A DNA stretch of 64,000 bases from Trichocoleus desertorum NBK24. Lineage in GTDB: Bacteria > Cyanobacteriota > Cyanobacteriia > FACHB-46. Both the position numbers and the translations under genes were made by a program. A model generated the notes under the pieces. The model saw only the letters and a list, made by a program, of their open reading frames with translations, did not search any database and was not told the DNA's origin. Below, one piece after another: positions 1-64,000 of the stretch (positions within the stretch are counted from its first letter, which is position 1; each line of letters starts with the position of its first letter). The stretch lies in the NCBI RefSeq assembly GCF_030409055.1, contig NZ_CP116619.1, positions 405,628-469,627 of the forward strand. The letters run 5' to 3'.

Positions 1-1286
1 GTGAACAGTTGGATATTCCAGTGGTTTTTCTCACCGCTTACGCCGATGAAAGCACTTTGCAGCGAGCAAAAGTCACCCAACCCTTCGGCTATATTGTCAA
101 ACCCTTCAACTCAGGAGAACTGCGAGTCGCAGTTGAGTTGGCTCTCTATAAACACGGACTAGAACGGGATTTGCGAGACAACAGGGAGTATCTAGCGACC
201 CTGCTACGTTCCATGAGTGACGCTGTTATTGCCACAGATGATCAGGGGCAAGTAACCTTTATGAATCCGGCGGCAGAAACTTTAACCGGATGGTCACAAA
301 CTGAGGCTGCGGGCGTTGCAGTCAACCAAGTGTTTCAGTTAGTAGATGAAGTCACAGATTTGCCTGTAGATAACCCGGTTTCACAAGTGCTGCAAGCAAA
401 TCAGGTTGTGTATTTGCCGGATTTTGTGGCATTAATTTCTAAAAACGGTGACTACATTCCCATTGGAGATTGTGCTTCTCCTCTCCGTCGAGCCTCTGGG
501 GAAGTCAACGGCGTTGTGGTTGTATTTTGGGACATCAGCGATCGCCGTCAAACCGAGGTATTACAAAAAGCCCTAGAGAAAGAGCGAGAACTCAATCGTC
601 TCAAGTCTCAATTTGTTTCGACCGTTTCTCATGAATTTCGCAATCCCCTAGCTATCATTCGTACTGCCACGGAATTACTGGATATTCAAGGGCTAGCCAT
701 GCCAGAAGCCAAAATGAAGTCCTACTTGCAGCGCATCAAGGCAGCCGTGCAGTCGATGAATCAACTCATGGAAGAAGTCCTGTTTATGGGAAGAGTAGAA
801 GCGGATCGCTTGCTCTTGCGTCCAGCAACACTAGACTTAGAACAGTTTTGCCGAGAGTTGATCGAAGAATGTTTAGTGGCTCGTAGCTCTGTACGGGAAA
901 TTGTTTTTACAAGCCAAGCACAAGCTACAGAAGCGGTGATGGATGAAAATCTCCTCCGTCACATTCTGACAAACTTGTTGAACAATGCCATAAAATACTC
1001 CCCAACAGACAGCCCTATTTACTTTAGGCTCACTGTGACAACGGAAGCACAAGTAGTATTTCAGGTACAAGATCAAGGAATTGGTATCCCTGGTGTTGAT
1101 CAAGCTCAATTGTATGAATCCTTCTACCGTGCTTCCAACGCTGGAAATGTTCAGGGAACAGGTTTAGGATTAGCGATCGTCAAAAAATGCGTCGATCTGC
1201 ATCAAGGACAGATTCAGGTCGATAGTGAAGTGGGTGTTAGAACAACGTTTACTGTCACCTTGCCATTACGTTTAACTTCACCTTAA
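1..1286 (+). CDS. Response-regulator/PAS/histidine kinase, 5' end outside the window
   Basis: A sensor kinase that would autophosphorylate on His and pass the phosphate to a partner. The frame is open to the left edge (codons read E-Q-L-D-I-P), so the internal TTG at 9 is not the true start. Counting from that TTG: the last third of a receiver domain (residues 1-45, with the conserved Lys in YIVKPF), a PAS domain (about 60-180), a HisKA domain with phospho-acceptor H208 in VSHEFRNP, and a HATPase domain with N box (LLNNAIKYS), G1 (DQGIGIP) and G2 (GTGLGLAIV). No transmembrane segment is visible, so it is probably cytoplasmic. Its stop overlaps by a few bases the stop of the convergent esterase gene. 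The input signal and partner are unknown. Confidence 0.93.
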   Translation, partial: EQLDIPVVFLTAYADESTLQRAKVTQPFGYIVKPFNSGELRVAVELALYKHGLERDLRDNREYLATLLRSMSDAVIATDDQGQVTFMNPAAETLTGWSQTEAAGVAVNQVFQLVDEVTDLPVDNPVSQVLQANQVVYLPDFVALISKNGDYIPIGDCASPLRRASGEVNGVVVVFWDISDRRQTEVLQKALEKERELNRLKSQFVSTVSHEFRNPLAIIRTATELLDIQGLAMPEAKMKSYLQRIKAAVQSMNQLMEEVLFMGRVEADRLLLRPATLDLEQFCRELIEECLVARSSVREIVFTSQAQATEAVMDENLLRHILTNLLNNAIKYSPTDSPIYFRLTVTTEAQVVFQVQDQGIGIPGVDQAQLYESFYRASNAGNVQGTGLGLAIVKKCVDLHQGQIQVDSEVGVRTTFTVTLPLRLTSP

Positions 1287-2629
1287 AGAGCTGAGGGATA
1301 AGTTTCTGGTGGTTCACTACTTTCTACAGGTTCATCCCGATCTAATGGCTCAACAGCACGAGTATCATCTATGTGGATGATGGCATCAAACTGGCTAGGG
1401 AGTTGGGTGTGGAAATAGTGGCTCAGACGCTCCGAATGAGGGCGATAGATCACACCGATCGCTCTTTCTAAACGGGGTTCTCTCAATTGGGCGATCGCCG
1501 GATTGTCTTGCCGTAGATTTAACCAAAAGCGAGGTAGTCCAGTTTCGTGGAACAGAGACTCGTAACTATCAGGAAGCGCAGACCGCACTTGCTTCAGTTC
1601 AGCGGGGCCATCCCAATCATTTGCGGCTGTGACGGTGCCAGTGTAGGTGCTGAAACCCACTAGCACTGTATCTTTCCCATAGCGTTCGCGTACTAGTTGC
1701 CCCACATTCCACTCACCTGCTTCGCCCATATCGGTGGCTCTAGCATCTCCTAAGTGAGAGTTATGCGCCCAAACCACAATCTTGGCGGGTTGCTGCTGTT
1801 TGTTCAAATGGATCGATAAGTGATCAAGCGTTTCTGCCATGTGGCGATCGCGCAAATTCCAAGAAGACACTCTCCCTCGGAACATAGAACGGTAGTATTC
1901 CTCAGCACTCTTCACCAAGCGGGCATTCTGCTCGGCATAAAAGAACTCATCCTCCGCCAAAGGGCCATCTCTGCGCGTATACTCACTGGCCTGTTTTTGC
2001 AACTCTAAGAGTTGATTCACCGCGCCACCTTCACAAGATTCTGCCATACCAGAACCAGTGGCATATCCGTAACTCTGGGAATCTTCTTCAAAATGCTCGA
2101 AGCAGGCATACCGAGAACGGGCGCGTTGAGCTGCTTCTGGGTCTATCTGGTCGAGATACTTCAGCACCGCCTCGATAGAACTGTAAAGGCTATACAGATC
2201 AAGACCATAAAAGCCTACTTTGGTTCTCCCTGACGGTAAAGCATCATTGTATTGACGCAACCAATTTACGAAATTCAGCACATCTGTATTGCGCCACATC
2301 CAAGTGGGGAAACGGTGGAAGTTGCTCAGCGCTTCGTTACTAGCGGTATCCTCACTCATGCCTTGGACAAAGCGATTTACTCGATAGGCATCAGGCCAGT
2401 CAGCTTCTACTGCTACTGCCGTAAACCCTTTTTCTTCAATCAATCGCTTCGTAATTTCTGCCCGCTGCTCATAAAATTCGTGGGTGCCATGAGTTGCCTC
2501 ACCGAGCAAGACAAACCGCGCCTCACCAATTAGATCCATTAAGGGGTCATAATCTACGGTAGCACCCGTCAGGGGATAAGCGCATTGACGCACAGCATCA
2601 GCTAGTTTTGCGATCGGTTTCTCTAACAT
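1283..2629 (-). CDS. Erythromycin esterase family protein
   Basis: Member of the erythromycin esterase-like family (COG2312; EreA/ChaN-like fold). Macrolide hydrolysis is known only for a few members, so the substrate here is unknown. Family motifs visible are LLGEATHGTHEFYEQR near the N-terminus, VAVEADWPDAYRVN, and VVWAHNSHLGDAR in the middle, which supply the conserved Glu/His residues of the active site. I place the start at the ATG at 2629 because GGAGGG lies about 9 bases upstream of it. The in-frame ATG at 2674 adds 15 residues without a comparable ribosome-binding site. About 448 residues, normal for the family. It converges on the sensor kinase gene. The esterase label is by family only. 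Confidence 0.9.
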   Translation of the reverse strand: MLEKPIAKLADAVRQCAYPLTGATVDYDPLMDLIGEARFVLLGEATHGTHEFYEQRAEITKRLIEEKGFTAVAVEADWPDAYRVNRFVQGMSEDTASNEALSNFHRFPTWMWRNTDVLNFVNWLRQYNDALPSGRTKVGFYGLDLYSLYSSIEAVLKYLDQIDPEAAQRARSRYACFEHFEEDSQSYGYATGSGMAESCEGGAVNQLLELQKQASEYTRRDGPLAEDEFFYAEQNARLVKSAEEYYRSMFRGRVSSWNLRDRHMAETLDHLSIHLNKQQQPAKIVVWAHNSHLGDARATDMGEAGEWNVGQLVRERYGKDTVLVGFSTYTGTVTAANDWDGPAELKQVRSALPDSYESLFHETGLPRFWLNLRQDNPAIAQLREPRLERAIGVIYRPHSERLSHYFHTQLPSQFDAIIHIDDTRAVEPLDRDEPVESSEPPETYPSAL

Positions 2630-2729
2630 AGCTGAAGCCCTCCCTATAGACGAACTGCTAGCGATCGCCTTCATTCTAGGAAGTGGTCAAATTCCCTACC
2701 TCTAGCTAAAGAGCATCCTACGAAACCCT

Positions 2730-2852
2730 GTGACTGTATCCGAAGCAACAGTGCAAGGGCTAATGGTAGCAGCGATGTTTTTTCTGATACTTGCTTTAAT
2801 TACATTTGGACTTGGGCTGTCTATAATACGTCGAAGCAACCCTAATGCCTAA
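2730..2852 (+). CDS. Candidate 40-residue single-pass membrane protein
   Basis: A short GTG-initiated frame in the gap between the divergent esterase gene and the DUF4142 gene. It encodes about 40 residues: a short polar N-terminus, one strongly hydrophobic segment (about residues 12-33, including MFFLILALITFGLGLS) and a positively charged tail (IIRRSNPN). This layout, a single helix followed by arginines on the cytoplasmic side, is that of many small cyanobacterial membrane proteins. I do not recognise a family with certainty. There is no strong ribosome-binding site before the GTG. It is supported only by its composition and clean boundaries, so it may be a chance frame. Confidence 0.45.
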   Translation: MTVSEATVQGLMVAAMFFLILALITFGLGLSIIRRSNPNA

Positions 2853-2912
2853 GAAGGGCACCTACTAGAGATGCCCCTACAATTGTTGTCATCAACTCAT
2901 TAGCGAAACTCC

Positions 2913-3575
2913 TTACTGGAGAGGAGCTTGAGTATTGCCCGTTCTGTTTTGAGCAACGGCGCGATTGGCCATCTGATAGTGATTATTAATGCTGGGAAGC
3001 AGCGCTGTGGCATATTGCTTCACATCAGCCGCTTTCCCTTGCTGCACTGCTGTCCGATATAACGCGATCGCTTGCATGTGGAGATTTTCCTGAGCACCCA
3101 TATAAGCGCGATCGAAATTAGTACCGGAGAGTTGTGCCAACTGCTGGGCGATCGCCGCATTCAGGGGGCCAGGGTCAGTCGGTAGGGTAATGCCATGCTG
3201 AGCAGCCACCCGAGAGAGGCGCTGGTTTGCCTGGGTATGCTCCTGAATCATCCGTTGAGCGTAGCTTCTCACCATTTGATTGGATGACTTTTGCAAAGCG
3301 AGTTGGGAAGTTGCAATTTCCGCATTATTACCACGAGCCGCCATCAGGACAAATTCGCGGTCTAAGGCGGTGGGTGCCGCCGCTGTACCCCGTTGCTGAT
3401 TCACGGTGCCTTGAGTGGGCCGATTACTTGGGGTTCTCGTGGCGGGGGTGCTAGTGCTGGGGGTGGTGTTAGAACGAGGAGTTGTCTGAGCTAGTACGGG
3501 AACACTGAGGAAGGAAGTTAGAGCTGCCGCTCCCAGCAGAGCTGTAGCTTTTTTCAGATAATTTGATCCTGTCAT
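2913..3575 (-). CDS. Secreted DUF4142 protein
   Basis: A 220-residue exported protein. The N-terminus is a Sec signal peptide (Lys-Lys, hydrophobic stretch LLGAAALTSFLSVPV, cleavage after VLAQ). It is followed by a Ser/Thr/Pro-rich linker (about 30-70) and a DUF4142 four-helix, ferritin-like domain (about 72-205) with the usual LDREFVLMAARGN start and EHTQANQRL helix. DUF4142 proteins are periplasmic or surface proteins of unknown biochemical role, often stress-induced. No partner is evident nearby; the GST and hydrolase genes upstream on the same strand are separated by about 160 bases. Confidence 0.88.
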   Translation of the reverse strand: MTGSNYLKKATALLGAAALTSFLSVPVLAQTTPRSNTTPSTSTPATRTPSNRPTQGTVNQQRGTAAAPTALDREFVLMAARGNNAEIATSQLALQKSSNQMVRSYAQRMIQEHTQANQRLSRVAAQHGITLPTDPGPLNAAIAQQLAQLSGTNFDRAYMGAQENLHMQAIALYRTAVQQGKAADVKQYATALLPSINNHYQMANRAVAQNRTGNTQAPLQ

Positions 3576-3735
3576 GGCGCTTAAACCTAGATGTGAGGAG
3601 TGAATTAAATTAGCTTGCTCGTTTGAATTGTGAGCATTAAAAAACCGCTCAAGTAAGCAGCGTACCGATTGTCATCTCGGCAATCCTCTGCCTAAAGAGC
3701 GGGGATAAAAACTAGAAGATGACAGGTTAGAAGAT

Positions 3736-4434
3736 CTATTTTTGTACTGTGTTGGCAGACTGATTAAACAATAGATCTCGCGATCGCTCTATGTTGAGTG
3801 CTTGGTCTTTGAAAGCTTCTGCTTTTTCATAGGCTCGAATCGTTGCTGGACGCGCTTTGATCGCTTCAAACCAGCGTTTGATATTGGGAAAATCATCTAG
3901 CTTTTGGCCTTGGACTTCGTAGGGCACAATCCAGGGATAAATCGCCATATCCGCGATCGAATATTCTCCTGCCACAAATTCGCGATCGCTTAATTGCTTA
4001 TTGAGTACTGCATACAGACGGGCAGTTTCATTCACATAACGGTTAATCGCGTAGGGAATTTTCTCTGGCGCATATTGGCTAAAGTGATGATTTTGCCCTG
4101 CCATTGGCCCCAAACCACCCATCTGCCAAAACAACCACTGCAACGTTTCCACACGACCTCGCAGATCAGTCGGAATAAATTGGCCTGTTTTCTCTGCGAG
4201 GTACAGCAAGATCGCTCCCGACTCAAACACAGAAATTGGCTCTCCACCACCGACAGGTTCGCGATCGATGATCGCCGGAATCCGGTTGTTAGGCGCAATC
4301 TGGAGAAACTCAGGCTTGAACTGGTCGCCTGCGCCAATGTTAATCGGCACTAGCTCATAGAGCAGACCTGCTCCTTCTAGAAACAACGTAATTTTGTGGC
4401 CGTTGGGGGTCGTCCAGTAATAAAGCTCAATCAT
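3736..4434 (-). CDS. Glutathione S-transferase, YfcG/Ure2-like
   Basis: A 232-residue cytoplasmic GST. The N-terminal thioredoxin-like domain starts MIELYYWTTPNGHK; the Thr-x-Asn (TTPN, residues 8-11) is the glutathione-contacting signature of the Nu-class/YfcG group, which act as disulfide-bond oxidoreductases. NNRIPAI supplies the cis-proline and ESGAILLYLAEK the gamma-glutamyl binding Glu-Ser. The helical C-terminal domain contains the N-capping motif YSIADMAIYPW. GGAG lies 8 bases before the ATG. It follows the dienelactone hydrolase gene by 39 bases on the same strand, so the two are probably co-transcribed and may share a detoxification role, which is inference. Confidence 0.93.
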   Translation of the reverse strand: MIELYYWTTPNGHKITLFLEGAGLLYELVPINIGAGDQFKPEFLQIAPNNRIPAIIDREPVGGGEPISVFESGAILLYLAEKTGQFIPTDLRGRVETLQWLFWQMGGLGPMAGQNHHFSQYAPEKIPYAINRYVNETARLYAVLNKQLSDREFVAGEYSIADMAIYPWIVPYEVQGQKLDDFPNIKRWFEAIKARPATIRAYEKAEAFKDQALNIERSRDLLFNQSANTVQK

Positions 4435-4473
4435 GATGCTATCTCCTATATCTCCTAAAGTTCTCCGAAAGAA

Positions 4474-5304
4474 CTAGACTCCATGCTGCTTAAACCAAGT
4501 CTGAAGGCGCTTCCAGCCATCTTTCGCTGCTTTTTCTCGATAAGAAGGACGGTAATCCGCAAAAAAAGCATGAGGAGCATCAGGATAGACAACAATTTGG
4601 GATTTGCTACGGCCCGAATTCAGGCGATCGCCCATCTCCTCTGCTGTTTCTAAAGGAATTCCAGTATCCTCTCCGCCATAGAGACCCAGCACTGGTGTCC
4701 TCAACTGAGCGGCAATATCAACTGGATGTTTGGGGGTACGGGGAGTGCGATCGCCCACCAAGCGTCCATACCAAGCCACGCCTGCTTTGACTTGCGGATT
4801 ATGCGCGGCATATAGCCAGGTGATGCGCCCACCCCAGCAGAAACCCGTCACTCCTAAGCGCTGAGCATTACCCTTAGCTGATTTCACTGCCCAGTTTACG
4901 GTGGCATCAAGATCAGATAGCACTTGAGCATCTGGCACCTTTGCCACTACTTTACGGATCTCGTCCACGCTTCTCAGCTTCAGCACATCGCCTTGACGCA
5001 CGAATAATTCAGGAGCGATCGCCACATATCCCAACTGCGCAAAGCGGCGGCAAACATCCTGCATATGCTCATGCACGCCAAAAATTTCTTGAATGACCAA
5101 GACAATAGGAAAATTTTGACCTGTGGCAGGCATGGCTCTATAAGCAGGGATATTGCCATCTGAAAACGGGATGGTCACGGCACCTGCAACCAGCCCATCG
5201 GCATCTGTCCGAATAACCTGGGCCGAAATAGGCTCTACGGCTAGGGCAAATCCAGTTGCCAAGGCAGCAGTAGTCATAAATTTACGGCGCGTAATTTTTT
5301 TCAT
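4474..5304 (-). CDS. Dienelactone hydrolase family protein with Tat signal
   Basis: A 276-residue alpha/beta hydrolase. The N-terminus carries a twin-arginine motif (TRRKFM) and a hydrophobic stretch, predicting export folded to the periplasm. The dienelactone hydrolase triad is visible: Cys156 in GFCWGG, Asp213 in GGEDTGIP and His245 in PDAPHAF, with the conserved QEIFGVHEH near residue 72. Real substrates of exported cyanobacterial members are not established. It leads a probable two-gene operon with the downstream GST and shares a divergent intergenic region of about 140 bases with serC. Confidence 0.92.
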
Positions 5305-5446
5305 AACCGAGCCTAAATCCCCTCACTGGACACTCATTTCTAGTGTAGAGGGTCAAAAGTTTTTGTGATTTAGCCAAGCCAGTACAACACCGGATGCCTG
5401 AGGAGCAGAAGAAATATATATAATAACTACCTATCCTAATGCTGTA

Positions 5447-6640
5447 ATGCTGCACTCAGCACCCATGTCAGAACATCCTACTCCAACAACCAAACCCAAC
5501 GTTCCCTATTTTTCCTCCGGGCCTTGCACCAAGCGCCCTGGCTGGAGTGCGACAACCTTACAAAACGCCTGCGTGGGTCGTTCCCATCGCTCTGCGGACG
5601 GCAAAGCTAAACTCGCAGAAGTGATCGATCGCTCTAAGAAAATCTTGGGTGTCCCAGCAGATTATCGGTTGGGCATTGTGCCTGCGTCCGATACAGGGGC
5701 AGTCGAAATGGCCCTGTGGTCACTGCTAGGCCCGCGTCCCGTTGACATCTTAGCCTGGGAAAGTTTTGGGCAGGAATGGGTAAAAGATGTTTTAGACGAG
5801 CTGAAGTTGCCAGATGTCAATCTAATCAAGGCTCCCTATGGCAGTTTGCCCGACTTAGGCCAAGTTGACTTTAGCCATGATGTTGTGTTCCTCTGGAACG
5901 GCACCACCTCAGGCGTGAGAGTCCCTAATGGTGATTGGATTGCTAGCGATCGCCAAGGCTTAACTATTTGCGATGCCACCTCTGCGGTCTTCGCAATGGA
6001 TATCCCGTGGGATAAAATCGATGTCCTGACTTATTCCTGGCAGAAAGTCTTGGGCGGTGAAGCTCAACATGGCGTGATTGTTCTCTCTCCTCGCGCCGTC
6101 GAGCGCCTGGAAAGCTATCAACCCACCTGGCCGATCCCCAAAATCTTCCGCCTCAGCCAAAAAGGAAAGTTGATCGAAGGCATCTTTAAGGGTGACACCA
6201 TCAACACCCCTTCCATGTTGTGTGTAGAAGATGCGATCGACAGCTTGAACTGGGTCGAGAGCGTGGGTGGCTTACCTGGTTTAATTCAACGCAGCGAAGC
6301 CAATCTCAGCGCGATCGCCCGTTGGGTGGAGCAACGCGATTGGGTAGACTTCTTGGCAGAAAAGCCAGAAACTCGCTCCTGTACCTCCATTTGCTTAAAA
6401 GTCGCTGACCCTTGGTTCACAGATCTCAGTTCAGATGACCAAGCTACTTTTGCCAAGAAACTCGCGAAACTTTTAGAAAAGCAAGAGGTTGCTTATGATG
6501 TCGCTCCCTATCGCGCTGCTCCTCCAGGACTGCGGATCTGGGGCGGTGCCACGGTAGAAACCTCCGATATGGAGGCACTACTGCCCTGGCTCGATTGGGC
6601 TTATGCCACTGTAAAAGCTGAATTTGCTGCCGTAGCATAA
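5447..6640 (+). CDS. serC: Phosphoserine aminotransferase (class V)
   Basis: Pyridoxal-phosphate enzyme of serine biosynthesis that converts 3-phosphohydroxypyruvate and glutamate to phosphoserine and 2-oxoglutarate. It resembles the alphaproteobacterial/archaeal type of SerC (TIGR01365-like): [14 protein letters not shown] at the N-terminus, [32 protein letters not shown], and the Schiff-base lysine K200 in [10 protein letters not shown]. 397 residues from this start; an ATG 18 bases later (MSEHPTP) is equally possible. It stands alone, divergent from the hydrolase gene, and is followed by a good rho-independent terminator. Confidence 0.93.
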
Positions 6641-6652
6641 CTCATTTCGCAC

Positions 6653-6699
6653 AGCCCCATACATCGTTGCTCACTTCAACAAACTGTGTGGGGCTTTTT
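6653..6699 (+). terminator. Rho-independent terminator of serC
   Basis: Arms AGCCCCATAC and GTGTGGGGCT pair with two non-Watson-Crick positions across a loop of about 23 bases and are followed by five T. It lies just after the serC stop and before the convergent gene's stop. Confidence 0.75.
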
Positions 6700-6705
6700 C
6701 TTGAG

Positions 6706-7062
6706 CTAATTGGGGCTTCTGCCCATCTGACGTAGAATCTCTAGATTTAGGTCTAACTTATTACCCAACCACATAGCATGGTCTGTATGATCCACCAGAT
6801 CATCTCCTGTCTCAGGATGCACAAGAATATCTAACCCCTCTCGATGCAGCATCAGCCAAGGAACAACCTTATCAAACTGATCCGGTAAGAAAGCAACTTG
6901 ATACATCGCTTGAGAATGAGGGCCAATTGGGCGATCGTGCCACCGTCCTAAGCGCACCTCAAAAGCAGCCAATTCTTCGCGTATCCGCGCTGCGACATCA
7001 TGAGTGTCAGGAGCATAGTAGATGTGAGCATGGAATCCAGTGATTGTGGTTGCTTCTGCCAT
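6706..7062 (-). CDS. DOPA 4,5-dioxygenase family protein
   Basis: A 118-residue cytoplasmic protein of the DOPA 4,5-dioxygenase family (PF08883), small extradiol-type dioxygenases with a ferredoxin-like fold. It shows FHAHIYY at the N-terminus, RWHDRPIGPHSQAMYQVAF, LMLHREGLDILVHPETGDD and DHTDHAMWLG: the conserved histidines expected for the metal site. Family members cleave catecholic rings; in plants and fungi they make betalamic acid, while cyanobacterial homologues act on unknown catechols. Full length for the family. AGGA lies about 9 bases before the ATG. Convergent with serC. Confidence 0.88.
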   Translation of the reverse strand: MAEATTITGFHAHIYYAPDTHDVAARIREELAAFEVRLGRWHDRPIGPHSQAMYQVAFLPDQFDKVVPWLMLHREGLDILVHPETGDDLVDHTDHAMWLGNKLDLNLEILRQMGRSPN

Positions 7063-7128
7063 CGTTCTCAGTCCTACTGTTTAATCTTTACTCAGTATTT
7101 CACTAAGCTCGAACCTACATAATATGAA

Positions 7129-7165
7129 CCCCCTAAATCTTTCCAACTCAGAAAGATTTAGGGGG
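7129..7165. repeat. Perfect 15-bp inverted repeat
   Basis: CCCCCTAAATCTTTC and its exact reverse complement are separated by 7 bases, about 60 bases upstream of the dioxygenase-like gene and downstream of the small zinc-finger-like gene (both minus strand). The CCCCCTAAAT-type arm is typical of dispersed cyanobacterial intergenic hairpins. It may end transcription of the upstream gene. Confidence 0.8.
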
Positions 7166-7215
7166 ATACGGCTCTGGCAAACTTAAAGCTCTGTACTTAA
7201 AGCTTTATTTGAAGC

Positions 7216-7410
7216 TTACTGTAACAATTCAAATTGTTGTTGAATCCAGTTAAATCCTCTACCAATACAACTTGAGCAGACCTGACCGTGACTCTTGCCT
7301 TGTTCATTACAGACAAGCACTTGTGCATCCTTCATCGCAAAGGATTGACCACAGAGCTGACAGAGGCTGCTTTTGGAGGGAAACTTGTTCGGTTCAATTT
7401 GGAGCTGCAT
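7216..7410 (-). CDS. Small cysteine-rich protein, possible zinc ribbon
   Basis: A 64-residue protein with CQLC near residue 17, a single Cys at about 34 (VLVCNEQG) and CSSC near 47. The paired CxxC motifs suggest one zinc-binding site, as in small zinc ribbons. The N-terminus (MQLQIEPNKFPSKS) is hydrophilic and there is no signal peptide. I do not recognise a named family. The gene stands between the DOPA-dioxygenase-like gene and galK, all on the minus strand, but with gaps of 150-290 bases, so an operon is unlikely. Confidence 0.7.
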   Translation of the reverse strand: MQLQIEPNKFPSKSSLCQLCGQSFAMKDAQVLVCNEQGKSHGQVCSSCIGRGFNWIQQQFELLQ

Positions 7411-7696
7411 AATCTTCTACCAACTTATTTATGTTTGAGTTCTGAATTCTTACTAAAAAAATCTGATCAAAATATTGATTCCACCAATCTAGGTTGGCAA
7501 TTATCCATAGGCTCTCATCAGTAATACACCTCACACCACGAATGCTGTTGTTGTTCAGTATGCAGTACTGTTTTCCAAACTTCGTCTAGATAAAGACAGG
7601 ATCTCCTTTACAGGATGCTGTATTGAGTATCACACTATCTGCCTTAAAGAAAGCCCCTATACTATTCTTAATACAATAATTGAGAGTTATTCAGGG

Positions 7697-8755
7697 CTAT
7701 GGAACTAAAACACGGCCTATATGCTCTGTGCGGTTATATTGTTCCAAAACTTGTTGCGCGATCGCCTTGGCTTTACCTGCCACCGTCAACGCAATACAAG
7801 CTCCACCAAACCCCGCGCCCGTCAGCCTTGCACCGAATACACCAGGGGTTTCTTGCAAGATCGCAACCAACTGATCTAAACCCGCAATGGAGACTTCATA
7901 ATCATCTCTCAAGCTCGCGTGAGAGTCGTTCATGAGTTCGCCAAACCGCTCAGCCGACACACCTTGGCGGGCTTCTAGCACTCGGTTATCTTCTGTGATC
8001 ACATGACGCGCCCGTCGCTTGAGGAGTTCAGGGAGATGGGCGATCGCCTCTACATCGATGATATCTCTCAAAGCTTTTACACCTAACTGTTTCGCAGCCT
8101 CTTCGCATTCTTCCCGCCGCTGGTTATAGCCACTTCCTGCCAAAGTGCGAGGGATACCACTATCAATTACTAAAATCTCTGCGCCTGACGGAAAAGGGAG
8201 AAGTTGGCGATCGAGTGTCCGAGTATCAAGAAACAAAAGATGATCCGTATCCGCGAGACTAGAAGCCATCTGATCCATGATGCCGCACTGTACGCCTGCA
8301 TACTGGCGCTCGGCTTCCTGGCCTAGTTGAGCAATGCGAACATCATCAAGATCGAGATTCAAAAGCGATCGCAGGCCTCGCAACATTGCCACTTCCAAAG
8401 CAGCACTACTTGATAACCCCGACCCCATTGGCACAGAGGAAGTGACGTAGACATTGAGCGGTGGCACGGAAACTCCCTGTTTTTCCAGCACACCAATGCA
8501 ACCAAAAATATAGCTAGCAAAGCTCTCTAGGATAGAATCCGAGGCTTTCACATCGATCTGCTGTTCTAGCTCTTGCGAATAGAAATGATGTTGATCATTT
8601 GGACTCAGACCAAGATAGACAGTAGTTTTTTGAGGGATGGCGGTGGGCAACACAAAGCCGTCGTTATAGTCGGTATGTTCGCCCAGCAAATTAACTCGCC
8701 CTGGCGCACTGGCTTCAACTTTAGGTGCAGTATTAAAGATCTGTAGAAAGTCCAT
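7697..8755 (-). CDS. galK: Galactokinase
   Basis: Phosphorylates alpha-D-galactose at C1 with ATP, the first committed step of the Leloir pathway. 352 residues with all three GHMP-kinase motifs: GRVNLLGEHTDYNDGFVLP near residue 19 (sugar binding and the galactokinase signature), GSGLSSSAALEVA near 112 (phosphate loop) and RLTGAGFGGACIAL near 310. It is the last gene of the minus-strand series GH2-galT-M24-galK and lies about 90 bases after the M24 gene, with a hairpin in that gap. Function is clear from the motifs. Confidence 0.96.
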   Translation of the reverse strand: MDFLQIFNTAPKVEASAPGRVNLLGEHTDYNDGFVLPTAIPQKTTVYLGLSPNDQHHFYSQELEQQIDVKASDSILESFASYIFGCIGVLEKQGVSVPPLNVYVTSSVPMGSGLSSSAALEVAMLRGLRSLLNLDLDDVRIAQLGQEAERQYAGVQCGIMDQMASSLADTDHLLFLDTRTLDRQLLPFPSGAEILVIDSGIPRTLAGSGYNQRREECEEAAKQLGVKALRDIIDVEAIAHLPELLKRRARHVITEDNRVLEARQGVSAERFGELMNDSHASLRDDYEVSIAGLDQLVAILQETPGVFGARLTGAGFGGACIALTVAGKAKAIAQQVLEQYNRTEHIGRVLVP

Positions 8756-8805
8756 AGGAAAGCTTATAGTTGAGAATTCAATAAAAATGATCTATTTGAA
8801 ACTCT

Positions 8806-8830
8806 CCCCCTTCCCTTAAAGGGAAGGGGG
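8806..8830. repeat. Near-perfect palindromic hairpin between the M24 gene and galK
   Basis: Twelve-base arms (CCCCCTTCCCTT and its complement) around one base. This is the common cyanobacterial GGGAAGGGGG-type intergenic repeat, followed by GGGGGGTTAGGT. It lies between two genes of the probable gal operon and could lower galK expression or stabilise the upstream mRNA, which is inference. Confidence 0.75.
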
Positions 8831-8846
8831 CTGGGGGGTTAGGTAT

Positions 8847-9998
8847 TTAAGTAATTTCTAAGGGGAGAGGCCGCGATCGCCCCGCTACCTCTACACTGGG
8901 CCAGTTGGGCTCAAAGGTGAGGTTTTCTAAGCTGCCATCGTCGCGCAAGACAAAAGTATCCTCGATTTTGGCTCCAGGGAGACTCGGATTCCAAGCGATC
9001 GCCATATTTGTCTGGAGCCGATCATTCGTTGTGGGATTGGCTACCACCTCACGAGCCAGATATCCTGTGGTGCCACCTTGATGATGTTCGTAAATGGCCT
9101 TGGGATAGTCTTGCTCTTCGTAAGTTTGTTTCAAGGTGTCATAGATCTGAACCAAAGGCACATTGGCCTGACACTGATTTAGGGCGGCAGCTTCAATCTC
9201 ACGCACTCGACGGTGTAACTCGCTCTGCTCCTTGGTCAGTGAACCAAAGCAGACAAAGCGAGTCAGGTTGGCATACAGGCCAAAGCCACGGGCACAAAAC
9301 ACCATCATGGCAACTCGTCCCAGCGGTTCTTGACTGGCAGTGGGGTGGCGGTAGATGGGCAAACGACGCTCTCCTGCTGCCAAAGTGAGAGCAGGATGTA
9401 ACCCTCGATTCCACAGAGCTGCGGCTCCTGCACCTGCTAATTGATGTTCAGTCCAGTCAGGTTTAGCTTGGGCTAGCACCTCCGTCATCGCTTCACTAGC
9501 TAAGCGACCGACGTAACGATAGCGATCGCTTTCACTGGGTAAAAGCGTGCGTTTGTATTGAATTAAAGAAGCAGGTAAAGGCAATTCAAGGCGATCGTGA
9601 GAACCGGATGGTTTATCGCTCAGAACCTTGCCGTTGGCGGTCATTTCTCGTACAAACGATTCTCGCTGGGTGGGTTCGGCCCAAGGGCTTACGGCAAGAT
9701 CATAAACTTCTTGGGCGAGATCTCCTTTGGCTGGCAACTCCTCATCCTGTAACCGTTGTGCTTCAATCGTATCTGTTAAGACCCAAGCTCCCTGCGCTGT
9801 CACCAAGACTTCGGCGACACCAGTCTCAGCGGTGAGTAGGACTGTATTCGAGCCACCCGTTGTGGCCCAAGCAAACCAGTCTGTACCTCGTAAGCAAATA
9901 CCCGCTGCACCTGTTTCGCGGAGACAAGTTCGCATCCACTCTAGCTTTTGCTGACATTCCTGTTGTCTTTGAGGTAGCTCAAATCCTGAATTATTCAT
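8847..9998 (-). CDS. M24 (aminopeptidase P/creatinase fold) homologue lacking metal ligands
   Basis: A 383-residue protein with the two-domain layout of M24 peptidases: N-terminal creatinase-like domain (1-150) and C-terminal pita-bread domain (160-370). The usual five metal ligands are mostly missing. In the region matching D-x10-D the sequence reads MMVFCARGFGLYANLTRF, so the first Asp is Val and the second Asn. The Glu of the EPG motif is replaced (AWNPSLPG). The His (HHQGGTTGY) and last Glu (IEDTFVL) remain. It is therefore unlikely to be a metallopeptidase; creatinase shows the fold can work without metal. Its start overlaps the galT stop by ATGA and galK follows, so it is probably co-translated with the Leloir genes. 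Its true function is unknown. Confidence 0.85.
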   Translation of the reverse strand: MNNSGFELPQRQQECQQKLEWMRTCLRETGAAGICLRGTDWFAWATTGGSNTVLLTAETGVAEVLVTAQGAWVLTDTIEAQRLQDEELPAKGDLAQEVYDLAVSPWAEPTQRESFVREMTANGKVLSDKPSGSHDRLELPLPASLIQYKRTLLPSESDRYRYVGRLASEAMTEVLAQAKPDWTEHQLAGAGAAALWNRGLHPALTLAAGERRLPIYRHPTASQEPLGRVAMMVFCARGFGLYANLTRFVCFGSLTKEQSELHRRVREIEAAALNQCQANVPLVQIYDTLKQTYEEQDYPKAIYEHHQGGTTGYLAREVVANPTTNDRLQTNMAIAWNPSLPGAKIEDTFVLRDDGSLENLTFEPNWPSVEVAGRSRPLPLEIT

Positions 9999-11104
9999 AC
10001 GTTTGCTGGTACTCCGAGATCGATCGCGACGGCTTGGAGGTCTTTAGCTTTCTCCTCTGGCAAAGCGTCATTGGCAAACATTCCAGCCGCAAGTTCTGTG
10101 CCTGCGAGATATTTCAGCCGATCGGCAGTGCGATAAGGAGGGTAAAACTCCGCATGCAAGTGGGATTCTGGATGAGGTTGCCCATCCGTGGGAGCTTGAT
10201 ACCAAGCCATTAAGTAAGGAAAGGGCCGATTCCACAGACCGTCGAATTTTAGGGTCACAGTCTTAAGAGCTTTAGCTAGGCTTCTCCGTTGCTCTGGAGC
10301 CAATTCGCCCAAAGTCGGCACGGGTTGAATCGGAGCTACCCACACTTCATAGGGGTAACGCGCACAAATGGGTACAAAGGCGATCGCCCAGTCATCTCGA
10401 TAGAGAACCCGCTGATCATCTTTAATTTCTTGCTGAATTAAGTCCTGCAATAACCCCCGCTGGTGCTGCTGATAATAAGCTTGCTGCTGCTCTAGCATCC
10501 GAGCGGGCACCGGGGGTACAAACGGATAAGCGTAGATCTGACCGTGGGGGTGGTGCAGCGTCACGCCTACCTCAACTCCTTTATTCTCGAAGGGGAGTAC
10601 GTATTGAATTTGGGGATGATTGCCTAAAGCTTGGGTGCGATCGCCCCAAACTTGTAACAACAGATCGAGGTGATCGAGTTCTAAATTAGAAAGCGATTTA
10701 CTGGGATCTTGAGTAAAGACCACCACTTCACAAGCCCCATTGGCAGGCAGGGTATCCACAATTAAATGCGGTGGATCGTGGGCCTGCACTGCCATTGAGG
10801 GAAAACGATTTTCAAACACCGCAATATCGTACTGGCCTTGCGGGAGTTCTGTCGGAAACTGGGGATTTGTGGTAGGCGCGAGTGGGTTGTATTCGGGGGG
10901 CGGCATAAAGGTACGTCCCTGACGATGGCTGGCATAAGCCACCCACTCACCCCGCAACGGATGCCAACGGAGATGAGGATTTGCCTGAATCGGTTCGTTA
11001 CCAGGACTGGGAGCCTGGATGCCCGCTGCAATGGGGCATCTGCTGTACAGCGTGAGCTTCCGACCATCCGGCTTGAGGAGTTCCTGGGAGTACATGTTCT
11101 GCAC
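9995..11104 (-). CDS. galT: Galactose-1-phosphate uridylyltransferase
   Basis: Exchanges galactose-1-phosphate with UDP-glucose to give UDP-galactose and glucose-1-phosphate. 369 residues of HIT-superfamily type. The active-site motif HPHGQ is at 185-189; the second His (H187) is the expected uridylylated nucleophile. [19 protein letters not shown] (near 44) and FENRFPSM match the family. The first ~40 residues are extra relative to the E. coli enzyme; if they are genuine, the gene overlaps the end of the GH2 gene by about 107 bases in another frame. The stop overlaps the M24 start (ATGA), indicating translational coupling. Confidence 0.95.
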
Positions 11105-13004
11105 TGGGCCACGGGTTTGAAACTGGTGGTGTCAGTATAGATCTATCTCCTCCAACAGCATCCCTACCTAGAGTTGCAGATGCGATCGCCTCTAGCGGAA
11201 ACTTCGGCGTGCGATCGGCATAGAGTAACCCGTTGGCTTCCTGGAATGTATCGGTCAACTGCGTATAGCAAAAACCGCTAAACATCTGCACCTGATTCAC
11301 AGCCGTAAGGAGAGCGCTGTATTGTTGTTGCAGCTCACAAGTGTCCGCAGAGCGAGCATAACCCCAAGCTTTGTAAGCTTCCGTATCAGCGGGACGGGTG
11401 TAAGCAATGCCACCAAACTCGGTCAGCATAATCGGCTGCCCTTGGTGCGGATAGCAGTCTAGAGTTAAGACCCGTCCACCAGGACGCTGATTGTGCAGCA
11501 GATCAGAAATTTTGATCTCTGGGCCGTAGCGCTTGGCTAATCTTTGCGGTTGGTTGTCGTAATCGTGAATCGCCAGAATATCGGTGGTGGTGCTTTCCCA
11601 ACCATCATTACCAATAACGGGGCGGCTGGGGTCCAAGGTTTTAGTTAAGTAGTAGAGCGCCTGCACATAGTGCTGATGTGCCCGACTTTCGGTGAGGTTA
11701 GGCACCCCCCAAGATTCGTTGAAAGGCACCCAAGCCACAATGCAAGGATGGCTGGCATCGCGCTCAATTACTTCTGTCCACTCTTTGGTGATTCGCTCCA
11801 CTGCCTTGGGCGTAAAGCGATAAGCACTGGGCATCTCTTCCCAAACTAACAGGCCCATTGCATCAGCCCAATAGAGGAAGCGAGGATCTTCAATCTTTTG
11901 ATGCTTGCGAACGCCGTTAAACCCCATGAGCTTGGTCAGCTCGATGTCTTGACGTAGTGCTTCGTCGGAAGGAGGGGTCATTAAAGTATCAGTCCAGTAG
12001 CCCTGATCGAGCACCAAGCGGAGATAGTAAGGGTGCCCATTGAGCATAAAGCGATCGCGCTGAATCGAGACTGTTCGCATCGCCGTGTAGGACTTGACTT
12101 CATCTATTAGTTCACCGTGACGCCACAACTGCACCTGAGCATCAATCAGGGTTGGTTTTTCTGGACTCCAGAGTAGAGCATTCCGGTAATCATCAATACC
12201 AGGGTCAGACAATGCAATCCGACGATGGATTTCACCATTGATCACTTCGTAAACGTCATTCACGAGCAAGCGACTGTCTACGGTCAAGCGGACACTCAGA
12301 CGCAAGTCATCACAAGCGTTGCCAGCAATCAGCGCTTCAAACCCAATTTCCCAGCGCTCAAAGTGGGGAGTCCAGCGGATTTTTTCTAAATAAGTTTCTG
12401 GAACCGTCTCGACCCAAACAGTTTGCCAAATGCCACTAGTGCGGGGGTACCAAATGCTGTGAGCTTCTAGGAGCCAATCTTGTTTGCCTCTAGGCTTCGC
12501 CAGGTCTTGGGGGTCATCTTGCGCCCAAACGGTAACTCGCTGCGGGCCTTCAGGACACAAAGCTGCGGTGATATCAAAACTGAAGGAAGTGTGACCGCCT
12601 TCATGTTCTCCAATGAACTGACCATTCACCCAAACGCGAGCATGGTAGTCAACCGCACCAAAATGCAGCAACACACGAGAAGGGTGAGCACTCTGAGTTG
12701 GGCTTAATTCAAAGTCACGCTCGTACCAGCAGTTGGGGTGAAATCCTGTATCACCGATACCACTGCGTTGCGATTCTGGAGCGAAGGGTACTTCAATCGT
12801 GTGGGTCCACTCGTTTACATCCGTTGGTCTTACCCACTTGCTATCGTTATCGAAAGCAAATTTCCAGGCCCCATTCAGGTTAAGCCAATTTGCACGCTGT
12901 AACTGCGGACGAGGATACCCCGTTTCAAGCTGGCGAAACATCGCGATCGCGCTGGAATCAGAGGGGGCATTGATTTCGAGGCTTCTGCCGAGTAATTTCA
13001 TCAA
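10998..13004 (-). CDS. Glycoside hydrolase family 2 (beta-galactosidase/glucuronidase-like)
   Basis: A 668-residue GH2 enzyme, probably cytoplasmic because no signal peptide is seen. Domains in order: sugar-binding jelly roll (about 25-195, with HFGAVDYHARVWVNG), immunoglobulin-like domain (200-320), and TIM barrel (325-610) with FNGVRKHQKIEDPRFLYWAD, acid/base Glu in PFNESWG and nucleophile Glu in ILTEFGGI. Its place at the head of a galT-M24-galK series suggests it releases galactose from a beta-galactoside, but GH2 also includes glucuronidases and mannosidases. The last ~50 residues (rich in Pro, Ser, Gly) lie beyond the usual barrel end and overlap galT, so they may be an extension gained by loss of an earlier stop. 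Confidence 0.92.
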   Translation of the reverse strand: MMKLLGRSLEINAPSDSSAIAMFRQLETGYPRPQLQRANWLNLNGAWKFAFDNDSKWVRPTDVNEWTHTIEVPFAPESQRSGIGDTGFHPNCWYERDFELSPTQSAHPSRVLLHFGAVDYHARVWVNGQFIGEHEGGHTSFSFDITAALCPEGPQRVTVWAQDDPQDLAKPRGKQDWLLEAHSIWYPRTSGIWQTVWVETVPETYLEKIRWTPHFERWEIGFEALIAGNACDDLRLSVRLTVDSRLLVNDVYEVINGEIHRRIALSDPGIDDYRNALLWSPEKPTLIDAQVQLWRHGELIDEVKSYTAMRTVSIQRDRFMLNGHPYYLRLVLDQGYWTDTLMTPPSDEALRQDIELTKLMGFNGVRKHQKIEDPRFLYWADAMGLLVWEEMPSAYRFTPKAVERITKEWTEVIERDASHPCIVAWVPFNESWGVPNLTESRAHQHYVQALYYLTKTLDPSRPVIGNDGWESTTTDILAIHDYDNQPQRLAKRYGPEIKISDLLHNQRPGGRVLTLDCYPHQGQPIMLTEFGGIAYTRPADTEAYKAWGYARSADTCELQQQYSALLTAVNQVQMFSGFCYTQLTDTFQEANGLLYADRTPKFPLEAIASATLGRDAVGGDRSILTPPVSNPWPSAEHVLPGTPQAGWSEAHAVQQMPHCSGHPGSQSW

Positions 13005-13473
13005 ACTTGAACCTTAGCTACTAACGAAGAATGCCCTTTGCTACCCCTGACTTAATCATCTATCAGCTTCAAAACTAAATATTTTTTGAGCTTTTATTCT
13101 TGCAAAAAAGAATTTCTAATTGTGGGGAATTTAAGGGCAGGCAAAATCAGCCAACGGCAACCCTACTCTTGCATCTGGGAAAAATACCGTCATCCCTGGC
13201 ATTAACTACTTTTATCTAGGTTTGCTCAGGCTATCTATTTAAATCATACCTAATCGCAATCATTCCTGAGATAGAAGCCTGAATTTAGCTACAAAACTAT
13301 CTTTGATTACCAAAGGAAAATTATTCTGACAGGGAATTAAGAATACTTATAGAGCTATTTTCTGAAATGTAAACTTAAACCAAGAGTGTAATTATGGTCA
13401 CCTCTTAACATTACAAAACCTGGTGACTCTCATTCTTGCATTTACCCAATTCCTAATAAGATTTCAAACAAAA
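13005..13473. other. Divergent intergenic region, gal operon / cupin gene
   Basis: About 470 AT-rich bases between the GH2 start and the probable cupin start. It should hold the promoters of the galactose operon (minus) and the cupin gene (plus). I see no supportable gene, no riboswitch and no strong inverted repeat that would serve as a sugar-repressor operator. Confidence 0.5.
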
Positions 13474-13836
13474 ATGAGTAGTCAGGCACAAATTATTGTT
13501 GGTAATAGTCACACGGAAGGCAAAACCCGCCGTGGTTGGTTTATGGGCTATTTTGTCACACCCGACGACGACCCCCGTTCCACCTCGGCTCTAGAAGTGA
13601 AGTGGGGAACTCACGCCGCCGGGGACAGTAGGCAGGAATGGGGGGTCAACAACCAAGCCACAACACTTTCAATTTTGATCAGTGGCCGCTTTCGCTTGCA
13701 GTTCCCCGATCGCGAGGTAGTGCTGGCTCAAGAAGGGGATTACGTTCTGTGGTTGCCCGGTGTCTCTCACGGTTGGCTAGCAGAGGAAGACTCTACAGTG
13801 CTAACCGTGAGATATCCCTCTGTTCCCGAAACTTAA
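13474..13836 (+). CDS. Small cupin-domain protein
   Basis: A 120-residue single-domain cupin. The first 17 residues of the longest frame (from 13423) look non-coding, so I start at the ATG of MSSQAQII. The beta-barrel core is visible: TTLSILISGRFRLQF, EGDYVLWLPGVSHGW (cupin motif 2 with the metal-type His), then STVLTVRYPS. Motif 1 histidines are absent or altered (the stretch reads EWGVNNQATTLSIL), so metal binding is uncertain. Such cupins bind sugars or small acids or act as sensors. Its position divergent from the galactose operon is suggestive but proves nothing. Confidence 0.78.
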   Translation: MSSQAQIIVGNSHTEGKTRRGWFMGYFVTPDDDPRSTSALEVKWGTHAAGDSRQEWGVNNQATTLSILISGRFRLQFPDREVVLAQEGDYVLWLPGVSHGWLAEEDSTVLTVRYPSVPET

Positions 13837-13864
13837 CCCCTGTCTCCTTCCATGGAAAATAAGA

Positions 13865-13950
13865 ACCTAACCCCCAGTCCCTTCCCTACATAGGGGAGAG
13901 CTAGAAATTCAAAGCCCCTCTCTTCGTCTGAGAGGAGGTGGGGGTTAGGT
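13865..13950. repeat. Nested inverted repeats, probable bidirectional terminator
   Basis: Outer arms ACCTAACCCCC and GGGGGTTAGGT are perfect (11 bp). Inside sits CCTCTC/GAGAGG. It lies between the convergent cupin and galE genes and belongs to the same class of dispersed CCCC-rich intergenic hairpins as at 8806, 20802, 26874 and 57703. Confidence 0.65.
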
Positions 13951-13984
13951 CGGCGCTTAAGGCTTTGTGAGTTTCACACTGCTG

Positions 13985-14986
13985 TTACTGGGGCAGAGGC
14001 GTAGGTTGACCGTGTCGTTGTTGGTGCCATTGCCAAGCATGGGTCAAGATTTGTTTCAAGTCAGCGTATTGAGGTTTCCAACCCAAGGTATTTCTAGCTT
14101 TATCGCTGCTACCCACTAAGACGGGTGGGTCACCAGGACGGCGATCGCGCTCTATTACAGGAATCTCTCTTCCAGTGACTTCACGAGCGGCTTCAATCAC
14201 TTCGCGAACTGAAAATCCTAACCCATTGCCCAAATTAAAGACATCACTAGCTCCACCATTTTCTAGATACTGCAATCCCTGAACGTGAGCTTGAGCCAAG
14301 TCGCTCACATGAATGTAGTCACGGACGCAAGTACCATCCGGCGTAGGGTAATCAGTTCCCAAAATTTGAATGGCAGGTAGCTTGCCTAAAGCAGCCATCA
14401 AAACCAAAGGGATGAGATGCGTTTCAGGCTCGTGATCCTCTCCCAGTTGGCCGTTAGGATGGGCTCCAGCCGCGTTGAAGTAGCGGAAGCGAACTGACTT
14501 CAAGCTGTAAGCAGTATCGAAATCAGAGAGAATGTGCTCCACGGTCTGCTTTGTGGTGGCGTAGGGGCTGATGGGATCTTGGGGATGTTCTTCTGTGATC
14601 GGCACAAACTTAGGAATGCCATACAGAGCACAGGTCGAGGAAAACACAAATTGCTTCACAGAGGCTGCGATCATGGCCTCCAAAAGCGTGAGAGTCCCTG
14701 TAACGTTGTTGCGGTAATACTTGGCAGGATCTGTGACAGACTCACCCACGGCAATGTAGGCCGCAAAGTGCATAACTGCGGTAATGGGATAGGTAGAGAA
14801 CAGATGATCGAGTAAGGCGCGATCGCTAATATCTCCTACGACCAGTTTGACCTGTAAAACTTCCTCAACAATCTCTCGATGACCATAGGAAAGGTTATCT
14901 AAAACAATAACTTCATAGCCTGCTCGTTTCAGTTCCATGACAGCATGGGAACCAATATACCCTGCGCCCCCGGTGACTAAAATCAT
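13985..14986 (-). CDS. galE: UDP-glucose 4-epimerase
   Basis: Interconverts UDP-galactose and UDP-glucose with bound NAD, closing the Leloir pathway and supplying UDP-galactose for glf. 333 residues, extended short-chain dehydrogenase: GGAGYIGSH (residues 6-14) binds NAD; the catalytic Ser/Tyr/Lys are in FSSTCALYG and SPYATTKQ; FRYFNAAGAHPNG and DGTCVRDYIHVSDLAQAH are GalE signatures. It is on the same strand as the gal operon but separated from it by the cupin gene, and has its own divergent promoter region shared with the glycosyltransferase gene. Confidence 0.96.
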   Translation of the reverse strand: MILVTGGAGYIGSHAVMELKRAGYEVIVLDNLSYGHREIVEEVLQVKLVVGDISDRALLDHLFSTYPITAVMHFAAYIAVGESVTDPAKYYRNNVTGTLTLLEAMIAASVKQFVFSSTCALYGIPKFVPITEEHPQDPISPYATTKQTVEHILSDFDTAYSLKSVRFRYFNAAGAHPNGQLGEDHEPETHLIPLVLMAALGKLPAIQILGTDYPTPDGTCVRDYIHVSDLAQAHVQGLQYLENGGASDVFNLGNGLGFSVREVIEAAREVTGREIPVIERDRRPGDPPVLVGSSDKARNTLGWKPQYADLKQILTHAWQWHQQRHGQPTPLPQ

Positions 14987-15519
14987 GATTGGTATGCCTT
15001 GATATAATAAGAGGTGGATTCTTCCTAATATTTCTTCACTAGAAATACTTCACTAAAAACACTTCAAAATCAAAAGCTCAGTCTGCTTTAATTCTGAAAC
15101 AGAACTTTATATCTTTTGTATCAATTTAGTGGCTTCTCAAGGGTTAGACAAAGGATAAACTTAGGACAAAACTTAAAGCCAAGTTGCAAACTCAGTTTGA
15201 TTGCTTACATCACAACTAATAGCATCAATTTAGCAATTAGTAATTAATCAGATTTTGCCAGATCTTCGTATCTGACCAACGACATAAGTTAGATTGCTTA
15301 AATTTGTAAACACTGTCACAGAACCAGTTAAAACAGCAAAAACACGACCATTAAATCAGTTTGACGGCTAAAAATCTCCTAAATTACAAGTTATTTTAAT
15401 ACTTATCTCTCTCTGAAGATAGATTTCACATCTACCGTTGAATAGAAGCTTTCAGAAGTAATAAGGAATTATTGTGAATTAAGATTAGAGCTTTCCACCT
15501 AAATCAAACTAGGTTGATC
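14987..15519. other. AT-rich divergent intergenic region, galE / glycosyltransferase
   Basis: About 530 bases, markedly AT-rich compared with the neighbours and free of GCGATCGC. It should contain both promoters. No supportable open frame, hairpin or known regulatory box is seen. Confidence 0.5.
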
Positions 15520-16824
15520 ATGACTCCACCTGACCCAGCATCAATCAATCATAGTACTAAGATGAGACCTATAAGAAAGTTATCTTCACAAGATACATCA
15601 ACATCAGAATTGAAAGCTTCTAGCTTTTCTCTTTCAGATGTTGAATGGTTCTTCCCAGGTACATCTGATTTGGTTTGTTTGTCCCACTTACGGTGGGATT
15701 TTGTTTATCAACGACCGCAACATCTTTTAAGTCGTTGTGCTCAAGGACGTAGAGTCTTTTTTATTGAAGAACCCATCTTTGAATCAGGAGATGATTGGTG
15801 GCTGGAAGTTGGTAGACGCGATTGTGGCGTATCAGTGGTTGTACCCCATCTACCCAATGGCTTGAAGGCAGAAATGGTGACTGCCATGCAACAGAGCCTG
15901 ATAGATGATCTGTTTGCTGAGTATGCGATCGCCAATCCGATTCTCTGGTACTACACTCCAATGGCCTTGGCTTTTACCAGTCATTTACAGGCCGCAGCAG
16001 TCGTTTATGACTGCATGGACGAACTAGCTGCTTTCAAGGGAGCCCCCCCAGCCTTACGAAAGTTCGAGGACCAGCTATTTCAACAAGCTGATTTGGTATT
16101 CACTGGGGGCCAAAGCTTGTACGAAGCGAAGCGGCATCAGCATCCCCATGCCTACGCCTTCCCTAGCAGTATTGAGGCGGAACACTTTGCCCAAGCCAGA
16201 ACGCTCAACGCCGATCCAGTCGACCAAGAAGCTATTCCCCATCCTCGCCTAGGTTTCTATGGGGTTATAGACGAACGGATGAATCTGGAGCTACTAGATG
16301 GCATTGCTCAAGCCAGACCTGATTGGCATTTGGTTATTATTGGGCCTGTGGTCAAAATTGATCCAGAAATCCTGCCACGTCACCCGAACATTCACTATCT
16401 CGGTGGCAAGTCTTACCAGGAGCTACCGCAGTATCTAGCGGGATGGGATGTCGCTCTGTTGCCTTTTGCCCTCAACGAATCGACACGCTTTATCAGCCCC
16501 ACCAAGACTCCAGAGTATCTAGCTGCTGGCAAGCCTGTGGTTTCCACCTCGATTCGAGATGTAGTGCGGCCCTACGGAGAGCAGAACTTAGTTCATATCG
16601 CTGATACAGCGTCTGAGTTTGTGACAGCAGCGGAAGCAGCCATGCAGCAGGCTCAAGAAGATACAGAGTGGCGGCAGCAAGTAGACACTTTCTTAGCTCA
16701 GACCTCTTGGGACAAAACTTGGGCCGCAATGTTGGAGCTAATCGAGACTGCGATCGCGAGTAAGCAGGTTGAGTCCGTAGCCAAGCCCGCAGCCGTTCTC
16801 TCCGAATCTGTTTCGGGTGGCTAG
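15520..16824 (+). CDS. Glycosyltransferase (GT-B fold)
   Basis: About 434 residues. After a poorly conserved 50-residue head come VCLSHLRWDFVYQRPQHLLSR and RVFFIEEPIFE, hallmarks of a group of GT4-like enzymes, then the Rossmann C-terminal half with RLGFYGVIDERMNLEL, WHLVIIGPVVKIDP, NIHYLGGKSYQELPQYLAG and the donor-binding STRFISPTKTPEYLAAGKPVVST. The Glu in the last motif is the usual nucleotide-sugar contact. I prefer the ATG at 15520 over the TTG at 15514. The next gene is glf, so the enzyme may transfer galactofuranose or another sugar onto a surface glycan; donor and acceptor are inferred. Confidence 0.9.
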   Translation: MTPPDPASINHSTKMRPIRKLSSQDTSTSELKASSFSLSDVEWFFPGTSDLVCLSHLRWDFVYQRPQHLLSRCAQGRRVFFIEEPIFESGDDWWLEVGRRDCGVSVVVPHLPNGLKAEMVTAMQQSLIDDLFAEYAIANPILWYYTPMALAFTSHLQAAAVVYDCMDELAAFKGAPPALRKFEDQLFQQADLVFTGGQSLYEAKRHQHPHAYAFPSSIEAEHFAQARTLNADPVDQEAIPHPRLGFYGVIDERMNLELLDGIAQARPDWHLVIIGPVVKIDPEILPRHPNIHYLGGKSYQELPQYLAGWDVALLPFALNESTRFISPTKTPEYLAAGKPVVSTSIRDVVRPYGEQNLVHIADTASEFVTAAEAAMQQAQEDTEWRQQVDTFLAQTSWDKTWAAMLELIETAIASKQVESVAKPAAVLSESVSGG

Positions 16825-17067
16825 CAAGGCCAGTTCCATCACTAGTCTTCAAGCCCTAGATGCAGCTTTAGAGGACTAGATATAAAGTGACAACGATTGA
16901 TTTAACACATAAGACCAATACAGACATTTACAAACCTGCGGTAATGAGTCATAGGTGCCCAGACGCACTGTGAAGACGAATGGCTCAGGTACCGAAACTA
17001 GAGCTTTTAGCCAGGATAAACATGGCAATGAAAGCTTCCAACCATTTACTAAAAGCGAGGTACTTCA

Positions 17068-18339
17068 ATGTTCGACTACCTAATTGTGGGTGCAGGATTC
17101 TCAGGTAGCGTTCTGGCGGAGCGCTTGGCAAGTCAACTGGGCAAAAAGGTATTGGTTTGCGATCGCCGCAATCATATTGGCGGCAATGCTTACGACCATT
17201 ACAACGACGCAGGCATTCTAGTACACAAGTATGGCCCTCACATCTTTCACACCAACTCTCGTGATGTATTTGAATATTTATCCAACTTCACGGAGTGGCG
17301 GCGCTATGAACACCGAGTTCTAGCCAGTGTCGATGGTCAATTAGTGCCCATGCCCATCAACTTAGACACGATCAACAAGCTGTATGGCTTAAATCTTACT
17401 TCCTTTGAACTCAATGATTTCTTTGCCTCGGTAGCAGAGCCTAAAGAATATATCCGCACCTCTGAAGATGTGGTGGTCAGTAAAGTTGGACGTGAGCTAT
17501 ACGAGAAGTTCTTCCGTAACTACACTCTCAAGCAGTGGGGTATCGATCCTTCGGAACTCGATAAGTCGGTTACAGCTCGCGTTCCCACCCGTACCAACAG
17601 AGACGATCGTTACTTTACGGATACCTATCAGGCAATGCCCTTGCACGGCTTCACTCGCATGTTTGAAAACATGTTGTCCCACCCCAATATCAAAGTGATG
17701 TTGAATGTGGACTACCGGGAAATCCAAAAGATGATTCCTTACAAGGAAATGATCTACTCTGGCCCCGTAGATGAGTTCTTCGATTATCGCTATGGTAAGT
17801 TACCTTACCGATCGCTTGACTTCAAGCATGAAACGCTGAATGAATCTGTGCATCAGCCCGCAGCAGTGGTTAACTATCCCAACGAGCATCTCTATACCCG
17901 TGTCACCGAGTTCAAATATCTCACGGGTCAAGAGCATACCAAGACCAGCTTGGTCTATGAGTATCCCAAGGCAGAGGGAGATCCTTACTACCCCGTCCCC
18001 CGCCCTGAGAATGCCGAACTGTATAAGCAGTACAAAGCGTTAGCCGATTCTACACCTGGAGTACATTTTGTAGGCCGATTGGCTACCTATAAGTACTACA
18101 ACATGGATCAAGTAGTCGCTCAAGCTCTATCGGTCTATGCCAAGATAACAGAGCGACCCAGTTGGCATCCTGATGAGGAAAGGGTTGCTGCTCGCGTATC
18201 GGCTAAAAATCCTAGCAGCGATCGCAGAGCTGAAATCAACTTGGATCAAACCTCTCTCACTCATGCTGCCGCCAATTCGTCTACGAAAAGCGTAGAGAAA
18301 AATGGCTCCAGCAAATCCTTATCGACTAAGGCAGACTAG
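17068..18339 (+). CDS. glf: UDP-galactopyranose mutase
   Basis: Flavoenzyme that converts UDP-galactopyranose to UDP-galactofuranose, the donor for galactofuranose in cell-surface glycans. 423 residues. FAD-binding GAGFSGSV (8-15), DRRNHIGGNAYD, YGPHIFHT, FFRNYTLKQWG, and the C-terminal HFVGRLATYKYYNMDQVVAQAL motif are diagnostic. GAGG lies 7 bases before the ATG. The last ~55 residues after the catalytic domain are low-complexity (Ser, Ala, Lys, Asn) and absent from typical mutases, so probably disordered. It is fed by GalE and sits between a glycosyltransferase and the GH1::RmlD gene on the same strand. Confidence 0.96.
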   Translation: MFDYLIVGAGFSGSVLAERLASQLGKKVLVCDRRNHIGGNAYDHYNDAGILVHKYGPHIFHTNSRDVFEYLSNFTEWRRYEHRVLASVDGQLVPMPINLDTINKLYGLNLTSFELNDFFASVAEPKEYIRTSEDVVVSKVGRELYEKFFRNYTLKQWGIDPSELDKSVTARVPTRTNRDDRYFTDTYQAMPLHGFTRMFENMLSHPNIKVMLNVDYREIQKMIPYKEMIYSGPVDEFFDYRYGKLPYRSLDFKHETLNESVHQPAAVVNYPNEHLYTRVTEFKYLTGQEHTKTSLVYEYPKAEGDPYYPVPRPENAELYKQYKALADSTPGVHFVGRLATYKYYNMDQVVAQALSVYAKITERPSWHPDEERVAARVSAKNPSSDRRAEINLDQTSLTHAAANSSTKSVEKNGSSKSLSTKAD

Positions 18340-18352
18340 CGCCTGTTTTAGG

Positions 18353-18389
18353 GGTGGATCTTTCCTAAGTAAAGAACGAAAGATCCACC
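18353..18389 (+). terminator. Hairpin after glf
   Basis: Perfect 12-bp arms GGTGGATCTTTC and GAAAGATCCACC with a 13-base loop, 14 bases after the glf stop. No T tract follows, so it may be a processing or partial termination site rather than a full terminator before the next gene at 18440. Confidence 0.6.
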
Positions 18390-18439
18390 TACCCATTAAC
18401 CTTTAAAACACTTTTTAGGATGGCCCAGAATAAACAAGC

Positions 18440-20788
18440 ATGATAGTGAATATGAGGAGTGAGGAGCAATCTTCTCAAGCTGGCGTTACATCTAGCAATT
18501 CCGTAGCCAATAACGCGGATTCAGGCACTAAGTTGGAACTGTGGGCTGGCATCGAATGCACTGTAAATCGCATTGGCGATCAATACCTCGATCAACTAGA
18601 GCGCAACGGTCACATCGATCGGATTGAAGATCTAGACCTATTCGATTCCTTAGGCATTACAGCTATCCGCTATCCTGCCCTCTGGGAACGGATTGCTCCC
18701 AATGGATTGGCGCAAGCAGATTGGTCTTGGCTAGACCAACGATTAGAACGATTGGACGATTTGGGCATTCGACCCATTCTGGGTTTAGTCCATCATGGTA
18801 GTGGGCCGAGAGATACGAATCTACTTGATCCCGCGTTTCCGGAGAAGCTAGCAGAATTTGCTCATGCAGTTGCCTCTCGTTACCCCTGGATCAGCCACTA
18901 CACCCCTGTCAATGAACCTCTAACAACTGCTCGCTTTAGTGGGCTTTATGGCCACTGGTATCCTCACCAGCAAACTGGACTGGCTTTCATCCAAGCATTG
19001 CTCAATCAATGCCGTGCCGTTGTGCTCTCGATGCAAGCAATTCGGCAAATTAATCCGAGTGCCCAACTGGTACAAACAGAAGACTTAGGAAAGATATTCA
19101 GCACTCCTTTACTGGCTTACCAGGCAGAATTCGAGAATAATCGTCGCTGGCTCAGTCTTGACTTGCTCTGCGGTCGAGTCGATCGTGAGCATCCGCTTTG
19201 GGAGTATCTCCGGAAGTTGGTTGGGATTAGCGAAGCTGAACTAACTTGGTTTCTTGATCATCCTTGCCCACCCGACATTATGGGCATCAACCGCTATCTC
19301 ACGAGCGATCGCTTTTTGGATGAGCGGCTAGAACGTTATCCTGCTCATACCCACGGTGGCAACGGCAAGCATCAGTATGCTGACGTAGAAGCGGTACGGG
19401 TTTGCGTAGAAGGAATTTGCGATGCCCAGACCCTACTCAAAGAGGTTTGGGAACGTTACCAATTACCGATCGCGGTGACAGAGGTACACCTAGGCTGCAC
19501 GAGAGAAGAACAGTTGCGCTGGCTCCAAGAAATTTGGCAGGCTGCCCAACAACTGCGAACCGATGGTGTGGATATTCGAGCCGTTACTGCTTGGTCGCTG
19601 CTAGGAGCTTACGACTGGAATAGCCTACTGACGCGATCGGACGGCTACTACGAACCTGGTGTATTTGATCTCAGATCACCTCAGCCTCGGCCCACTGCCT
19701 TAGCTCAAATGCTACGGCACTTAGCTGAAGGCAATGCATTCCATCATCCTTTGCTGTCAGTTCCCGGTTGGTGGCAACGTCCAGAACGGTTGCTGTATCC
19801 GCCTGTAAATTACACCGGAGAACCAGGAGATCAGCAGCTAGAAGATAGGAGTCAGGAATCAGGAGCCAATAGGCAGGAGTCAGAAGCCAAGCATTGGAAG
19901 CCAAGCATTGGAAGCCAAGCATTGGGAAGTGCTGAAACTTCTGCTGCCTCAACGCCACCGCTTTTGATCACGGGTGCAACTGGGACGTTAGGAAGAGCTT
20001 TTGCCCGCCTTTGTAAAGTCCGTGGCATTCCTTACCACTTGCTGTCTCGCCAGGATATGGATATTACTAATCCAGATTCTGTCGATCGCGTCATTGCAGA
20101 GCTAAAACCTTGGGCGGTGGTGAATACGGCAGGATATGTCCGAGTCGATGATGCGGAGCGAGAACCAGAGCTATGTCGGTTCATTAATACAGATGGAGCG
20201 GTAATCTTAGCGGAGGCTTGTGCGAATCATGAGGCTGCTTTTGTCACCTTCTCGTCTGATTTGGTGTTCGACGGCAACCGAGCTGAACCTTATGTCGAAA
20301 GCTGTGAAGTAGCCCCCCTGAACGTGTATGGGCACAGCAAAGCGATCGCCGAACAACGGGTACTGGCTAGCCATCCCTGTTCCTTAGTGATTCGGACTAG
20401 CGCCTTTTTTGGCCCTTGGGATGAATACAATTTTCTGGCGATCGCTCTGCGCACTCTGGCCTCCGGTCAGCCCTTTGTGGCAGCGCAAGATTCAGTGGTA
20501 TCCCCAACCTATGTTCCCGATCTCGTCAATAGCACGCTAGATCTCCTGATTGATGGGGAATGTGGCATCTGGCACTTGGCGAACTCAGGGGCGATCGCTT
20601 GGTCCGAGTTAGCTCAAACTGTGGCAAATCTGGCTGGATTGGATACCGCAGCCATCGAAGCTCGTCCTACTAAGGATTTGGGCTGGACTGCTCCCCGTCC
20701 AATTTACAGCGCTCTCAGCAGTGAACGGGGTATCTTGTTGCCATCTCTAGATGACGCGATCGATCGGTATCTTTGCCAAAGAACATAG
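18440..20788 (+). CDS. GH1-like glycosidase fused to RmlD-type sugar-nucleotide reductase
   Basis: A 782-residue fusion. Residues ~30-440 are a family-1-glycosidase-like TIM barrel: acid/base Glu in TPVNEPLTT and candidate nucleophile Glu in VTEVHLG, plus ALWERIAP and GLVHHGSGPRDTN. Residues ~505-780 are an NAD(P)-binding extended SDR of the dTDP-4-dehydrorhamnose reductase type: ITGATGTLGRAF, VNTAGYVRVDDAE, FSSDLVFDG, YGHSK (catalytic Tyr/Lys) and RTSAFFGPWDEYNF. The two are joined by a Gln/Glu/Ser-rich linker coded partly by a 14-bp tandem repeat. An alternative ATG is 12 bases later. Downstream of glf and a glycosyltransferase, it fits deoxysugar or surface-glycan metabolism; the joint activity is unknown. 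Confidence 0.9.
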   Translation: MIVNMRSEEQSSQAGVTSSNSVANNADSGTKLELWAGIECTVNRIGDQYLDQLERNGHIDRIEDLDLFDSLGITAIRYPALWERIAPNGLAQADWSWLDQRLERLDDLGIRPILGLVHHGSGPRDTNLLDPAFPEKLAEFAHAVASRYPWISHYTPVNEPLTTARFSGLYGHWYPHQQTGLAFIQALLNQCRAVVLSMQAIRQINPSAQLVQTEDLGKIFSTPLLAYQAEFENNRRWLSLDLLCGRVDREHPLWEYLRKLVGISEAELTWFLDHPCPPDIMGINRYLTSDRFLDERLERYPAHTHGGNGKHQYADVEAVRVCVEGICDAQTLLKEVWERYQLPIAVTEVHLGCTREEQLRWLQEIWQAAQQLRTDGVDIRAVTAWSLLGAYDWNSLLTRSDGYYEPGVFDLRSPQPRPTALAQMLRHLAEGNAFHHPLLSVPGWWQRPERLLYPPVNYTGEPGDQQLEDRSQESGANRQESEAKHWKPSIGSQALGSAETSAASTPPLLITGATGTLGRAFARLCKVRGIPYHLLSRQDMDITNPDSVDRVIAELKPWAVVNTAGYVRVDDAEREPELCRFINTDGAVILAEACANHEAAFVTFSSDLVFDGNRAEPYVESCEVAPLNVYGHSKAIAEQRVLASHPCSLVIRTSAFFGPWDEYNFLAIALRTLASGQPFVAAQDSVVSPTYVPDLVNSTLDLLIDGECGIWHLANSGAIAWSELAQTVANLAGLDTAAIEARPTKDLGWTAPRPIYSALSSERGILLPSLDDAIDRYLCQRT
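19884..19925 (+). repeat. Three tandem 14-bp units inside the GH1::RmlD linker
   Basis: AAGCCAAGCATTGG occurs three times head to tail. Because 14 is not a multiple of 3, the three copies are read in three different frames (KHWK, PSIG, SQALG), and only changes by three units keep the downstream reductase domain in frame. Confidence 0.95.
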
Positions 20789-20801
20789 ACATAACCCCTA
20801 G

Positions 20802-20845
20802 CCCCTTCCCTGCGTAGTCTGCTTCCCCGCAGGGGTGGGAAGGGG
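20802..20845. repeat. CCCC-rich hairpin, probable bidirectional terminator
   Basis: Arms CCCCTTCCC and GGGAAGGGG enclose a second smaller stem (CCCCGCAGGGG). It lies between the convergent GH1::RmlD and SDR genes. Confidence 0.65.
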
Positions 20846-20904
20846 AAAGAGATATAACAAGGATTTGGAGCGATCGCTGATTTGGCTCGTATGTAAAAAG
20901 GAAT

Positions 20905-21927
20905 CTAGAAAAGACCATTATTTCTGAGGCTAGGGGCTGTTAATAGAGCCAATGCTGCTACTCCTACAGCGGCGATCGCGCCCCATTTGGCGGCAGGATG
21001 CGTGGCAAACCAGGTAGAGTAGCTAGTGCGGGCTTGCTTTGTGAAGTCTCCTTTCACTTTGTCATAACCGGAAATCGGCTCGAACAAGTTATCAGGCGCA
21101 TCTTCAGATTTAGGCTCTTTAGTTTGCTGCAACTGAAAGCCAACTTGGCTGACCAAAGCATCCATTAATCCAGGTGATAGGCTCTGTAAGAACAACATGG
21201 CTCGACCTGCACCCCCAACAACCAAATCACGGGTGGGATGTTCTGCTGCATACAAAATGGCGTCTGCTGCGATCTCTGGTTCATAGAACGGAGGTAGACC
21301 CTGAGGTTTAACGCCAATTTTGGTTCGAGCCTTATTGAATAGGGGCGTGTTGATTGAGGCAGGCATAATGTTGGTGACGCTAATGGGCACTTTTTCGTGC
21401 ATCAGCTCCACTCGCATTGCCTCTAAAAAGCCATCAATCCCATGCTTACCAGCGGCATAAGCGCTGTGATAAGGAAAAGCCCGCTTGGCTTCTACGGAAG
21501 ACACATGAATGAGCGCACCTCGGCCTTCGCGTCTAAGATGAGGTAAGGCAACCATTGCTCCATATACCTGTCCCATCAAATTCACATCCACAACGCGCTT
21601 AAACTCTTCGGGTGTGGTCTGCTCAAAGGTGGCGTAGAGGTTTACAGCTGCCACATGCACCCAAGTATCCAGCCGCCCATATAGTTGAATCGCTTTATCA
21701 GCGATCGCCTGTACCTGCTCGAACACGGTGACATCTGCTGTCACGTGGCTAGCTGTGCCGCCCAGATAGGCAATCTCTTGGATCAGCGTTCCCAACCCCT
21801 CCTCGCTCCGGGCTGCAATGATTAGCTTTGCTCCGCGTTTGGCAAACTTGAGGGCGGTTTCTCGACCAATGCCACTTGATGCGCCAACGACAACCACCAC
21901 TTGTTGATCAATCGGTTTCAGTTGCAT
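20905..21927 (-). CDS. SDR family oxidoreductase with C-terminal membrane anchor
   Basis: A 340-residue classical-type short-chain dehydrogenase. Rossmann motif GASSGIG (15-21), NADP-type Arg in AARSEE, catalytic Ser in HVSSVEAK, and YAAGK as Tyr-x-x-x-Lys. The catalytic domain ends near 260. A linker follows (about 265-305), then a hydrophobic segment WGAIAAVGVAALALLTAP that should anchor the protein in a membrane. AGGAG stands 4 bases before the ATG. The substrate is unknown. Anchored SDRs of this layout are frequent in bacteria, often general stress or lipid-related enzymes, but nothing in the neighbourhood decides it. Confidence 0.9.
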   Translation of the reverse strand: MQLKPIDQQVVVVVGASSGIGRETALKFAKRGAKLIIAARSEEGLGTLIQEIAYLGGTASHVTADVTVFEQVQAIADKAIQLYGRLDTWVHVAAVNLYATFEQTTPEEFKRVVDVNLMGQVYGAMVALPHLRREGRGALIHVSSVEAKRAFPYHSAYAAGKHGIDGFLEAMRVELMHEKVPISVTNIMPASINTPLFNKARTKIGVKPQGLPPFYEPEIAADAILYAAEHPTRDLVVGGAGRAMLFLQSLSPGLMDALVSQVGFQLQQTKEPKSEDAPDNLFEPISGYDKVKGDFTKQARTSYSTWFATHPAAKWGAIAAVGVAALALLTAPSLRNNGLF

Positions 21928-22136
21928 GATTCTCCTGCTAATAATCTCATCGCCATCCCATCTCCTCTTAATGGCAACAAGATGGCGCAGCGTATTCTTT
22001 GTTTGTATTCGTCATTTAAAGACAGCTTCTAGAGCCACACGTCATCCTTTGAGCTAGTCTTGAAGCTGCTTGCAGGAGAGTCATGATGAACTGAGTTTGT
22101 GACGGGCAACACCCTCGCCGATCCAATATGGCTCAG

Positions 22137-22868
22137 TCAGATCGTGGCATTGGCATCCATCAATGCTTTGAGGCGTTGGGCATCGCGGATGGCGTGGCCT
22201 TCCGGATCATTGTTGAAATAGACATAGACATTAATGTCCTGGGCTAAGAACGAGCGAATTTGAGCCGCCCAAGTTAGCAGTTCCGCATCGCTGTAGCCTG
22301 TACCTGCCTGACCAGAGTGCATCCGAATATAGGTCCAGGGAGCAGTGAGGCAGATGTCTAAGGGAACGGTGGGGCTAACAGGCAGGCACAGCGCCACTCC
22401 TGCCTTCTCTAAGCATCGGTAAACTTCTGGGATCAACCAGCTAGTATGGCGAAACTCCAATGTATATTGCTGCGGTGGATAAGTTTGTAGCAAGTCTAGA
22501 AACGGTTGGAGGCGATCGAGATTGAGATGCCAAGTGTGAGGAAACTGAAACAAAATCGGCCCCAGCTTTTCTTGCAGACCACTAGCCCGCTCCATCAGGC
22601 GTTCTAAGGGTTCTTCCGGGTCTTTTAGCTTTTTCATGTGAGTGAGATAGCGACTGCCCTTGACGGCAAATAGGAACTTGTCTGGAGTTTGAGTCCGCCA
22701 ATGCTCAAACACCGATCGCTCTGGTAAACGATAAAAGGAGAAGTTGACTTCCACGCTAGGAAATTGCTCAGCATAGAAGGGTAACTGTTGTTCCCCAGGC
22801 ATCTGTGCTGGGTAGAACAATCCCATCCAATGTTTATAGACCCAACCACTGGTGCCAATTAACAACAT
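22137..22868 (-). CDS. DUF72 family protein
   Basis: A 243-residue TIM-barrel protein of the YecE/DUF72 family: MLLIGTSGWVYKHW at the N-terminus, FYAEQFPSVEVNFSFYRLP, FLFAVKGSRYLTH, GPILFQFPHTW, YTLEFRHTSWL and YVYFNNDPEGHA at the C-terminus are all family landmarks. I start at the ATG of MLLIGTS rather than the TTG three codons earlier. The biochemical function of the family is not established. It is a single gene divergent from the VKOR-like gene. Confidence 0.9.
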   Translation of the reverse strand: MLLIGTSGWVYKHWMGLFYPAQMPGEQQLPFYAEQFPSVEVNFSFYRLPERSVFEHWRTQTPDKFLFAVKGSRYLTHMKKLKDPEEPLERLMERASGLQEKLGPILFQFPHTWHLNLDRLQPFLDLLQTYPPQQYTLEFRHTSWLIPEVYRCLEKAGVALCLPVSPTVPLDICLTAPWTYIRMHSGQAGTGYSDAELLTWAAQIRSFLAQDINVYVYFNNDPEGHAIRDAQRLKALMDANATI

Positions 22869-23035
22869 GAGTTTCAATCCATTCAGCTAGCTTGGCGATC
22901 GCCCACTTTCCTTTTGTTCTCTCCTATTAGACATCTCCAACCAACGAAGTATCTCTAGCGCGAGTGGTACAGATGGAATGGATTCTTGAACATGGGTGCA
23001 TTCGTCTCCTTCACCCCTTACCGAAAATATACGTT

Positions 23036-23542
23036 ATGGACCCCAAACAACTGAGTCACGAGTTGCGCGAAGGCCAAAGCCCTGATCTCGATCGCCGTCG
23101 GCAAATCATTGGCTTGTCGATGCTTGGCGCAACGATGGGACAGCTAGTTTCTCTTTATCAAACTGGCGTGATCGACCATCTGCCAGATCCCCCGGTGCCA
23201 TTTTTCGATGCCGATCGCGTGGATGCATCGAACTATGCCTACAGCCGCTTCAACAGCCCCGATGGCCCCGTTATGTTGGTTAACTACGGCATTACCGCTT
23301 GGCTAGCCTCAGCAGGGGGCCAAAACCGAGCTAAGGAGACGCCCATTCTCCCGATCTCGATGGCGGTCAAGATTTTGATTGATGCTTTGGTCTCCACCGA
23401 ATTAGCTCGCGAAGAGTGGAGTGAAAACAAAGCCTTTTGTGAGTACTGTCAGGTAGCTACGCTATGCTCGTTTGCTTCTTTGGCGCTAGCGATGCCCGAA
23501 GTCAGCACTGCGGTTCAAACGCTAATGGGGAATAAACAATAG
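23036..23542 (+). CDS. VKOR-like small membrane protein
   Basis: A 168-residue protein resembling the short cyanobacterial proteins annotated as vitamin K epoxide reductase family. REGQSPDLDRRRQIIGLSMLGATMGQ leads into a first hydrophobic segment, followed by a loop rich in Pro and Asp (HLPDPPVPFFDADRVD) and a final hydrophobic helix that starts with CEYC, the C-x-x-C redox motif position of VKOR proteins. If it is a thiol oxidoreductase it would work with quinones in disulfide formation; the length is less than a full VKOR domain, so function is uncertain. I start at the ATG of MDPKQLSHE; the 24 residues upstream (from a GTG at 22964) look non-coding. Confidence 0.7.
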   Translation: MDPKQLSHELREGQSPDLDRRRQIIGLSMLGATMGQLVSLYQTGVIDHLPDPPVPFFDADRVDASNYAYSRFNSPDGPVMLVNYGITAWLASAGGQNRAKETPILPISMAVKILIDALVSTELAREEWSENKAFCEYCQVATLCSFASLALAMPEVSTAVQTLMGNKQ

Positions 23543-23867
23543 GTAATAAATAAGCAGCCGTTATCCCTTAGGCAAACCAATTTATACCTTGAGTGGGTTT
23601 TCCTACAGCTATGTTGCTCCTGTGCCACTCCTGCGATAGAGGGTGAACTAACTGATTACTACTACGTTGTTTAGGTAAATCAGTGATTCAAGTGGCGATC
23701 GCTTGCTGTGTTTCGGTGCTCAAGCAGCTCTGCAATCAGGTAAGTAGCCACTTTAGTTCACCTACTGTCAACCCAATTCCTCTAGCTTTGCCTATCTTGT
23801 TTATCTACGTGAAGTTAGTTGCTGGAAGCAGGTTGACAGAATATCCGACTTGGAAAAAGGAAAGACT
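23543..23867 (+). other. Intergenic leader before the six-repeat membrane protein
   Basis: About 325 bases with no supportable gene. It contains a purine-rich ribosome-binding site (AAGGAAAG) just ahead of the ATG at 23868, which decides that start over the TTG at 23850. No other signal was recognised. Confidence 0.5.
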
Positions 23868-26861
23868 ATGTTTCAACATATGTGGGTTGCTCAAGCAGCT
23901 ATCCCTGTAGAATCCTCAACTTTGGCATTCCTTTCAGGGTCTCAGTTTTTCATTGCCCTGATTGCTGGGGTCGCGATGGCGTTTGCCTTTCAGTTGGTGC
24001 TCACCAACCTCTCTGTCGCTGCTGGTATTTCCGGGGCCGCTGATGCCCTAGACAGCGATGCCGACGGATGGGGAAAGAAAATTCGTAGAGTAGAGGCCAA
24101 AGTCGGCACTGGCACAATCTTGATCGTCAATACGGCTCTCTTTACGGCCTGTTTTCTTGCGGTCAAGCTGACGCTCATTCACGAAAGCACTCTAGGTGCG
24201 ATCGTCGGTGTAGTGATTTGGTCAGTTTATTTCTTACTATTGTTCTGGACGAGTTCCCGCGCCGTGGGTTCGTTGCTAGGTGCGGTGGGAAGTACTGCCA
24301 GCTCGGGTCTGCAAGGTGTGGCAGCAACAATGGCAACAGCCTTGAGTGGTCAAGCTGCGACCAGCCAAATTGCCAATACCGTAGAAGCTTCGGTTGGAGC
24401 AGTCAGAAAAGAACTGCAATCGGTATTAGAACCCGATCGCCTGCGCGAGAACTTGCAGGATTATGTCACCAAGCTGCAACTACCTCAAGCTGACTTCAAG
24501 GATATTTCCAGTCAGGTCTTGGGGCTACTAGAGAATTCCAATCTGCAATCGGTTGCTAGCTCCGTGACCAATGCCACAACTGATGCAGCTACCAATTTAA
24601 CCGCTACGCCTGATCTCCTCAGCTTGGTGCAGTCTGCCACACCAGAGGAGTTAAAAAGCGGTAAGTTACGGGAACGCTTAACCGATTTGATTGGCAATGG
24701 ATTACTAGGTAACGGACAAGGCAATGGAGGCAGTCAGGAGAAGCAGGGAGGCAGTTTACGCGATCGCGCCTTGCAACTGGGTCTGGGTTCGTTAGTCTCC
24801 ACCTTGGCTCGACGGGTGGATCTCTCTGATCTCGATATTGAGAAGATCACAGAGCAATTGAGTTCCTTCCAACAGAAAGTAGGAGAGCAGGCGGGCCAAG
24901 CGATCGGTGCAGTTAGCCAAGTTCGTTCTTTCTCCCCCATCCGCACTGATATCGAAAATTATTTGCTCAATTCTCCTTTTTGGTATCTCAGCCCAGAAGG
25001 TCTCGATCGCGGATTCCGAGAAGCGCTTTACGACCCCAATGCGGATGCCAGAGCGGTGCGGCAGCAATTAGAGCCAATTAACCGCAGCTACTTTGTGGAG
25101 GTGCTGACTCGTCGAGATGGCATTACGCCAGAGCAAGTGAACGATATTGCCGATGAAGTAGAAGTGATTCGGCAGGAAGTTTTGGATACGGTGCGGGCAG
25201 CAGAAGCACAGGAGCGATCGCAGGAATTGCGACAACAGGTAGAAACTTACCTCAGTTCTGCTCCCAAAGAAGCTTTGAGCGCTGAGAGAATTCAGCAAGA
25301 CTTTACCGCACTCCTAGCCGACCCTGAAGCCAGCTATGAAACTCTCGGCAATCGCTTACTCCAGTTCGATCGCGATACGTTGATGCAAATGCTGATGGCG
25401 GGACGACAGGACCTCAGCCAGGAGGAAGCAGAGCAGATTCGCAGCGAACTGATGAACGTGCGCGATCGCTTCCTGAATGAATCAGAAGAGACTTGGAATC
25501 AACTGCAAAGTCAAGCCTCTGGCTTTCGGCAACAGGTAGAATCCTATCTCCGCGAGACCAATCCTGCTGACTTCACGCCAGATGCGATCCAGCAAACCTT
25601 GCAAAGACTGCTGAATGCACCGGAAGCGGGCTCTCAAGCTCTGCAAACTGGGCTAGGCCAGCTAAATCGCGATACCTTGCGGCAGGTGTTGTCGCAACGC
25701 CAAGACATCAACCCAGAACAAGTCGATCAACTCCTGGATCAATTTGAATCTGTGCGCGATCGCCTACTCCACGCTCCCCAACAGCTCACCGAGCAAGCCA
25801 GAGCCCAGGTTGATCAACTGACGAACCAGATTGCAGACTATCTACGAAATACCAACCTAGAGGAACTCGACCCCAAAGGGATTCAGCGAGATCTGCAAAC
25901 CCTCTTAAACGACCCCCAGACAGGTGCCTATGTTCTGCGCCAACGGCTCTCCCAGGTTGATCGAGAAACGTTGGTGAAATTGGTCAGCCAAGGCAGCGAT
26001 CTAAATGAGGAGCAGGTCAATCAAACCATTGACAAAGCCCAGGAAGCAATCCGTCAAATTGTTCGGGCTCCCCAGCGCTTAGCCACCCGCACCCGCGATC
26101 GCCTGCGAGATTTTCCCACAGAACTGTCAGATTATCTACGCCACACGAATCGCGAGGAACTGAATCCTGAAGGGATCAAGCGTGATCTACAACTGTTGAT
26201 CAAACAACCACGGGCAGGGGTAGAACAGTTAGGCGATCGCTTGGGTCAAGTCGATCGTGAGACCATCGTGGCGCTCTTATCGGAACGAGAAGACATCTCC
26301 GAGGAAGACGCTAACCGCATTGTGGATCAAGTGTTGGGCCAGATCCAATCAGTGCGAGACCAGGTGACGCAGCAAGCGCAGAAAGTCCAGGATCGGGTGC
26401 AATCTCTCACCAGCAGCGTGACCGATCGCGTCCGCACCTACCTCAACGCCTTAGATCAGCCAGAACTCAACTACGAAGGCATCCAAAGGGATGTGCGGAA
26501 ACTATTCGATGACCCAGAAGCAGGATTCGATGCTTTGCGCGATCGCCTCAGCCACTTCGATCGCGAGACGCTGGTCTCTATCCTCAGTTCTCGCAAAGAT
26601 ATTTCTGAGGAGCAAGCCAACCGGATTGTGGATCAAATCGAGTCAGCCAGAGATAACGTGCTGCATCGAGCCGAACGACTACAACAGGAAGCGGAGAAGC
26701 AGATCAAAGCCGTGAAGCATGAAGCCAAGGAACAGGCAAAAGAAGTGCAGAAAACTGTAGCAACTGCTGCCTGGTGGTTGTTTGGGACTGCCATTACCTC
26801 TGTCGCCACTGCCGCGATCGCAGGTATCCTGGCCTCCAGTGGTTTTAACTTTCCAGGCTAG
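23868..26861 (+). CDS. Large membrane protein with six ~98-residue repeats
   Basis: 997 residues. The N-terminus has three hydrophobic segments (about 14-45, 82-105, 112-135), then a Gln/Ala/Ser-rich region and Gly-Asn-rich linker (near 285). From about residue 365 to 940 there are six repeats of about 98 residues. Each has a Y-L-x(8-10)-L-x-x-x-x-I-Q-R-D-L start, a (L/F)-x-D-P-E/Q-x-G turn, a (V/F)DRETLV-x-(L/I)-(L/V)-S helix and an ISEEQAN-R-I-V-D-Q helix, ending in a charged Arg/Gln-rich coiled stretch. A last hydrophobic helix (WWLFGTAITSVATAAIAGIL) closes the protein. I do not recognise a named family. The repeat body is very likely helical and extends from the membrane. A terminator hairpin follows. 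Confidence 0.88.
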   Translation: MFQHMWVAQAAIPVESSTLAFLSGSQFFIALIAGVAMAFAFQLVLTNLSVAAGISGAADALDSDADGWGKKIRRVEAKVGTGTILIVNTALFTACFLAVKLTLIHESTLGAIVGVVIWSVYFLLLFWTSSRAVGSLLGAVGSTASSGLQGVAATMATALSGQAATSQIANTVEASVGAVRKELQSVLEPDRLRENLQDYVTKLQLPQADFKDISSQVLGLLENSNLQSVASSVTNATTDAATNLTATPDLLSLVQSATPEELKSGKLRERLTDLIGNGLLGNGQGNGGSQEKQGGSLRDRALQLGLGSLVSTLARRVDLSDLDIEKITEQLSSFQQKVGEQAGQAIGAVSQVRSFSPIRTDIENYLLNSPFWYLSPEGLDRGFREALYDPNADARAVRQQLEPINRSYFVEVLTRRDGITPEQVNDIADEVEVIRQEVLDTVRAAEAQERSQELRQQVETYLSSAPKEALSAERIQQDFTALLADPEASYETLGNRLLQFDRDTLMQMLMAGRQDLSQEEAEQIRSELMNVRDRFLNESEETWNQLQSQASGFRQQVESYLRETNPADFTPDAIQQTLQRLLNAPEAGSQALQTGLGQLNRDTLRQVLSQRQDINPEQVDQLLDQFESVRDRLLHAPQQLTEQARAQVDQLTNQIADYLRNTNLEELDPKGIQRDLQTLLNDPQTGAYVLRQRLSQVDRETLVKLVSQGSDLNEEQVNQTIDKAQEAIRQIVRAPQRLATRTRDRLRDFPTELSDYLRHTNREELNPEGIKRDLQLLIKQPRAGVEQLGDRLGQVDRETIVALLSEREDISEEDANRIVDQVLGQIQSVRDQVTQQAQKVQDRVQSLTSSVTDRVRTYLNALDQPELNYEGIQRDVRKLFDDPEAGFDALRDRLSHFDRETLVSILSSRKDISEEQANRIVDQIESARDNVLHRAERLQQEAEKQIKAVKHEAKEQAKEVQKTVATAAWWLFGTAITSVATAAIAGILASSGFNFPG

Positions 26862-26873
26862 ATAAATTCATAG

Positions 26874-26899
26874 CCCCTCTCCGTGTCGGAGAGGGGTTT
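26874..26899 (+). terminator. Hairpin terminator after the repeat protein
   Basis: CCCCTCTCCG and CGGAGAGGGG pair perfectly around TGT, followed by TTT, 12 bases after the stop codon. The convergent cheB-like gene ends shortly beyond. Confidence 0.75.
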
Positions 26900-26935
26900 G
26901 GGAGAGGTTCTGAAGGATAGAAAGCGATCGCAACA

Positions 26936-27979
26936 TTACAGATTTTCTAGCCCTTCATCCTTAAAGACTATATTTTGTTTCGTAGCAAAGCCATTGAGAA
27001 TCAAGTTCCGTAACGTTGACACTTCCTCGTCTATACTTTGCGCGTTGTCTTCATACTTCGTTGCGGCTTTATATAAATGTAGCTTTTCCATCCGTTTGGC
27101 GATTTGGCGGGAGAGCGTCACTTTCTCTTCTAACGCTCGCACAGCCGACCATAAAGCATTTTCTATATTCTGAGTTTGTTCAGATAAAAAGACATCAGCC
27201 GTAAAAGCATGTCCTACATGGCAACGAAACCGAAGTAAATCCCCATTGCCGATCTGCCAGATACTGCCGTTACACTCAGGACAGCTATAGGTTGTGCGAG
27301 TTCCAATTTTCTCAACATTGTCCAGAAACTCCTGGGTATTCATCTGCTGTTCAGCAATGTTAGATTCAAATTCTATTTCTTGAGTAACCGGGTACGCTTT
27401 CTCCGCCGCCGCTGGTTCTTTCGTCAAAGACACCAACAACTCTGCAATCCCTGTCAATTTTAGGCAGTGGTCTACCTTGGCATACCTCAGCGCACTGTTA
27501 GGCATGCTAGAATATTCTGCTTCCAGCGGGTCTTGTACGACTGTCACTCCACCCCGTTTTTTGACTGCTTGTAAACCTACAGTGCCATCATCTAAATAGC
27601 CCGTGAGCACCACCCCAACCACTCTAGGGCCATAGGCGCGAGCGGCGGAACGAAACAAGGCATCGATCGCGGGTCTAAATCGATTCTCTTGCGGTCCCCG
27701 CACTATCCGCATGTATCCTTGACTAACCAACAAATGGTGATCAGGCGGAGCGATGTAAATTCGCCCTTTTTGAATTTCCTCGCCATCTTGAGGATGAGTG
27801 ACCGAGAAGTTACTAATATCTGAAAGAATTCGTGGCAGCAAACTAGGTGCATTAGGTGCAATATGCTGAACAATAAAGATGACAGCATTGAATTCATCAG
27901 GTAGGCTGGTCACAATTTTGCTGAGTGCTTTAAGGCCACCTGCCGAAGCCCCAATTACAATGATGTCATGTCCAGACAT
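26936..27979 (-). CDS. CheB-type methylesterase without receiver domain, C-terminal zinc-finger-like tail
   Basis: Residues 1-190 form a CheB catalytic domain (protein-glutamate methylesterase of chemotaxis receptors): the triad is Ser12 in GASAGG, His39 in VQHIAP and Asp130/131 in LTGYLDDG. There is no N-terminal receiver. Residues ~225-270 contain CPEC and RCHVGHAF, a probable zinc-binding knuckle common in stand-alone CheB homologues, and the C-terminus is helical. Stand-alone CheB proteins often pair with CheR in non-chemotaxis signalling; no CheR is in the window, but a hybrid kinase follows on the same strand 57 bases away (upstream in transcription), suggesting a joint signalling unit. 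Confidence 0.92.
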   Translation of the reverse strand: MSGHDIIVIGASAGGLKALSKIVTSLPDEFNAVIFIVQHIAPNAPSLLPRILSDISNFSVTHPQDGEEIQKGRIYIAPPDHHLLVSQGYMRIVRGPQENRFRPAIDALFRSAARAYGPRVVGVVLTGYLDDGTVGLQAVKKRGGVTVVQDPLEAEYSSMPNSALRYAKVDHCLKLTGIAELLVSLTKEPAAAEKAYPVTQEIEFESNIAEQQMNTQEFLDNVEKIGTRTTYSCPECNGSIWQIGNGDLLRFRCHVGHAFTADVFLSEQTQNIENALWSAVRALEEKVTLSRQIAKRMEKLHLYKAATKYEDNAQSIDEEVSTLRNLILNGFATKQNIVFKDEGLENL

Positions 27980-28035
27980 AGATGCTTTTAATTACTGTTA
28001 ATTCACACTACCTCATTCTAGCTTTTCAAGGTCTC

Positions 28036-29802
28036 CTAACTATTCCGGGCGGGAGTTGACGTTTTGGGTTTCAAAACTAGCGCGATCGCTGTAATCAAAG
28101 CATCTGGCTCAATCGGTTTAGCCAGATGTTGTTGAAAGCCAGCGAGTAATGCTTCTTGGCAATTATCTTCGGTGGCATAAGCAGTGAGAGCGATCGCAGG
28201 GATATCCCGATTCCGCAGAGAAGCTGAGCGAAGCTTTCGAATTAAAGCATAGCCATCCATTTCTTGCATGCCAATATCGCTCACCAACACATCCACAGTA
28301 GACTTGCTCAAAACTTCCAAGGCAGCTTTACCAGAATTAACAGCGGTGACGGTTGCCCCAGCAGCTTCCAAAGCAAAGGTAATGAATTGCAAGGTAAAGG
28401 GTTCATCATCCACCACCAGTACTTGGGTTCCTGACAAGTGATAGTGCTGATGGGTCGGCATCGTCGCAGGTGTAGAAGCAGAAGCATTAGGGCTGAGAGG
28501 ATTGGGACTCAGAGAATTGGGGCTTAGGGGAAGTCGCACAGTAAACGTTGCCCCTTGGCCCTCTCCAGTGCTATCGGCTGTAATCGTTCCGCCATGTGCT
28601 TCTATCAGTTGCTGGGAGATCGAAAGCCCTAATCCTAAACCCCCAAATTGCCGCGTAATCGAGCTGTCTTGCTGACGAAACCGATTAAACACAAACGGTA
28701 AGAACTCAGGATGAATTCCTAGACCCGTGTCGGCCACTGTAATTTGAGCATACTGTTCAACCTGTTCTAGCTCTACTCGAATCTGGCCATTGCGGGGTGT
28801 GAATTTGATGGCATTCGCAAGCAGATTCCAAAATACTTGCTGTAATCTGCCAGCATCCCCCATAACTTGCCCTTCCAGTGAGTTCAGCCTTGTCTCAACC
28901 TGGATAGATTTTGCCTCGACAGACAAACGAACGGTTTCTAAGGCAGCAGTAATTGGGACGTTGAGCGGTACAGCAGCTAGATTCAGGGTCAATTTACCTT
29001 GAACAATCCGGGAAAGATCCAGCAAATCGTCTACCAGTTGAGCTTGGCGTTTTGCGTTCTGCTCAATCGCATCTAGCGCCTCTTGTCGCTTAGTCTCAGG
29101 TAGTCTCTTGGTTCGCAGCATCTTAGACCAGCCCAAAATTGGGGTCAGCGGCGTTCTCAGTTCATGAGAGAGCATAGCCAAAAACTCATCTTTGGTACGA
29201 TTGGCGGCTTCTGCCTCATTCCGCGCGGCTTGCTCTTGTTGTAATAACTGCTCTCGTTCTTGGTCTAGGCGCTTGCGATCGCTAATATCCCGCTGAATGG
29301 CGACAAAATGAGTCATCACTTGCTCAGCATCGCGAATGGGGGTGATGTTCCACTCGACGTAATACTCACTGCCATCCTTGTGATAGTTGATGGCCTCGCC
29401 ATGAAAGGGTTCCCCCTCCACAAGATGCTGTCGTAAATCATTCAACAATTCGCGATCGGTGTCTGGGCCTTGTAGCAAACGAGGACTTTGGCCCAAAACT
29501 TCTTCACTCGTATAGCCCGTCATTTCAGTGAAGGCTGGATTCACATAGACAATTTCTGGCCCTGGAAGATCTATATCTGCCGTAGTAATAATGATCGAGT
29601 CCCTAGATTGCTGTACAGCAGACAGCAAGAGCCGAATCGCTTCCTCAGCAACTTGCAAATCTCGTAATGATGCAGTCAGCTTCCCTAAGGACTCTGTTAA
29701 GCGGCTTTTTTGCGGTAATGGCAGTTGGCTGGCATTCTGCTCCAGTTCTGCCACCCGCTGCTGCACATCTTGAATCTGTTCAATAAACTCGTCCCCGTTC
29801 AC
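28036..29802 (-). CDS. PAS hybrid histidine kinase with C-terminal receiver
   Basis: 588 residues, cytoplasmic. Domains: coiled N-terminus (1-60), PAS-PAC (about 60-175; GPEIVYVNPAFTEMTGY), coiled linker, HisKA with phospho-acceptor H213 in LSHELRTPLTP, HATPase (ANAIKFTP, DTGLGI, GLGLGLSIS), Ser/Pro linker with LSPNSLSPNPLSPNA, then a receiver with acidic pocket VVDDE, phospho-Asp in VLVSDIGM and Lys in LAKPIEP. The PAS lacks the Cys of a LOV domain (GQSPRLLQ), so blue-light sensing is unlikely. It starts at a GTG. It lies upstream of, and probably in one transcript with, the CheB-like gene. Confidence 0.93.
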   Translation of the reverse strand: MNGDEFIEQIQDVQQRVAELEQNASQLPLPQKSRLTESLGKLTASLRDLQVAEEAIRLLLSAVQQSRDSIIITTADIDLPGPEIVYVNPAFTEMTGYTSEEVLGQSPRLLQGPDTDRELLNDLRQHLVEGEPFHGEAINYHKDGSEYYVEWNITPIRDAEQVMTHFVAIQRDISDRKRLDQEREQLLQQEQAARNEAEAANRTKDEFLAMLSHELRTPLTPILGWSKMLRTKRLPETKRQEALDAIEQNAKRQAQLVDDLLDLSRIVQGKLTLNLAAVPLNVPITAALETVRLSVEAKSIQVETRLNSLEGQVMGDAGRLQQVFWNLLANAIKFTPRNGQIRVELEQVEQYAQITVADTGLGIHPEFLPFVFNRFRQQDSSITRQFGGLGLGLSISQQLIEAHGGTITADSTGEGQGATFTVRLPLSPNSLSPNPLSPNASASTPATMPTHQHYHLSGTQVLVVDDEPFTLQFITFALEAAGATVTAVNSGKAALEVLSKSTVDVLVSDIGMQEMDGYALIRKLRSASLRNRDIPAIALTAYATEDNCQEALLAGFQQHLAKPIEPDALITAIALVLKPKTSTPARNS

Positions 29803-29948
29803 GTAATCCCTTCACCGCGCAGCTTCAACTTCTATTGTGAAGGGTTAAACGGATGAAAGCATTTATACTCAGGGGGATTTAAGCAATTCTTAAGCCCCCA
29901 ATAGCTCTAACTTGGGGGACTTTTCAAAGCTTTGCTCAAAGCTTGCGT

Positions 29949-30548
29949 CTAGTTTGAGACCTCTGCCAGCTCAATCACACGGCCTTCCCAGTCTTTGACT
30001 AAAAAGTTTAGCGGTTTTTCGCGACGGATTTTGTGCTTGATGCCCCGCGTTTGTACCCGCATCAGCACTTGCTCTAAACAGTCGCGATCGAAGCAGACGT
30101 GACGTTGGCGATCTTTCTGACCAAAACTGGCCCCAGAAATGACATGAACCTGGGTATTTTTCTTCAGTTGGTACCACAGGCCATCGGTACCACTCACGCT
30201 ACGGGTAGCTGTGGCTGGGCCACCTAAACTGGGGGACATATACAACGGGTCAATGCTGGTCGCACCCAAAGTCTGCTCATAGTTGTAGTAGTAATGCAAT
30301 GGCACCTCGGCAGCCGCCAACCCCAGCACCCCTTCATAGAACTGACGAGCGAACTCTAGGTCAGACACCATGATGGTGTGTACTTTTGGGGCACTGGTGA
30401 GAAACATCCACATGGCACCCGCATAAGCGGCCAAGAGCAAAACCATAATTCCTTGCGTTGACAAGAGGCTGTCTAACGGCAAGGCTGGGAAAAAAGCTCC
30501 CATTAAAGGCTGAGATAGGAAAGGCATCACACTCAATGCTAGAACCAT
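29949..30548 (-). CDS. VOC (glyoxalase-fold) protein with N-terminal membrane segments
   Basis: 199 residues. The first ~50 are hydrophobic (VLALSVMPFL and LLSTQGIMVLLLAAYAGAMWMFL), predicting one or two membrane passes. A single VOC domain follows (KVHTIMVSDLEFARQFYEGVLGL at about 55, HVCFDRDCLEQVLMRVQTRG near 148 and DWEGRVIELAE at the end). Ligands typical of VOC metal sites (His57 and the terminal Glu) are present, but the enzyme class cannot be told. It does not overlap its neighbours; a CCCCC/GGGGG hairpin stands downstream (about 29876-29920). Confidence 0.85.
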   Translation of the reverse strand: MVLALSVMPFLSQPLMGAFFPALPLDSLLSTQGIMVLLLAAYAGAMWMFLTSAPKVHTIMVSDLEFARQFYEGVLGLAAAEVPLHYYYNYEQTLGATSIDPLYMSPSLGGPATATRSVSGTDGLWYQLKKNTQVHVISGASFGQKDRQRHVCFDRDCLEQVLMRVQTRGIKHKIRREKPLNFLVKDWEGRVIELAEVSN

Positions 30549-30807
30549 GAATTAAGTGAGGGACTTAAGCCAATTGAACAGAATTCTAGAGATGGTGGCT
30601 GATACACATCGCCTAGTAATCTTAGTCTATCAAGCTAAACCTAAGCTTATCTAAACTTCAAAAAAGGCTGACTTGTGCAAGATAGTCGATCGAACACTCT
30701 GGGCTACTCTGAACATCTTTAACCAAAAAGAGTTTTAATTGTGGAAAACCGTAGATTATAGTAAGAGGCATTCCGATTGACGCTTAGCCAGTCAGTGACT
30801 GAAAATC

Positions 30808-31488
30808 GTGCAAATTCCTACGTTTCCTGAAAGCAATCATCCGATTGTCCAATCGCTCTTTCACCATAGCGATCAGGAGTTGTTGACGCTTTTTCAGCGC
30901 CATCCTGATTCGGGGCGATACTTTACGGCTATTTTTTGTCGCTACAGCCCGATTGTTTACACCTTGATTCGGCACTCGGCGCGATCGCCTGTGCAAGCTG
31001 ACTATTTATTTGCCATCACCTGGCGGCACGTTTTTCATGAACTGGGCGGTCTAGATTTGCGATCGAGCCAGCTCTCGAACATTGAAAACCTGACATTGCA
31101 AAATTGGCTGATTAATATGACAGCCTTTTGCATCAACCAAGCCGAGTTGCCTCCGGTCGAATCGGTGCATTATTCTTTGCAAGGAGCTTCACCGCCCCTG
31201 TGGTGCTACATTGAGCAGGCGCTAGACCAGTTGCCGCCAGTACTACGGCTGATGATTTTGATGGCTCAGACCTTTCACTGGAGTGAAACTCGAATTTCGG
31301 CGTACTTGCAGGCGGAAGGGGAAGCGATTTCGCCCGCAGAAGTCAAAGTACGGTTGCAGGAAGGCTACAAGCTCCTAGAAGAGGCTCTCCCGGAAGATAT
31401 TTGTGAAATTTATCTAGGTGGGAATACTAAGGATCGAACCGATGGGTTCGACTTCAGTTCAATCACACTGGAGCCTAGTGTTGAGTAG
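30808..31488 (+). CDS. ECF-like sigma-70 family protein
   Basis: 226 residues from a GTG start. Region-2-like helices are seen at 22-75 (DQELLTLFQRHPDSGRYFTAIFCRYSPIVY) and a region-4-like helix-turn-helix at about 135-190 (ALDQLPPVLRLMILMAQTFHWSETRISAYL, then SPAEVKVRLQEGYKLLEEALP). The match to classic sigma factors is weak: it lacks the usual conserved AFxRLVR..RN regions, so it may be a diverged sigma or an accessory regulator. The next gene on the same strand, 89 bases away, is a secreted TPR protein. Confidence 0.75.
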   Translation: MQIPTFPESNHPIVQSLFHHSDQELLTLFQRHPDSGRYFTAIFCRYSPIVYTLIRHSARSPVQADYLFAITWRHVFHELGGLDLRSSQLSNIENLTLQNWLINMTAFCINQAELPPVESVHYSLQGASPPLWCYIEQALDQLPPVLRLMILMAQTFHWSETRISAYLQAEGEAISPAEVKVRLQEGYKLLEEALPEDICEIYLGGNTKDRTDGFDFSSITLEPSVE

Positions 31489-31577
31489 AAATCTTGTGCA
31501 GGATTTAGTTGCCCTGAGCCAGCTCTACTTAACTAGGTATCTGTGATTCCATCAAGCTTGGTTGTGAGGAAATCGTC

Positions 31578-32612
31578 ATGAGTCGCCGTTTATTAACAGT
31601 CATTCTTGCGTCCGCATCGTTGTTGACGGCAACAGGTACAACTTGCCTGCTTTACCCTACTAGGGCCAGTGCTGCCAGCTTAAACGAGCAGTTGAATATC
31701 CCCGTCAATAATGGGACTCAAGGCGAGTTGAGAGATGAAGCCGATCGCCTAGTTCGGATTGGTGGGCAGTACGAACAGCAGGGGTCGCTGGAAAAAGCGA
31801 TCGCCTCTTGGCAACAAGCGGTGAAGCTCTACCAACGCATTGGCGATGTAGCGGCGACTGGCCTCACCTACGACTTTATTGGCCTGACCTATGCCCAACT
31901 TGGGCGAATTCGAGAAGCAGAGGATGCCCTGCGTCGGCGTTTAGCGATTGCCCGTGACAACCGTGACTTCAAGGGCGAAATCTACGGCCTCAACAATGTC
32001 GGAAGCGTGCTATTGCAACGGGGTGCCCCACAAGCGGCAGCGGCCACCTTTAACGAAGCTCTGACGATCGCACGCAATATCAATAGCTTGGAAGGCCAAG
32101 GCTTGTCTCTGAGCAATTTGGGCGTGGCAGCCGTCGCTAGTGGCAACTACAACCAAGGCATTAAGCAACTGGAATCGGCGCTAATTTACCGAAGACAGGC
32201 GGGTGATCCGATTGGTGAAGCTAGCACCTATAACAATTTAGGTAATGCTTACCGAGGAGCAAAGCGTTATCAAGATGCTGCCAATGCCTATGGGGTAGCT
32301 CTACGCCTAGCTCGTACCAGTCGCGATCGCGTTAACCAACTCCGCGCTATTGATGGCTTAGTCGCGTCCTATCGGCCTTTGGGCAACTACGCCCGTGCTT
32401 TGGAGTTACTCGATCAGCGCCTGATTCTGACTCAAGAACAAAGCAACCTCCGTCAACAACTCACCACGTTGCGATCGCTAGCCGAAATTTATCAAGCTGC
32501 TGGCAATCGTGAAACAGCTCGCAATTTTTACCAAAGAGCGATCGTCGTGGCACGGGCACTAGAAGATAGCCGCAGTGAGACGTTGCTTCTCGACCAACTC
32601 CGCCGCCTTTAG
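31578..32612 (+). CDS. Secreted TPR-repeat protein
   Basis: 344 residues. Sec signal peptide at 1-33 ([20 protein letters not shown], ending near ASAA), then at least five tetratricopeptide repeats between about 55 and 335 (for example [77 protein letters not shown]). TPR arrays bind partner proteins; this one would act in the periplasm or thylakoid lumen. GAGGA lies before the ATG. The dihydroorotase gene starts 4 bases after its stop, so the two are almost certainly on one transcript though functionally unrelated as far as can be seen. Confidence 0.9.
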
Positions 32613-32616
32613 CAAG

Positions 32617-33645
32617 ATGCAAAAGCTTACGATAACCCGACCTGACGACTGGCATCTGCATCTACGCGACGGTGCGGCGCTGAAAGCGGTTCTGCCCCAT
32701 ACAGTGCGTCAGTTTGCCCGTGCGATCATTATGCCGAACTTGAAGCCTCCGGTGCGCTCCGTGGCTGATGCTGCGGCCTATCGCGATCGCATCCTTGCCG
32801 CTATTCCGGCGGGCCAACAGTTTGAGCCGCTGATGACACTCTATCTCACGGACAACACCAGCCCCGAAGAAATTATTGCGGCCAAAGCATCTCAGTTTGT
32901 CAAAGCGGTCAAGTACTACCCAGCGGGTGCAACGACCAATTCGGACTTGGGTGTGACAGATATTCGTAAGTGCGATCGCGTCTTTGAAGCGATGCAGCAG
33001 GTAGACATGCCTTTACTCCTGCATGGGGAAGTGACCGATCAAGATGTTGATATGTTCGATCGCGAGAGAGTATTTATCGAGCGACATTTAATCCCTCTCA
33101 AGCAGCGATTCCCTAACTTGCGCGTGGTGCTGGAGCACGTTACCACCTCGGATGCCGTGCAGTATGTCCTGTCTGCTCACAATATTGCTGCAACGATCAC
33201 GCCACAACATCTGTTATTTAACCGCAACATCCTATTTCAAGGTGGCATTCGCCCCCATTTCTATTGCCTGCCAGTTTTGAAACGGGAGGAGCATCGCTTG
33301 GCACTTTTGCAAGCGGCAACCTCAGGCAATCCTAAGTTTTTTCTTGGCACTGATAGCGCCCCCCATCCCCGCGATAGCAAAGAAACTTCCTGTGGCTGTG
33401 CGGGTTGCTATTCGGCGCTGCACGCAATGGAGTTATATGCAGAAGCGTTTGAGAGTGTTGATGCACTAGATAAGCTTGAAGCATTCGCCAGCTTCTATGG
33501 ACCAGATTTTTATCAACTTCCACGCAATAGCGAACAGATTACTTTAACCAGAACCACCTGGCGCGTTCCCGATGAGGTTCCATTTACTGAATCCGCGCTC
33601 GTGCCATTACGGGCAGGTCAAGAGATGACTTGGCAAATGGTGTAA
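32617..33645 (+). CDS. pyrC: Dihydroorotase
   Basis: Third step of pyrimidine synthesis: reversible cyclisation of carbamoyl-aspartate to dihydroorotate. 342 residues, the usual length for the E. coli-like PyrC type. Zinc ligands are visible: DWHLHLRDG near the N-terminus, the carboxylated-lysine motif [30 protein letters not shown] and the catalytic Asp in LGTDSAPH. I start at MQKLTITRP; the 14 residues further upstream in frame lie inside the end of the TPR gene and are not conserved in character. Confidence 0.96.
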
Positions 33646-33767
33646 CAGAAGCATGATCTTCACTCCTCAGCCAACTTTTCGCTGTCTTTAGACCTTTTCC
33701 CACTCCTCTAAAATTGGGCGATTCTTCTTAAGGGATGCTTCGCGATCGACTACTGGCACCGAAAATC

Positions 33768-33945
33768 AGCGATCGCTTCCATTCCGCACAATGAAACAAC
33801 TTGGTCGTATTCAAAGCCTCTTCTAAACTAGAGGTCCAAAACCTGCATGATGACTTGATTAAACCTGTGGTTGGTCTACTAGGAGATGTGGTGCAAATTC
33901 GTGATGGACAAATCCTGATCAATGGCAAGGTCATTGCAAAACCTT
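33768..33945 (+). repeat. Direct repeat, copy 1 (lepB-derived, ~178 bp)
   Basis: Begins AGCGATCGCTTCCATTCC and ends at GCAAAACCTT. Most positions match the segment 36298-36474 in the same orientation, with one small indel. The two copies flank the haloperoxidase/PAP2 gene. Confidence 0.85.
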
Positions 33946-34037
33946 AAAGCGGTTGCCGTTTGAGTAAGCCACACAGCTACCAGCTTAAAAGTTTAGTGCT
34001 CGCGTTTCCCTGTGGCTTACCAATCCGAGAATCGCTG
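33946..34037 (+). repeat. ~92-bp insertion with inverted ends inside lepB remnant 1
   Basis: Compared with copy 2, where GCAGAACCTTATGTCAAGG is continuous, copy 1 has about 92 extra bases between ACCTT and TATGTGAAGG. The extra piece carries GTAAGCCACA (33964-33973) and its complement TGTGGCTTAC (34011-34020), so it may be a very small non-autonomous element or a hairpin repeat. Confidence 0.6.
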
Positions 34038-34125
34038 TATGTGAAGGAAGAAGCGACCTACAACTACGGACCTGTAACGGTTCCTCAGGGTCAATATTCC
34101 CCATCACCTGCCACAACTTAGCTTA

Positions 34126-34801
34126 CCTTTGCATTATCCCGATCAACTCTCGGTGGTCGGTGAGCATGAGCATTGTTATGCTGCGCTCACTATCAATTAA
34201 ACAATCCTATAAATATAAAACCAAAACCAATAAGCAGCAACTCACATATTAAATAATATATCGCTTGTCGATGCTTGGTAAAAGAGTAACAATTCCTTGA
34301 TAGTAAACTCCTGCTGAAGTATTCACTACCGCTGAGAGCGAAGTTATACCCACAAAAAGCCAATGATTTGAAAACCTAGTAAAGGTATTTCAGAACAGCA
34401 TTAAGTACTGCAAATACACCGAAGTAAACGATCCAGCTTTGAAGAAATATAGCAGTTGAATGCCTGAACATCTGATTTAACGCAAGGACAACCAAGATTT
34501 GCCAGAGATGATACTGTAACTCTTGTGATTTCGGTCTTAGATACTTTGCTGATAAATTCTTATCTGTGCTTAAAGAGCAACCCGCATGAAAGTAGCAACC
34601 AGAGTAGAAGCAAAGCAGCAAGGCTAAAACGCTACTCTGGTTATCAATGCAGCAAAATTGACCCATAAGGGTTATTGCCATCTAATTAATGAACGATTTA
34701 CGATTTTTACAAGAATTTATGGAAGTTAAAAGCATTTTTCGGTGAACAATAATCCTCCAAATAGAATGGAGGGGCTTTTCCAAACTTATAGGAATAACAC
34801 C
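34126..34801. other. AT-rich gap before the haloperoxidase gene
   Basis: About 670 bases, AT-rich and without GCGATCGC. A minus-strand open frame of 101 codons (34376-34681) exists but has no ribosome-binding site or recognisable domain, so I do not call it. Otherwise only the promoter and the AGGA site before the ATG at 34802 are expected here. Confidence 0.45.
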
Positions 34802-35929
34802 ATGATCGATAGTACAGGTGCTCCAGAAAGTCCGTCTACTCAATATAACTTACCGGGCATAAGTGATAAATCACATAATATTATATTCCCTCAAGTAGAG
34901 CCTGGTGCAAGTGCTTGGTTCCGCTGTCCTACTCCAACTGTTGTTTCTTACGAAAGAGTTACCAAACGACTTAAAGGCAAAATTGACTCATACCCTAAGA
35001 TTGGTTCACCGGAAGAACAAAAAGAGCTTGAAGAAGTTCGTCAGTTTGCCGCAAATGCTGAAGACCCTAAGGCTCTTGACCAGAACTCTCTAAGTGCTTT
35101 CTTAATGGAACCCCTTTATGTATCTCCTCCACCTGCCGGGGCTGTTCTAAATAAACGCCCAAACATCGATCCTATTATTTGTAACGGGCTAGAGTTAGCA
35201 TACCTGTTCCAATCAGAGACTCCTGGAATATGGCATCGCCATGTTCTAAACTTTATCCTTGCTCCAAGTACGGAGTTAGGCTTAAGGCTATCACCTCCTC
35301 GTCATGCTCTCATCTGGGCTACGCTTGACGTAGCGATCCATAGCGCTCTCATGGCTGCATGGCATTACAAGTGGGTAGCCGTAGAAGCAGATGGGACAGA
35401 GCTTAACCGGGTTGCATTCCGTCGCCGTCCTACTGAAGCTGACCCAAACTTAGAGATTGTCTATGATCGTGAAGTGGATTTTGAGAAAGATGGCAGTCTA
35501 AAAAGAGGAAATCTAAGAACACAACCGAAACCTTCTCCAGGAACTCCCCGCCATCCTGCTTACCCTTCTGGGCATAGCACCTATGCGGCAGCAGCAAGTT
35601 ATGTACTTGGCTGCTTACTACCAGAGTTCAAAGAGGATTTTGATAAGCTTGCTGACAACATCGGTGAAGCCCGCATATGGGGTGGGGTTCACTGGCGTAG
35701 TGATCACGATTTTGGTTTGCTTGTAGGCAGAACCGTAGGAGAACTGGTAATAGACCAGCTTAATAAGTCCGGGATCGTGGTGTGTCCAGAGCCAAATCTA
35801 GATGTACCAGAGCGAGACAACTTAGAGGCAGCAGCTAAACAGTTTGATAGCAACTGCGGAAAAGCTGATAATAACTTCTGTAGCGGTGTAGATTGCCCAA
35901 CACAGCCTGAAGTTTTTCAGAACTTCTAA
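34802..35929 (+). CDS. Vanadium-dependent haloperoxidase / PAP2 superfamily protein
   Basis: 375 residues. The PAP2/vanadate site is visible in order: Lys and Arg-Pro in AWHYKWVAVE and FRRRPTE, then HPAYPSGHSTYAAAAS (PSGH, phosphate or vanadate binding and acid-base His), and ARIWGGVHWRSDHDFG (Arg, His, Asp). This arrangement fits bacterial vanadium haloperoxidases, which oxidise halides with peroxide, but phosphatases share it. I start at the ATG with AGGA 8 bases upstream; a GTG 60 bases earlier is possible. No signal peptide. The gene has no GCGATCGC and is bracketed by lepB remnants, so it is probably a later arrival. Confidence 0.85.
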   Translation: MIDSTGAPESPSTQYNLPGISDKSHNIIFPQVEPGASAWFRCPTPTVVSYERVTKRLKGKIDSYPKIGSPEEQKELEEVRQFAANAEDPKALDQNSLSAFLMEPLYVSPPPAGAVLNKRPNIDPIICNGLELAYLFQSETPGIWHRHVLNFILAPSTELGLRLSPPRHALIWATLDVAIHSALMAAWHYKWVAVEADGTELNRVAFRRRPTEADPNLEIVYDREVDFEKDGSLKRGNLRTQPKPSPGTPRHPAYPSGHSTYAAAASYVLGCLLPEFKEDFDKLADNIGEARIWGGVHWRSDHDFGLLVGRTVGELVIDQLNKSGIVVCPEPNLDVPERDNLEAAAKQFDSNCGKADNNFCSGVDCPTQPEVFQNF

Positions 35930-36063
35930 AGAGCTTCTACAAGCTCAGTAACTTTCCCTCCCCGTTAACTCTTCAGGCAGAAAGGCTAACGAGGAGGAAA
36001 AGTTATATAAATAATAATTGAATCGGATGGCTTCTTGGTCGCTACCGAGTCGAGTGGTTTCAT

Positions 36064-36300
36064 CTAGAGCAAAGCCGATCGAGTTTGCTTGGGACCAGCG
36101 ATCGGGGCAATCTGTACTAAGCCTCGGTCAGGACGGAGGGTGGTGATCGTCATAGGTACAGGTAAGTCTTGCAGCATGACTTCAGCGCCACCTGCCAGCG
36201 ATCGCGGCTGCGTATGACCAATCACTTCATAGGTGATGGTAGTGCCCGTATTGTTTCTCAACATCACATCGACTCTGCCGTTGAGCGGCATCACTGTAGC
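36064..36300 (-). pseudogene. Fragment of a cyanobacterial secreted hypothetical protein
   Basis: About 79 codons reading MPLNGRVDVMLRNNTGTTIT, then YEVIGHTQPRSLAGGAEVML, then a Leu/Pro/Thr-rich end. This resembles the middle of secreted cyanobacterial hypothetical proteins with a beta-rich NGRVDV-x-x-x-NNTG core. The N-terminal signal peptide is missing because lepB remnant 2 begins exactly there (the first ~7 codons of the longer frame, from 36321, are antisense to that remnant). The C-terminus is also short. I take it as a gene fragment cut by the rearrangement; resemblance is from memory of the family and needs a search. Confidence 0.5.
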
Positions 36301-36521
36301 GATCGCTTCCATTCCCCACAACGAAAAAATTAGTTGTATTCAAAGCCTCTTCTAAGCCAGAGGCCCAAAACCTGCATGATGACTTAACTAGACGTGTGGT
36401 TGGTCTACCAGAAGATGTGGTGCAAGTTCATGATAGACAGACCTTTATCAAGGACAAAGTCATTGCAGAACCTTATGTCAAGGAAGAACCTTATGTCGTG
36501 CCCTTGGGTTACAACCATTAG
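36298..36521 (+). pseudogene. lepB remnant, copy 2 (second direct repeat)
   Basis: Reads RFHSPQR, then a frameshift, then LVVFKASSKPEAQNLHDD, VVGLPEDVVQVHDRQ, KVIAEPYVKEEPYVVPLG and a stop. It keeps RFHSPQR better than copy 1, but has lost the GD of GLPGD and the RDGQ box better kept in copy 1. The two have thus decayed independently from a common source. The last bases overlap the stop of the convergent ynfA gene. Confidence 0.8.
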
Positions 36522-36850
36522 CCTCTAGGGGCATACATTATAACTAAAACACCCAACAACACAATCCAACCACCCAAAAGGTCAAATCTATCAGGGCTGA
36601 TGCGATCAACCAACCAACCCCACAGAATAGACAGTGCAACAAAAACACCGCCGTATGCTGCATAAGCACGCCCAAAATGAGTTGGCTGTAGAGTTGGCAC
36701 CGCACCATATATACCCAGGATTGCAACTCCAATCACAGCTAGCCAGATACTTTTGCCTTCCCGAAGTGCCAGCCAAACTAAATATCCACCGCCAATTTCA
36801 CAAAATCCAGCAAGGACGAAAAAGAACATGGACTGAATCACTTTGTTCAT
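36518..36850 (-). CDS. YnfA/UPF0060 family membrane protein
   Basis: 110 residues, four predicted transmembrane helices, full length for the UPF0060/YnfA family of small drug/metabolite transporter-like proteins: [20 protein letters not shown] at the N-terminus (with the conserved Glu in AGFCEIGG), [20 protein letters not shown] and the C-terminal helix ending in IMYAPRG. I prefer the ATG of MNKVIQS to the one 8 codons earlier. Members have been linked to efflux of cationic compounds in some bacteria, but the function is not firm. Its stop overlaps lepB remnant 2. Confidence 0.9.
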
Positions 36851-36965
36851 CTCTTGACAAGTCAGCCTCAACATTCTCCCTCATCGAAGAAGCTGTAAGT
36901 TAGCAATGATTAGAAGTACACGATGAACCGCAACCCTCTTTGGCATCAAACCCAAACACCGAGCT

Positions 36966-39044
36966 TTAGTTGGACTTTAGGCCAACTCGAACCGTCAGAC
37001 CAGGCTGGTAAATGCGGTTGGCTCTTTCGTAGGTTTGGTCGGTGAGATTTTCGAGAAAAGCAGTCAAGGCCAATCTGCGAGTAATAGGAACTTGTAAACC
37101 GAGATCTAGCCGCAACCAAGCTGGAGAAAAATCTTCAATTGTGTCGCCCGGAGTGTTGAAAAAAGCCCGTCGTGCTCCACTGAAATAGTTAGCGTACAAA
37201 TTGACTTGCCAACCCGCAGACTCATAGCCAATGCCTAATTGTCCAACTGAGTAAGGCACAAGCCCTAACTGTAGCCCTCGCTCTGGCCCCGTTCGAATTG
37301 CTGCATCTGTATAGGTGTAGTTAACGAAACTGGACCACTGGGGTGCAATTTGCCAGCGTAGGGCAGCTTCTAAACCATTGGTGTTGACCAAGCCAATGTT
37401 CTCCCAGCGGCCTGCCCGGATGCCTAAGCGATTGTCTAAGCGACTACCGAAATAGGTCAATTGTGCCTTCAGGTCTTCAGCAAGTGCTAAATCAACGCCA
37501 GCAGTCCAAGCAGAACCCGTCTCAGGGTCTAGGTTAGGGTTGGGTAGCCAATTGTGGACTGTATCAAACACATAGAGCTGATCAAGCCCTGGATTTCGCT
37601 GCACCGAGACCCAACTACCCCGCATCGCCACCGTTGGAGTAATCTCCCAGCGACCTCCTAAACTTGGGTTGAGATAGCTGCCGAATTGCGTATTGAAGTT
37701 CTGGCGGAGGCCAAGTTCTACTTGTAGGTTTTGGTTCAGCTTCCAGGTGTTGAGGGCAAATAGCGCCGTATGGAAGCGATCGCGATCTTCGGTGCCATTT
37801 AAAGCAACCAACTGGGGCACATTGCTTTCTACCTCTCCTTTTAACAAGGAGTTTTGCACGTGAAATCCCCAGCGTAAGTTATGGTTGGAGCTGGTTTGCC
37901 AGTTATGCTCAACTCTGCCATTTAGGGTACGCGAATCAAGGCTGCCTGTGCGATATCGAGTTTGTTGCGTGGGGCCGTAGGTGCTGAAGTAGTCTTGGTT
38001 AAAGGAGAGGGTAGTATTCAAAGTGGAGTCTTCGCCTTCCCCCAGTTTGGCTTGCCAAGACAGCCCCGCGTTTAGCAGATCATGATCGAGGCGATCGCGC
38101 TGTAAGGGAAACCCAAAGTAGAGTAATCCGCGCCGACTGGTACTTTTAGTAACATCCAAACTGAACGAGTTGCGATCGCTCAGGTCAAAGCTGACTTTGC
38201 CATAATAACTGTCTACTGCGGTGTCACCATTAAATAAACGACCATCTGGTCCTCGGTTAGCAGCTCCGACAGGGACTCGATAGTTATTTTGAGCCTCAAA
38301 GTTTTGGTAGCTAAAGATATAATTTACATCCCCAACAGAACCGCTTAGTTGACCTTGAGCATTTGATTGGTCATAAGAGCCAAACTGAACTAAGCCACCG
38401 AATCGAGCCGGGGCATCTTCACCCTCTTTAGTGACAATATTCACAACTCCGCCAAAGGCTTCCGATCCATACAGCGTCGCTGAAGTGCCACTAGACAACT
38501 CAACCTGCTCAATGGCTCCGGCAGGGATGCTGTTGAGGTCAGTACTGCCGTGGTAAGTATTGATATTGCTACCGATCGGTTTGCCGTTTAGGAGAAAGAC
38601 AGATTGGTTAATCGATGCCCCTCTGTAATAAGTGCCTGTGTGAATATCAGCTCCAAATCCAGCATCGTTGACCGCAAAGCCTGGTAATCCTCGGAGAATT
38701 TCCGCAGCACTATCAGCTCCTTGCCGAAAAATTTCTTCTTCTTCAATCGTGTAAATAGGAGTAGAAGTTAGCTCTGGTTCCTCGTCCTCAACGACAATGC
38801 GAATCACTTCGTCTTCCGAGTCGGATGATTGAGGAGAGTCTGCAAGTTGTAGGATGTTTTTCTCAACAACTGGAATGAGTTGGCTCGCAGGCTCAGACGT
38901 TGGCAGCAATCCCTCGGCTTGGGTAATTGGTAGAGAGATTTCTTGGAGATCTGGGACAGAGGCGATCGCAGGCTGTAAAAGATTGACTAAAATCAAGCTC
39001 CCAACTGCCACATTAAAGCTAGATCGCACGATAGAGGGTTTCAT
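36966..39044 (-). CDS. TonB-dependent outer-membrane receptor
   Basis: 692 residues from the ATG of MKPSIVRSS (the ATG 12 codons earlier would precede a poor signal). Signal peptide about 1-30 ending near PAIAS, a Ser/Glu-rich spacer, plug domain (about 95-230: IYTIEEEEIF, AAEILRGLPGFAVND, LLNGKPIGSNIN, IEQVELSSGTSATLYGSEA, GGVVNIVTK) and a 22-strand type barrel to the end. The plug is BtuB/siderophore-like; the ligand cannot be told. No Fur box or cobalamin riboswitch was seen in the short upstream region, which is cut by the ISAzo13-type element about 50 bases away. Confidence 0.92.
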   Translation of the reverse strand: MKPSIVRSSFNVAVGSLILVNLLQPAIASVPDLQEISLPITQAEGLLPTSEPASQLIPVVEKNILQLADSPQSSDSEDEVIRIVVEDEEPELTSTPIYTIEEEEIFRQGADSAAEILRGLPGFAVNDAGFGADIHTGTYYRGASINQSVFLLNGKPIGSNINTYHGSTDLNSIPAGAIEQVELSSGTSATLYGSEAFGGVVNIVTKEGEDAPARFGGLVQFGSYDQSNAQGQLSGSVGDVNYIFSYQNFEAQNNYRVPVGAANRGPDGRLFNGDTAVDSYYGKVSFDLSDRNSFSLDVTKSTSRRGLLYFGFPLQRDRLDHDLLNAGLSWQAKLGEGEDSTLNTTLSFNQDYFSTYGPTQQTRYRTGSLDSRTLNGRVEHNWQTSSNHNLRWGFHVQNSLLKGEVESNVPQLVALNGTEDRDRFHTALFALNTWKLNQNLQVELGLRQNFNTQFGSYLNPSLGGRWEITPTVAMRGSWVSVQRNPGLDQLYVFDTVHNWLPNPNLDPETGSAWTAGVDLALAEDLKAQLTYFGSRLDNRLGIRAGRWENIGLVNTNGLEAALRWQIAPQWSSFVNYTYTDAAIRTGPERGLQLGLVPYSVGQLGIGYESAGWQVNLYANYFSGARRAFFNTPGDTIEDFSPAWLRLDLGLQVPITRRLALTAFLENLTDQTYERANRIYQPGLTVRVGLKSN

Positions 39045-39097
39045 AGAAAAATTACTAAAACACTGCTCACACCAGTCCACTCCTCTCTAAGGAAGCG

Positions 39098-40425
39098 TGT
39101 AAAAATAAGTTGAGCAATTAAGCAGCTTTTCTGGGGCTGATTTGATAGTTCCAATCTCCATGAAACCGTTTGCGCCGAATCGCAATCGCGTTAAACTCTT
39201 CATCCGTTACTTTAATGCCCGTTTTGTATCGCTTTTCATCGAGTTGAGCATGAACTTCTAAGCCTTGCTCTGTCGTAGTGCTTCCAATCAGGTTGATGAT
39301 GACTTGCAAACTCGTTAAAGGTCTACCTCGCCAGTTTTGCGTGATATGGCAGAACAGTCGATGCTCAATCTTGTTCCATTTGCTCGTACCTGGTGGGAAA
39401 TGGCACAGGTGAACCGTTAAACCCATCTCATCAGCGAACTCTTGGAGTTTCAACTTCCACAAGCGATTGCGGTAGCCATTGCTGCCCCCACAGTCTGCCG
39501 TGATTAATAAATGCTTACTACGCGGATAAAGCAGTTGCCCCATGTCTAACCACCAGTGACGAATGGACTCAACGGCAAATTCAGCCGTGTCATGGTCAAT
39601 GCCGACGCTCACCCAACCCTGGTTCAAAGCCAAGTCATAGATGCCATAGGGAATTGCTTTGCCCAATGTCTTGTCAGCAAAGTCATGGACATTGACCTCC
39701 ACAGGCTCTCCCTTTGGTTCCCACTCTCGCCCAGGATGATGGAAATTGCCCACCAGTTCCTTGTTCTTGGTATCGATTGAAATCACAGGGCGATGCAACT
39801 GTTGAAACTGCTCAACCGTGGTTGCGATGTGCTCAAACTGGGCATCACGGTCGGGATGATCTTTGCCTTCGCGAGTTTTGCGATTGCTTTGCAAGCTGTA
39901 GTCCATTGACTTGAGCAGGGTATAAACGGTCTTAGCGCTGACTTGATGTCCCTGTCTTTGAAGTTCCTGTGCTAATTTGTTCACACTTTTACAGGTCCAT
40001 CGCAGTGCCGAAGTCGGGTCTCCTCGAGTCGTCGGTTCAACCAGGTCATCGAGACGCTTGATTAATGTCTCATCGCGCTCTTCGACTCGCTTACGTCCTC
40101 CTCCTGGTTTACGAATCGAACCTGTGACAATCGTTTCCTCAGTCGCTTCTAGAGTTCTTTGTCCCGATGTAATCGTATTGCGGCTCAGTCCTGTTGCCTT
40201 TGATAGTGCACTCACACCACCATGCCCCAAACTTCGTGCTTCAATTGCTGCCCAGATGCGTCGTGTTTGCTCATTCAAATAAGGAGCAAATGCCTCGTAC
40301 TTGAAGCGAATTTGTTCAACAACATCCGCTGCGATCATGCTGCTCATAATAACCCTACAGTTCAAGCTTAGTTGCTCTGTTGAGGTAGGTCATGAAGTCA
40401 GGAAAAAGCTCAACTTATTTTTACA
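39098..40425 (-). mobile_element. ISAzo13-type insertion sequence, complete
   Basis: About 1.33 kb bounded by perfect 18-bp terminal inverted repeats: TGTAAAAATAAGTTGAGC at 39098-39115 and its complement at 40408-40425. One full transposase gene lies inside. The immediate flanks (GCG on the left, AGC on the right) do not form a target duplication. The right flank is a truncated transposase of another family and the left flank is the TonB-receptor promoter, so a deletion next to the element seems to have removed the missing part. Confidence 0.88.
39118..40347 (-). CDS. ISAzo13 family transposase
   Basis: 409 residues. DDE transposase of the ISAzo13 type (PF07592-like): helix-turn-helix region at about 50-75 (GGVSALSKATGLSRNTI), then catalytic Asp in VISIDTKNKE, Asp in LLITADCGGSNG and Glu in WNKIEHRLFCHI; FHHPGREWEPKGEPVEVNVHDF is a family hallmark. 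The frame is intact, so the element may be active. I start at the ATG of MSSMIAADVV, which follows TAGGG by 6 bases; a TTG six codons earlier is less likely. No GCGATCGC occurs in the gene, as expected for a mobile element. Confidence 0.93.
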   Translation of the reverse strand: MSSMIAADVVEQIRFKYEAFAPYLNEQTRRIWAAIEARSLGHGGVSALSKATGLSRNTITSGQRTLEATEETIVTGSIRKPGGGRKRVEERDETLIKRLDDLVEPTTRGDPTSALRWTCKSVNKLAQELQRQGHQVSAKTVYTLLKSMDYSLQSNRKTREGKDHPDRDAQFEHIATTVEQFQQLHRPVISIDTKNKELVGNFHHPGREWEPKGEPVEVNVHDFADKTLGKAIPYGIYDLALNQGWVSVGIDHDTAEFAVESIRHWWLDMGQLLYPRSKHLLITADCGGSNGYRNRLWKLKLQEFADEMGLTVHLCHFPPGTSKWNKIEHRLFCHITQNWRGRPLTSLQVIINLIGSTTTEQGLEVHAQLDEKRYKTGIKVTDEEFNAIAIRRKRFHGDWNYQISPRKAA

Positions 40426-40806
40426 AGCTGCCTCACTTGGGTTGCCGTAGTAGGGAATCAAGTGTAAGTCGATAGCAATGCGATGCTGCCTTCTACAAAT
40501 CTTGGGTGGAATTCGGCTTTGCAGAGCTGCATTGAGTTGGCTTTCCAGGGTTGCCATCTCATCCAATTTGTCCAAGTGATAGCGGATACCATTACCACTG
40601 GGTGTACCTTGCAAGCGTTGAGCCGTGTGTTCGATGCTATCGCCTCGGCTGGCAGCCCGCAGCAGGATCTCGAATAGGTCTTGGGGGGTGTATCCGCCTT
40701 TCATGTTCAGTGGAACAGACTCGAGTAGACAATCAAGGGCAGCTTCCAGTGTCCCTTCATCGGTCAGAGCGGGAGCAGGAGATAATGAAGATGGGTAGGT
40801 CGTCAT
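40426..40806 (-). pseudogene. Truncated DDE transposase (ISH3/IS4-superfamily-like), N-terminal part only
   Basis: About 127 codons remain: LEAALDCLLESVPLNMKGGY, YTPQDLFEILLRAASRGDS, TPSGNGIRYHLDKL and IAIDLHLIPYYGNPS, the last containing what should be the first catalytic Asp. This matches the N-terminal third of IS4-superfamily transposases of the ISH3 group, as I recall them. The reading frame runs into the terminal repeat of the ISAzo13 element and stops after 11 foreign codons. The rest of the gene is not found on the far side of that element, so it is lost. Confidence 0.8.
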
Positions 40807-40854
40807 GGCTTGATCTAATGCTTTTAGCCTGACCCTACCCCTTTCCTAGAGAAT

Positions 40855-41220
40855 TTGCGATCTACTGAGATTGTTTGGCAGTTAGGCGCTGTGACGGTTA
40901 AAGACGTACATGAACAGATTCTGACTGATCCAGACCGAGAACTAGCCTACGCTTCTGTAACAACTGTGTTGAAGCGCCTCACTCAAAAAGGTTGGTTAGT
41001 CTGCGATAAACAAGGCCGCAGCTTCATTTGGAAACCGCTAATCTCGCAACCACAAGCGCAAGCACTCCGGGCGTATGAGCAATTGAACCAATTTTTAGCA
41101 GTTGGGAATCCTGATATTGTGGCTGCTTTTGCCGATCGCCTAGATCAAGCGAGTTTAGAGCAGCTAGAGGCGATCGCTCAGCAGTTGCGTAACCTGCGCC
41201 AAAAGCGGGAGGAGCAGTAA
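40855..41220 (+). CDS. BlaI/MecI/CopY family repressor, N-terminus lost
   Basis: About 121 codons with the winged-helix body: VWQLGAVTVKDVHEQIL, ELAYASVTTVLKRLTQKGW and KQGRSFIWKPL, then a helical dimerisation end. Complete members begin about 20-25 residues earlier, with a helix containing L-x-x-E-x-E-I-x-x-x-V-W. Here the frame upstream is open only to 40828, has no ATG, and the sequence beyond comes from the truncated transposase region. A TTG at 40855 is the only start and has no proper ribosome-binding site. The protein may be unexpressed or altered. Its stop overlaps the next start by one base (TAATG). Confidence 0.85.
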   Translation: MRSTEIVWQLGAVTVKDVHEQILTDPDRELAYASVTTVLKRLTQKGWLVCDKQGRSFIWKPLISQPQAQALRAYEQLNQFLAVGNPDIVAAFADRLDQASLEQLEAIAQQLRNLRQKREEQ

Positions 41221-42095
41221 TGCATTGGATCATGTGGTTGAGTGCTTTAGGGTTAGCTTGGAGTTGGCGTTGTATGCGGTTGGAACCAAATCATAATTGG
41301 AATCAGCGCTGGCAGCGAACCCTGAAGTTGTTTCTCTTGCCACCATTGTTTTTGTTGACAACCGCGACCGCCATCTGTTGCATGGAACTGCAAACGGGCG
41401 TGGCTCAGTATTGGTTTGATGGGTTGAGCCTTAGCGCCGCGATCGGCTTTTTGGTATGTGCGGGTGTTCTGAGTTTGAAACTGCTGATAGAGGTTTGGCA
41501 GTCAATGGCTCAAATTCATACTTGCAAGCAACTGCAACTCAATGGGCAGTTGGGCCGCCTACTGAACAGTCCGATTCCTTACGCTGCTCAAGTGGGCCTG
41601 TGGCAACCTGAGTTGGTAGTGAGTCAAGGTCTGTTAGATATCCTCTCTCCTGCACATTTAGAAGCTGTCTTGGCTCACGAGGAGGCCCATAGGGTATATC
41701 GAGATACCTTTTGGTTCTTGCTCCTGGGTTGGTTGCGTCGGCTGACAGTTTGGTTGCCTCAAACTGAGGTGCTTTGGCAAGAGTTGTTGCTTCTGCGAGA
41801 ACTACGGGCCGATCGCTGGGCAGCTCAACGAGTTGACTACTTATTATTAACAGAATCCTTGCTACTCATGGTCAAGGCTCCAACGACAATGTTTGATTCG
41901 AGTTCTGTTGCCTTTAGTAGTGCTGCTGCACCAGAGCGCCTGATTCAAAGAGTAGAAGCATTGCTCACAGAGGCAGATTCAATTCAGCCTTCAACTCCAC
42001 AGGCTTGGGCTTGGCTACTACTGGTGCTGTTGCCCCTCATCACTATTTCCTTTCATTACCTAAGTCATGAGATCTACTGCCTATTTCTCAGGTAG
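41220..42095 (+). CDS. M56 family (BlaR1-like) membrane metallopeptidase
   Basis: 291 residues, no sensor domain. Three or four transmembrane helices surround a zinc-peptidase core: HEEAH (HExxH) in LEAVLAHEEAHRVYRD at about 155-160 and the third ligand Glu in LRELRADRWA. A final helix lies near the C-terminus (AWAWLLLVLLPLITISF). M56 proteins paired with BlaI repressors cleave or inactivate the repressor on a signal; in cyanobacteria such pairs lack the penicillin-binding sensor and their signal is unknown. Overlapping start and stop codons (TAATG) couple it to the damaged BlaI gene, so its expression may also be affected. Confidence 0.92.
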   Translation: MHWIMWLSALGLAWSWRCMRLEPNHNWNQRWQRTLKLFLLPPLFLLTTATAICCMELQTGVAQYWFDGLSLSAAIGFLVCAGVLSLKLLIEVWQSMAQIHTCKQLQLNGQLGRLLNSPIPYAAQVGLWQPELVVSQGLLDILSPAHLEAVLAHEEAHRVYRDTFWFLLLGWLRRLTVWLPQTEVLWQELLLLRELRADRWAAQRVDYLLLTESLLLMVKAPTTMFDSSSVAFSSAAAPERLIQRVEALLTEADSIQPSTPQAWAWLLLVLLPLITISFHYLSHEIYCLFLR

Positions 42096-42241
42096 AGATA
42101 TATTTTCTCATTCAGACTTTTGAGCAAATTTTTATGGGATTAATGTCTTGGGTGATTTCAAGATCATGAGAAAGCGATCGCCCTCCTTTTCAGGAAAAGC
42201 GATCGCTCAGAACATCATTAAACTGGAATTGTTGAAGCTAT

Positions 42242-43138
42242 TTAAGCGTGTTCCCACATTTGGCGAATCTTGCCAGGTAGAAACTCCGCAATCTCCTTAA
42301 CTCGATCTTCCGAAAGCTCATCTTTAGCAGCTGAGAAGACGGCTGCAATCACAGTTTCTTCATCGGTACGAGCTGGGAGACCCGCTTCCTGCCGAATGCG
42401 GAAGAGGAATGTATCTTCTTTGATGATTAAAGGAGGACGCACACGACTGAGGAAGCGCACCAAGGGATTGGTGTCAATCCATAGATCAGCTACTTCGTTT
42501 TGCAATGCTCTTTCGTCAGTTGGCTCCATAGGTTCGTGAAGTTCGTCAGCGACGCGATCGACCGCTTCGTTGGTCATCATGTCGCGCATGGTGCGGAAGA
42601 CGACTTCAGTAATGTCTCTGGCATCATAGAGATCATCCAAATTGGCTTTCACCATGACCCGTTCTAGGAAAGGCGTATCTTTGTCTGCAATGGGGACAGT
42701 TGGCCCGCTCTGCATAGCCTTCGGTGGGTCTGCATTCATTTCTTCCAGCATTTTTTGACCTTTTTCGGTCAGTTCTGCCTTCTTAAAACTAATCAAGTGC
42801 GGTAAAGGACCATCCGGAGCGCCAAAGGTATCAGCAATTCTGAGATCGAACTCTTTAGGATGAACGGCATCAGGTACGTCTTCCTGATTACCATAAGCGT
42901 TACCTGTAAACTCGGCGTTGATGTATTTGCGCTGGTTTAAATAGTCCAAGTGGCCAAGTACATCTTTGGGTGTAATCTCTAGACCTGCAAAGTCTGCCTC
43001 AGTGAAATTCACCTCATCTGGGCCAGGACCGCGATCGCTCTCATCAATTTTTTTCAACATGATGTAAACTACATCATCTCGGATGTCAATTGGCATAAAA
43101 TTCTTCCATACTTCAATAGGGTTCAACGGCTGAAGCAT
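42242..43138 (-). CDS. DUF2267 domain protein
   Basis: 298 residues, soluble and acidic. An N-terminal domain (1-135) holds a winged-helix-like section (EITPKDVLGHLDYLNQRKYI, then LISFKKAELTEKGQKMLEEM). The C-terminal part (about 155-298) is a DUF2267 domain with two similar halves, AREDIT-like DITEVVFRTMRDMMTNEAVD and ETVIAAVFSAAKDELSEDRV, ending FLPGKIRQMW. The biochemical role of DUF2267 is unknown; it is common in cyanobacteria. It is a single gene; a HIP1-rich inverted repeat at about 42170-42210 separates it from the convergent M56 gene. Confidence 0.85.
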   Translation of the reverse strand: MLQPLNPIEVWKNFMPIDIRDDVVYIMLKKIDESDRGPGPDEVNFTEADFAGLEITPKDVLGHLDYLNQRKYINAEFTGNAYGNQEDVPDAVHPKEFDLRIADTFGAPDGPLPHLISFKKAELTEKGQKMLEEMNADPPKAMQSGPTVPIADKDTPFLERVMVKANLDDLYDARDITEVVFRTMRDMMTNEAVDRVADELHEPMEPTDERALQNEVADLWIDTNPLVRFLSRVRPPLIIKEDTFLFRIRQEAGLPARTDEETVIAAVFSAAKDELSEDRVKEIAEFLPGKIRQMWEHA

Positions 43139-43542
43139 TGATCTCTATTAATTTAGGCTTGTTAAACCCAGTTTTTATCAAAGCAGACTCAGAACCAGGT
43201 CTGAGATAGTCTGCCAAGAATCTCATCAGATTGAATTGCTACAGCCATCGATATTGAAATTAGTGGGAGAAGGTCAACTCTTTCATCTGTCACAGGAAAC
43301 ATTCACACTCAAAAATTGACTAATTAGACATAAAGCCTCCCCTGAGACGATTAACAGCACCTGAGGTCTAACTTCATCTCCTCCTTTTGGAGTAGAGAAA
43401 GACTATTCCTAGGATTAAGTAGTGGAACAGAATCTTATGCAGAGCTGCTTTTAGGCTATCTATAAATTGTTGCCACAAGTTGCAGTTCAGATATAGCTCC
43501 TGAAGATTTAACTAACCCAGTATTGCCCCAGTATTACTTGGT
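43139..43542. other. Intergenic region between DUF2267 and DUF3891 genes
   Basis: About 400 bases between two minus-strand genes. I see no supportable gene. It should contain the promoter of the DUF2267 gene and the end of the DUF3891 transcript. Confidence 0.45.
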
Positions 43543-44331
43543 TTAAACAGCGGGGTGCAAGGTCGTTGTCAGTGTCACCCAAGGTGCACTACTCAACTGT
43601 TGGCGCATGGTGGATTCATCCGCTGCGGGCGATCGCAAAACCCGCCCCTCAAATAGCAGTGAAACCGAGCTGGCTCGAAAGCACCAAGGCTCAACCTGGA
43701 GTTGGGTGGGGTCGTCGTGCAGGGGCACTAAGGTAACGGTGGTGTTCCCAATTGCAGTCGGAACCTGCTCGAACTGGCGTTTTTCTGTGACTCCCATACA
43801 GATTGCTAGGGAGAGCGCATCCCATATAGCAACCAGTTGTCGATTTCGAGCGATCGCCTCCGGAGTAACATGGGGCGCATACTCAGGATCTTGTTGCAAC
43901 TGGGCAATGTGCTGTTTTTGAAACTCCTTCTCCTCTTTTAGAAACGCCTCAACAAAGCGAGTAGATTCGGGTGACTTTTGCCAACTGGTAAAGCGTTCAT
44001 AGAGTCCAGTTCCATGCAATGAAACTAACAGAGCGGCATATCGTCCCATCGGCATAGCCAAGTGTTTTGCTCCTGCCCAGAGTTTGGTATGAACCGCTGG
44101 TGCTACTTCCATAAAACTGTGAGGATAGCCAGTTTCAGGGTTAAAGGTAGGAGCTGCCTCCCAAGGCACCCAGCCAATATCGTGCTGTTCGGCCCCTAGA
44201 CACACTGCTTCGTAGGGAGCAAACGAGCCAAACGTTTCATTCCCCCAGGCATGAGCCAGTTGTCCCGCCACCCAAGCGTGAGTGGGCTGAGTGATACAAA
44301 TCCGATCGGTGCTGATGGTGCGGTAGAGCAT
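43543..44331 (-). CDS. DUF3891 family protein
   Basis: 262 residues, soluble. Recognised by RICITQPTHAWVAGQLAHAWGN at the N-terminus, LGAEQHDIGWVPWEAAPTFN, MGRYAALLVSLHGTGLY, and a C-terminal beta-rich part (TVTLVPLHDDPTQLQVEPWC). Conserved His/Asp pairs (H18, H27, HD at about 51, H in SLHG) look like an HD-domain-type metal site, so phosphohydrolase-like activity is plausible but unproven. Divergent from the SMR pump gene; about 110 bases separate them. Confidence 0.85.
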   Translation of the reverse strand: MLYRTISTDRICITQPTHAWVAGQLAHAWGNETFGSFAPYEAVCLGAEQHDIGWVPWEAAPTFNPETGYPHSFMEVAPAVHTKLWAGAKHLAMPMGRYAALLVSLHGTGLYERFTSWQKSPESTRFVEAFLKEEKEFQKQHIAQLQQDPEYAPHVTPEAIARNRQLVAIWDALSLAICMGVTEKRQFEQVPTAIGNTTVTLVPLHDDPTQLQVEPWCFRASSVSLLFEGRVLRSPAADESTMRQQLSSAPWVTLTTTLHPAV

Positions 44332-44441
44332 GACCTATTGAAGCTGGATTGATTACAATTCTAAAGAATTAGCCGAAGCTCACAATCGAAAAGAGATGGA
44401 GTAGCTTAATAGCTATAGCAACTCTAAAGTATTCTGCTCAA

Positions 44442-44765
44442 ATGCACCAAAGCTGGATGTTTCTTGCGTCTGCCATTATTTGCGAGTTGATAGCAACTCT
44501 GTGTTTAAAGCAAACGAACGGTTTCATTAACTCCAAATATCTCTTGGGTTCTGTAATTGGTTATCCAGCCGCTTTTGTTTGTTTTGGTTTCTCCCTCAAA
44601 GGAATAGAAGTGAGTATCGCCTATGCCATTTGGTCTGCGATTGGCATTGTTGGCACCACAGTGCTAGGAGCGGCTCTGTTTGGTGAGAGCTTGAGCAATT
44701 TCAAGATTGCTTGTATATTCCTAATTATCTTTGGTGTGATTGGGCTGAATGTCGCCAAAAGATAG
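44442..44765 (+). CDS. SMR family multidrug efflux protein
   Basis: 107 residues, four transmembrane helices; the essential membrane-embedded Glu (Glu14 of EmrE) is in IICELIAT at position 16. YAIWSAIGIVGTTVLGAALFGE is the SMR signature. It should work as a dual-topology homodimer that exchanges cationic drugs for protons. Full length. Its last 41 bases overlap, in antisense, the 3' end of the CHAT-WD40 gene. Confidence 0.93.
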   Translation: MHQSWMFLASAIICELIATLCLKQTNGFINSKYLLGSVIGYPAAFVCFGFSLKGIEVSIAYAIWSAIGIVGTTVLGAALFGESLSNFKIACIFLIIFGVIGLNVAKR

Positions 44766-47700
44766 CCTTTTTGATTTCTGACTTGAGTTGCCTGATGGCA
44801 GGTGGTGATGAGCTTGGGCACAGTTGGCGATCGCGATCGCTGACTGTTGGGTTAGTGCGTAGATAGTCTCTAACCCAGTCACATCCTTGTTGCCTGAGCC
44901 AGTCAAGCTCTAGGTTCCATAACACAACTTCCCCATTGCTAGCAGAGATAACTTGTTGATCATCTGAGCTAAACGCAGCTCCAGAGACACCTGTGTTATA
45001 TCCCTGGAGAGTCTTCAGCAGGGTACCATCCAAACTCCACAGTTTCACTGTACTGTCGGCACTTGCAGAAACCAATGTTTGGCCATCGGCACTAAAGTTG
45101 ATACTGGTGACGGTATTACTGTGGCCCCGCAAAATGTTGAGCAATCTACCATCCACGTTCCACAGTTTGACGAGGTTGTCGCCACTGGCGGATGCTAGCA
45201 GTTGACCATTGGGGCTAAAACTAACCGCTAAAACGCTGGAATTATGACCCTCCAAGGTTTTTAGCGGCAATCCATCGCGCCTCCATAACCGAATCGTACT
45301 ATCTTTACTGCCAGAAGCCAGCGTTTGGCCGTTGAGGTTAAAGCGGACTGCCAAGGCTAAATCTTGATGGCCCCAGAGAATGTGTAGCAGTTGGCCCGAT
45401 GAATTCCACAGCCGTACTGTTTGGTCGAAGCTGGCAGAGGCTAGGGTTTGACCATCGGGACTGAAGTCAACATCATAAACGGCATCGCTGTGGCCTACTA
45501 AGGTGGTTAGCAACGTGCCATCCTGCCGCCAAAGTTTCACGGTGCCATCAGCACTGGCAGAAGCAACGGTTTGACCATTCGGGCTAAAGCGGATGCTATA
45601 AATTGCGGCTTGATGTCCTTGCCATTGCCGCAAGAGTTGCCCACCTGGCTGCCAAAGTTGGATCAGGCCATCTCGATTGCCTGCTGCGATCAAGCGACCC
45701 TTGGCGCTGAGACTGATAATTGTGTTGCGATCGCCAATGGTTTGTAAAGGGCGACGCTGGACTTGCCAGAGCTTGATAGTGCGATCGCCACTGCCAGAAG
45801 CCAGAAATTGACCATTGGGGCTGAAGCTAACTGTTTCTATCCGCGAGCTATGCCCAGGTAAGGTTTGCAGCAGTTTACCCTTTAGATTCCAGAGTTTGAC
45901 CATGCGATCGCCACCGACAGAAGCTAATCTTTTACCATCCGGGCTAAAACTGATAGCTGTCGCCGCAGCCTGATGTCCGGGGAAAACTTGAACAGGCGCT
46001 CCATTCGGGTTCCACAAACGAATCGTTTGGTCATTACTTGCAGAAGCCAATAGTTGACCATCGGGACTAAAGCGCACCATATTCACCACCCCTTTGTGGC
46101 CTTGAAGGGTTTGTTGCAGCGTGCCATTGAGCTGCCACACTTTGATGCTGCCGTCCTGATGAGCTGAGGCGAACGTCTGACCGTTGGGATTAAAGCTGAG
46201 ATGTTGGATGCTGCCTCCCTGAACAGTCCAGGTTTTGAGGGGTTGACCATTGCGTTGCCACAGTCTGATTGTGCCGTCGCTACTCGCTGAGGCGAGGGTT
46301 TTGCCGTCTGGGCTGAAGCTAATGCTGTTTACGGCTGCTGCGTGGCCTCGGAGAACTCGTAGCGGTTTGCCATCGGCTTGCCACAGTCTCACTGTTTGAT
46401 CGGCACTACTTGATCCGATCAGTTTTCCATCTGGGCTAAACTGTACTGCCGTAACGCGATCGCCATGACCAGAAATCGCGGTTCGCAAGGTACCATCCAA
46501 CCGCCACAACAAAATGGTTCGGTCTGCACTGGCTGAGGCGAGAATCTGACCGCTGGGGCTAAAGCTGACACTGGTAACTGAGTCTCGATGTTGTTCCAAT
46601 CGTTGACGCTCTTGCACCGTGTAGAGCGCTTGTAGGAGAGTTGAGGCCACACGCATTCGTGTCGTGGGTGTCACGCTTGATTGTTTTTGCAACTGATCAG
46701 CAGCCCGGAGAGCTTCTAATAGAGCATCAAACGCTTTACCTGAGGCCAGCAGAGCTTCTGAGGAAAAACTTTGGGCGCTGAGCTGAGCATTGCGGGTTTG
46801 GATTTCTGCCCGTTCCCACTGCCAAGCGGCGATCGCGCCTAAAACCAATGCCCCGAACAGCCCCAAACTAAGACCGAAAATTACTCTTCGACGGCTGCGG
46901 TGGCGCTCCGACTGCTCCTGGTGTTGGTACGCTAAACTGCGCTGAATAAAGTCTTGCTCCTCTGGACTCAGATCCATTGACTGCTCTTGCAGCCAGAATT
47001 GTGCTTCTAGTAAAGGGGCACCTCGCAACAAGGCTCCATCATCGCGATCGCTCACCTGCCATTGCCGAATCAGCGATCGCAGTCGCTCTTGCCACAGCCG
47101 AAACGTTCGTACCTCTTCCATCCACTGCCGCAGTCGTTGCCACTCCCGAATTAGCGCTTCATGTACCACTTCTGCGGTTTCTACGCCATCGGCGCTGCGA
47201 TTCGTCACCACCAAGCGAGCATCCGCCAAGCGCCTGACTAATGGCCAGTTCGTTTCGCCAATCTCACTACGAGTGGCTAAGCGGCGAATATCGGCACTGC
47301 CTTCTCCAGGCCGTACTAACTGCGTCAACAAATGCTGCACCTGTTTCTGCTCAGCCGCAGCCAACTTGGCATAAACCTGTTCCGCATAGACGGCCAGCGC
47401 TTGATTGACGCCACCGATCGCATCATAGGCTGCGTGAGTTAACTCGCCTTGCTGTTGCCGCTCCCACAAGAGAGTTAGCGCAAATTCCAAGAGTGGTAGG
47501 TTTCCCGGAGCCTGACTAATACTTTCCAAAATCCGAACCGTGAGGCCATCGGCAATTTTGACTTGCATCAAGGCAGCAGGTTTGGCGATCGCAGTTTCCA
47601 AATCGGCAGCACTCATGGGGCCAATCAGCTCTGGGCTAAACTGGCTAAGGGCATCGGCAAACGGGCGGTAGGCTAAGGCGGATTCCAAAAAGTCTGCGCG

Positions 47701-49365
47701 CAGGGTCAAAACTAGCGTACAGGCGATCCCAGAGGGCAGCAGAGCCAAGAGCTGATCGAGAAATTGCTGTCGCTCAGCGCTCAGTTGGCAAAGGGTGTAG
47801 AGTTCCTCAAATTGATCGATCAACAGCAGGCAGCGTGACGTGGTTGGGTTGCTATAAAGGATCTGCTCGATTACATTGGGCAGGGTTAGCGTTTCTTGTT
47901 GCAGGGCAGCAGCGAGTTGATTGGCGGCAATTAATTGTTCTGTCCCGCTACAGCTTGGCTCTAGCAGCGCTACCAACTGCTCCGCTAAGCGCAGGAAAGG
48001 TTTCTGGCTAGGGCGTAAGCTGCAAATTAGCCAATCTCCCTCCGCTCGCAAGCGGGGAATCAGCCCTGCCGCCACCAGCGAAGATTTGCCACTGCCAGAA
48101 GGCCCGACGATCGCGATCAAAGGTTGAGTGGGTGCTAGGTGCAGCAGTTTTTGGGTAAAGGCTTCTCGCCCAAAGAAAAACGGTGCGTCTGACTCTTGAA
48201 AGGCTGCCAAACCCCGATAGGGGCAAGGCGGGACGGAAGCTAAGAGGGCAGATTCAGAAGTTTGGGTGAGTTCCTGAGTCCTCGTCTGCCAAGTCAGGGG
48301 TAGCTCAGCGGGATTTTGGCAAATGACGGGGAGCCAACTGGCGCAAGGAAACTCATCCTCTAATCCTTGCAATTGCTCTCTGGCTTGTCGGACAGCTAAA
48401 TAGAGGGGTGCTCCCTGAGTGAAGCCTGTGAGAAAGGCTTTCAAGAACTCCTGGGCCACCAGATCGGGCACAGGCTCTCGCATCACAATCATCTGGGGGA
48501 TATGCAAAGCCTGTAGATCGTGAGCTAAGCCCAAACCATCACAGGAGTTGAAGATGGCTAATTGCAACCCCTGGGCGATCGCCTGCTGGAGGGCATGTTT
48601 CAGGTCGCCTAACCCCAAACGTTGCTGAGGGTTGATCGCGATTTGGCCTGTGGCTCCATCTGCTTGACTGGCGCTATGTCCCGCAAAAAACAGGATATCC
48701 CAGCCTTGGGTATCCCAAAGTTGTTGATTCAGTTCGCGGCGGTGTGGTTCTACCAAAAAGACAACTTCAGCAGTAGGAGCGAGTTGGGTTAAGAGTTGGC
48801 GATCGGCTTCTGTGTCGATTCCTGTCCGATTGCCCAACACTGCCAAAATCCGGATCTTGTCTCGGGCGATCGCAGGACGCTCTAATCGTTCGTATCCAGG
48901 GGCGCTGAGGGCGAGTTCAGCATTCGGGTAGCGCTCAAAAAAGTCCCAGCGATGCCACGGTAAGCGGCGCAAACGTAGATCTTCAACTTGCAAAATCAGT
49001 CGAATCAGATCCGCAGGCGACAGCTTTTCTAGCAGCTTCTCACGGACGGGACGAAACAAGTCAGCACTGAGCCAATAATTCAGATTGGCGCTTAAAGTCT
49101 CAGCTGCGTCTTGGCAAATTGCGGTGGAAACGCGATTAGTTTGCCCTGCTGGGGCTTCAATCCGTAAATTGAACTGCCAACCTAAAGCGAGATAAGCGGT
49201 TTGCCAGCGCTGATAGTCTTCCAAGAGGGTGGGGTTGCCTGGGAGAAATCCGGTAATTTCGGTACTAGGGCGATCGCCTTCCACACCAATCTGCAACGTT
49301 ACTGGAAAGCCCCGTTCAAAATCCTCTGCACCCAGTTTGAAGACAACTAGCTTCCCCATCGTCAT
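44725..49365 (-). CDS. CHAT protease - STAND NTPase - 14 x WD40 protein
   Basis: 1546 residues. Domains: helical N-terminus (1-165); CHAT caspase-like protease (165-350) with catalytic His230 in FFAGHSAS and Cys275 in FNSCDGLG; linker; STAND/NACHT NTPase (380-780) with Walker A GPSGSGKSS (421-429) and Walker B LLLIDQFEELY; a transmembrane-like helix near 815 (VIFGLSLGLFGALVLGAIAA); helical linker; then 14 WD40 repeats (about 920-1490), enough for two seven-bladed propellers, the eighth being degenerate. The design is that of signal-sensing, NTP-switched protease effectors of bacterial conflict or cell-death systems. It starts right after the DUF1822 stop (TGAATG) and is the third gene of the operon. 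Confidence 0.95.
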   Translation of the reverse strand: MTMGKLVVFKLGAEDFERGFPVTLQIGVEGDRPSTEITGFLPGNPTLLEDYQRWQTAYLALGWQFNLRIEAPAGQTNRVSTAICQDAAETLSANLNYWLSADLFRPVREKLLEKLSPADLIRLILQVEDLRLRRLPWHRWDFFERYPNAELALSAPGYERLERPAIARDKIRILAVLGNRTGIDTEADRQLLTQLAPTAEVVFLVEPHRRELNQQLWDTQGWDILFFAGHSASQADGATGQIAINPQQRLGLGDLKHALQQAIAQGLQLAIFNSCDGLGLAHDLQALHIPQMIVMREPVPDLVAQEFLKAFLTGFTQGAPLYLAVRQAREQLQGLEDEFPCASWLPVICQNPAELPLTWQTRTQELTQTSESALLASVPPCPYRGLAAFQESDAPFFFGREAFTQKLLHLAPTQPLIAIVGPSGSGKSSLVAAGLIPRLRAEGDWLICSLRPSQKPFLRLAEQLVALLEPSCSGTEQLIAANQLAAALQQETLTLPNVIEQILYSNPTTSRCLLLIDQFEELYTLCQLSAERQQFLDQLLALLPSGIACTLVLTLRADFLESALAYRPFADALSQFSPELIGPMSAADLETAIAKPAALMQVKIADGLTVRILESISQAPGNLPLLEFALTLLWERQQQGELTHAAYDAIGGVNQALAVYAEQVYAKLAAAEQKQVQHLLTQLVRPGEGSADIRRLATRSEIGETNWPLVRRLADARLVVTNRSADGVETAEVVHEALIREWQRLRQWMEEVRTFRLWQERLRSLIRQWQVSDRDDGALLRGAPLLEAQFWLQEQSMDLSPEEQDFIQRSLAYQHQEQSERHRSRRRVIFGLSLGLFGALVLGAIAAWQWERAEIQTRNAQLSAQSFSSEALLASGKAFDALLEALRAADQLQKQSSVTPTTRMRVASTLLQALYTVQERQRLEQHRDSVTSVSFSPSGQILASASADRTILLWRLDGTLRTAISGHGDRVTAVQFSPDGKLIGSSSADQTVRLWQADGKPLRVLRGHAAAVNSISFSPDGKTLASASSDGTIRLWQRNGQPLKTWTVQGGSIQHLSFNPNGQTFASAHQDGSIKVWQLNGTLQQTLQGHKGVVNMVRFSPDGQLLASASNDQTIRLWNPNGAPVQVFPGHQAAATAISFSPDGKRLASVGGDRMVKLWNLKGKLLQTLPGHSSRIETVSFSPNGQFLASGSGDRTIKLWQVQRRPLQTIGDRNTIISLSAKGRLIAAGNRDGLIQLWQPGGQLLRQWQGHQAAIYSIRFSPNGQTVASASADGTVKLWRQDGTLLTTLVGHSDAVYDVDFSPDGQTLASASFDQTVRLWNSSGQLLHILWGHQDLALAVRFNLNGQTLASGSKDSTIRLWRRDGLPLKTLEGHNSSVLAVSFSPNGQLLASASGDNLVKLWNVDGRLLNILRGHSNTVTSINFSADGQTLVSASADSTVKLWSLDGTLLKTLQGYNTGVSGAAFSSDDQQVISASNGEVVLWNLELDWLRQQGCDWVRDYLRTNPTVSDRDRQLCPSSSPPAIRQLKSEIKKAIFWRHSAQSHQR

Positions 49366-50409
49366 TCAAATCACAAACTTTTCGGTGACGCTGACATCTC
49401 CTAGGACTAATCTGACATGGAATTGTTCGCCTGTCTGGCCTCTGAGTAACAACTGGATGAAGTTATCGGTTTGGTGGCTGTGAACTGCTAAGGGAGTGCC
49501 ACTGGCATCCAAAACGAGCTGATTTGCTGCATCCAACACCATGAGTTGCAGATTTGGCGGGAGGAAACGCTGCTCGCGAGTGGGATGAACTTGCAAGAGG
49601 ACTTCATGTTTAATCTCAGGAGTGCCTGGTAGAGGAGTGACTCCCACCACTAGGGCGGCTACATGAGCAGTCGGTTGCCCTCCTAACTCAATTAACTTTC
49701 CTCGCCGTACCCCTGTGGGTGGCTCCAGGCTAGCTTCAGAATCAACGATCGCGGGTGTAGGGCGATCGCTCCTAAAGTTAAAAGCTGGGCGCAGATCACT
49801 GCCAAACAAATCTTCCCAAGCTTGCCAGCCCACTTCAAACTGGTTCTGGAGCCATTGGCCTAAATTCACAAGGGTAGTTGGCACTGCAACGTCTGGTTCT
49901 GGAGCAGAGATGACTGGGGTGCTACGGAGTTGATGCAGGTGAGCGGCCAAGCTCGCTAGAGGTTGGAAATCTGTGAGTAGCAGTTGAGTCGGAGGAGAAG
50001 GTGAAGGAGCGATCGCGGGGACAAAACCTAGCAATTGCACAGCATCTAGTTGCGGCTGAAATTGTACGCCGACGTAGCCAATGCGCTGGTCTAAGGTTTC
50101 TGGTGGTAAGTGGCAAACAGCGGCTTCTGGCAGGATGGGACGGCATTCTAGTTTCCCTACGTTAGGAATGACTAGATCAGCTACATCTAACACTGCTTGC
50201 AAAGAGGTTTGCCAACTGTCTCCTTGGCTCAGATCGGTGGCAATGCGAATCCAGCGGAGATAGGTGTGAACCGCGTAGACCGCCAAGGTGTTGAGATAAA
50301 CCCGCTTGCCATGATGCGGATTGACTTGTTCAGCGGCAAATTGCCGAGCCCAACTATGAGCATCGGGGCTGAGAGGAACGGTGAGGAGCGGAGTGTGAGT
50401 GCTATTCAT
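49366..50409 (-). CDS. DUF1822 family protein
   Basis: 347 residues, soluble, largely confined to cyanobacteria. Landmarks: SPDAHSWARQFAAEQ and RVYLNTLAVYAVHTYLRWIRIATDL at the N-terminus, LECRPILPEAA, RIGYVGVQFQPQLDAVQLLGF, then a low-complexity Pro/Ser section, and a C-terminal beta-rich part (ALVVGVTPLPGTPEIKHEVL, then LPPNLQLMVLDAANQLVLDA). DUF1822 genes recur next to sigma-like and CHAT genes in cyanobacteria; the family's role is unknown. It overlaps the sigma-like gene by ATGA and abuts the CHAT gene, so all three should be translated together. Confidence 0.92.
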   Translation of the reverse strand: MNSTHTPLLTVPLSPDAHSWARQFAAEQVNPHHGKRVYLNTLAVYAVHTYLRWIRIATDLSQGDSWQTSLQAVLDVADLVIPNVGKLECRPILPEAAVCHLPPETLDQRIGYVGVQFQPQLDAVQLLGFVPAIAPSPSPPTQLLLTDFQPLASLAAHLHQLRSTPVISAPEPDVAVPTTLVNLGQWLQNQFEVGWQAWEDLFGSDLRPAFNFRSDRPTPAIVDSEASLEPPTGVRRGKLIELGGQPTAHVAALVVGVTPLPGTPEIKHEVLLQVHPTREQRFLPPNLQLMVLDAANQLVLDASGTPLAVHSHQTDNFIQLLLRGQTGEQFHVRLVLGDVSVTEKFVI

Positions 50410-51086
50410 ACCTGTTTATCGGGCTGGTAGCCGAAATTTTGGGCAATTTCTTGCAACAAAGGTAAAACTTTATGTTTCCAATGCCAGTAAAGCGCTTGGT
50501 AAGGCACTTCTAGCTCACGGGCGATCTCCGATAACTTGTCTGGTGGCGATCGCAGCAGGAGGCGTTGAGTCAGCACCTGGGCATGGGCGTGAGGATAAGC
50601 ACCGGGATGGCATTGACGTAATTTGGCTTCCGGGTCTTGCTCGACATAGTGCTGCAACTGTTGGCCCACTCGCATGGCTCGGCGCTGTTGCTGTTGTTGT
50701 TCAATTTCAGCCTCTAGTTCCCAAATGGTGCAAGCAGCTGTAGCGGGTAGGTCTATTTCTAAAGGTAACGGAGCGGGCTGAGTAGGACTGTGGAGTTCTT
50801 GAACTCGATATTTTAAGCGGAGTTTTTTGTTAATCCAAGCTACCAAACTGGTTTCAAAGGATAAATTTGGTTGGGGCTGAAACTCGTTACAGAGGCGATC
50901 GCCCAACTCGATCAGCGTTTCGTTGAGGACATCGGCGTAGTTGGAATGACTAGAGCGAGCCAAACCGGGCAGAGCGAGGACCTGAGTTAGCAGTAGCGTC
51001 ATGGCCTGTTGCCATTGCCAGCTTTGGGGAGTCGCTTGGCACACAGCCACAACCAGTTGCCTCAGGTGTTCGTCCCGTTCACTCAT
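50406..51086 (-). CDS. Sigma-70-like protein, first gene of the CHAT operon
   Basis: 226 residues from the ATG of MSERDEHLRQL (the longer frame begins with a TTG). Weak region-2-like helices at about 35-100 (YADVLNETLIELGDRL and LVAWINKKLRLKYRVQEL) and a region-4 helix-turn-helix at the C-terminus (DKLSEIARELEVPYQALYWH). It resembles ECF-type cyanobacterial proteins and the gene at 30808 in layout. As leader of an operon with DUF1822 and the CHAT-NTPase, it could control its own operon or a stress regulon, which is inference. Stop and start overlap (ATGA) with DUF1822. Confidence 0.82.
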   Translation of the reverse strand: MSERDEHLRQLVVAVCQATPQSWQWQQAMTLLLTQVLALPGLARSSHSNYADVLNETLIELGDRLCNEFQPQPNLSFETSLVAWINKKLRLKYRVQELHSPTQPAPLPLEIDLPATAACTIWELEAEIEQQQQQRRAMRVGQQLQHYVEQDPEAKLRQCHPGAYPHAHAQVLTQRLLLRSPPDKLSEIARELEVPYQALYWHWKHKVLPLLQEIAQNFGYQPDKQV

Positions 51087-51125
51087 GACTGCGTGACAAC
51101 CTTTCAGCAATTTTCGCCCCCCTAA

Positions 51126-51143
51126 CCCCCCAACGTTGGGGGG
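51126..51143. repeat. Perfect 18-bp palindrome upstream of the CHAT operon
   Basis: CCCCCCAACGTTGGGGGG, 40 bases before the sigma-like gene start. It is embedded in a CCCCTAACCCCCC context typical of dispersed cyanobacterial repeats, but its place in the likely leader or promoter of the operon could make it regulatory. Confidence 0.8.
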
Positions 51144-51340
51144 AACCAGATCTGAAAACGGCTGTTTGCATACACCTGCTCATTCCATTACCTCATGGCT
51201 TCTTATTGATAAACCATTTCGCTGCATTCGCCAACATATAAAGTTTTAGTGAAGTCTAGACTGTACTCCCAAAATTTACCTGTGATCGCCTGAGAGAAAA
51301 GTGAACTGCTGGTCTACAGCAAATCGCAGAGGGAGAAAAT

Positions 51341-52054
51341 ATGGGGCAGGTTAGGGGTCATGGTGGGGGGCACGTTGGGGGTTACTTTGGGACATTGATG
51401 CAGCTCTTGCGCGATCGCCCAGGCTTTATGGAGGAAGTAAATCAGGGAATTAAACTAGAACAAAAAATTATTGCTCTGCTGGTTGCTAGCTCAATTCTCT
51501 TTACAATTTATGGAGCCATTATCGGTTCATTTACAGGTGGTCTGCAAATTTTAGCTTCTGCCATTAAGCTACCAGCGCTGTATTTAATTACTTTGGTGAT
51601 TTGCCTACCGACACTGTATTTCTTTAATATCCTTTTTGGCTCCACTCGCAGCTTTGCTCAACATTTTGCCTTGTTATTGTCGTCTGTCTCACTGATCAGC
51701 TTGTTGCTGTGTAGTTTCGCCCCTATTACTCTCTTTTTTCGGCTTTCAGTTTTGGACTATCAGTTTTTTAAGCTTCTAAATGTGGTAATTTTCGCGATCA
51801 CTGGTTTGATTGGCGTGAATGCTTTCTATCAGGCAATGCGGCCCACAGAACTGGAGAGTCGGGCAGACGATAGAACTCGGCAAAAAATCTTGCAACTTTG
51901 GCTGGTGCTCTACGGCTTTGTTGGTAGCCAAATGGGGTGGATTTTACGCCCCTTCTTTGGCGCACCCAATAAGGAGTTTGAACTGTTTCGAAACTTGGAA
52001 AGCAACATCTATTCCCATGTTTTAGACATCGTGAAGAACATTTTAGGATTTTGA
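51341..52054 (+). CDS. Multi-pass membrane protein of the cyanobacterial 'WH2-annotated' family
   Basis: 237 residues with five or so hydrophobic segments between 45 and 205. Family landmarks: GIKLEQKIIALLVASSILFT, YGAIIGSFTGGLQ, LPALYLITLVICLPTLYFFN, SFAPITLFF, YQFFKLLNVVIF and GSQMGWILRPFFGAP. The family is labelled actin-binding WH2 in databases, a name with no functional support; it looks more like a YIP1-type membrane protein. GGGAG precedes the ATG. The next gene on the same strand is the TIGR02921 protein, 120 bases away, and the two are probably linked. Confidence 0.85.
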   Translation: MGQVRGHGGGHVGGYFGTLMQLLRDRPGFMEEVNQGIKLEQKIIALLVASSILFTIYGAIIGSFTGGLQILASAIKLPALYLITLVICLPTLYFFNILFGSTRSFAQHFALLLSSVSLISLLLCSFAPITLFFRLSVLDYQFFKLLNVVIFAITGLIGVNAFYQAMRPTELESRADDRTRQKILQLWLVLYGFVGSQMGWILRPFFGAPNKEFELFRNLESNIYSHVLDIVKNILGF

Positions 52055-52056
52055 AC

Positions 52057-52112
52057 CTTTTATCTTGTTTCTATTTTGATCTCTCTTTTATCTTGTTTCT
52101 ATTTTGATCTCT
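52057..52112 (+). repeat. Two perfect 28-bp tandem copies between two membrane-protein genes
   Basis: The unit starts CTTTTATCTTGTTTC and is repeated once exactly, with a further partial CTTTT. It is pyrimidine-rich and lies just after the stop of the preceding gene, within the likely transcript. Confidence 0.95.
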
Positions 52113-52173
52113 CTTTTAGAGGTTAGATCACCGTTCATTAACTCGTTAAACCTACCGTTTCGGGAGTTCGAGC

Positions 52174-54975
52174 GTGAAAAGTTTTCTCCATGCTATATTC
52201 CACACCGTTTTTTGGGTCTGGAACATTGCCTTTTTAGTCATTATCTGGGCTGGGTTGTTGCCTCAACTCGCCATTTATCTGCTTGAAGAAAATTTAACAG
52301 ATCCTTGGATAACAGAGTCACTATTGACTTTGGCTATTTCAACCGTTGTTTCTACAATGTCTACGGTTATAGGACTGCGGAGGTTTCGCGCTCAACCGCT
52401 ACAGTTAATTCGCTTGTTTTTTGGCGTAGAAGTGCCGCTCCTGCTGCTCTGTCTGCTGCGGCTATTTATCTGGCAACGGCTGAATCCTGCCAGCACTTTG
52501 ATTCTCGGTACTGCGGTCGTTGGCATTGTTGCTTTTTACCTAGAGTTGCTCTATGGCTATGCTAAGCAGAATCGGGCGATCGCCAGCATACAAGTGGTTG
52601 CTCATACTTTTTTGATCGGCTTGAGCGTCTACGCCGGACTCGTCATATTGTCTTACAGCGTTCCTGCAACTCCTGTACTCATCCTTTCATTTTTTACCTT
52701 TGGCTGGGTAAAACCTCTGATGGAATCCTGGAACTGGGAATACTGGTGGGCAGGGGCAGGTGGCATTCTCCTAGGGTTTAGTGCTTTTTTGTTTCTCCTG
52801 TTTCCCTTTGAGCTGGGTAGTTCTTACATCCGTTCCGGGCATCGCGTTCTCAAAGCTTTTGCAGAACAGTACGGTCAAAAGAAGGCACTGCAAATCGCGA
52901 TCGCCAGTTTAGCTGCTTGGATAGTACTATTTATCTCTTTTCAACAACAGCCGCAAATCCAAGCCTTTAAGTTACTGTCAACCCCACCTGAGACAGACCG
53001 CGATCGCCAAGCTCTTGTAGCCAAATCAAATGTGATTCGGGCGGGTTTGCTCAATGCTTATTTGGCAGACTACCGTTACCTCGGTTATTCAGAGAACAGC
53101 TACTACATCACTGACACATTTCTACCAGAATCCATCGCTCAGTTTTGGCGAGAAGCTAACAATCGTCTCTTCTCACCGTTTTTATATCAAGGCTCCTACG
53201 GCGATCGCGAGAGAGCTGAGAAACTGTATGCCCAATTTTTTGATACTCCAATTGAAAAGGCAGAAGCCGGGACAATTCGACCGATTCTGAGAATTGCCGA
53301 GGCTCCTTGGCGGCGATCGCCAGAGGCCAACTTGTTGGCGATCGCTCAGGAGAATGTTTGGCTGCGATCGCAACAAGTAAAAGTGACCAAGCAGGGAGAC
53401 TGGGCAGAGGTAGAGCTGTACGAGGTATACCAAAATGAGACCCAGCAGCAGCAGGAAATTCGCTATGCTTTTACACTGCCAGAGACAGCCGTTCTAACCG
53501 GAATCTGGTTGGGAGATACTGCTAACCTGGACCAGCGTTTTGTGTTTCAAGTTTCCCCACGGGGAGCTGCTGAGCAGGTTTACACCACAGAAGTTAGACG
53601 CCGCGTTGACCCAGCATTATTAGAACAGGTAGGGCCGCAGCAATACCGTCTGCGGGCATTTCCCATTCCTCCTAAACCTTCACCTGGAGAAGAAGTACCT
53701 GGCGATCGCCCGACTGAGATGCATTTGTGGCTGACCTACAAAGTGATGCGGCAACCCCAAGGCTGGGCATTGCCACAACTCACCGAGAAGCGCAATGTCT
53801 TTTGGAACCGCAAAACTGAGCGTCTCTACAACGGGCAGTCACCTTTGTTAAATCAAGTAGATTGGCTACCTACTTTTCTACCAACGATCGACACAGTTGC
53901 CCCTCTTTCGCATCAAGTTGAACTAGGAGATTATCAGGTTTCGGCCAAGCCAATCACCCTCACAGACTATACATCTTTGCAAAATAAACGGTTTGCCGTT
54001 GTGGTAGATAGTTCCTACAGTATGTCAGCCCATGCCAAGGAACTGAATCAGGCAATCCAGTGGTTGAAACAACATGGATTTGCTGACAATAGCCTCGTCA
54101 ATAATGATGCGGATCTCTATATTGCTGGAGCTGCCAACGCTAAACCCCAACGCATTGATGATATTCGTCAGTTCAATCCAGCCAAAATGGCCTTCTACGG
54201 CACCTTGCAACCAACTCAGATGTTACGACAATACGCCCGTCTACAGGGTGACACTGCTTATGATGGTGTCTTGTTGTTAACAGATGGTGGTAGCTACGAA
54301 CTAGGCAAGAATCAGCAAAAAGCGATCGCAGCTCTTTCCGCTCCTTTATGGATGGTGCATTTGGGAGAACTGCCGATCGCGTATGACGATACTATCCTTA
54401 AAATCATTCAGGCCAATGGGGGTGGTACGGCTTCTGATATTCCTACAGCCTTACAACGCCAAGCGACTCAAGCGGCTTTAGGGCCAGAAGTTGTCACAGT
54501 AGCAGATGGCTATGCCTGGTTTGTGGAAAAAACAACTTCACCTCCAACCCCATCTCCAGCCACTTCTCCTTCAGAAACTAATCAGGCTAAGCCTGCCAGT
54601 AATCAAGCTAAACCTCCACGTTTTACTCCCAAAAATCCGGATGCCTTCGCTCCTCTAGCCGCACGACAGCTCATCTTGGCTTTGAGCAAGGATATGGCGA
54701 ACCCTCAACTGACCCAGCTAGATACGGTTCATGCGATCGCGAAACAACTCAAGATTGTGAGTCCTTATTCCTCCATGATCGTACTAGTCAATGATGAACA
54801 GAGAGAAGCTTTGCGCCAAGCTGAGCTAAATAAAGACCGCTTTAATCGTGTGGGCGATAATAACAGCCCAGAGGATATGGAGAGTACTCCAGAACCAGGA
54901 GTGGTGCTTGGCATAGCTGCGATCGCCCTACTGTTGATCAGCCGCCGTCCACGTCGTCGATTCGTGATGCGATAG
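52174..54975 (+). CDS. TIGR02921-type PEP-CTERM integral membrane protein (VIT and vWA domains)
   Basis: 933 residues from a GTG start. The first ~270 residues hold seven or eight transmembrane helices. Then come a soluble section (280-400), a VIT-like domain (about 400-530: WAEVELYEVYQNETQQQQEI, PRGAAEQVYTTEV, YRLRAFPIPPKP) and a von Willebrand A domain (about 595-740) with the MIDAS motif DSSYS. A Pro/Ser/Thr-rich stretch follows, and then a C-terminal tail STPEPGVVLG-hydrophobic-RRPRRR, the PEP-CTERM sorting layout (PEP motif, helix, Arg cluster). Such proteins go with exosortase-type surface systems; no exosortase is in the window. It probably shares a transcript with the preceding membrane-protein gene. 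Confidence 0.9.
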   Translation: MKSFLHAIFHTVFWVWNIAFLVIIWAGLLPQLAIYLLEENLTDPWITESLLTLAISTVVSTMSTVIGLRRFRAQPLQLIRLFFGVEVPLLLLCLLRLFIWQRLNPASTLILGTAVVGIVAFYLELLYGYAKQNRAIASIQVVAHTFLIGLSVYAGLVILSYSVPATPVLILSFFTFGWVKPLMESWNWEYWWAGAGGILLGFSAFLFLLFPFELGSSYIRSGHRVLKAFAEQYGQKKALQIAIASLAAWIVLFISFQQQPQIQAFKLLSTPPETDRDRQALVAKSNVIRAGLLNAYLADYRYLGYSENSYYITDTFLPESIAQFWREANNRLFSPFLYQGSYGDRERAEKLYAQFFDTPIEKAEAGTIRPILRIAEAPWRRSPEANLLAIAQENVWLRSQQVKVTKQGDWAEVELYEVYQNETQQQQEIRYAFTLPETAVLTGIWLGDTANLDQRFVFQVSPRGAAEQVYTTEVRRRVDPALLEQVGPQQYRLRAFPIPPKPSPGEEVPGDRPTEMHLWLTYKVMRQPQGWALPQLTEKRNVFWNRKTERLYNGQSPLLNQVDWLPTFLPTIDTVAPLSHQVELGDYQVSAKPITLTDYTSLQNKRFAVVVDSSYSMSAHAKELNQAIQWLKQHGFADNSLVNNDADLYIAGAANAKPQRIDDIRQFNPAKMAFYGTLQPTQMLRQYARLQGDTAYDGVLLLTDGGSYELGKNQQKAIAALSAPLWMVHLGELPIAYDDTILKIIQANGGGTASDIPTALQRQATQAALGPEVVTVADGYAWFVEKTTSPPTPSPATSPSETNQAKPASNQAKPPRFTPKNPDAFAPLAARQLILALSKDMANPQLTQLDTVHAIAKQLKIVSPYSSMIVLVNDEQREALRQAELNKDRFNRVGDNNSPEDMESTPEPGVVLGIAAIALLLISRRPRRRFVMR

Positions 54976-55001
54976 GGATACCTGAGATAAATAGTTAAAC
55001 T

Positions 55002-55036
55002 GCGATCGCCTTTACTAAGACTAGAGAGGCGATCGC
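55002..55036. terminator. HIP1-based hairpin between convergent genes
   Basis: GCGATCGCCT and AGGCGATCGC are perfect complements 15 bases apart, between the TIGR02921 stop and the DUF4347 stop. Probably a bidirectional terminator built from two HIP1 sites. Confidence 0.6.
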
Positions 55037-55054
55037 GTTCACAGTTGCAAAAGC

Positions 55055-55534
55055 TTAGTTGCTATCAGTGAGGCGGCTGAGAGAGGAATCCACAACATTT
55101 GCGCCTGTCAAACTATGCAGCATATTGACAAAGACCCAACCGCGATCGCCTAGGGCTACTTCACAGCCGTAAATCAGCAACTCTGCGGTATTGGTGAGGG
55201 ATTCGGCCCAGGCTTGCAGTTCCCAGGAGTAGCAATCGATGGTTTCTAGGCTTAGTTCGCTGATGCCCAGTTGCACTCGTCCCGGTGAGCCGTGAGAGAC
55301 CACATGCACAGCGGTTAAATTTTGGCACTGAGCTAAAACACTGCTAATTTGCTCCACCCCATCTGCCGTTGCCTCTAGCACAATGACTTCAACCCCCGAT
55401 CGCACGCCTGCGACTAACTCTGGGTAGTTGGTGACGACTGGATCAATAAAGACAATTTCGCGGCTAGCGGCTGGAGTGCTGAGGCTGGGAGAAGCAGACG
55501 GGGATTTTTGCAAAGTAGCGGTCATGGTACTCAA
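55055..55534 (-). CDS. Free-standing DUF4347 domain
   Basis: 159 residues. After a Ser/Thr/Pro-rich head of about 26 residues the DUF4347 domain reads REIVFIDPVVTNYPELVAGV, VIVLEATADGVEQIS, AVHVVSHGSPGRVQLG and LLIYGCEVALGDRGW. The His in SHGSPG and Cys in YGCEVA have the spacing of a caspase-like (clan CD) dyad. DUF4347 normally heads very large surface adhesins; here the frame stops just after LTGANV, where the domain end would normally run into the rest. It may be a decayed remainder of such a gene or a functional small form. No signal peptide is seen. It is divergent from the ligase gene. Confidence 0.82.
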   Translation of the reverse strand: MSTMTATLQKSPSASPSLSTPAASREIVFIDPVVTNYPELVAGVRSGVEVIVLEATADGVEQISSVLAQCQNLTAVHVVSHGSPGRVQLGISELSLETIDCYSWELQAWAESLTNTAELLIYGCEVALGDRGWVFVNMLHSLTGANVVDSSLSRLTDSN

Positions 55535-55783
55535 CTTTTAGACAACTTTAGCTTCTTGCCATCCCGTATGACGGTCAGAAAAGGTCAGGAAAAAGTCAGA
55601 TCTTTTAGCCGTAACCCTTTTTGTGAGGCATTAAGCAGCAATGAGCCTTGGGAGTCGTGCCAAAAGATAGAGGCTGTGACCCCCCACCCTGACTATATTT
55701 GGATCATTCCTGGTTGAGTTCTCTGTTCTTTGGCCTTTCTGGTTAGAGTGAGCCGCACAAAACGTTGAAAAGGGAGAATCGTT

Positions 55784-57595
55784 TTGCTGGGCAACTCGAT
55801 ACAAGTCGCTTTACCATCTATGGCTCAGGGAGATTCGGGTACCCACTCACCCACCCCTCTTGTAATCCCATCTGAGGTTAGCTCTAGTACAGCTAATCAG
55901 ACGGGTACTTTTTTGTGGTTTGCTCAAGTGGCAGAACAGGTAGGTGCCACGACGAAACGCTTGGCCAAGTCAGCTCTGCTGGGTCACTACTTTAATAGCC
56001 TCGATGATGAGCATTTAGCTTATGCAACTCGTTATTTTGCAGGTTATGTCTTTCCATTGAAGGATCAAAAAACGACAAAAGTCGGGGGGGCGACCCTGTT
56101 ATCCGCTTTGATGTTAATTACACAGATTGAGTTGGAGACGCTGAAGGAAAAGCTGGTTAAATTAGGAGACTTGGGTGATGTCACGGCTACTGTATTTCCC
56201 GATCGCGCCTTATCTTCTCTTGATCTCACAGATGTTGCGATCGCTCTAGAGCAAATTGCCAAAACCAAAGGCTCCAAGCGCAAACTAGAGTGGGTGGTAA
56301 AGCTGCTGAAACGGGCGACTCCCTTTGAAGCCAAGTATTTAATCAAGCTGTTATCTGGGGATCTGCGGATTGGTCTCAAGGAAGGGGCGGTAGAAGATGC
56401 GATCGCTCGTCTAGCGAAGCAAAAGGTGGAGCGGATTCAGTGGGTAAATATGTTGCTGGGGGATATTGGAGCGACGGCTGTCTTGGCTCGTCATGGCCAG
56501 CTGGAAGAAGCCCAAATGCAGCTATTTCATCCAATTAAGTTTATGTTGGCGAGCCCCGCCGAGGATTTGGCAGAAGTATCCCGACTGTTGCCAGGAGAAT
56601 TTGCGGTTGAAGATAAATATGATGGCATTCGAGCCCAAGTCCATATTGCTCCCGCCGATCCAGCAAACAAGTCAGCGCATGGAATCGTGATTGATGGCAT
56701 TCGGGTGGCTCTCTTTTCTCGCACCTTAGCTGATATCACAGCGAGTTTCCCAGACTTGCTAGCTCCATTGGCTGCCTTGGCACGGGAGACAAGGGAGGGG
56801 GAAACCACAGAATTGATTTTGGATGGTGAGATTGTGCCATTCCGAGGCGAGCAGATTCTCCCCTTTCAGGAACTCCAAAAGCGGCTGGGGCGTAAAACTC
56901 CGACTGAAGCGCTATTGAATGAAGTGCCCGTAGCGTTTATTGCCTATGATGTCCTCTGCCAAAATGGTACGGTGCTGATTGAGGAGCCTTATGTGCAGCG
57001 GCAAGCGGTATTGACTGGATTACCGATGGAAACACCAAGAGTTCGTCGGGCAGTCTCACAACGCTTTAGCGATGCCGCCGCTTTGGATGCAGAATTTCTC
57101 GCAGCTCGCGATCGCGGTAACGAAGGATTGATGGTCAAGGCGCTCAACTCCACATACAAACCAGGGCGGCGGGGTAAGGAGTGGCTGAAAATCAAGCGGG
57201 CGATCGCGACTCTGGATGTGGTGGTGACAGCGGCAGAAGTAGGTACTGGCAAGCGCAGCCGCTTTCTCTCCGATTACACCTTTGCCGTGCGAGCCAATGA
57301 AACCGACCCTACTTTGCTCAACGTGGGGAAGGCTTATTCTGGCTTGACGGATGTGGAAGTAGCAGAGCTATCTACTTGGTTTCAGGCACATACGTTGCAA
57401 GAGTTTGCTCATGGCAAAGTGCATGTCGTGGAGCCTCGCATTGTTCTGGAAGTGACGTTTGATCGCGTTCAACTCTCCAAACGCCACAAGAGCGGCTATG
57501 CCTTGCGCTTTCCTCGGATTGTGCGGATACGGCATGATAAGCCACCGGAGGAGATTGACACGCTAGAAACAGTCCGTCGGCTCGCAGAAACATGA
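55784..57595 (+). CDS. ATP-dependent DNA ligase
   Basis: 603 residues from a TTG start supported by AGGGAG 7-8 bases upstream. Domains: helical DNA-binding N-terminal domain (about 45-260), adenylation domain with the nucleotidyl-lysine K278 in EDKYDGIR, then motifs ILDGEIVP, FIAYDVLC, NEGLMVKAL and EWLKIKR, and an OB-fold C-terminus (GTGKRSRFLSDYTFAVR). It seals nicks with ATP, in addition to the NAD ligase that cyanobacteria use for replication, so it most likely serves repair. No Ku or nuclease partner is adjacent, and the gene stands alone between divergent and convergent neighbours. Confidence 0.94.
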   Translation: MLGNSIQVALPSMAQGDSGTHSPTPLVIPSEVSSSTANQTGTFLWFAQVAEQVGATTKRLAKSALLGHYFNSLDDEHLAYATRYFAGYVFPLKDQKTTKVGGATLLSALMLITQIELETLKEKLVKLGDLGDVTATVFPDRALSSLDLTDVAIALEQIAKTKGSKRKLEWVVKLLKRATPFEAKYLIKLLSGDLRIGLKEGAVEDAIARLAKQKVERIQWVNMLLGDIGATAVLARHGQLEEAQMQLFHPIKFMLASPAEDLAEVSRLLPGEFAVEDKYDGIRAQVHIAPADPANKSAHGIVIDGIRVALFSRTLADITASFPDLLAPLAALARETREGETTELILDGEIVPFRGEQILPFQELQKRLGRKTPTEALLNEVPVAFIAYDVLCQNGTVLIEEPYVQRQAVLTGLPMETPRVRRAVSQRFSDAAALDAEFLAARDRGNEGLMVKALNSTYKPGRRGKEWLKIKRAIATLDVVVTAAEVGTGKRSRFLSDYTFAVRANETDPTLLNVGKAYSGLTDVEVAELSTWFQAHTLQEFAHGKVHVVEPRIVLEVTFDRVQLSKRHKSGYALRFPRIVRIRHDKPPEEIDTLETVRRLAET

Positions 57596-57702
57596 GAACT
57601 TCCTAATCATGATGTGACGGCAGGAGTAGTGTGGCAACAGACATTTTAGCAGGCTGGATTTGTCGCTCCTACGCGAGTAATTTCCGCTCGCGAACTAAAA
57701 AG

Positions 57703-57721
57703 CCCCTCTCTTGGAGAGGGG
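57703..57721 (-). terminator. Rho-independent terminator of the hemerythrin gene
   Basis: CCCCTCTC and GAGAGGGG pair around TTG; read on the minus strand the hairpin is followed by CTTTTT. It lies 26 bases after the hemerythrin stop and also faces the ligase stop. Confidence 0.8.
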
Positions 57722-57746
57722 TTAGGGAGAGGCTAGCTAATTGTCA

Positions 57747-58793
57747 CTAGCTGAGAGAGGCTGATAGTTCTTGCTGAAGGCGGCTCTTGGCAGCTTTGAA
57801 TTCAGTAGCCATTTGCTCTTTCTGTTCAGTGCTGCAGTTGCGATCGATCGCAGCAAACATGGTGCTTTCTTCTTGACGAATGTGATCGCCTACTGCATCC
57901 ATTAGATCCTTGATTCTGGATCTAAACACATCGGCATCAGCGGGATTCATTGCCTTAATTTCATCCAGCACCCGCTTCATCTCAGCTTGCTCGTCGTAAA
58001 GCTCCTGAGTGTTGTCGTTGCCGTAGAAGGAACGCACCTTAGGATAAACAACTTCTTCTTCCGCTTGAGCGTGAACCAGCAAATCCTTGTAGAGCTGGCC
58101 GAAATACTCTTGGAGCTTTTGCGGATCTTTGGTGGCTCCAATTTCCGTGAAGATGGTATTCGTTTTGTTGTGGTCTAACCGAATCAAGGTCTGGATATTC
58201 ATATCCTGCTTGTCGGTGTTTTGGGTGACCACACTACCAGCTACCCCAGAGAAAGCGGCGATCGCGTCTTGGACTCTTGCCCAGAGACCCTGATCTGCGT
58301 CTTGTCCAGTCATTTCGCGCACACCCACCTGCTCCAGCAATCCTTTAAGTTGCTCTTGGTGCGCCCGACCTTCAAAGTTAACCGTATTCAGAGGCCCAAT
58401 GGCGACTTCGATATCCGCACCTACCTTCTGAGCAGCCTTATGGATAACAATGCCACTCATTGCTTGACCATGTTTCATCAGTTCGTGGTGCATGAGTTTT
58501 TGGTAGAACGTAAACTCATTGCCTGACATCATCTGCTCAAACTGAGGAATAAAAACCTTGGTTGCAGCACTAGGTTCAGATTGAATGCCGTATTGCACCA
58601 CAACGGTGTCGATAATGCCCAGATTCTTCTGGTCGTCAGCTAGCATGTTCTGTAGCCGTTCCCGCACGTCTTGGTAGGGGCAAGCGTCAATTAGCTTTTG
58701 ATCGTTAGAGAGAATGAGAGCCTGAAATGCTCGCAGGTCTGCCAATCTTTCTGCGATCGTGAGCCGTTTCGTATCATCTAGGGTTGTAACCAT
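57747..58793 (-). CDS. Hemerythrin domain protein with N-terminal ferritin-like domain
   Basis: 348 residues, soluble. The N-terminal part (1-190) is helical and rich in His/Glu (LMHHELMKHGQAMSG, RAHQEQLKGLLEQ), resembling ferritin-like or DUF892-type bundles. The C-terminal part (about 200-340) is a hemerythrin HHE domain with LDHNKTN, HAQAEEEVVYPKV and HIRQEESTMF supplying His/Glu ligands of a di-iron site. Such proteins sense or buffer oxygen, nitric oxide or iron. Divergent from the GAF-LuxR regulator gene, with a strong inverted repeat between them. Confidence 0.9.
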   Translation of the reverse strand: MVTTLDDTKRLTIAERLADLRAFQALILSNDQKLIDACPYQDVRERLQNMLADDQKNLGIIDTVVVQYGIQSEPSAATKVFIPQFEQMMSGNEFTFYQKLMHHELMKHGQAMSGIVIHKAAQKVGADIEVAIGPLNTVNFEGRAHQEQLKGLLEQVGVREMTGQDADQGLWARVQDAIAAFSGVAGSVVTQNTDKQDMNIQTLIRLDHNKTNTIFTEIGATKDPQKLQEYFGQLYKDLLVHAQAEEEVVYPKVRSFYGNDNTQELYDEQAEMKRVLDEIKAMNPADADVFRSRIKDLMDAVGDHIRQEESTMFAAIDRNCSTEQKEQMATEFKAAKSRLQQELSASLS

Positions 58794-59024
58794 GTTGTTT
58801 TCTTGTTATGTCTTTTATGAGAAAGTCAAGTTGATGAATGTTTTGTTCTTACGACCCAATCCTTGTGAGAAAAGTATTAAAGAACGGCAAGCCAGCACTA
58901 CACTGGACTATGTTTCAAACAAAAAGGCTTGAATACCTTGATTCTGTCTAGGTTGCAGGTATCATCCACCTAACTCAGGTTAGATGTTTCAAGGAGTATG
59001 CCAAAAGTTGTAGGGAACTACAGG

Positions 59025-59072
59025 TTTGATCATCGTCGCCAACCCGGAATAGGTAGCCTGACGATGATCAAA
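59025..59072. promoter_or_regulatory. 13-bp perfect inverted repeat between divergent genes
   Basis: TTTGATCATCGTC and GACGATGATCAAA are separated by 22 bases, about 230 bases upstream of the hemerythrin start and 80 bases upstream of the GAF-LuxR start. Each arm contains the palindrome TGATCA. It may be a two-half-site operator or a leader hairpin in the LuxR transcript. Confidence 0.6.
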
Positions 59073-59151
59073 GCTGAACTTCCGTAACTTGAGATACAGA
59101 GTCAGGAAACATTCTAGTCCTCAATAGATTAGGGACTGGAGCGATATACCA

Positions 59152-60630
59152 ATGCCTGATCCGTTGATAGAGCGCCTTGATGCAGCTCGAATTTTGTTTG
59201 ATTTGCAGCAGGGCAATGAAATTGCTCAAGGCTTTTCTGGTTGCTTAGAACCAGAAGAAATAGCTCGCCGGGTCGCCAATGGCTTGGTAGAGAAGTTTGA
59301 CTGTGCCTTAGCCCGGATCTGGCTACTAGAACCAGAGCAAACTACCTTAAAGCTAGTTGCTTCTTCAGGGATGTATACGCATCTCAATGGCACTTTTGGG
59401 CGAGTTCCAATGGGAGCTTACAAAGTGGGAAAAATTGCTCAAAATCGAGTTTCCTTTTTGAGCAATCATCTTGCGGCAGAAACCTGGGTGGGAAATCGGG
59501 AATGGGCGATCGCGAATAACATTCGAGGATTTGCAGGATATCCCTTAGTGATTCAAGATAAAGTCATAGGCGTGCTGGCAACTTTTAGCCATCAAGCAAT
59601 GGAGACAGAATTTCTAGAGGTTTTACAAACCCTTTGCACGGTTACAGCGATCGCCTTAGACACAGCTATACAATATCAGCATGAAAGGCAAATTTGGCAG
59701 ACCTCGATGCAATCGATGGCCCAGCCTGCGGTTCAGAGCCTTAATTTCAACCAGCTTTCTTTATCTGATCAATTAGTCAGTCTGCTGAGTGATACTCGCT
59801 TAACTTTGGTAGGCACAGAGCGACCTCTCGCTCTGCCAGTAGCTTATGTCTTCTTGCAAGCAGCCGAAATTTTGTACCATTTCACCTGTCACTATTGTCG
59901 GCTGATTTATACAGCAGAGTCTGTGGCACTAGAGGCCATGATTCCGGCAACTCATCTTCCCGATCTCGATCCCCAAAGCGGCTTGCCGTCCTCTCTAAAT
60001 AAACTGTTTTTTACTGTTACCTGTTTAGGGGGAGTGTTGCAAACCCAAGCCACCAGTAATCAACGGGCTATGCAGTTTTTGCTCAAAGTACCCGATTGGC
60101 GCGATCGCGGTGGTCATCAATTGCGAATTCAATGCCACTCATCAGTTCTACAACTAGCCTTTACACACCTAGCTTTTTCAGCAGGTCTACCCGTTTGCCG
60201 TAAAACCGCCAAAGAAGCAGACAAAAATGTACCCTTATTAACCGATGATGCCACACAAATTCAGACAGCAAAATGGGTGCTGTGGGTGCAACAGGGAAGT
60301 CAAATTGTACCGAAGGGGATTCGAGGCAAAGTTGATTTGTCTACCAGCCCAGAGACATTACGACAGGCGGTAGAAGCGTTGTCACAGGGTAAATCGTGGG
60401 GTATTGACCCAGATTCGGAAAAGCAGCAAACTTTGTCCGAACGGGAATTGGAAATTCTGACTTTATTAACCCAAGGACATCGCGATCGCGATATTGCCGA
60501 TCATCTGATTATTAGTGAAAGTACCGTTAAGTTTCACATGAATAATGTCTTGGCAAAATTGCAGGCGCGGACTCGTTGCCAAGCGATTTATCAGGCGATC
60601 GCTAAGGGATGGCTGGTCAAACAAACCTGA
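59152..60630 (+). CDS. GAF-domain LuxR/NarL-type transcriptional regulator
   Basis: 492 residues, cytoplasmic. An N-terminal GAF domain (about 20-175) has the usual CALARIWLLEPEQTTLKLVASSG and GFAGYPLVIQDKVIGVLATFS blocks; the middle is unassigned (about 200-420); the C-terminus is a LuxR helix-turn-helix (about 420-485; LSERELEILTLLTQG, IADHLIISESTVKFHMNNVL). GAF domains bind small ligands, haem or tetrapyrroles; the ligand here is unknown. TGGAG precedes the ATG by about 10 bases. It lies between the hemerythrin gene and the nitrogen-starvation cluster and may control either. Confidence 0.9.
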   Translation: MPDPLIERLDAARILFDLQQGNEIAQGFSGCLEPEEIARRVANGLVEKFDCALARIWLLEPEQTTLKLVASSGMYTHLNGTFGRVPMGAYKVGKIAQNRVSFLSNHLAAETWVGNREWAIANNIRGFAGYPLVIQDKVIGVLATFSHQAMETEFLEVLQTLCTVTAIALDTAIQYQHERQIWQTSMQSMAQPAVQSLNFNQLSLSDQLVSLLSDTRLTLVGTERPLALPVAYVFLQAAEILYHFTCHYCRLIYTAESVALEAMIPATHLPDLDPQSGLPSSLNKLFFTVTCLGGVLQTQATSNQRAMQFLLKVPDWRDRGGHQLRIQCHSSVLQLAFTHLAFSAGLPVCRKTAKEADKNVPLLTDDATQIQTAKWVLWVQQGSQIVPKGIRGKVDLSTSPETLRQAVEALSQGKSWGIDPDSEKQQTLSERELEILTLLTQGHRDRDIADHLIISESTVKFHMNNVLAKLQARTRCQAIYQAIAKGWLVKQT

Positions 60631-60680
60631 GGGAGTGATGCGATGCTTCTCCTATCCTTATTGCTAGATCTTCCCCTTTC

Positions 60681-60722
60681 GTAGTGGGAGATACAAAGAC
60701 TTGTGAAATCAAGACTTAATCT
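60681..60722 (+). promoter_or_regulatory. NtcA-activated promoter 1
   Basis: GTA (60681) - 8 bases - TAC (60692) - exactly 22 bases - TAATCT (60717), matching the cyanobacterial NtcA-activated consensus GTA-N8-TAC-N22-TAN3T. It is 34 bases before the flavoprotein ATG at 60756. NtcA is the global nitrogen-control activator. Confidence 0.88.
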
Positions 60723-60755
60723 GGCAACACATTCCAGCCAGTCAAAAGCCAGTTT

Positions 60756-62039
60756 ATGAACAATCACTATTCAGTCATTATTGTGGGTGGAGGTCAGGCA
60801 GGACTCTCCATGAGCTATTGCTTGAAGGAGAGAGGCATTGATCACATTGTTTTTGAGAAGAACAAAATTGGCTATGCTTGGCGTACTAAACGCTGGGACT
60901 CCTTTTGTTTAGTTACACCCAATTGGCAATGTAAGCTCCCAGGCTATGCCTATCCAGGCGATGATCCTCATGGTTTCATGCAGAAAGACGAAATTGTGCA
61001 ATATATCGAAGCTTATGCTGCCTCTTTCGATCCTCCCATTCAGCAAGGTGTTGAGGTATTAAAGCTTAGTCAGAATGTAGCCAAGAACTTCTTTGAGGTG
61101 ATAACTTCCATCGAAGAATACACGGCTGACCAGGTAGTCGTGGCATCCGGTAGCTATCATCTCCCTAAGGTGCCAAAGATTGCTGAACGGCTCCCTAAAA
61201 ACATCACGCAACTTCACGCCTCAGAATATAAAAACTCCCAGTGTTTACCACCTGGAGCCGTGTTAGTCGTGGGTACGGGGCAATCAGGATGTCAAATTGC
61301 TGAAGATCTTCATTTGGCTGGTAGACAAGTACATCTCTGTGTGGGGAGTGCGCCGCGATCGCCCCGACGTTACCGAGGTAAAGATGTGGTTGATTGGCTA
61401 GACCAGATGGGATATTACGATTTGTCGATTGAAGAACATCCCCAAAAAGAGAAAGTGAGAGCCAAAGCGAATCACTATGTCACAGGGCGGGATGGCGGTC
61501 GAGAAATTGATTTGCGACAATTTGCCCTAGAAGGAATGCAGTTGTATGGCAGGCTGAAGGATATTAGCGATCGCCAGTTGGAATTCTGGGATAACTTACA
61601 GCAAAATTTGGATCAAGCCGATGCGGTGGCGAAAAGTATCAAGAAAACCATTGATGGATTCATTGAGAAAAACCAGATTGAGGCTCCGACAGAACCTGCT
61701 TACCATCCAGTTTGGCAGCCTAAGCACTCGATTCTGAATCTAGACTATGCTCAAGCCAACATCAGTGCGGTGATTTGGTGTACTGGGTATCAGTCTGATT
61801 TTAGTTGGGTGGAGGTGCCTGTCTTTGATGGCAAGGGGTATCCAGGTCATGAACGCGGTGTAACCGGGGTGTGGGGACTGTATTTTCTAGGGCTTCCTTG
61901 GCTTTACACTTGGGGGTCAGGCCGCTTTTCTGGGATCGCCCGTGACGCCAGTTATCTGGCTGATTACATCGTCGCCAGGAAGAAGGTGTCTTACCCCAAT
62001 GACTGGAGTGTGGTCAATGAATTTTTGCTGGGTTCGTAG
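60756..62039 (+). CDS. MSMEG_0569 family flavin-dependent oxidoreductase
   Basis: 427 residues, flavin-monooxygenase fold. FAD motif IIVGGGQAGLSMSYCL (9-24), ENG-equivalent VFEKNKIGYAWRTKRWDSF, NADP motif VLVVGTGQSGCQIAEDL (near 170), and C-terminal VIWCTGYQSDFSW. The head and the WRTKRWDSFCLVTPNWQ block match the MSMEG_0569-type enzymes of the conserved Nit1 gene cluster. Its partners in that cluster follow downstream, but it has its own NtcA-type promoter. The substrate is unknown; it may oxidise the amine or nitrile-related compound handled by Nit1. Confidence 0.92.
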   Translation: MNNHYSVIIVGGGQAGLSMSYCLKERGIDHIVFEKNKIGYAWRTKRWDSFCLVTPNWQCKLPGYAYPGDDPHGFMQKDEIVQYIEAYAASFDPPIQQGVEVLKLSQNVAKNFFEVITSIEEYTADQVVVASGSYHLPKVPKIAERLPKNITQLHASEYKNSQCLPPGAVLVVGTGQSGCQIAEDLHLAGRQVHLCVGSAPRSPRRYRGKDVVDWLDQMGYYDLSIEEHPQKEKVRAKANHYVTGRDGGREIDLRQFALEGMQLYGRLKDISDRQLEFWDNLQQNLDQADAVAKSIKKTIDGFIEKNQIEAPTEPAYHPVWQPKHSILNLDYAQANISAVIWCTGYQSDFSWVEVPVFDGKGYPGHERGVTGVWGLYFLGLPWLYTWGSGRFSGIARDASYLADYIVARKKVSYPNDWSVVNEFLLGS

Positions 62040-62175
62040 TCTAGATATGCGCCATTGGTGACCTAGCGAAATCGATAGGTACTTGGATAGATTTTGTATA
62101 GTTTGTAGCATTGTGGTCTGAGAAATAGATCGAGCGATCGCCCCTCCTAGCCTTATTGATAGAGTTAAAGCCTTC

Positions 62176-62217
62176 GTAGTGAGGGATACAAAGATCTCCG
62201 CAACTAGCCCTTAATCT
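62176..62217 (+). promoter_or_regulatory. NtcA-activated promoter 2
   Basis: GTA (62176) - 8 bases - TAC (62187) - exactly 22 bases - TAATCT (62212), the same NtcA consensus, 26 bases before the Sll0783-family ATG. The surrounding sequence (CCTTATTG upstream, TTAATCTGGCAACAC at and after the -10 box) nearly repeats that of promoter 1. Confidence 0.9.
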
Positions 62218-62242
62218 GGCAACACCATTCAAGGAAAAAGAG

Positions 62243-62725
62243 ATGCCTGAAGTAACTACTCCTGCTCATCAAGTTGGTGATTTCTTTGTTGATTACGAAG
62301 AGAAGGTTTTTCCTGATGTCAAAGCCGAACCTGGTGAGAAAGCATTGGTGACATTCCACACCGTTGCCTTTGAAGGATCGATCGGTTTTGTTAATCTATT
62401 GCAAGCTACACGCCTACTGCGTAAAGGATTCGAGACTTCTATCTTGCTGTATGGCCCTGGCGTAACTTTGGGGGTGCAGCGGGGATTTCCTAAGTTAGGA
62501 GATGCCGCTTTTCCTGGGCATCAAAACTTTAATGACCAAATCAGCAAGTTTATGGCAGAAGGTGGCAAAGTTTATGCCTGCCGATTTGCTCTACAAGCTT
62601 TGTACGGTCATGGTGAACCCTCCCTGATTCCTGGTATCCGTCCCATCAATCCTCTGGATGTACTGGATCTAGTGCTGCTGCATCGCAAAGATGGAGCCTT
62701 GATTTTAGATACTTGGACCTTGTAA
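62243..62725 (+). CDS. MSMEG_0572/Sll0783 family nitrogen-starvation response protein
   Basis: 160 residues, soluble, DsrE/DsrF-like fold. [75 protein letters not shown] and the C-terminal [18 protein letters not shown] match the Sll0783 group. In Synechocystis this gene is induced by nitrogen starvation under NtcA and is needed for polyhydroxybutyrate accumulation. AAGGA lies 7 bases before the ATG. The Nit1 gene starts 3 bases after its stop. Confidence 0.94.
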
Positions 62726-62728
62726 ACA

Positions 62729-63718
62729 ATGAATGATTCCCATACCATTCGAGCCGCAGCCGTACAGATTAGCCCAGTTTTGTTTAGTCGAGATGGCACC
62801 ACAGAGAAGGTGTTGCAGGCGATCGCTAAGGCTGCCAAAGCAGGGGTGCAACTGATCGTTTTCCCTGAGACTTTTATCCCTTATTATCCTTACTTCTCCT
62901 TTGTGCAGCCGCCCGTTCTCATGGGGCAGGAACATATGCGGCTGTATGAAGAAGCGGTGACCGTGCCTGGGCCAGTGGTAGATGCGGTGAGCAGAGCGGC
63001 TCGTTCTTATGCAATGGTGGTGGTGCTCGGAGTTAATGAGCGAGATCATGGCTCCCTTTACAACACACAGCTAATTTTTGATGCCGACGGCACTCTATTG
63101 TTGAAACGGCGCAAGATTACACCCACCTATCATGAGCGGATGGTGTGGGGGCAAGGAGATGGTTCTGGCTTGAGGGTTGTGGAGACAGCAGTAGGAAAAT
63201 TGGGTGCCTTGGCTTGCTGGGAGCACTACAATCCTTTGGCTCGATTCGCCCTCATGGCTCAGCATGAACAAATTCACTGTGCTCAATTTCCCGGTTCCTT
63301 AGTAGGGCAGATTTTTGCCGACCAGATTGAAGTCACGATTCGTCATCATGCCTTGGAGGCGGGCTGTTTCGTGGTTAATGCCACAGGTTGGCTTTCTCCA
63401 GAGCAAGTCGGTCAGATCACCTCTGATGAGAAGCTGCAACGGGTGCTCAGTGGTGGTTGTAATACCACAATTATCGGGCCTGAAGGCAATCATCTTTGTC
63501 CACCGATTACAGAAGGTGAGGGGATGGCGATCGCTGATCTAGATTTCTCCTTGATTACGAAACGGAAACGCATGATGGATTGTGTGGGTCACTATTCCCG
63601 CCCAGAGTTGCTGCAATTGCAAGCCAATTTAGAGGCTCAGACAGTGATGGCAGAATCTCCCGATATCGGTCCAGTAACCGAAATACCCCTTGATTCTTCC
63701 CTACAACCTATTCCCTAA
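62729..63718 (+). CDS. nit1: Nit1-type nitrilase
   Basis: 329 residues, carbon-nitrogen hydrolase superfamily. Catalytic triad: Glu47 in VFPETFIP, Lys129 in [16 protein letters not shown] and Cys163 in ACWEHYNPL, with the nitrilase-specific CWEHY block rather than the amidase CYD type. It hydrolyses a nitrile to an acid and ammonia; the natural substrate of the Nit1 cluster is unknown. Only 3 bases separate it from the Sll0783-family gene, so both are read from the NtcA-type promoter at 62176. Confidence 0.95.
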
Positions 63719-63730
63719 CTGCAACACTGC

Positions 63731-64000
63731 ATGGAAAAACCACCTCTACCACCCTTTACCCTGGAAACAGCAAAAGCCAAAGTTCAAGCCGCCGAAGATG
63801 CTTGGAACACTCGCGATCCGCAAAAGGTTGCCTTGGCTTACACAGAGGATTCCCAATGGCGCAATCGAGCTGAATTCTTTAGTGGGCGAGATGCGATCGC
63901 GGCTTTTCTGAAGCGCAAGTGGGCCAAGGAGTTAGATTACCGTCTCAAAAAGGAGCTTTGGAGCTTTACAGAGAATCGGATCTCGGTGCGATTTGAGTAT
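63731..64000 (+). CDS. DUF1348 (NTF2/SnoaL-like) protein, 3' end outside the window
   Basis: 90 codons to the window edge: [76 protein letters not shown], then ISVRFEY. This is the N-terminal half of the DUF1348 family (about 150 residues when complete), a small barrel of the NTF2/SnoaL type of unknown activity. It starts 12 bases after the nit1 stop and so belongs to the same transcript. Confidence 0.88.

Follow-up and report, generated by a model that had tools for sequence, protein, structure and literature searches.

Few proteins are known through which cyanobacteria control how their thylakoids are spaced, curved and attached, and two of these, CurT and AncM, are met here. CurT (also CURT1 or CAAD) is described, in the portions of the literature available to us, as a membrane protein with cytoplasmic helices, and PMC9950537 and PMC13353191 report that it bends thylakoids and that convergence zones depend on it. 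AncM, the Synechocystis anchor between thylakoid and plasma membrane, has a homologue in Synechococcus elongatus according to the accessible part of PMC10708155; we liken it to the protein described below by description only, as a possible analogue in role. Photosynthetic membranes are the site of CAAD proteins (PMC4893482, PMC6331805) and also of Hlips, the high-light-inducible, chlorophyll-binding proteins.

We analysed a window of 64,000 nucleotides from the cyanobacterium Trichocoleus desertorum NBK24, which holds the gene of a long repeat protein (hereafter the window protein). A CAAD gene is the neighbour of many members of subfamily A, one of the two subfamilies of this protein; the linked CAAD proteins are unlike it, being about 145 aa long and without repeats, and the CAAD domain (PF14159) is not listed for the window protein among matches with E up to 1. 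The parts of the protein, a membrane module and helical repeats, are ordinary; their combination and the gene partners are unusual. We tentatively read it as a photosynthetic-membrane scaffold used in stress, together with CurT-like and Hlip proteins, a reading that we consider possible and somewhat short of probable.

The repeat array

The gene translates without an internal stop (Table 1). A first-pass annotation, made from the letters alone, had described six helical repeats between residues about 365 and 940, and the repeats are far beyond chance: the best 60-residue self-match scores 179, whereas 200 shuffles reach no more than 68, and a leave-one-out repeat profile gives 55-101 bits per repeat, against at most 14.0 in 1000 shuffles. 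All six were recovered, each with about 92 aligned residues and at a spacing of 96-102 aa, starting near residues 354, 450, 549, 647, 745 and 847, and the zone that they occupy, residues ~354 to 940, agrees with the earlier one.

Table 1. Features of the repeat-protein gene and its flanks (positions in the window)
Feature	Position	Strand	Remarks
VKOR-type gene	22964-23542		upstream of repeat gene
Repeat-protein gene	23868-26861	+	997 aa; ATG start at 23868 matches MFQ/MFH start of relatives
Membrane helix 1	23937-24017	+	residues ~24-50; hydropathy, conserved in family
Membrane helix 2	24105-24176	+	residues ~80-103; hydropathy
Membrane helix 3	24189-24260	+	residues ~108-131; hydropathy
Degenerate repeat remnant	24420-24563	+	residues ~185-232; 2.0 bits, barely detectable
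Partial repeat	24753-24893	+	residues ~296-342; 13.0 bits
Repeat C, first of six clear repeats	24927-25202	+	repeat profile, leave-one-out
Repeat D	25215-25493	+	repeat profile, leave-one-out
Repeat E	25512-25787	+	repeat profile, leave-one-out
Repeat F	25806-26081	+	repeat profile, leave-one-out
Repeat G	26100-26387	+	repeat profile, leave-one-out
Repeat H	26406-26681	+	repeat profile, leave-one-out
Long charged helix, repeat H to membrane	26607-26765	+	low-confidence predicted helix 914-990; composition
Membrane helix 4, AAWW motif	26766-26837	+	residues ~967-990; hydropathy; conserved in family
CheB-type gene	26936-27979		downstream of repeat gene

The copy-number comparison among cyanobacteria that the first-pass annotation had suggested showed that seven or eight near-complete repeats are usual: of 106 members, 66 carry seven and another 33 carry eight, and the window protein has six plus two remnants. 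Member length has a median of 1040 aa and a 5-95% range of 1009-1076 aa. At the position of the first remnant, relative L005 has a good repeat of ~54 bits, which puts the ancestral number at seven or eight; most of this first repeat has apparently been lost in the window protein and is kept in members such as L005. In a comparison of 16 proteins, repeats at the same position were 55.8% identical across proteins and those at different positions ~35%, with repeat H the most conserved (mean identity 68.5%). The excess of same-position identity indicates that the positions are old and individually specialised. Judged from these alignments, the array is old, fixed in number and not fast-changing; that the repeats keep their positions and their number is itself directly supported.

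Separate conservation of each position is also what would be expected if the repeats held different partners, as in a docking platform that binds soluble or membrane partners (assembly factors, Hlip complexes, phycobilisomes, stress enzymes) and plays no part in membrane shape. The Hlip and CAAD neighbours described below could then be cargo, not co-shapers. This is the main rival of the scaffold reading. Against it, none of the repeats gives a meaningful match to any known binding domain, and it has no known partner; we regard the platform as unlikely, if still a serious contender.

Membrane anchor and orientation

Hydropathy bears out the membrane helices that had been seen to frame the repeats: there are three at the N-terminal end and a single one close to the C-terminus. 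Starting from three short proteins (211-237 aa) that match the N-terminal helices, we arrived at a stand-alone family of four-helix proteins; 22 of 117 genomes hold strong matches to it (counted among the matches listed) and 27 of 117 any match. By profile comparison, helices 1-3 resemble this short family (hhalign 96.2%, E 2.4e-9, score 61.8, with 40 block-shuffles reaching at most 17.3). Helix 4 alone gives 63.7% and a score of 30.2 (40 block-shuffles at most 21.2), and helices 1-3 joined to helix 4 give 97.6% and 82.1 (40 block-shuffles at most 21.9). The same helices in swapped order score 62.3, and a CAAD control 16.7. The match of helix 4 alone is modest, and it is the joined comparison that carries the step to a single module, of which helix 4 is likely the ancestral fourth helix.

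The short proteins (211-248 aa) are thus like the window protein in that helices 1-3 and 4 match as a unit; they differ in having no repeats and a loop 3-4 of only a few tens of residues, and in lying elsewhere in the genome. They were found at L164, L165, L166 and L171-L192, with the copy of the window's own genome at G000:C1:2018045-2018686, and were also matched, more weakly, in other classes of the phylum. Three of them were scanned against Pfam and NCBIfam, and no family was found there. A 581-aa protein beside L166 with a repeat-like match turned out to be a NACHT protein and was set aside as a chance match.

Because the N- and C-terminal helices match one short protein, the repeats can be described as a loop of ~830 aa inserted between helices 3 and 4. 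Two intermediates are known: a 370-aa protein with one repeat between membrane helices (L162:6959-8071) and, in a genome of another class, a 376-aa protein with half a repeat (L163:1761-2891). These findings are most simply read as growth of the repeats within loop 3-4, and the short four-helix family is likely the ancestor of the anchor module. The protein would then be an example of how a small membrane protein becomes a long scaffold through repeat growth in one loop.

Charge is strongly biased: over the 106 members, the mean number of lysines and arginines is 9.6 in the 40 residues before helix 4 and 0.25 after it, and 3.0 in loop 1-2 and 0.02 in loop 2-3. This bias places the repeat body on the cytoplasmic side and, together with the four-helix match, indicates that both ends most likely lie in one membrane. 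The first-pass annotation had raised the possibility that a single chain bridges two membranes, its N-terminal three helices in one and its C-terminal helix in the other. A long helical body between two anchors would suit such a bridge, and there is a precedent in AncM, which, as the available part of PMC10708155 has it, attaches thylakoids to the plasma membrane in cyanobacteria. Against this, the four helices match a single short membrane protein as a unit and in the right order only (82.1 versus 62.3), and the charge bias argues for a cytoplasmic body; bridging by one chain therefore appears very unlikely. The other suggestion of the first-pass annotation, that the body wraps a partner, may still apply. 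The architecture and the homology of the module are directly supported by these comparisons.

Predicted structure

AlphaFold2 gave an all-helical protein, built of short helices and, between them, linking helices of ~45 residues, consistent with the helical character claimed earlier; mean pLDDT was 54.2 for the full-length model, and only repeats C-E came near 75-90. A second model, of residues 648-997 from 90 sequences, was worse (mean pLDDT 50.5). Foldseek with the full-length model returned no PDB match at E ≤0.001. In the VIA comparison the best row was a designed repeat (Z 8.1 over 86 residues, rmsd 2.6), with no other row outstanding, and neither by fold nor by sequence did any solved structure rise above what helical proteins are expected to give. 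This is no proof of a new fold.

Several likenesses were weighed. Munc13 MUN, exocyst Sec6 and the Myo2/5 cargo (GTD) domains, which are CATCHR-like tethers, matched repeats C-D in VIA with Z 6.0-6.9 over 150-180 residues; such values, from a model of mean pLDDT 54, are in the chance range for helical bundles, and there is no kinship in sequence. Annexin repeats gave weak profile matches to repeat positions ~36-75 in the PDB profile search (E 0.22-1.9, not significant), and the Pfam annexin family is absent from the listed matches of the window protein. The HU family (Bac_DNA_binding, PF00216) was matched at E ≤0.001 by 23 of 25 members; the window protein scored 16.1 bits against a cut-off of 22.4, and relative L002 passed with 27.6. 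Where match positions are listed, for two proteins, coverage is limited to 2-40 or 3-34 of the 90 positions of PF00216. DNA binding was rejected on this ground: only the first helical hairpin matches, and not the whole HU fold with its DNA-binding arm.

The linking helices could also be of the apolipoprotein type, amphipathic and coating membranes or lipid droplets, since 12 of the 25 members give a weak Apolipoprotein match, the best of them at 7.1e-11, as does the window protein at 6.5e-5. For the window protein, however, the Apolipoprotein A1/A4/E model (PF01442) reaches 23.2 against a curated cut-off of 90 bits, and the linking helices show only modest moments and a mean hydrophobicity below zero, which makes a lipid-handling role of this kind highly improbable. 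The sole match in PHROGs was a tape-measure protein. We discarded this match together with those to apolipoprotein, TerB and phage scaffold proteins, as all are either below cut-off or typical of long helices.

Spread of the family

A profile search found relatives in 59 of 386 cyanobacterial genomes, with 327 giving no match. In a set of 59 related genomes, 19 carry the family; by a count made by eye, these are 19 of the 41 larger genomes and none of the 18 smaller than 4.0 Mb. The profile of the repeat alone, proposed as a check in the first-pass annotation, matched 27 of 146 genomes, and the listed matches were nearly all in long frames of the size of the family. There was no family match in plasmid records. 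The genome of the window carries a second, full-length paralogue at G000:C1:1204029-1207187 on the minus strand (locus L063, subfamily B).

No Pfam or NCBIfam model covers the window protein above the relevant cut-off. The repeats had been called a type not recognised, and this holds: they are absent from both collections and have no convincing kin among solved structures by sequence or by fold. The family is real, well conserved and uncurated, and, judged by Pfam, NCBIfam and literature searches on related topics (it has no name to search by), undescribed.

Gene neighbourhoods of the two subfamilies

A tree of 106 members, built quickly under LG+G4 with SH-aLRT as the only support, placed 44 rows including the window protein in subfamily A (fork support 94) and 60 including the paralogue L063 in subfamily B (99), with two members on long branches. 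We examined 103 regions, 100 of them fetched around members, to which the window and two Scytonema loci were added; 43 belong to A and 60 are others, four of the latter being outliers with short or broken members. The tree and these regions indicate that there are two ancient subfamilies with different gene partners.

A stand-alone CAAD gene lies in 18 of the 43 A regions and in none of the 60 others (the PF14159 match in Scytonema has E 8.4e-33). A BON lipoprotein gene occurs in 17 A regions, and a gene for a stress protein of the YflT type in 19, with one further case among the other regions, within 6 kb; YflT genes lie in 21 of the 103 regions overall. Of the 18 CAAD-linked regions, 17 have the cluster divergent from the repeat gene; in the remaining one, from a genome of another family (G035), the repeat gene, CAAD, YflT and BON follow one another on one strand, and in G178 the YflT gene is directly downstream of the repeat gene. 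Linkage to CAAD requires 4 changes on the tree, at least 3 of them forced by well-supported branches; the linked regions come nearly all from family f31 and its nearest kin and so represent few independent events. YflT matches are multi-copy, with 2-8 in each of nine genomes, so that CAAD is the stronger neighbour signal.

The partners of subfamily B are Hlip genes, whose products are proteins of the photosynthetic membrane. In 27 of the 60 non-A regions an Hlip gene and the repeat gene are arranged head-to-head, the nearest strong Hlip match being 353-747 bp away, and all 27 come from a single B clade of 30 rows (families f31 and f27). One Hlip gene was checked and matched PF00504 with 23.9 bits (cut-off 22.3); two A regions have only weaker and distant Hlip-like matches. 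HLR1-like light-response boxes, matching 15 or 16 of 16 positions, were found upstream in 20 of the 27 Hlip-linked regions; the counts are 1 of 76 for the remaining members and 3 of 174 for the sequences upstream of other genes at the same loci. Subfamily A shows no such enrichment, with 1 of its 43 upstream regions reaching at least 15 of 16, and the best box is 12 of 16 upstream of the window gene and 11 of 16 upstream of its paralogue. The boxes may serve the Hlip genes alone.

Profile searches found no CAAD, YflT or Hlip gene in the window and no CAAD or Hlip neighbour at L063; the single CAAD match in this genome is far from the repeat gene. For these two genes, which have neither CurT nor Hlip neighbours, the functional context is therefore borrowed from relatives. 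The two subfamilies and their neighbourhoods are observed directly.

A putative scaffold of the photosynthetic membrane

That two paralogues are tied to different photosynthetic-membrane genes and to stress genes makes a role in thylakoid stress the most likely, and a cytoplasmic arch of fixed length fits a scaffold or spacer. In the mechanism that we propose, both termini of a four-helix membrane module would face the lumen or periplasm, and its loop 3-4 would be enlarged to an arch on the cytoplasmic face, made of ~830 residues of helical repeats in tandem. The arch would serve as a surface scaffold of fixed length on the photosynthetic (thylakoid) membrane, its repeats binding each other across or along membranes or binding membrane-shaping partners. 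Such a scaffold may help to keep thylakoid spacing, curvature or assembly zones under stress, with a CurT-type protein as partner for subfamily A, the window protein included, and Hlip proteins for subfamily B. The thylakoid location, the scaffolding, the partners and the role in stress are what we infer.

Several observations weigh against a scaffold. The family is missing from many cyanobacteria (327 of 386 without a match). CAAD, matched in the Synechococcus elongatus control, may well do without the repeat family. The models are weak, with mean pLDDT of 54.2 and 50.5, and no match in structure or sequence points to a scaffold function. The YflT and BON genes among the neighbours of subfamily A also suggest general envelope stress; the protein could belong to the plasma membrane or envelope at large, for example as a mechanical or osmotic buffer, and not specifically to thylakoids. 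CAAD and Hlip neighbours belong to photosynthetic membranes, as far as the available part of PMC4893482 goes, and such an envelope protein seems to us distinctly unlikely.

A bolder form of the scaffold reading is a dedicated system of membrane architecture, in which two ancient paralogues, one tied to CurT and the other to Hlips, would form fixed arches of seven or eight specialised repeats, and arches on facing membranes would pair and so set thylakoid spacing or attachment under light, cold and drying. We hold this to be rather unlikely. The family, being widespread, conserved, uncurated and tied to CurT-type and Hlip genes, provides concrete targets for knockouts in tractable filamentous strains.

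Observations on CAAD proteins

Two stress clusters may serve as examples. One (L084:8057-13785) contains CAAD (CurT-type), BON lipoprotein, YflT and DUF2382 genes; the other (L002:997-5142) contains CAAD (CurT-type), BON lipoprotein and YflT genes and one for a 140-aa hydrophilic protein. In two regions (L202 and L204) a canonical CurT lies near prk- and petH-like genes, as read by eye, and the CAAD protein of the stress cluster differs from it. The Anabaena low-temperature cluster all0457-all0459 (lti46.2) was considered as a counterpart of the stress cluster and rejected, as all0458 is a Dps homologue and all0459 an 83-aa surface protein. Alr4119, given in the available part of its source as the Anabaena CurT localised to the honeycomb, is probably the other, canonical CurT, not the repeat-linked one. 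In the control genome of Synechococcus elongatus, the CAAD match is above the cut-off, and it stands despite the statement, in the accessible part of a 2023 review (PMC9950537), that this organism is without CURT1 homologues.
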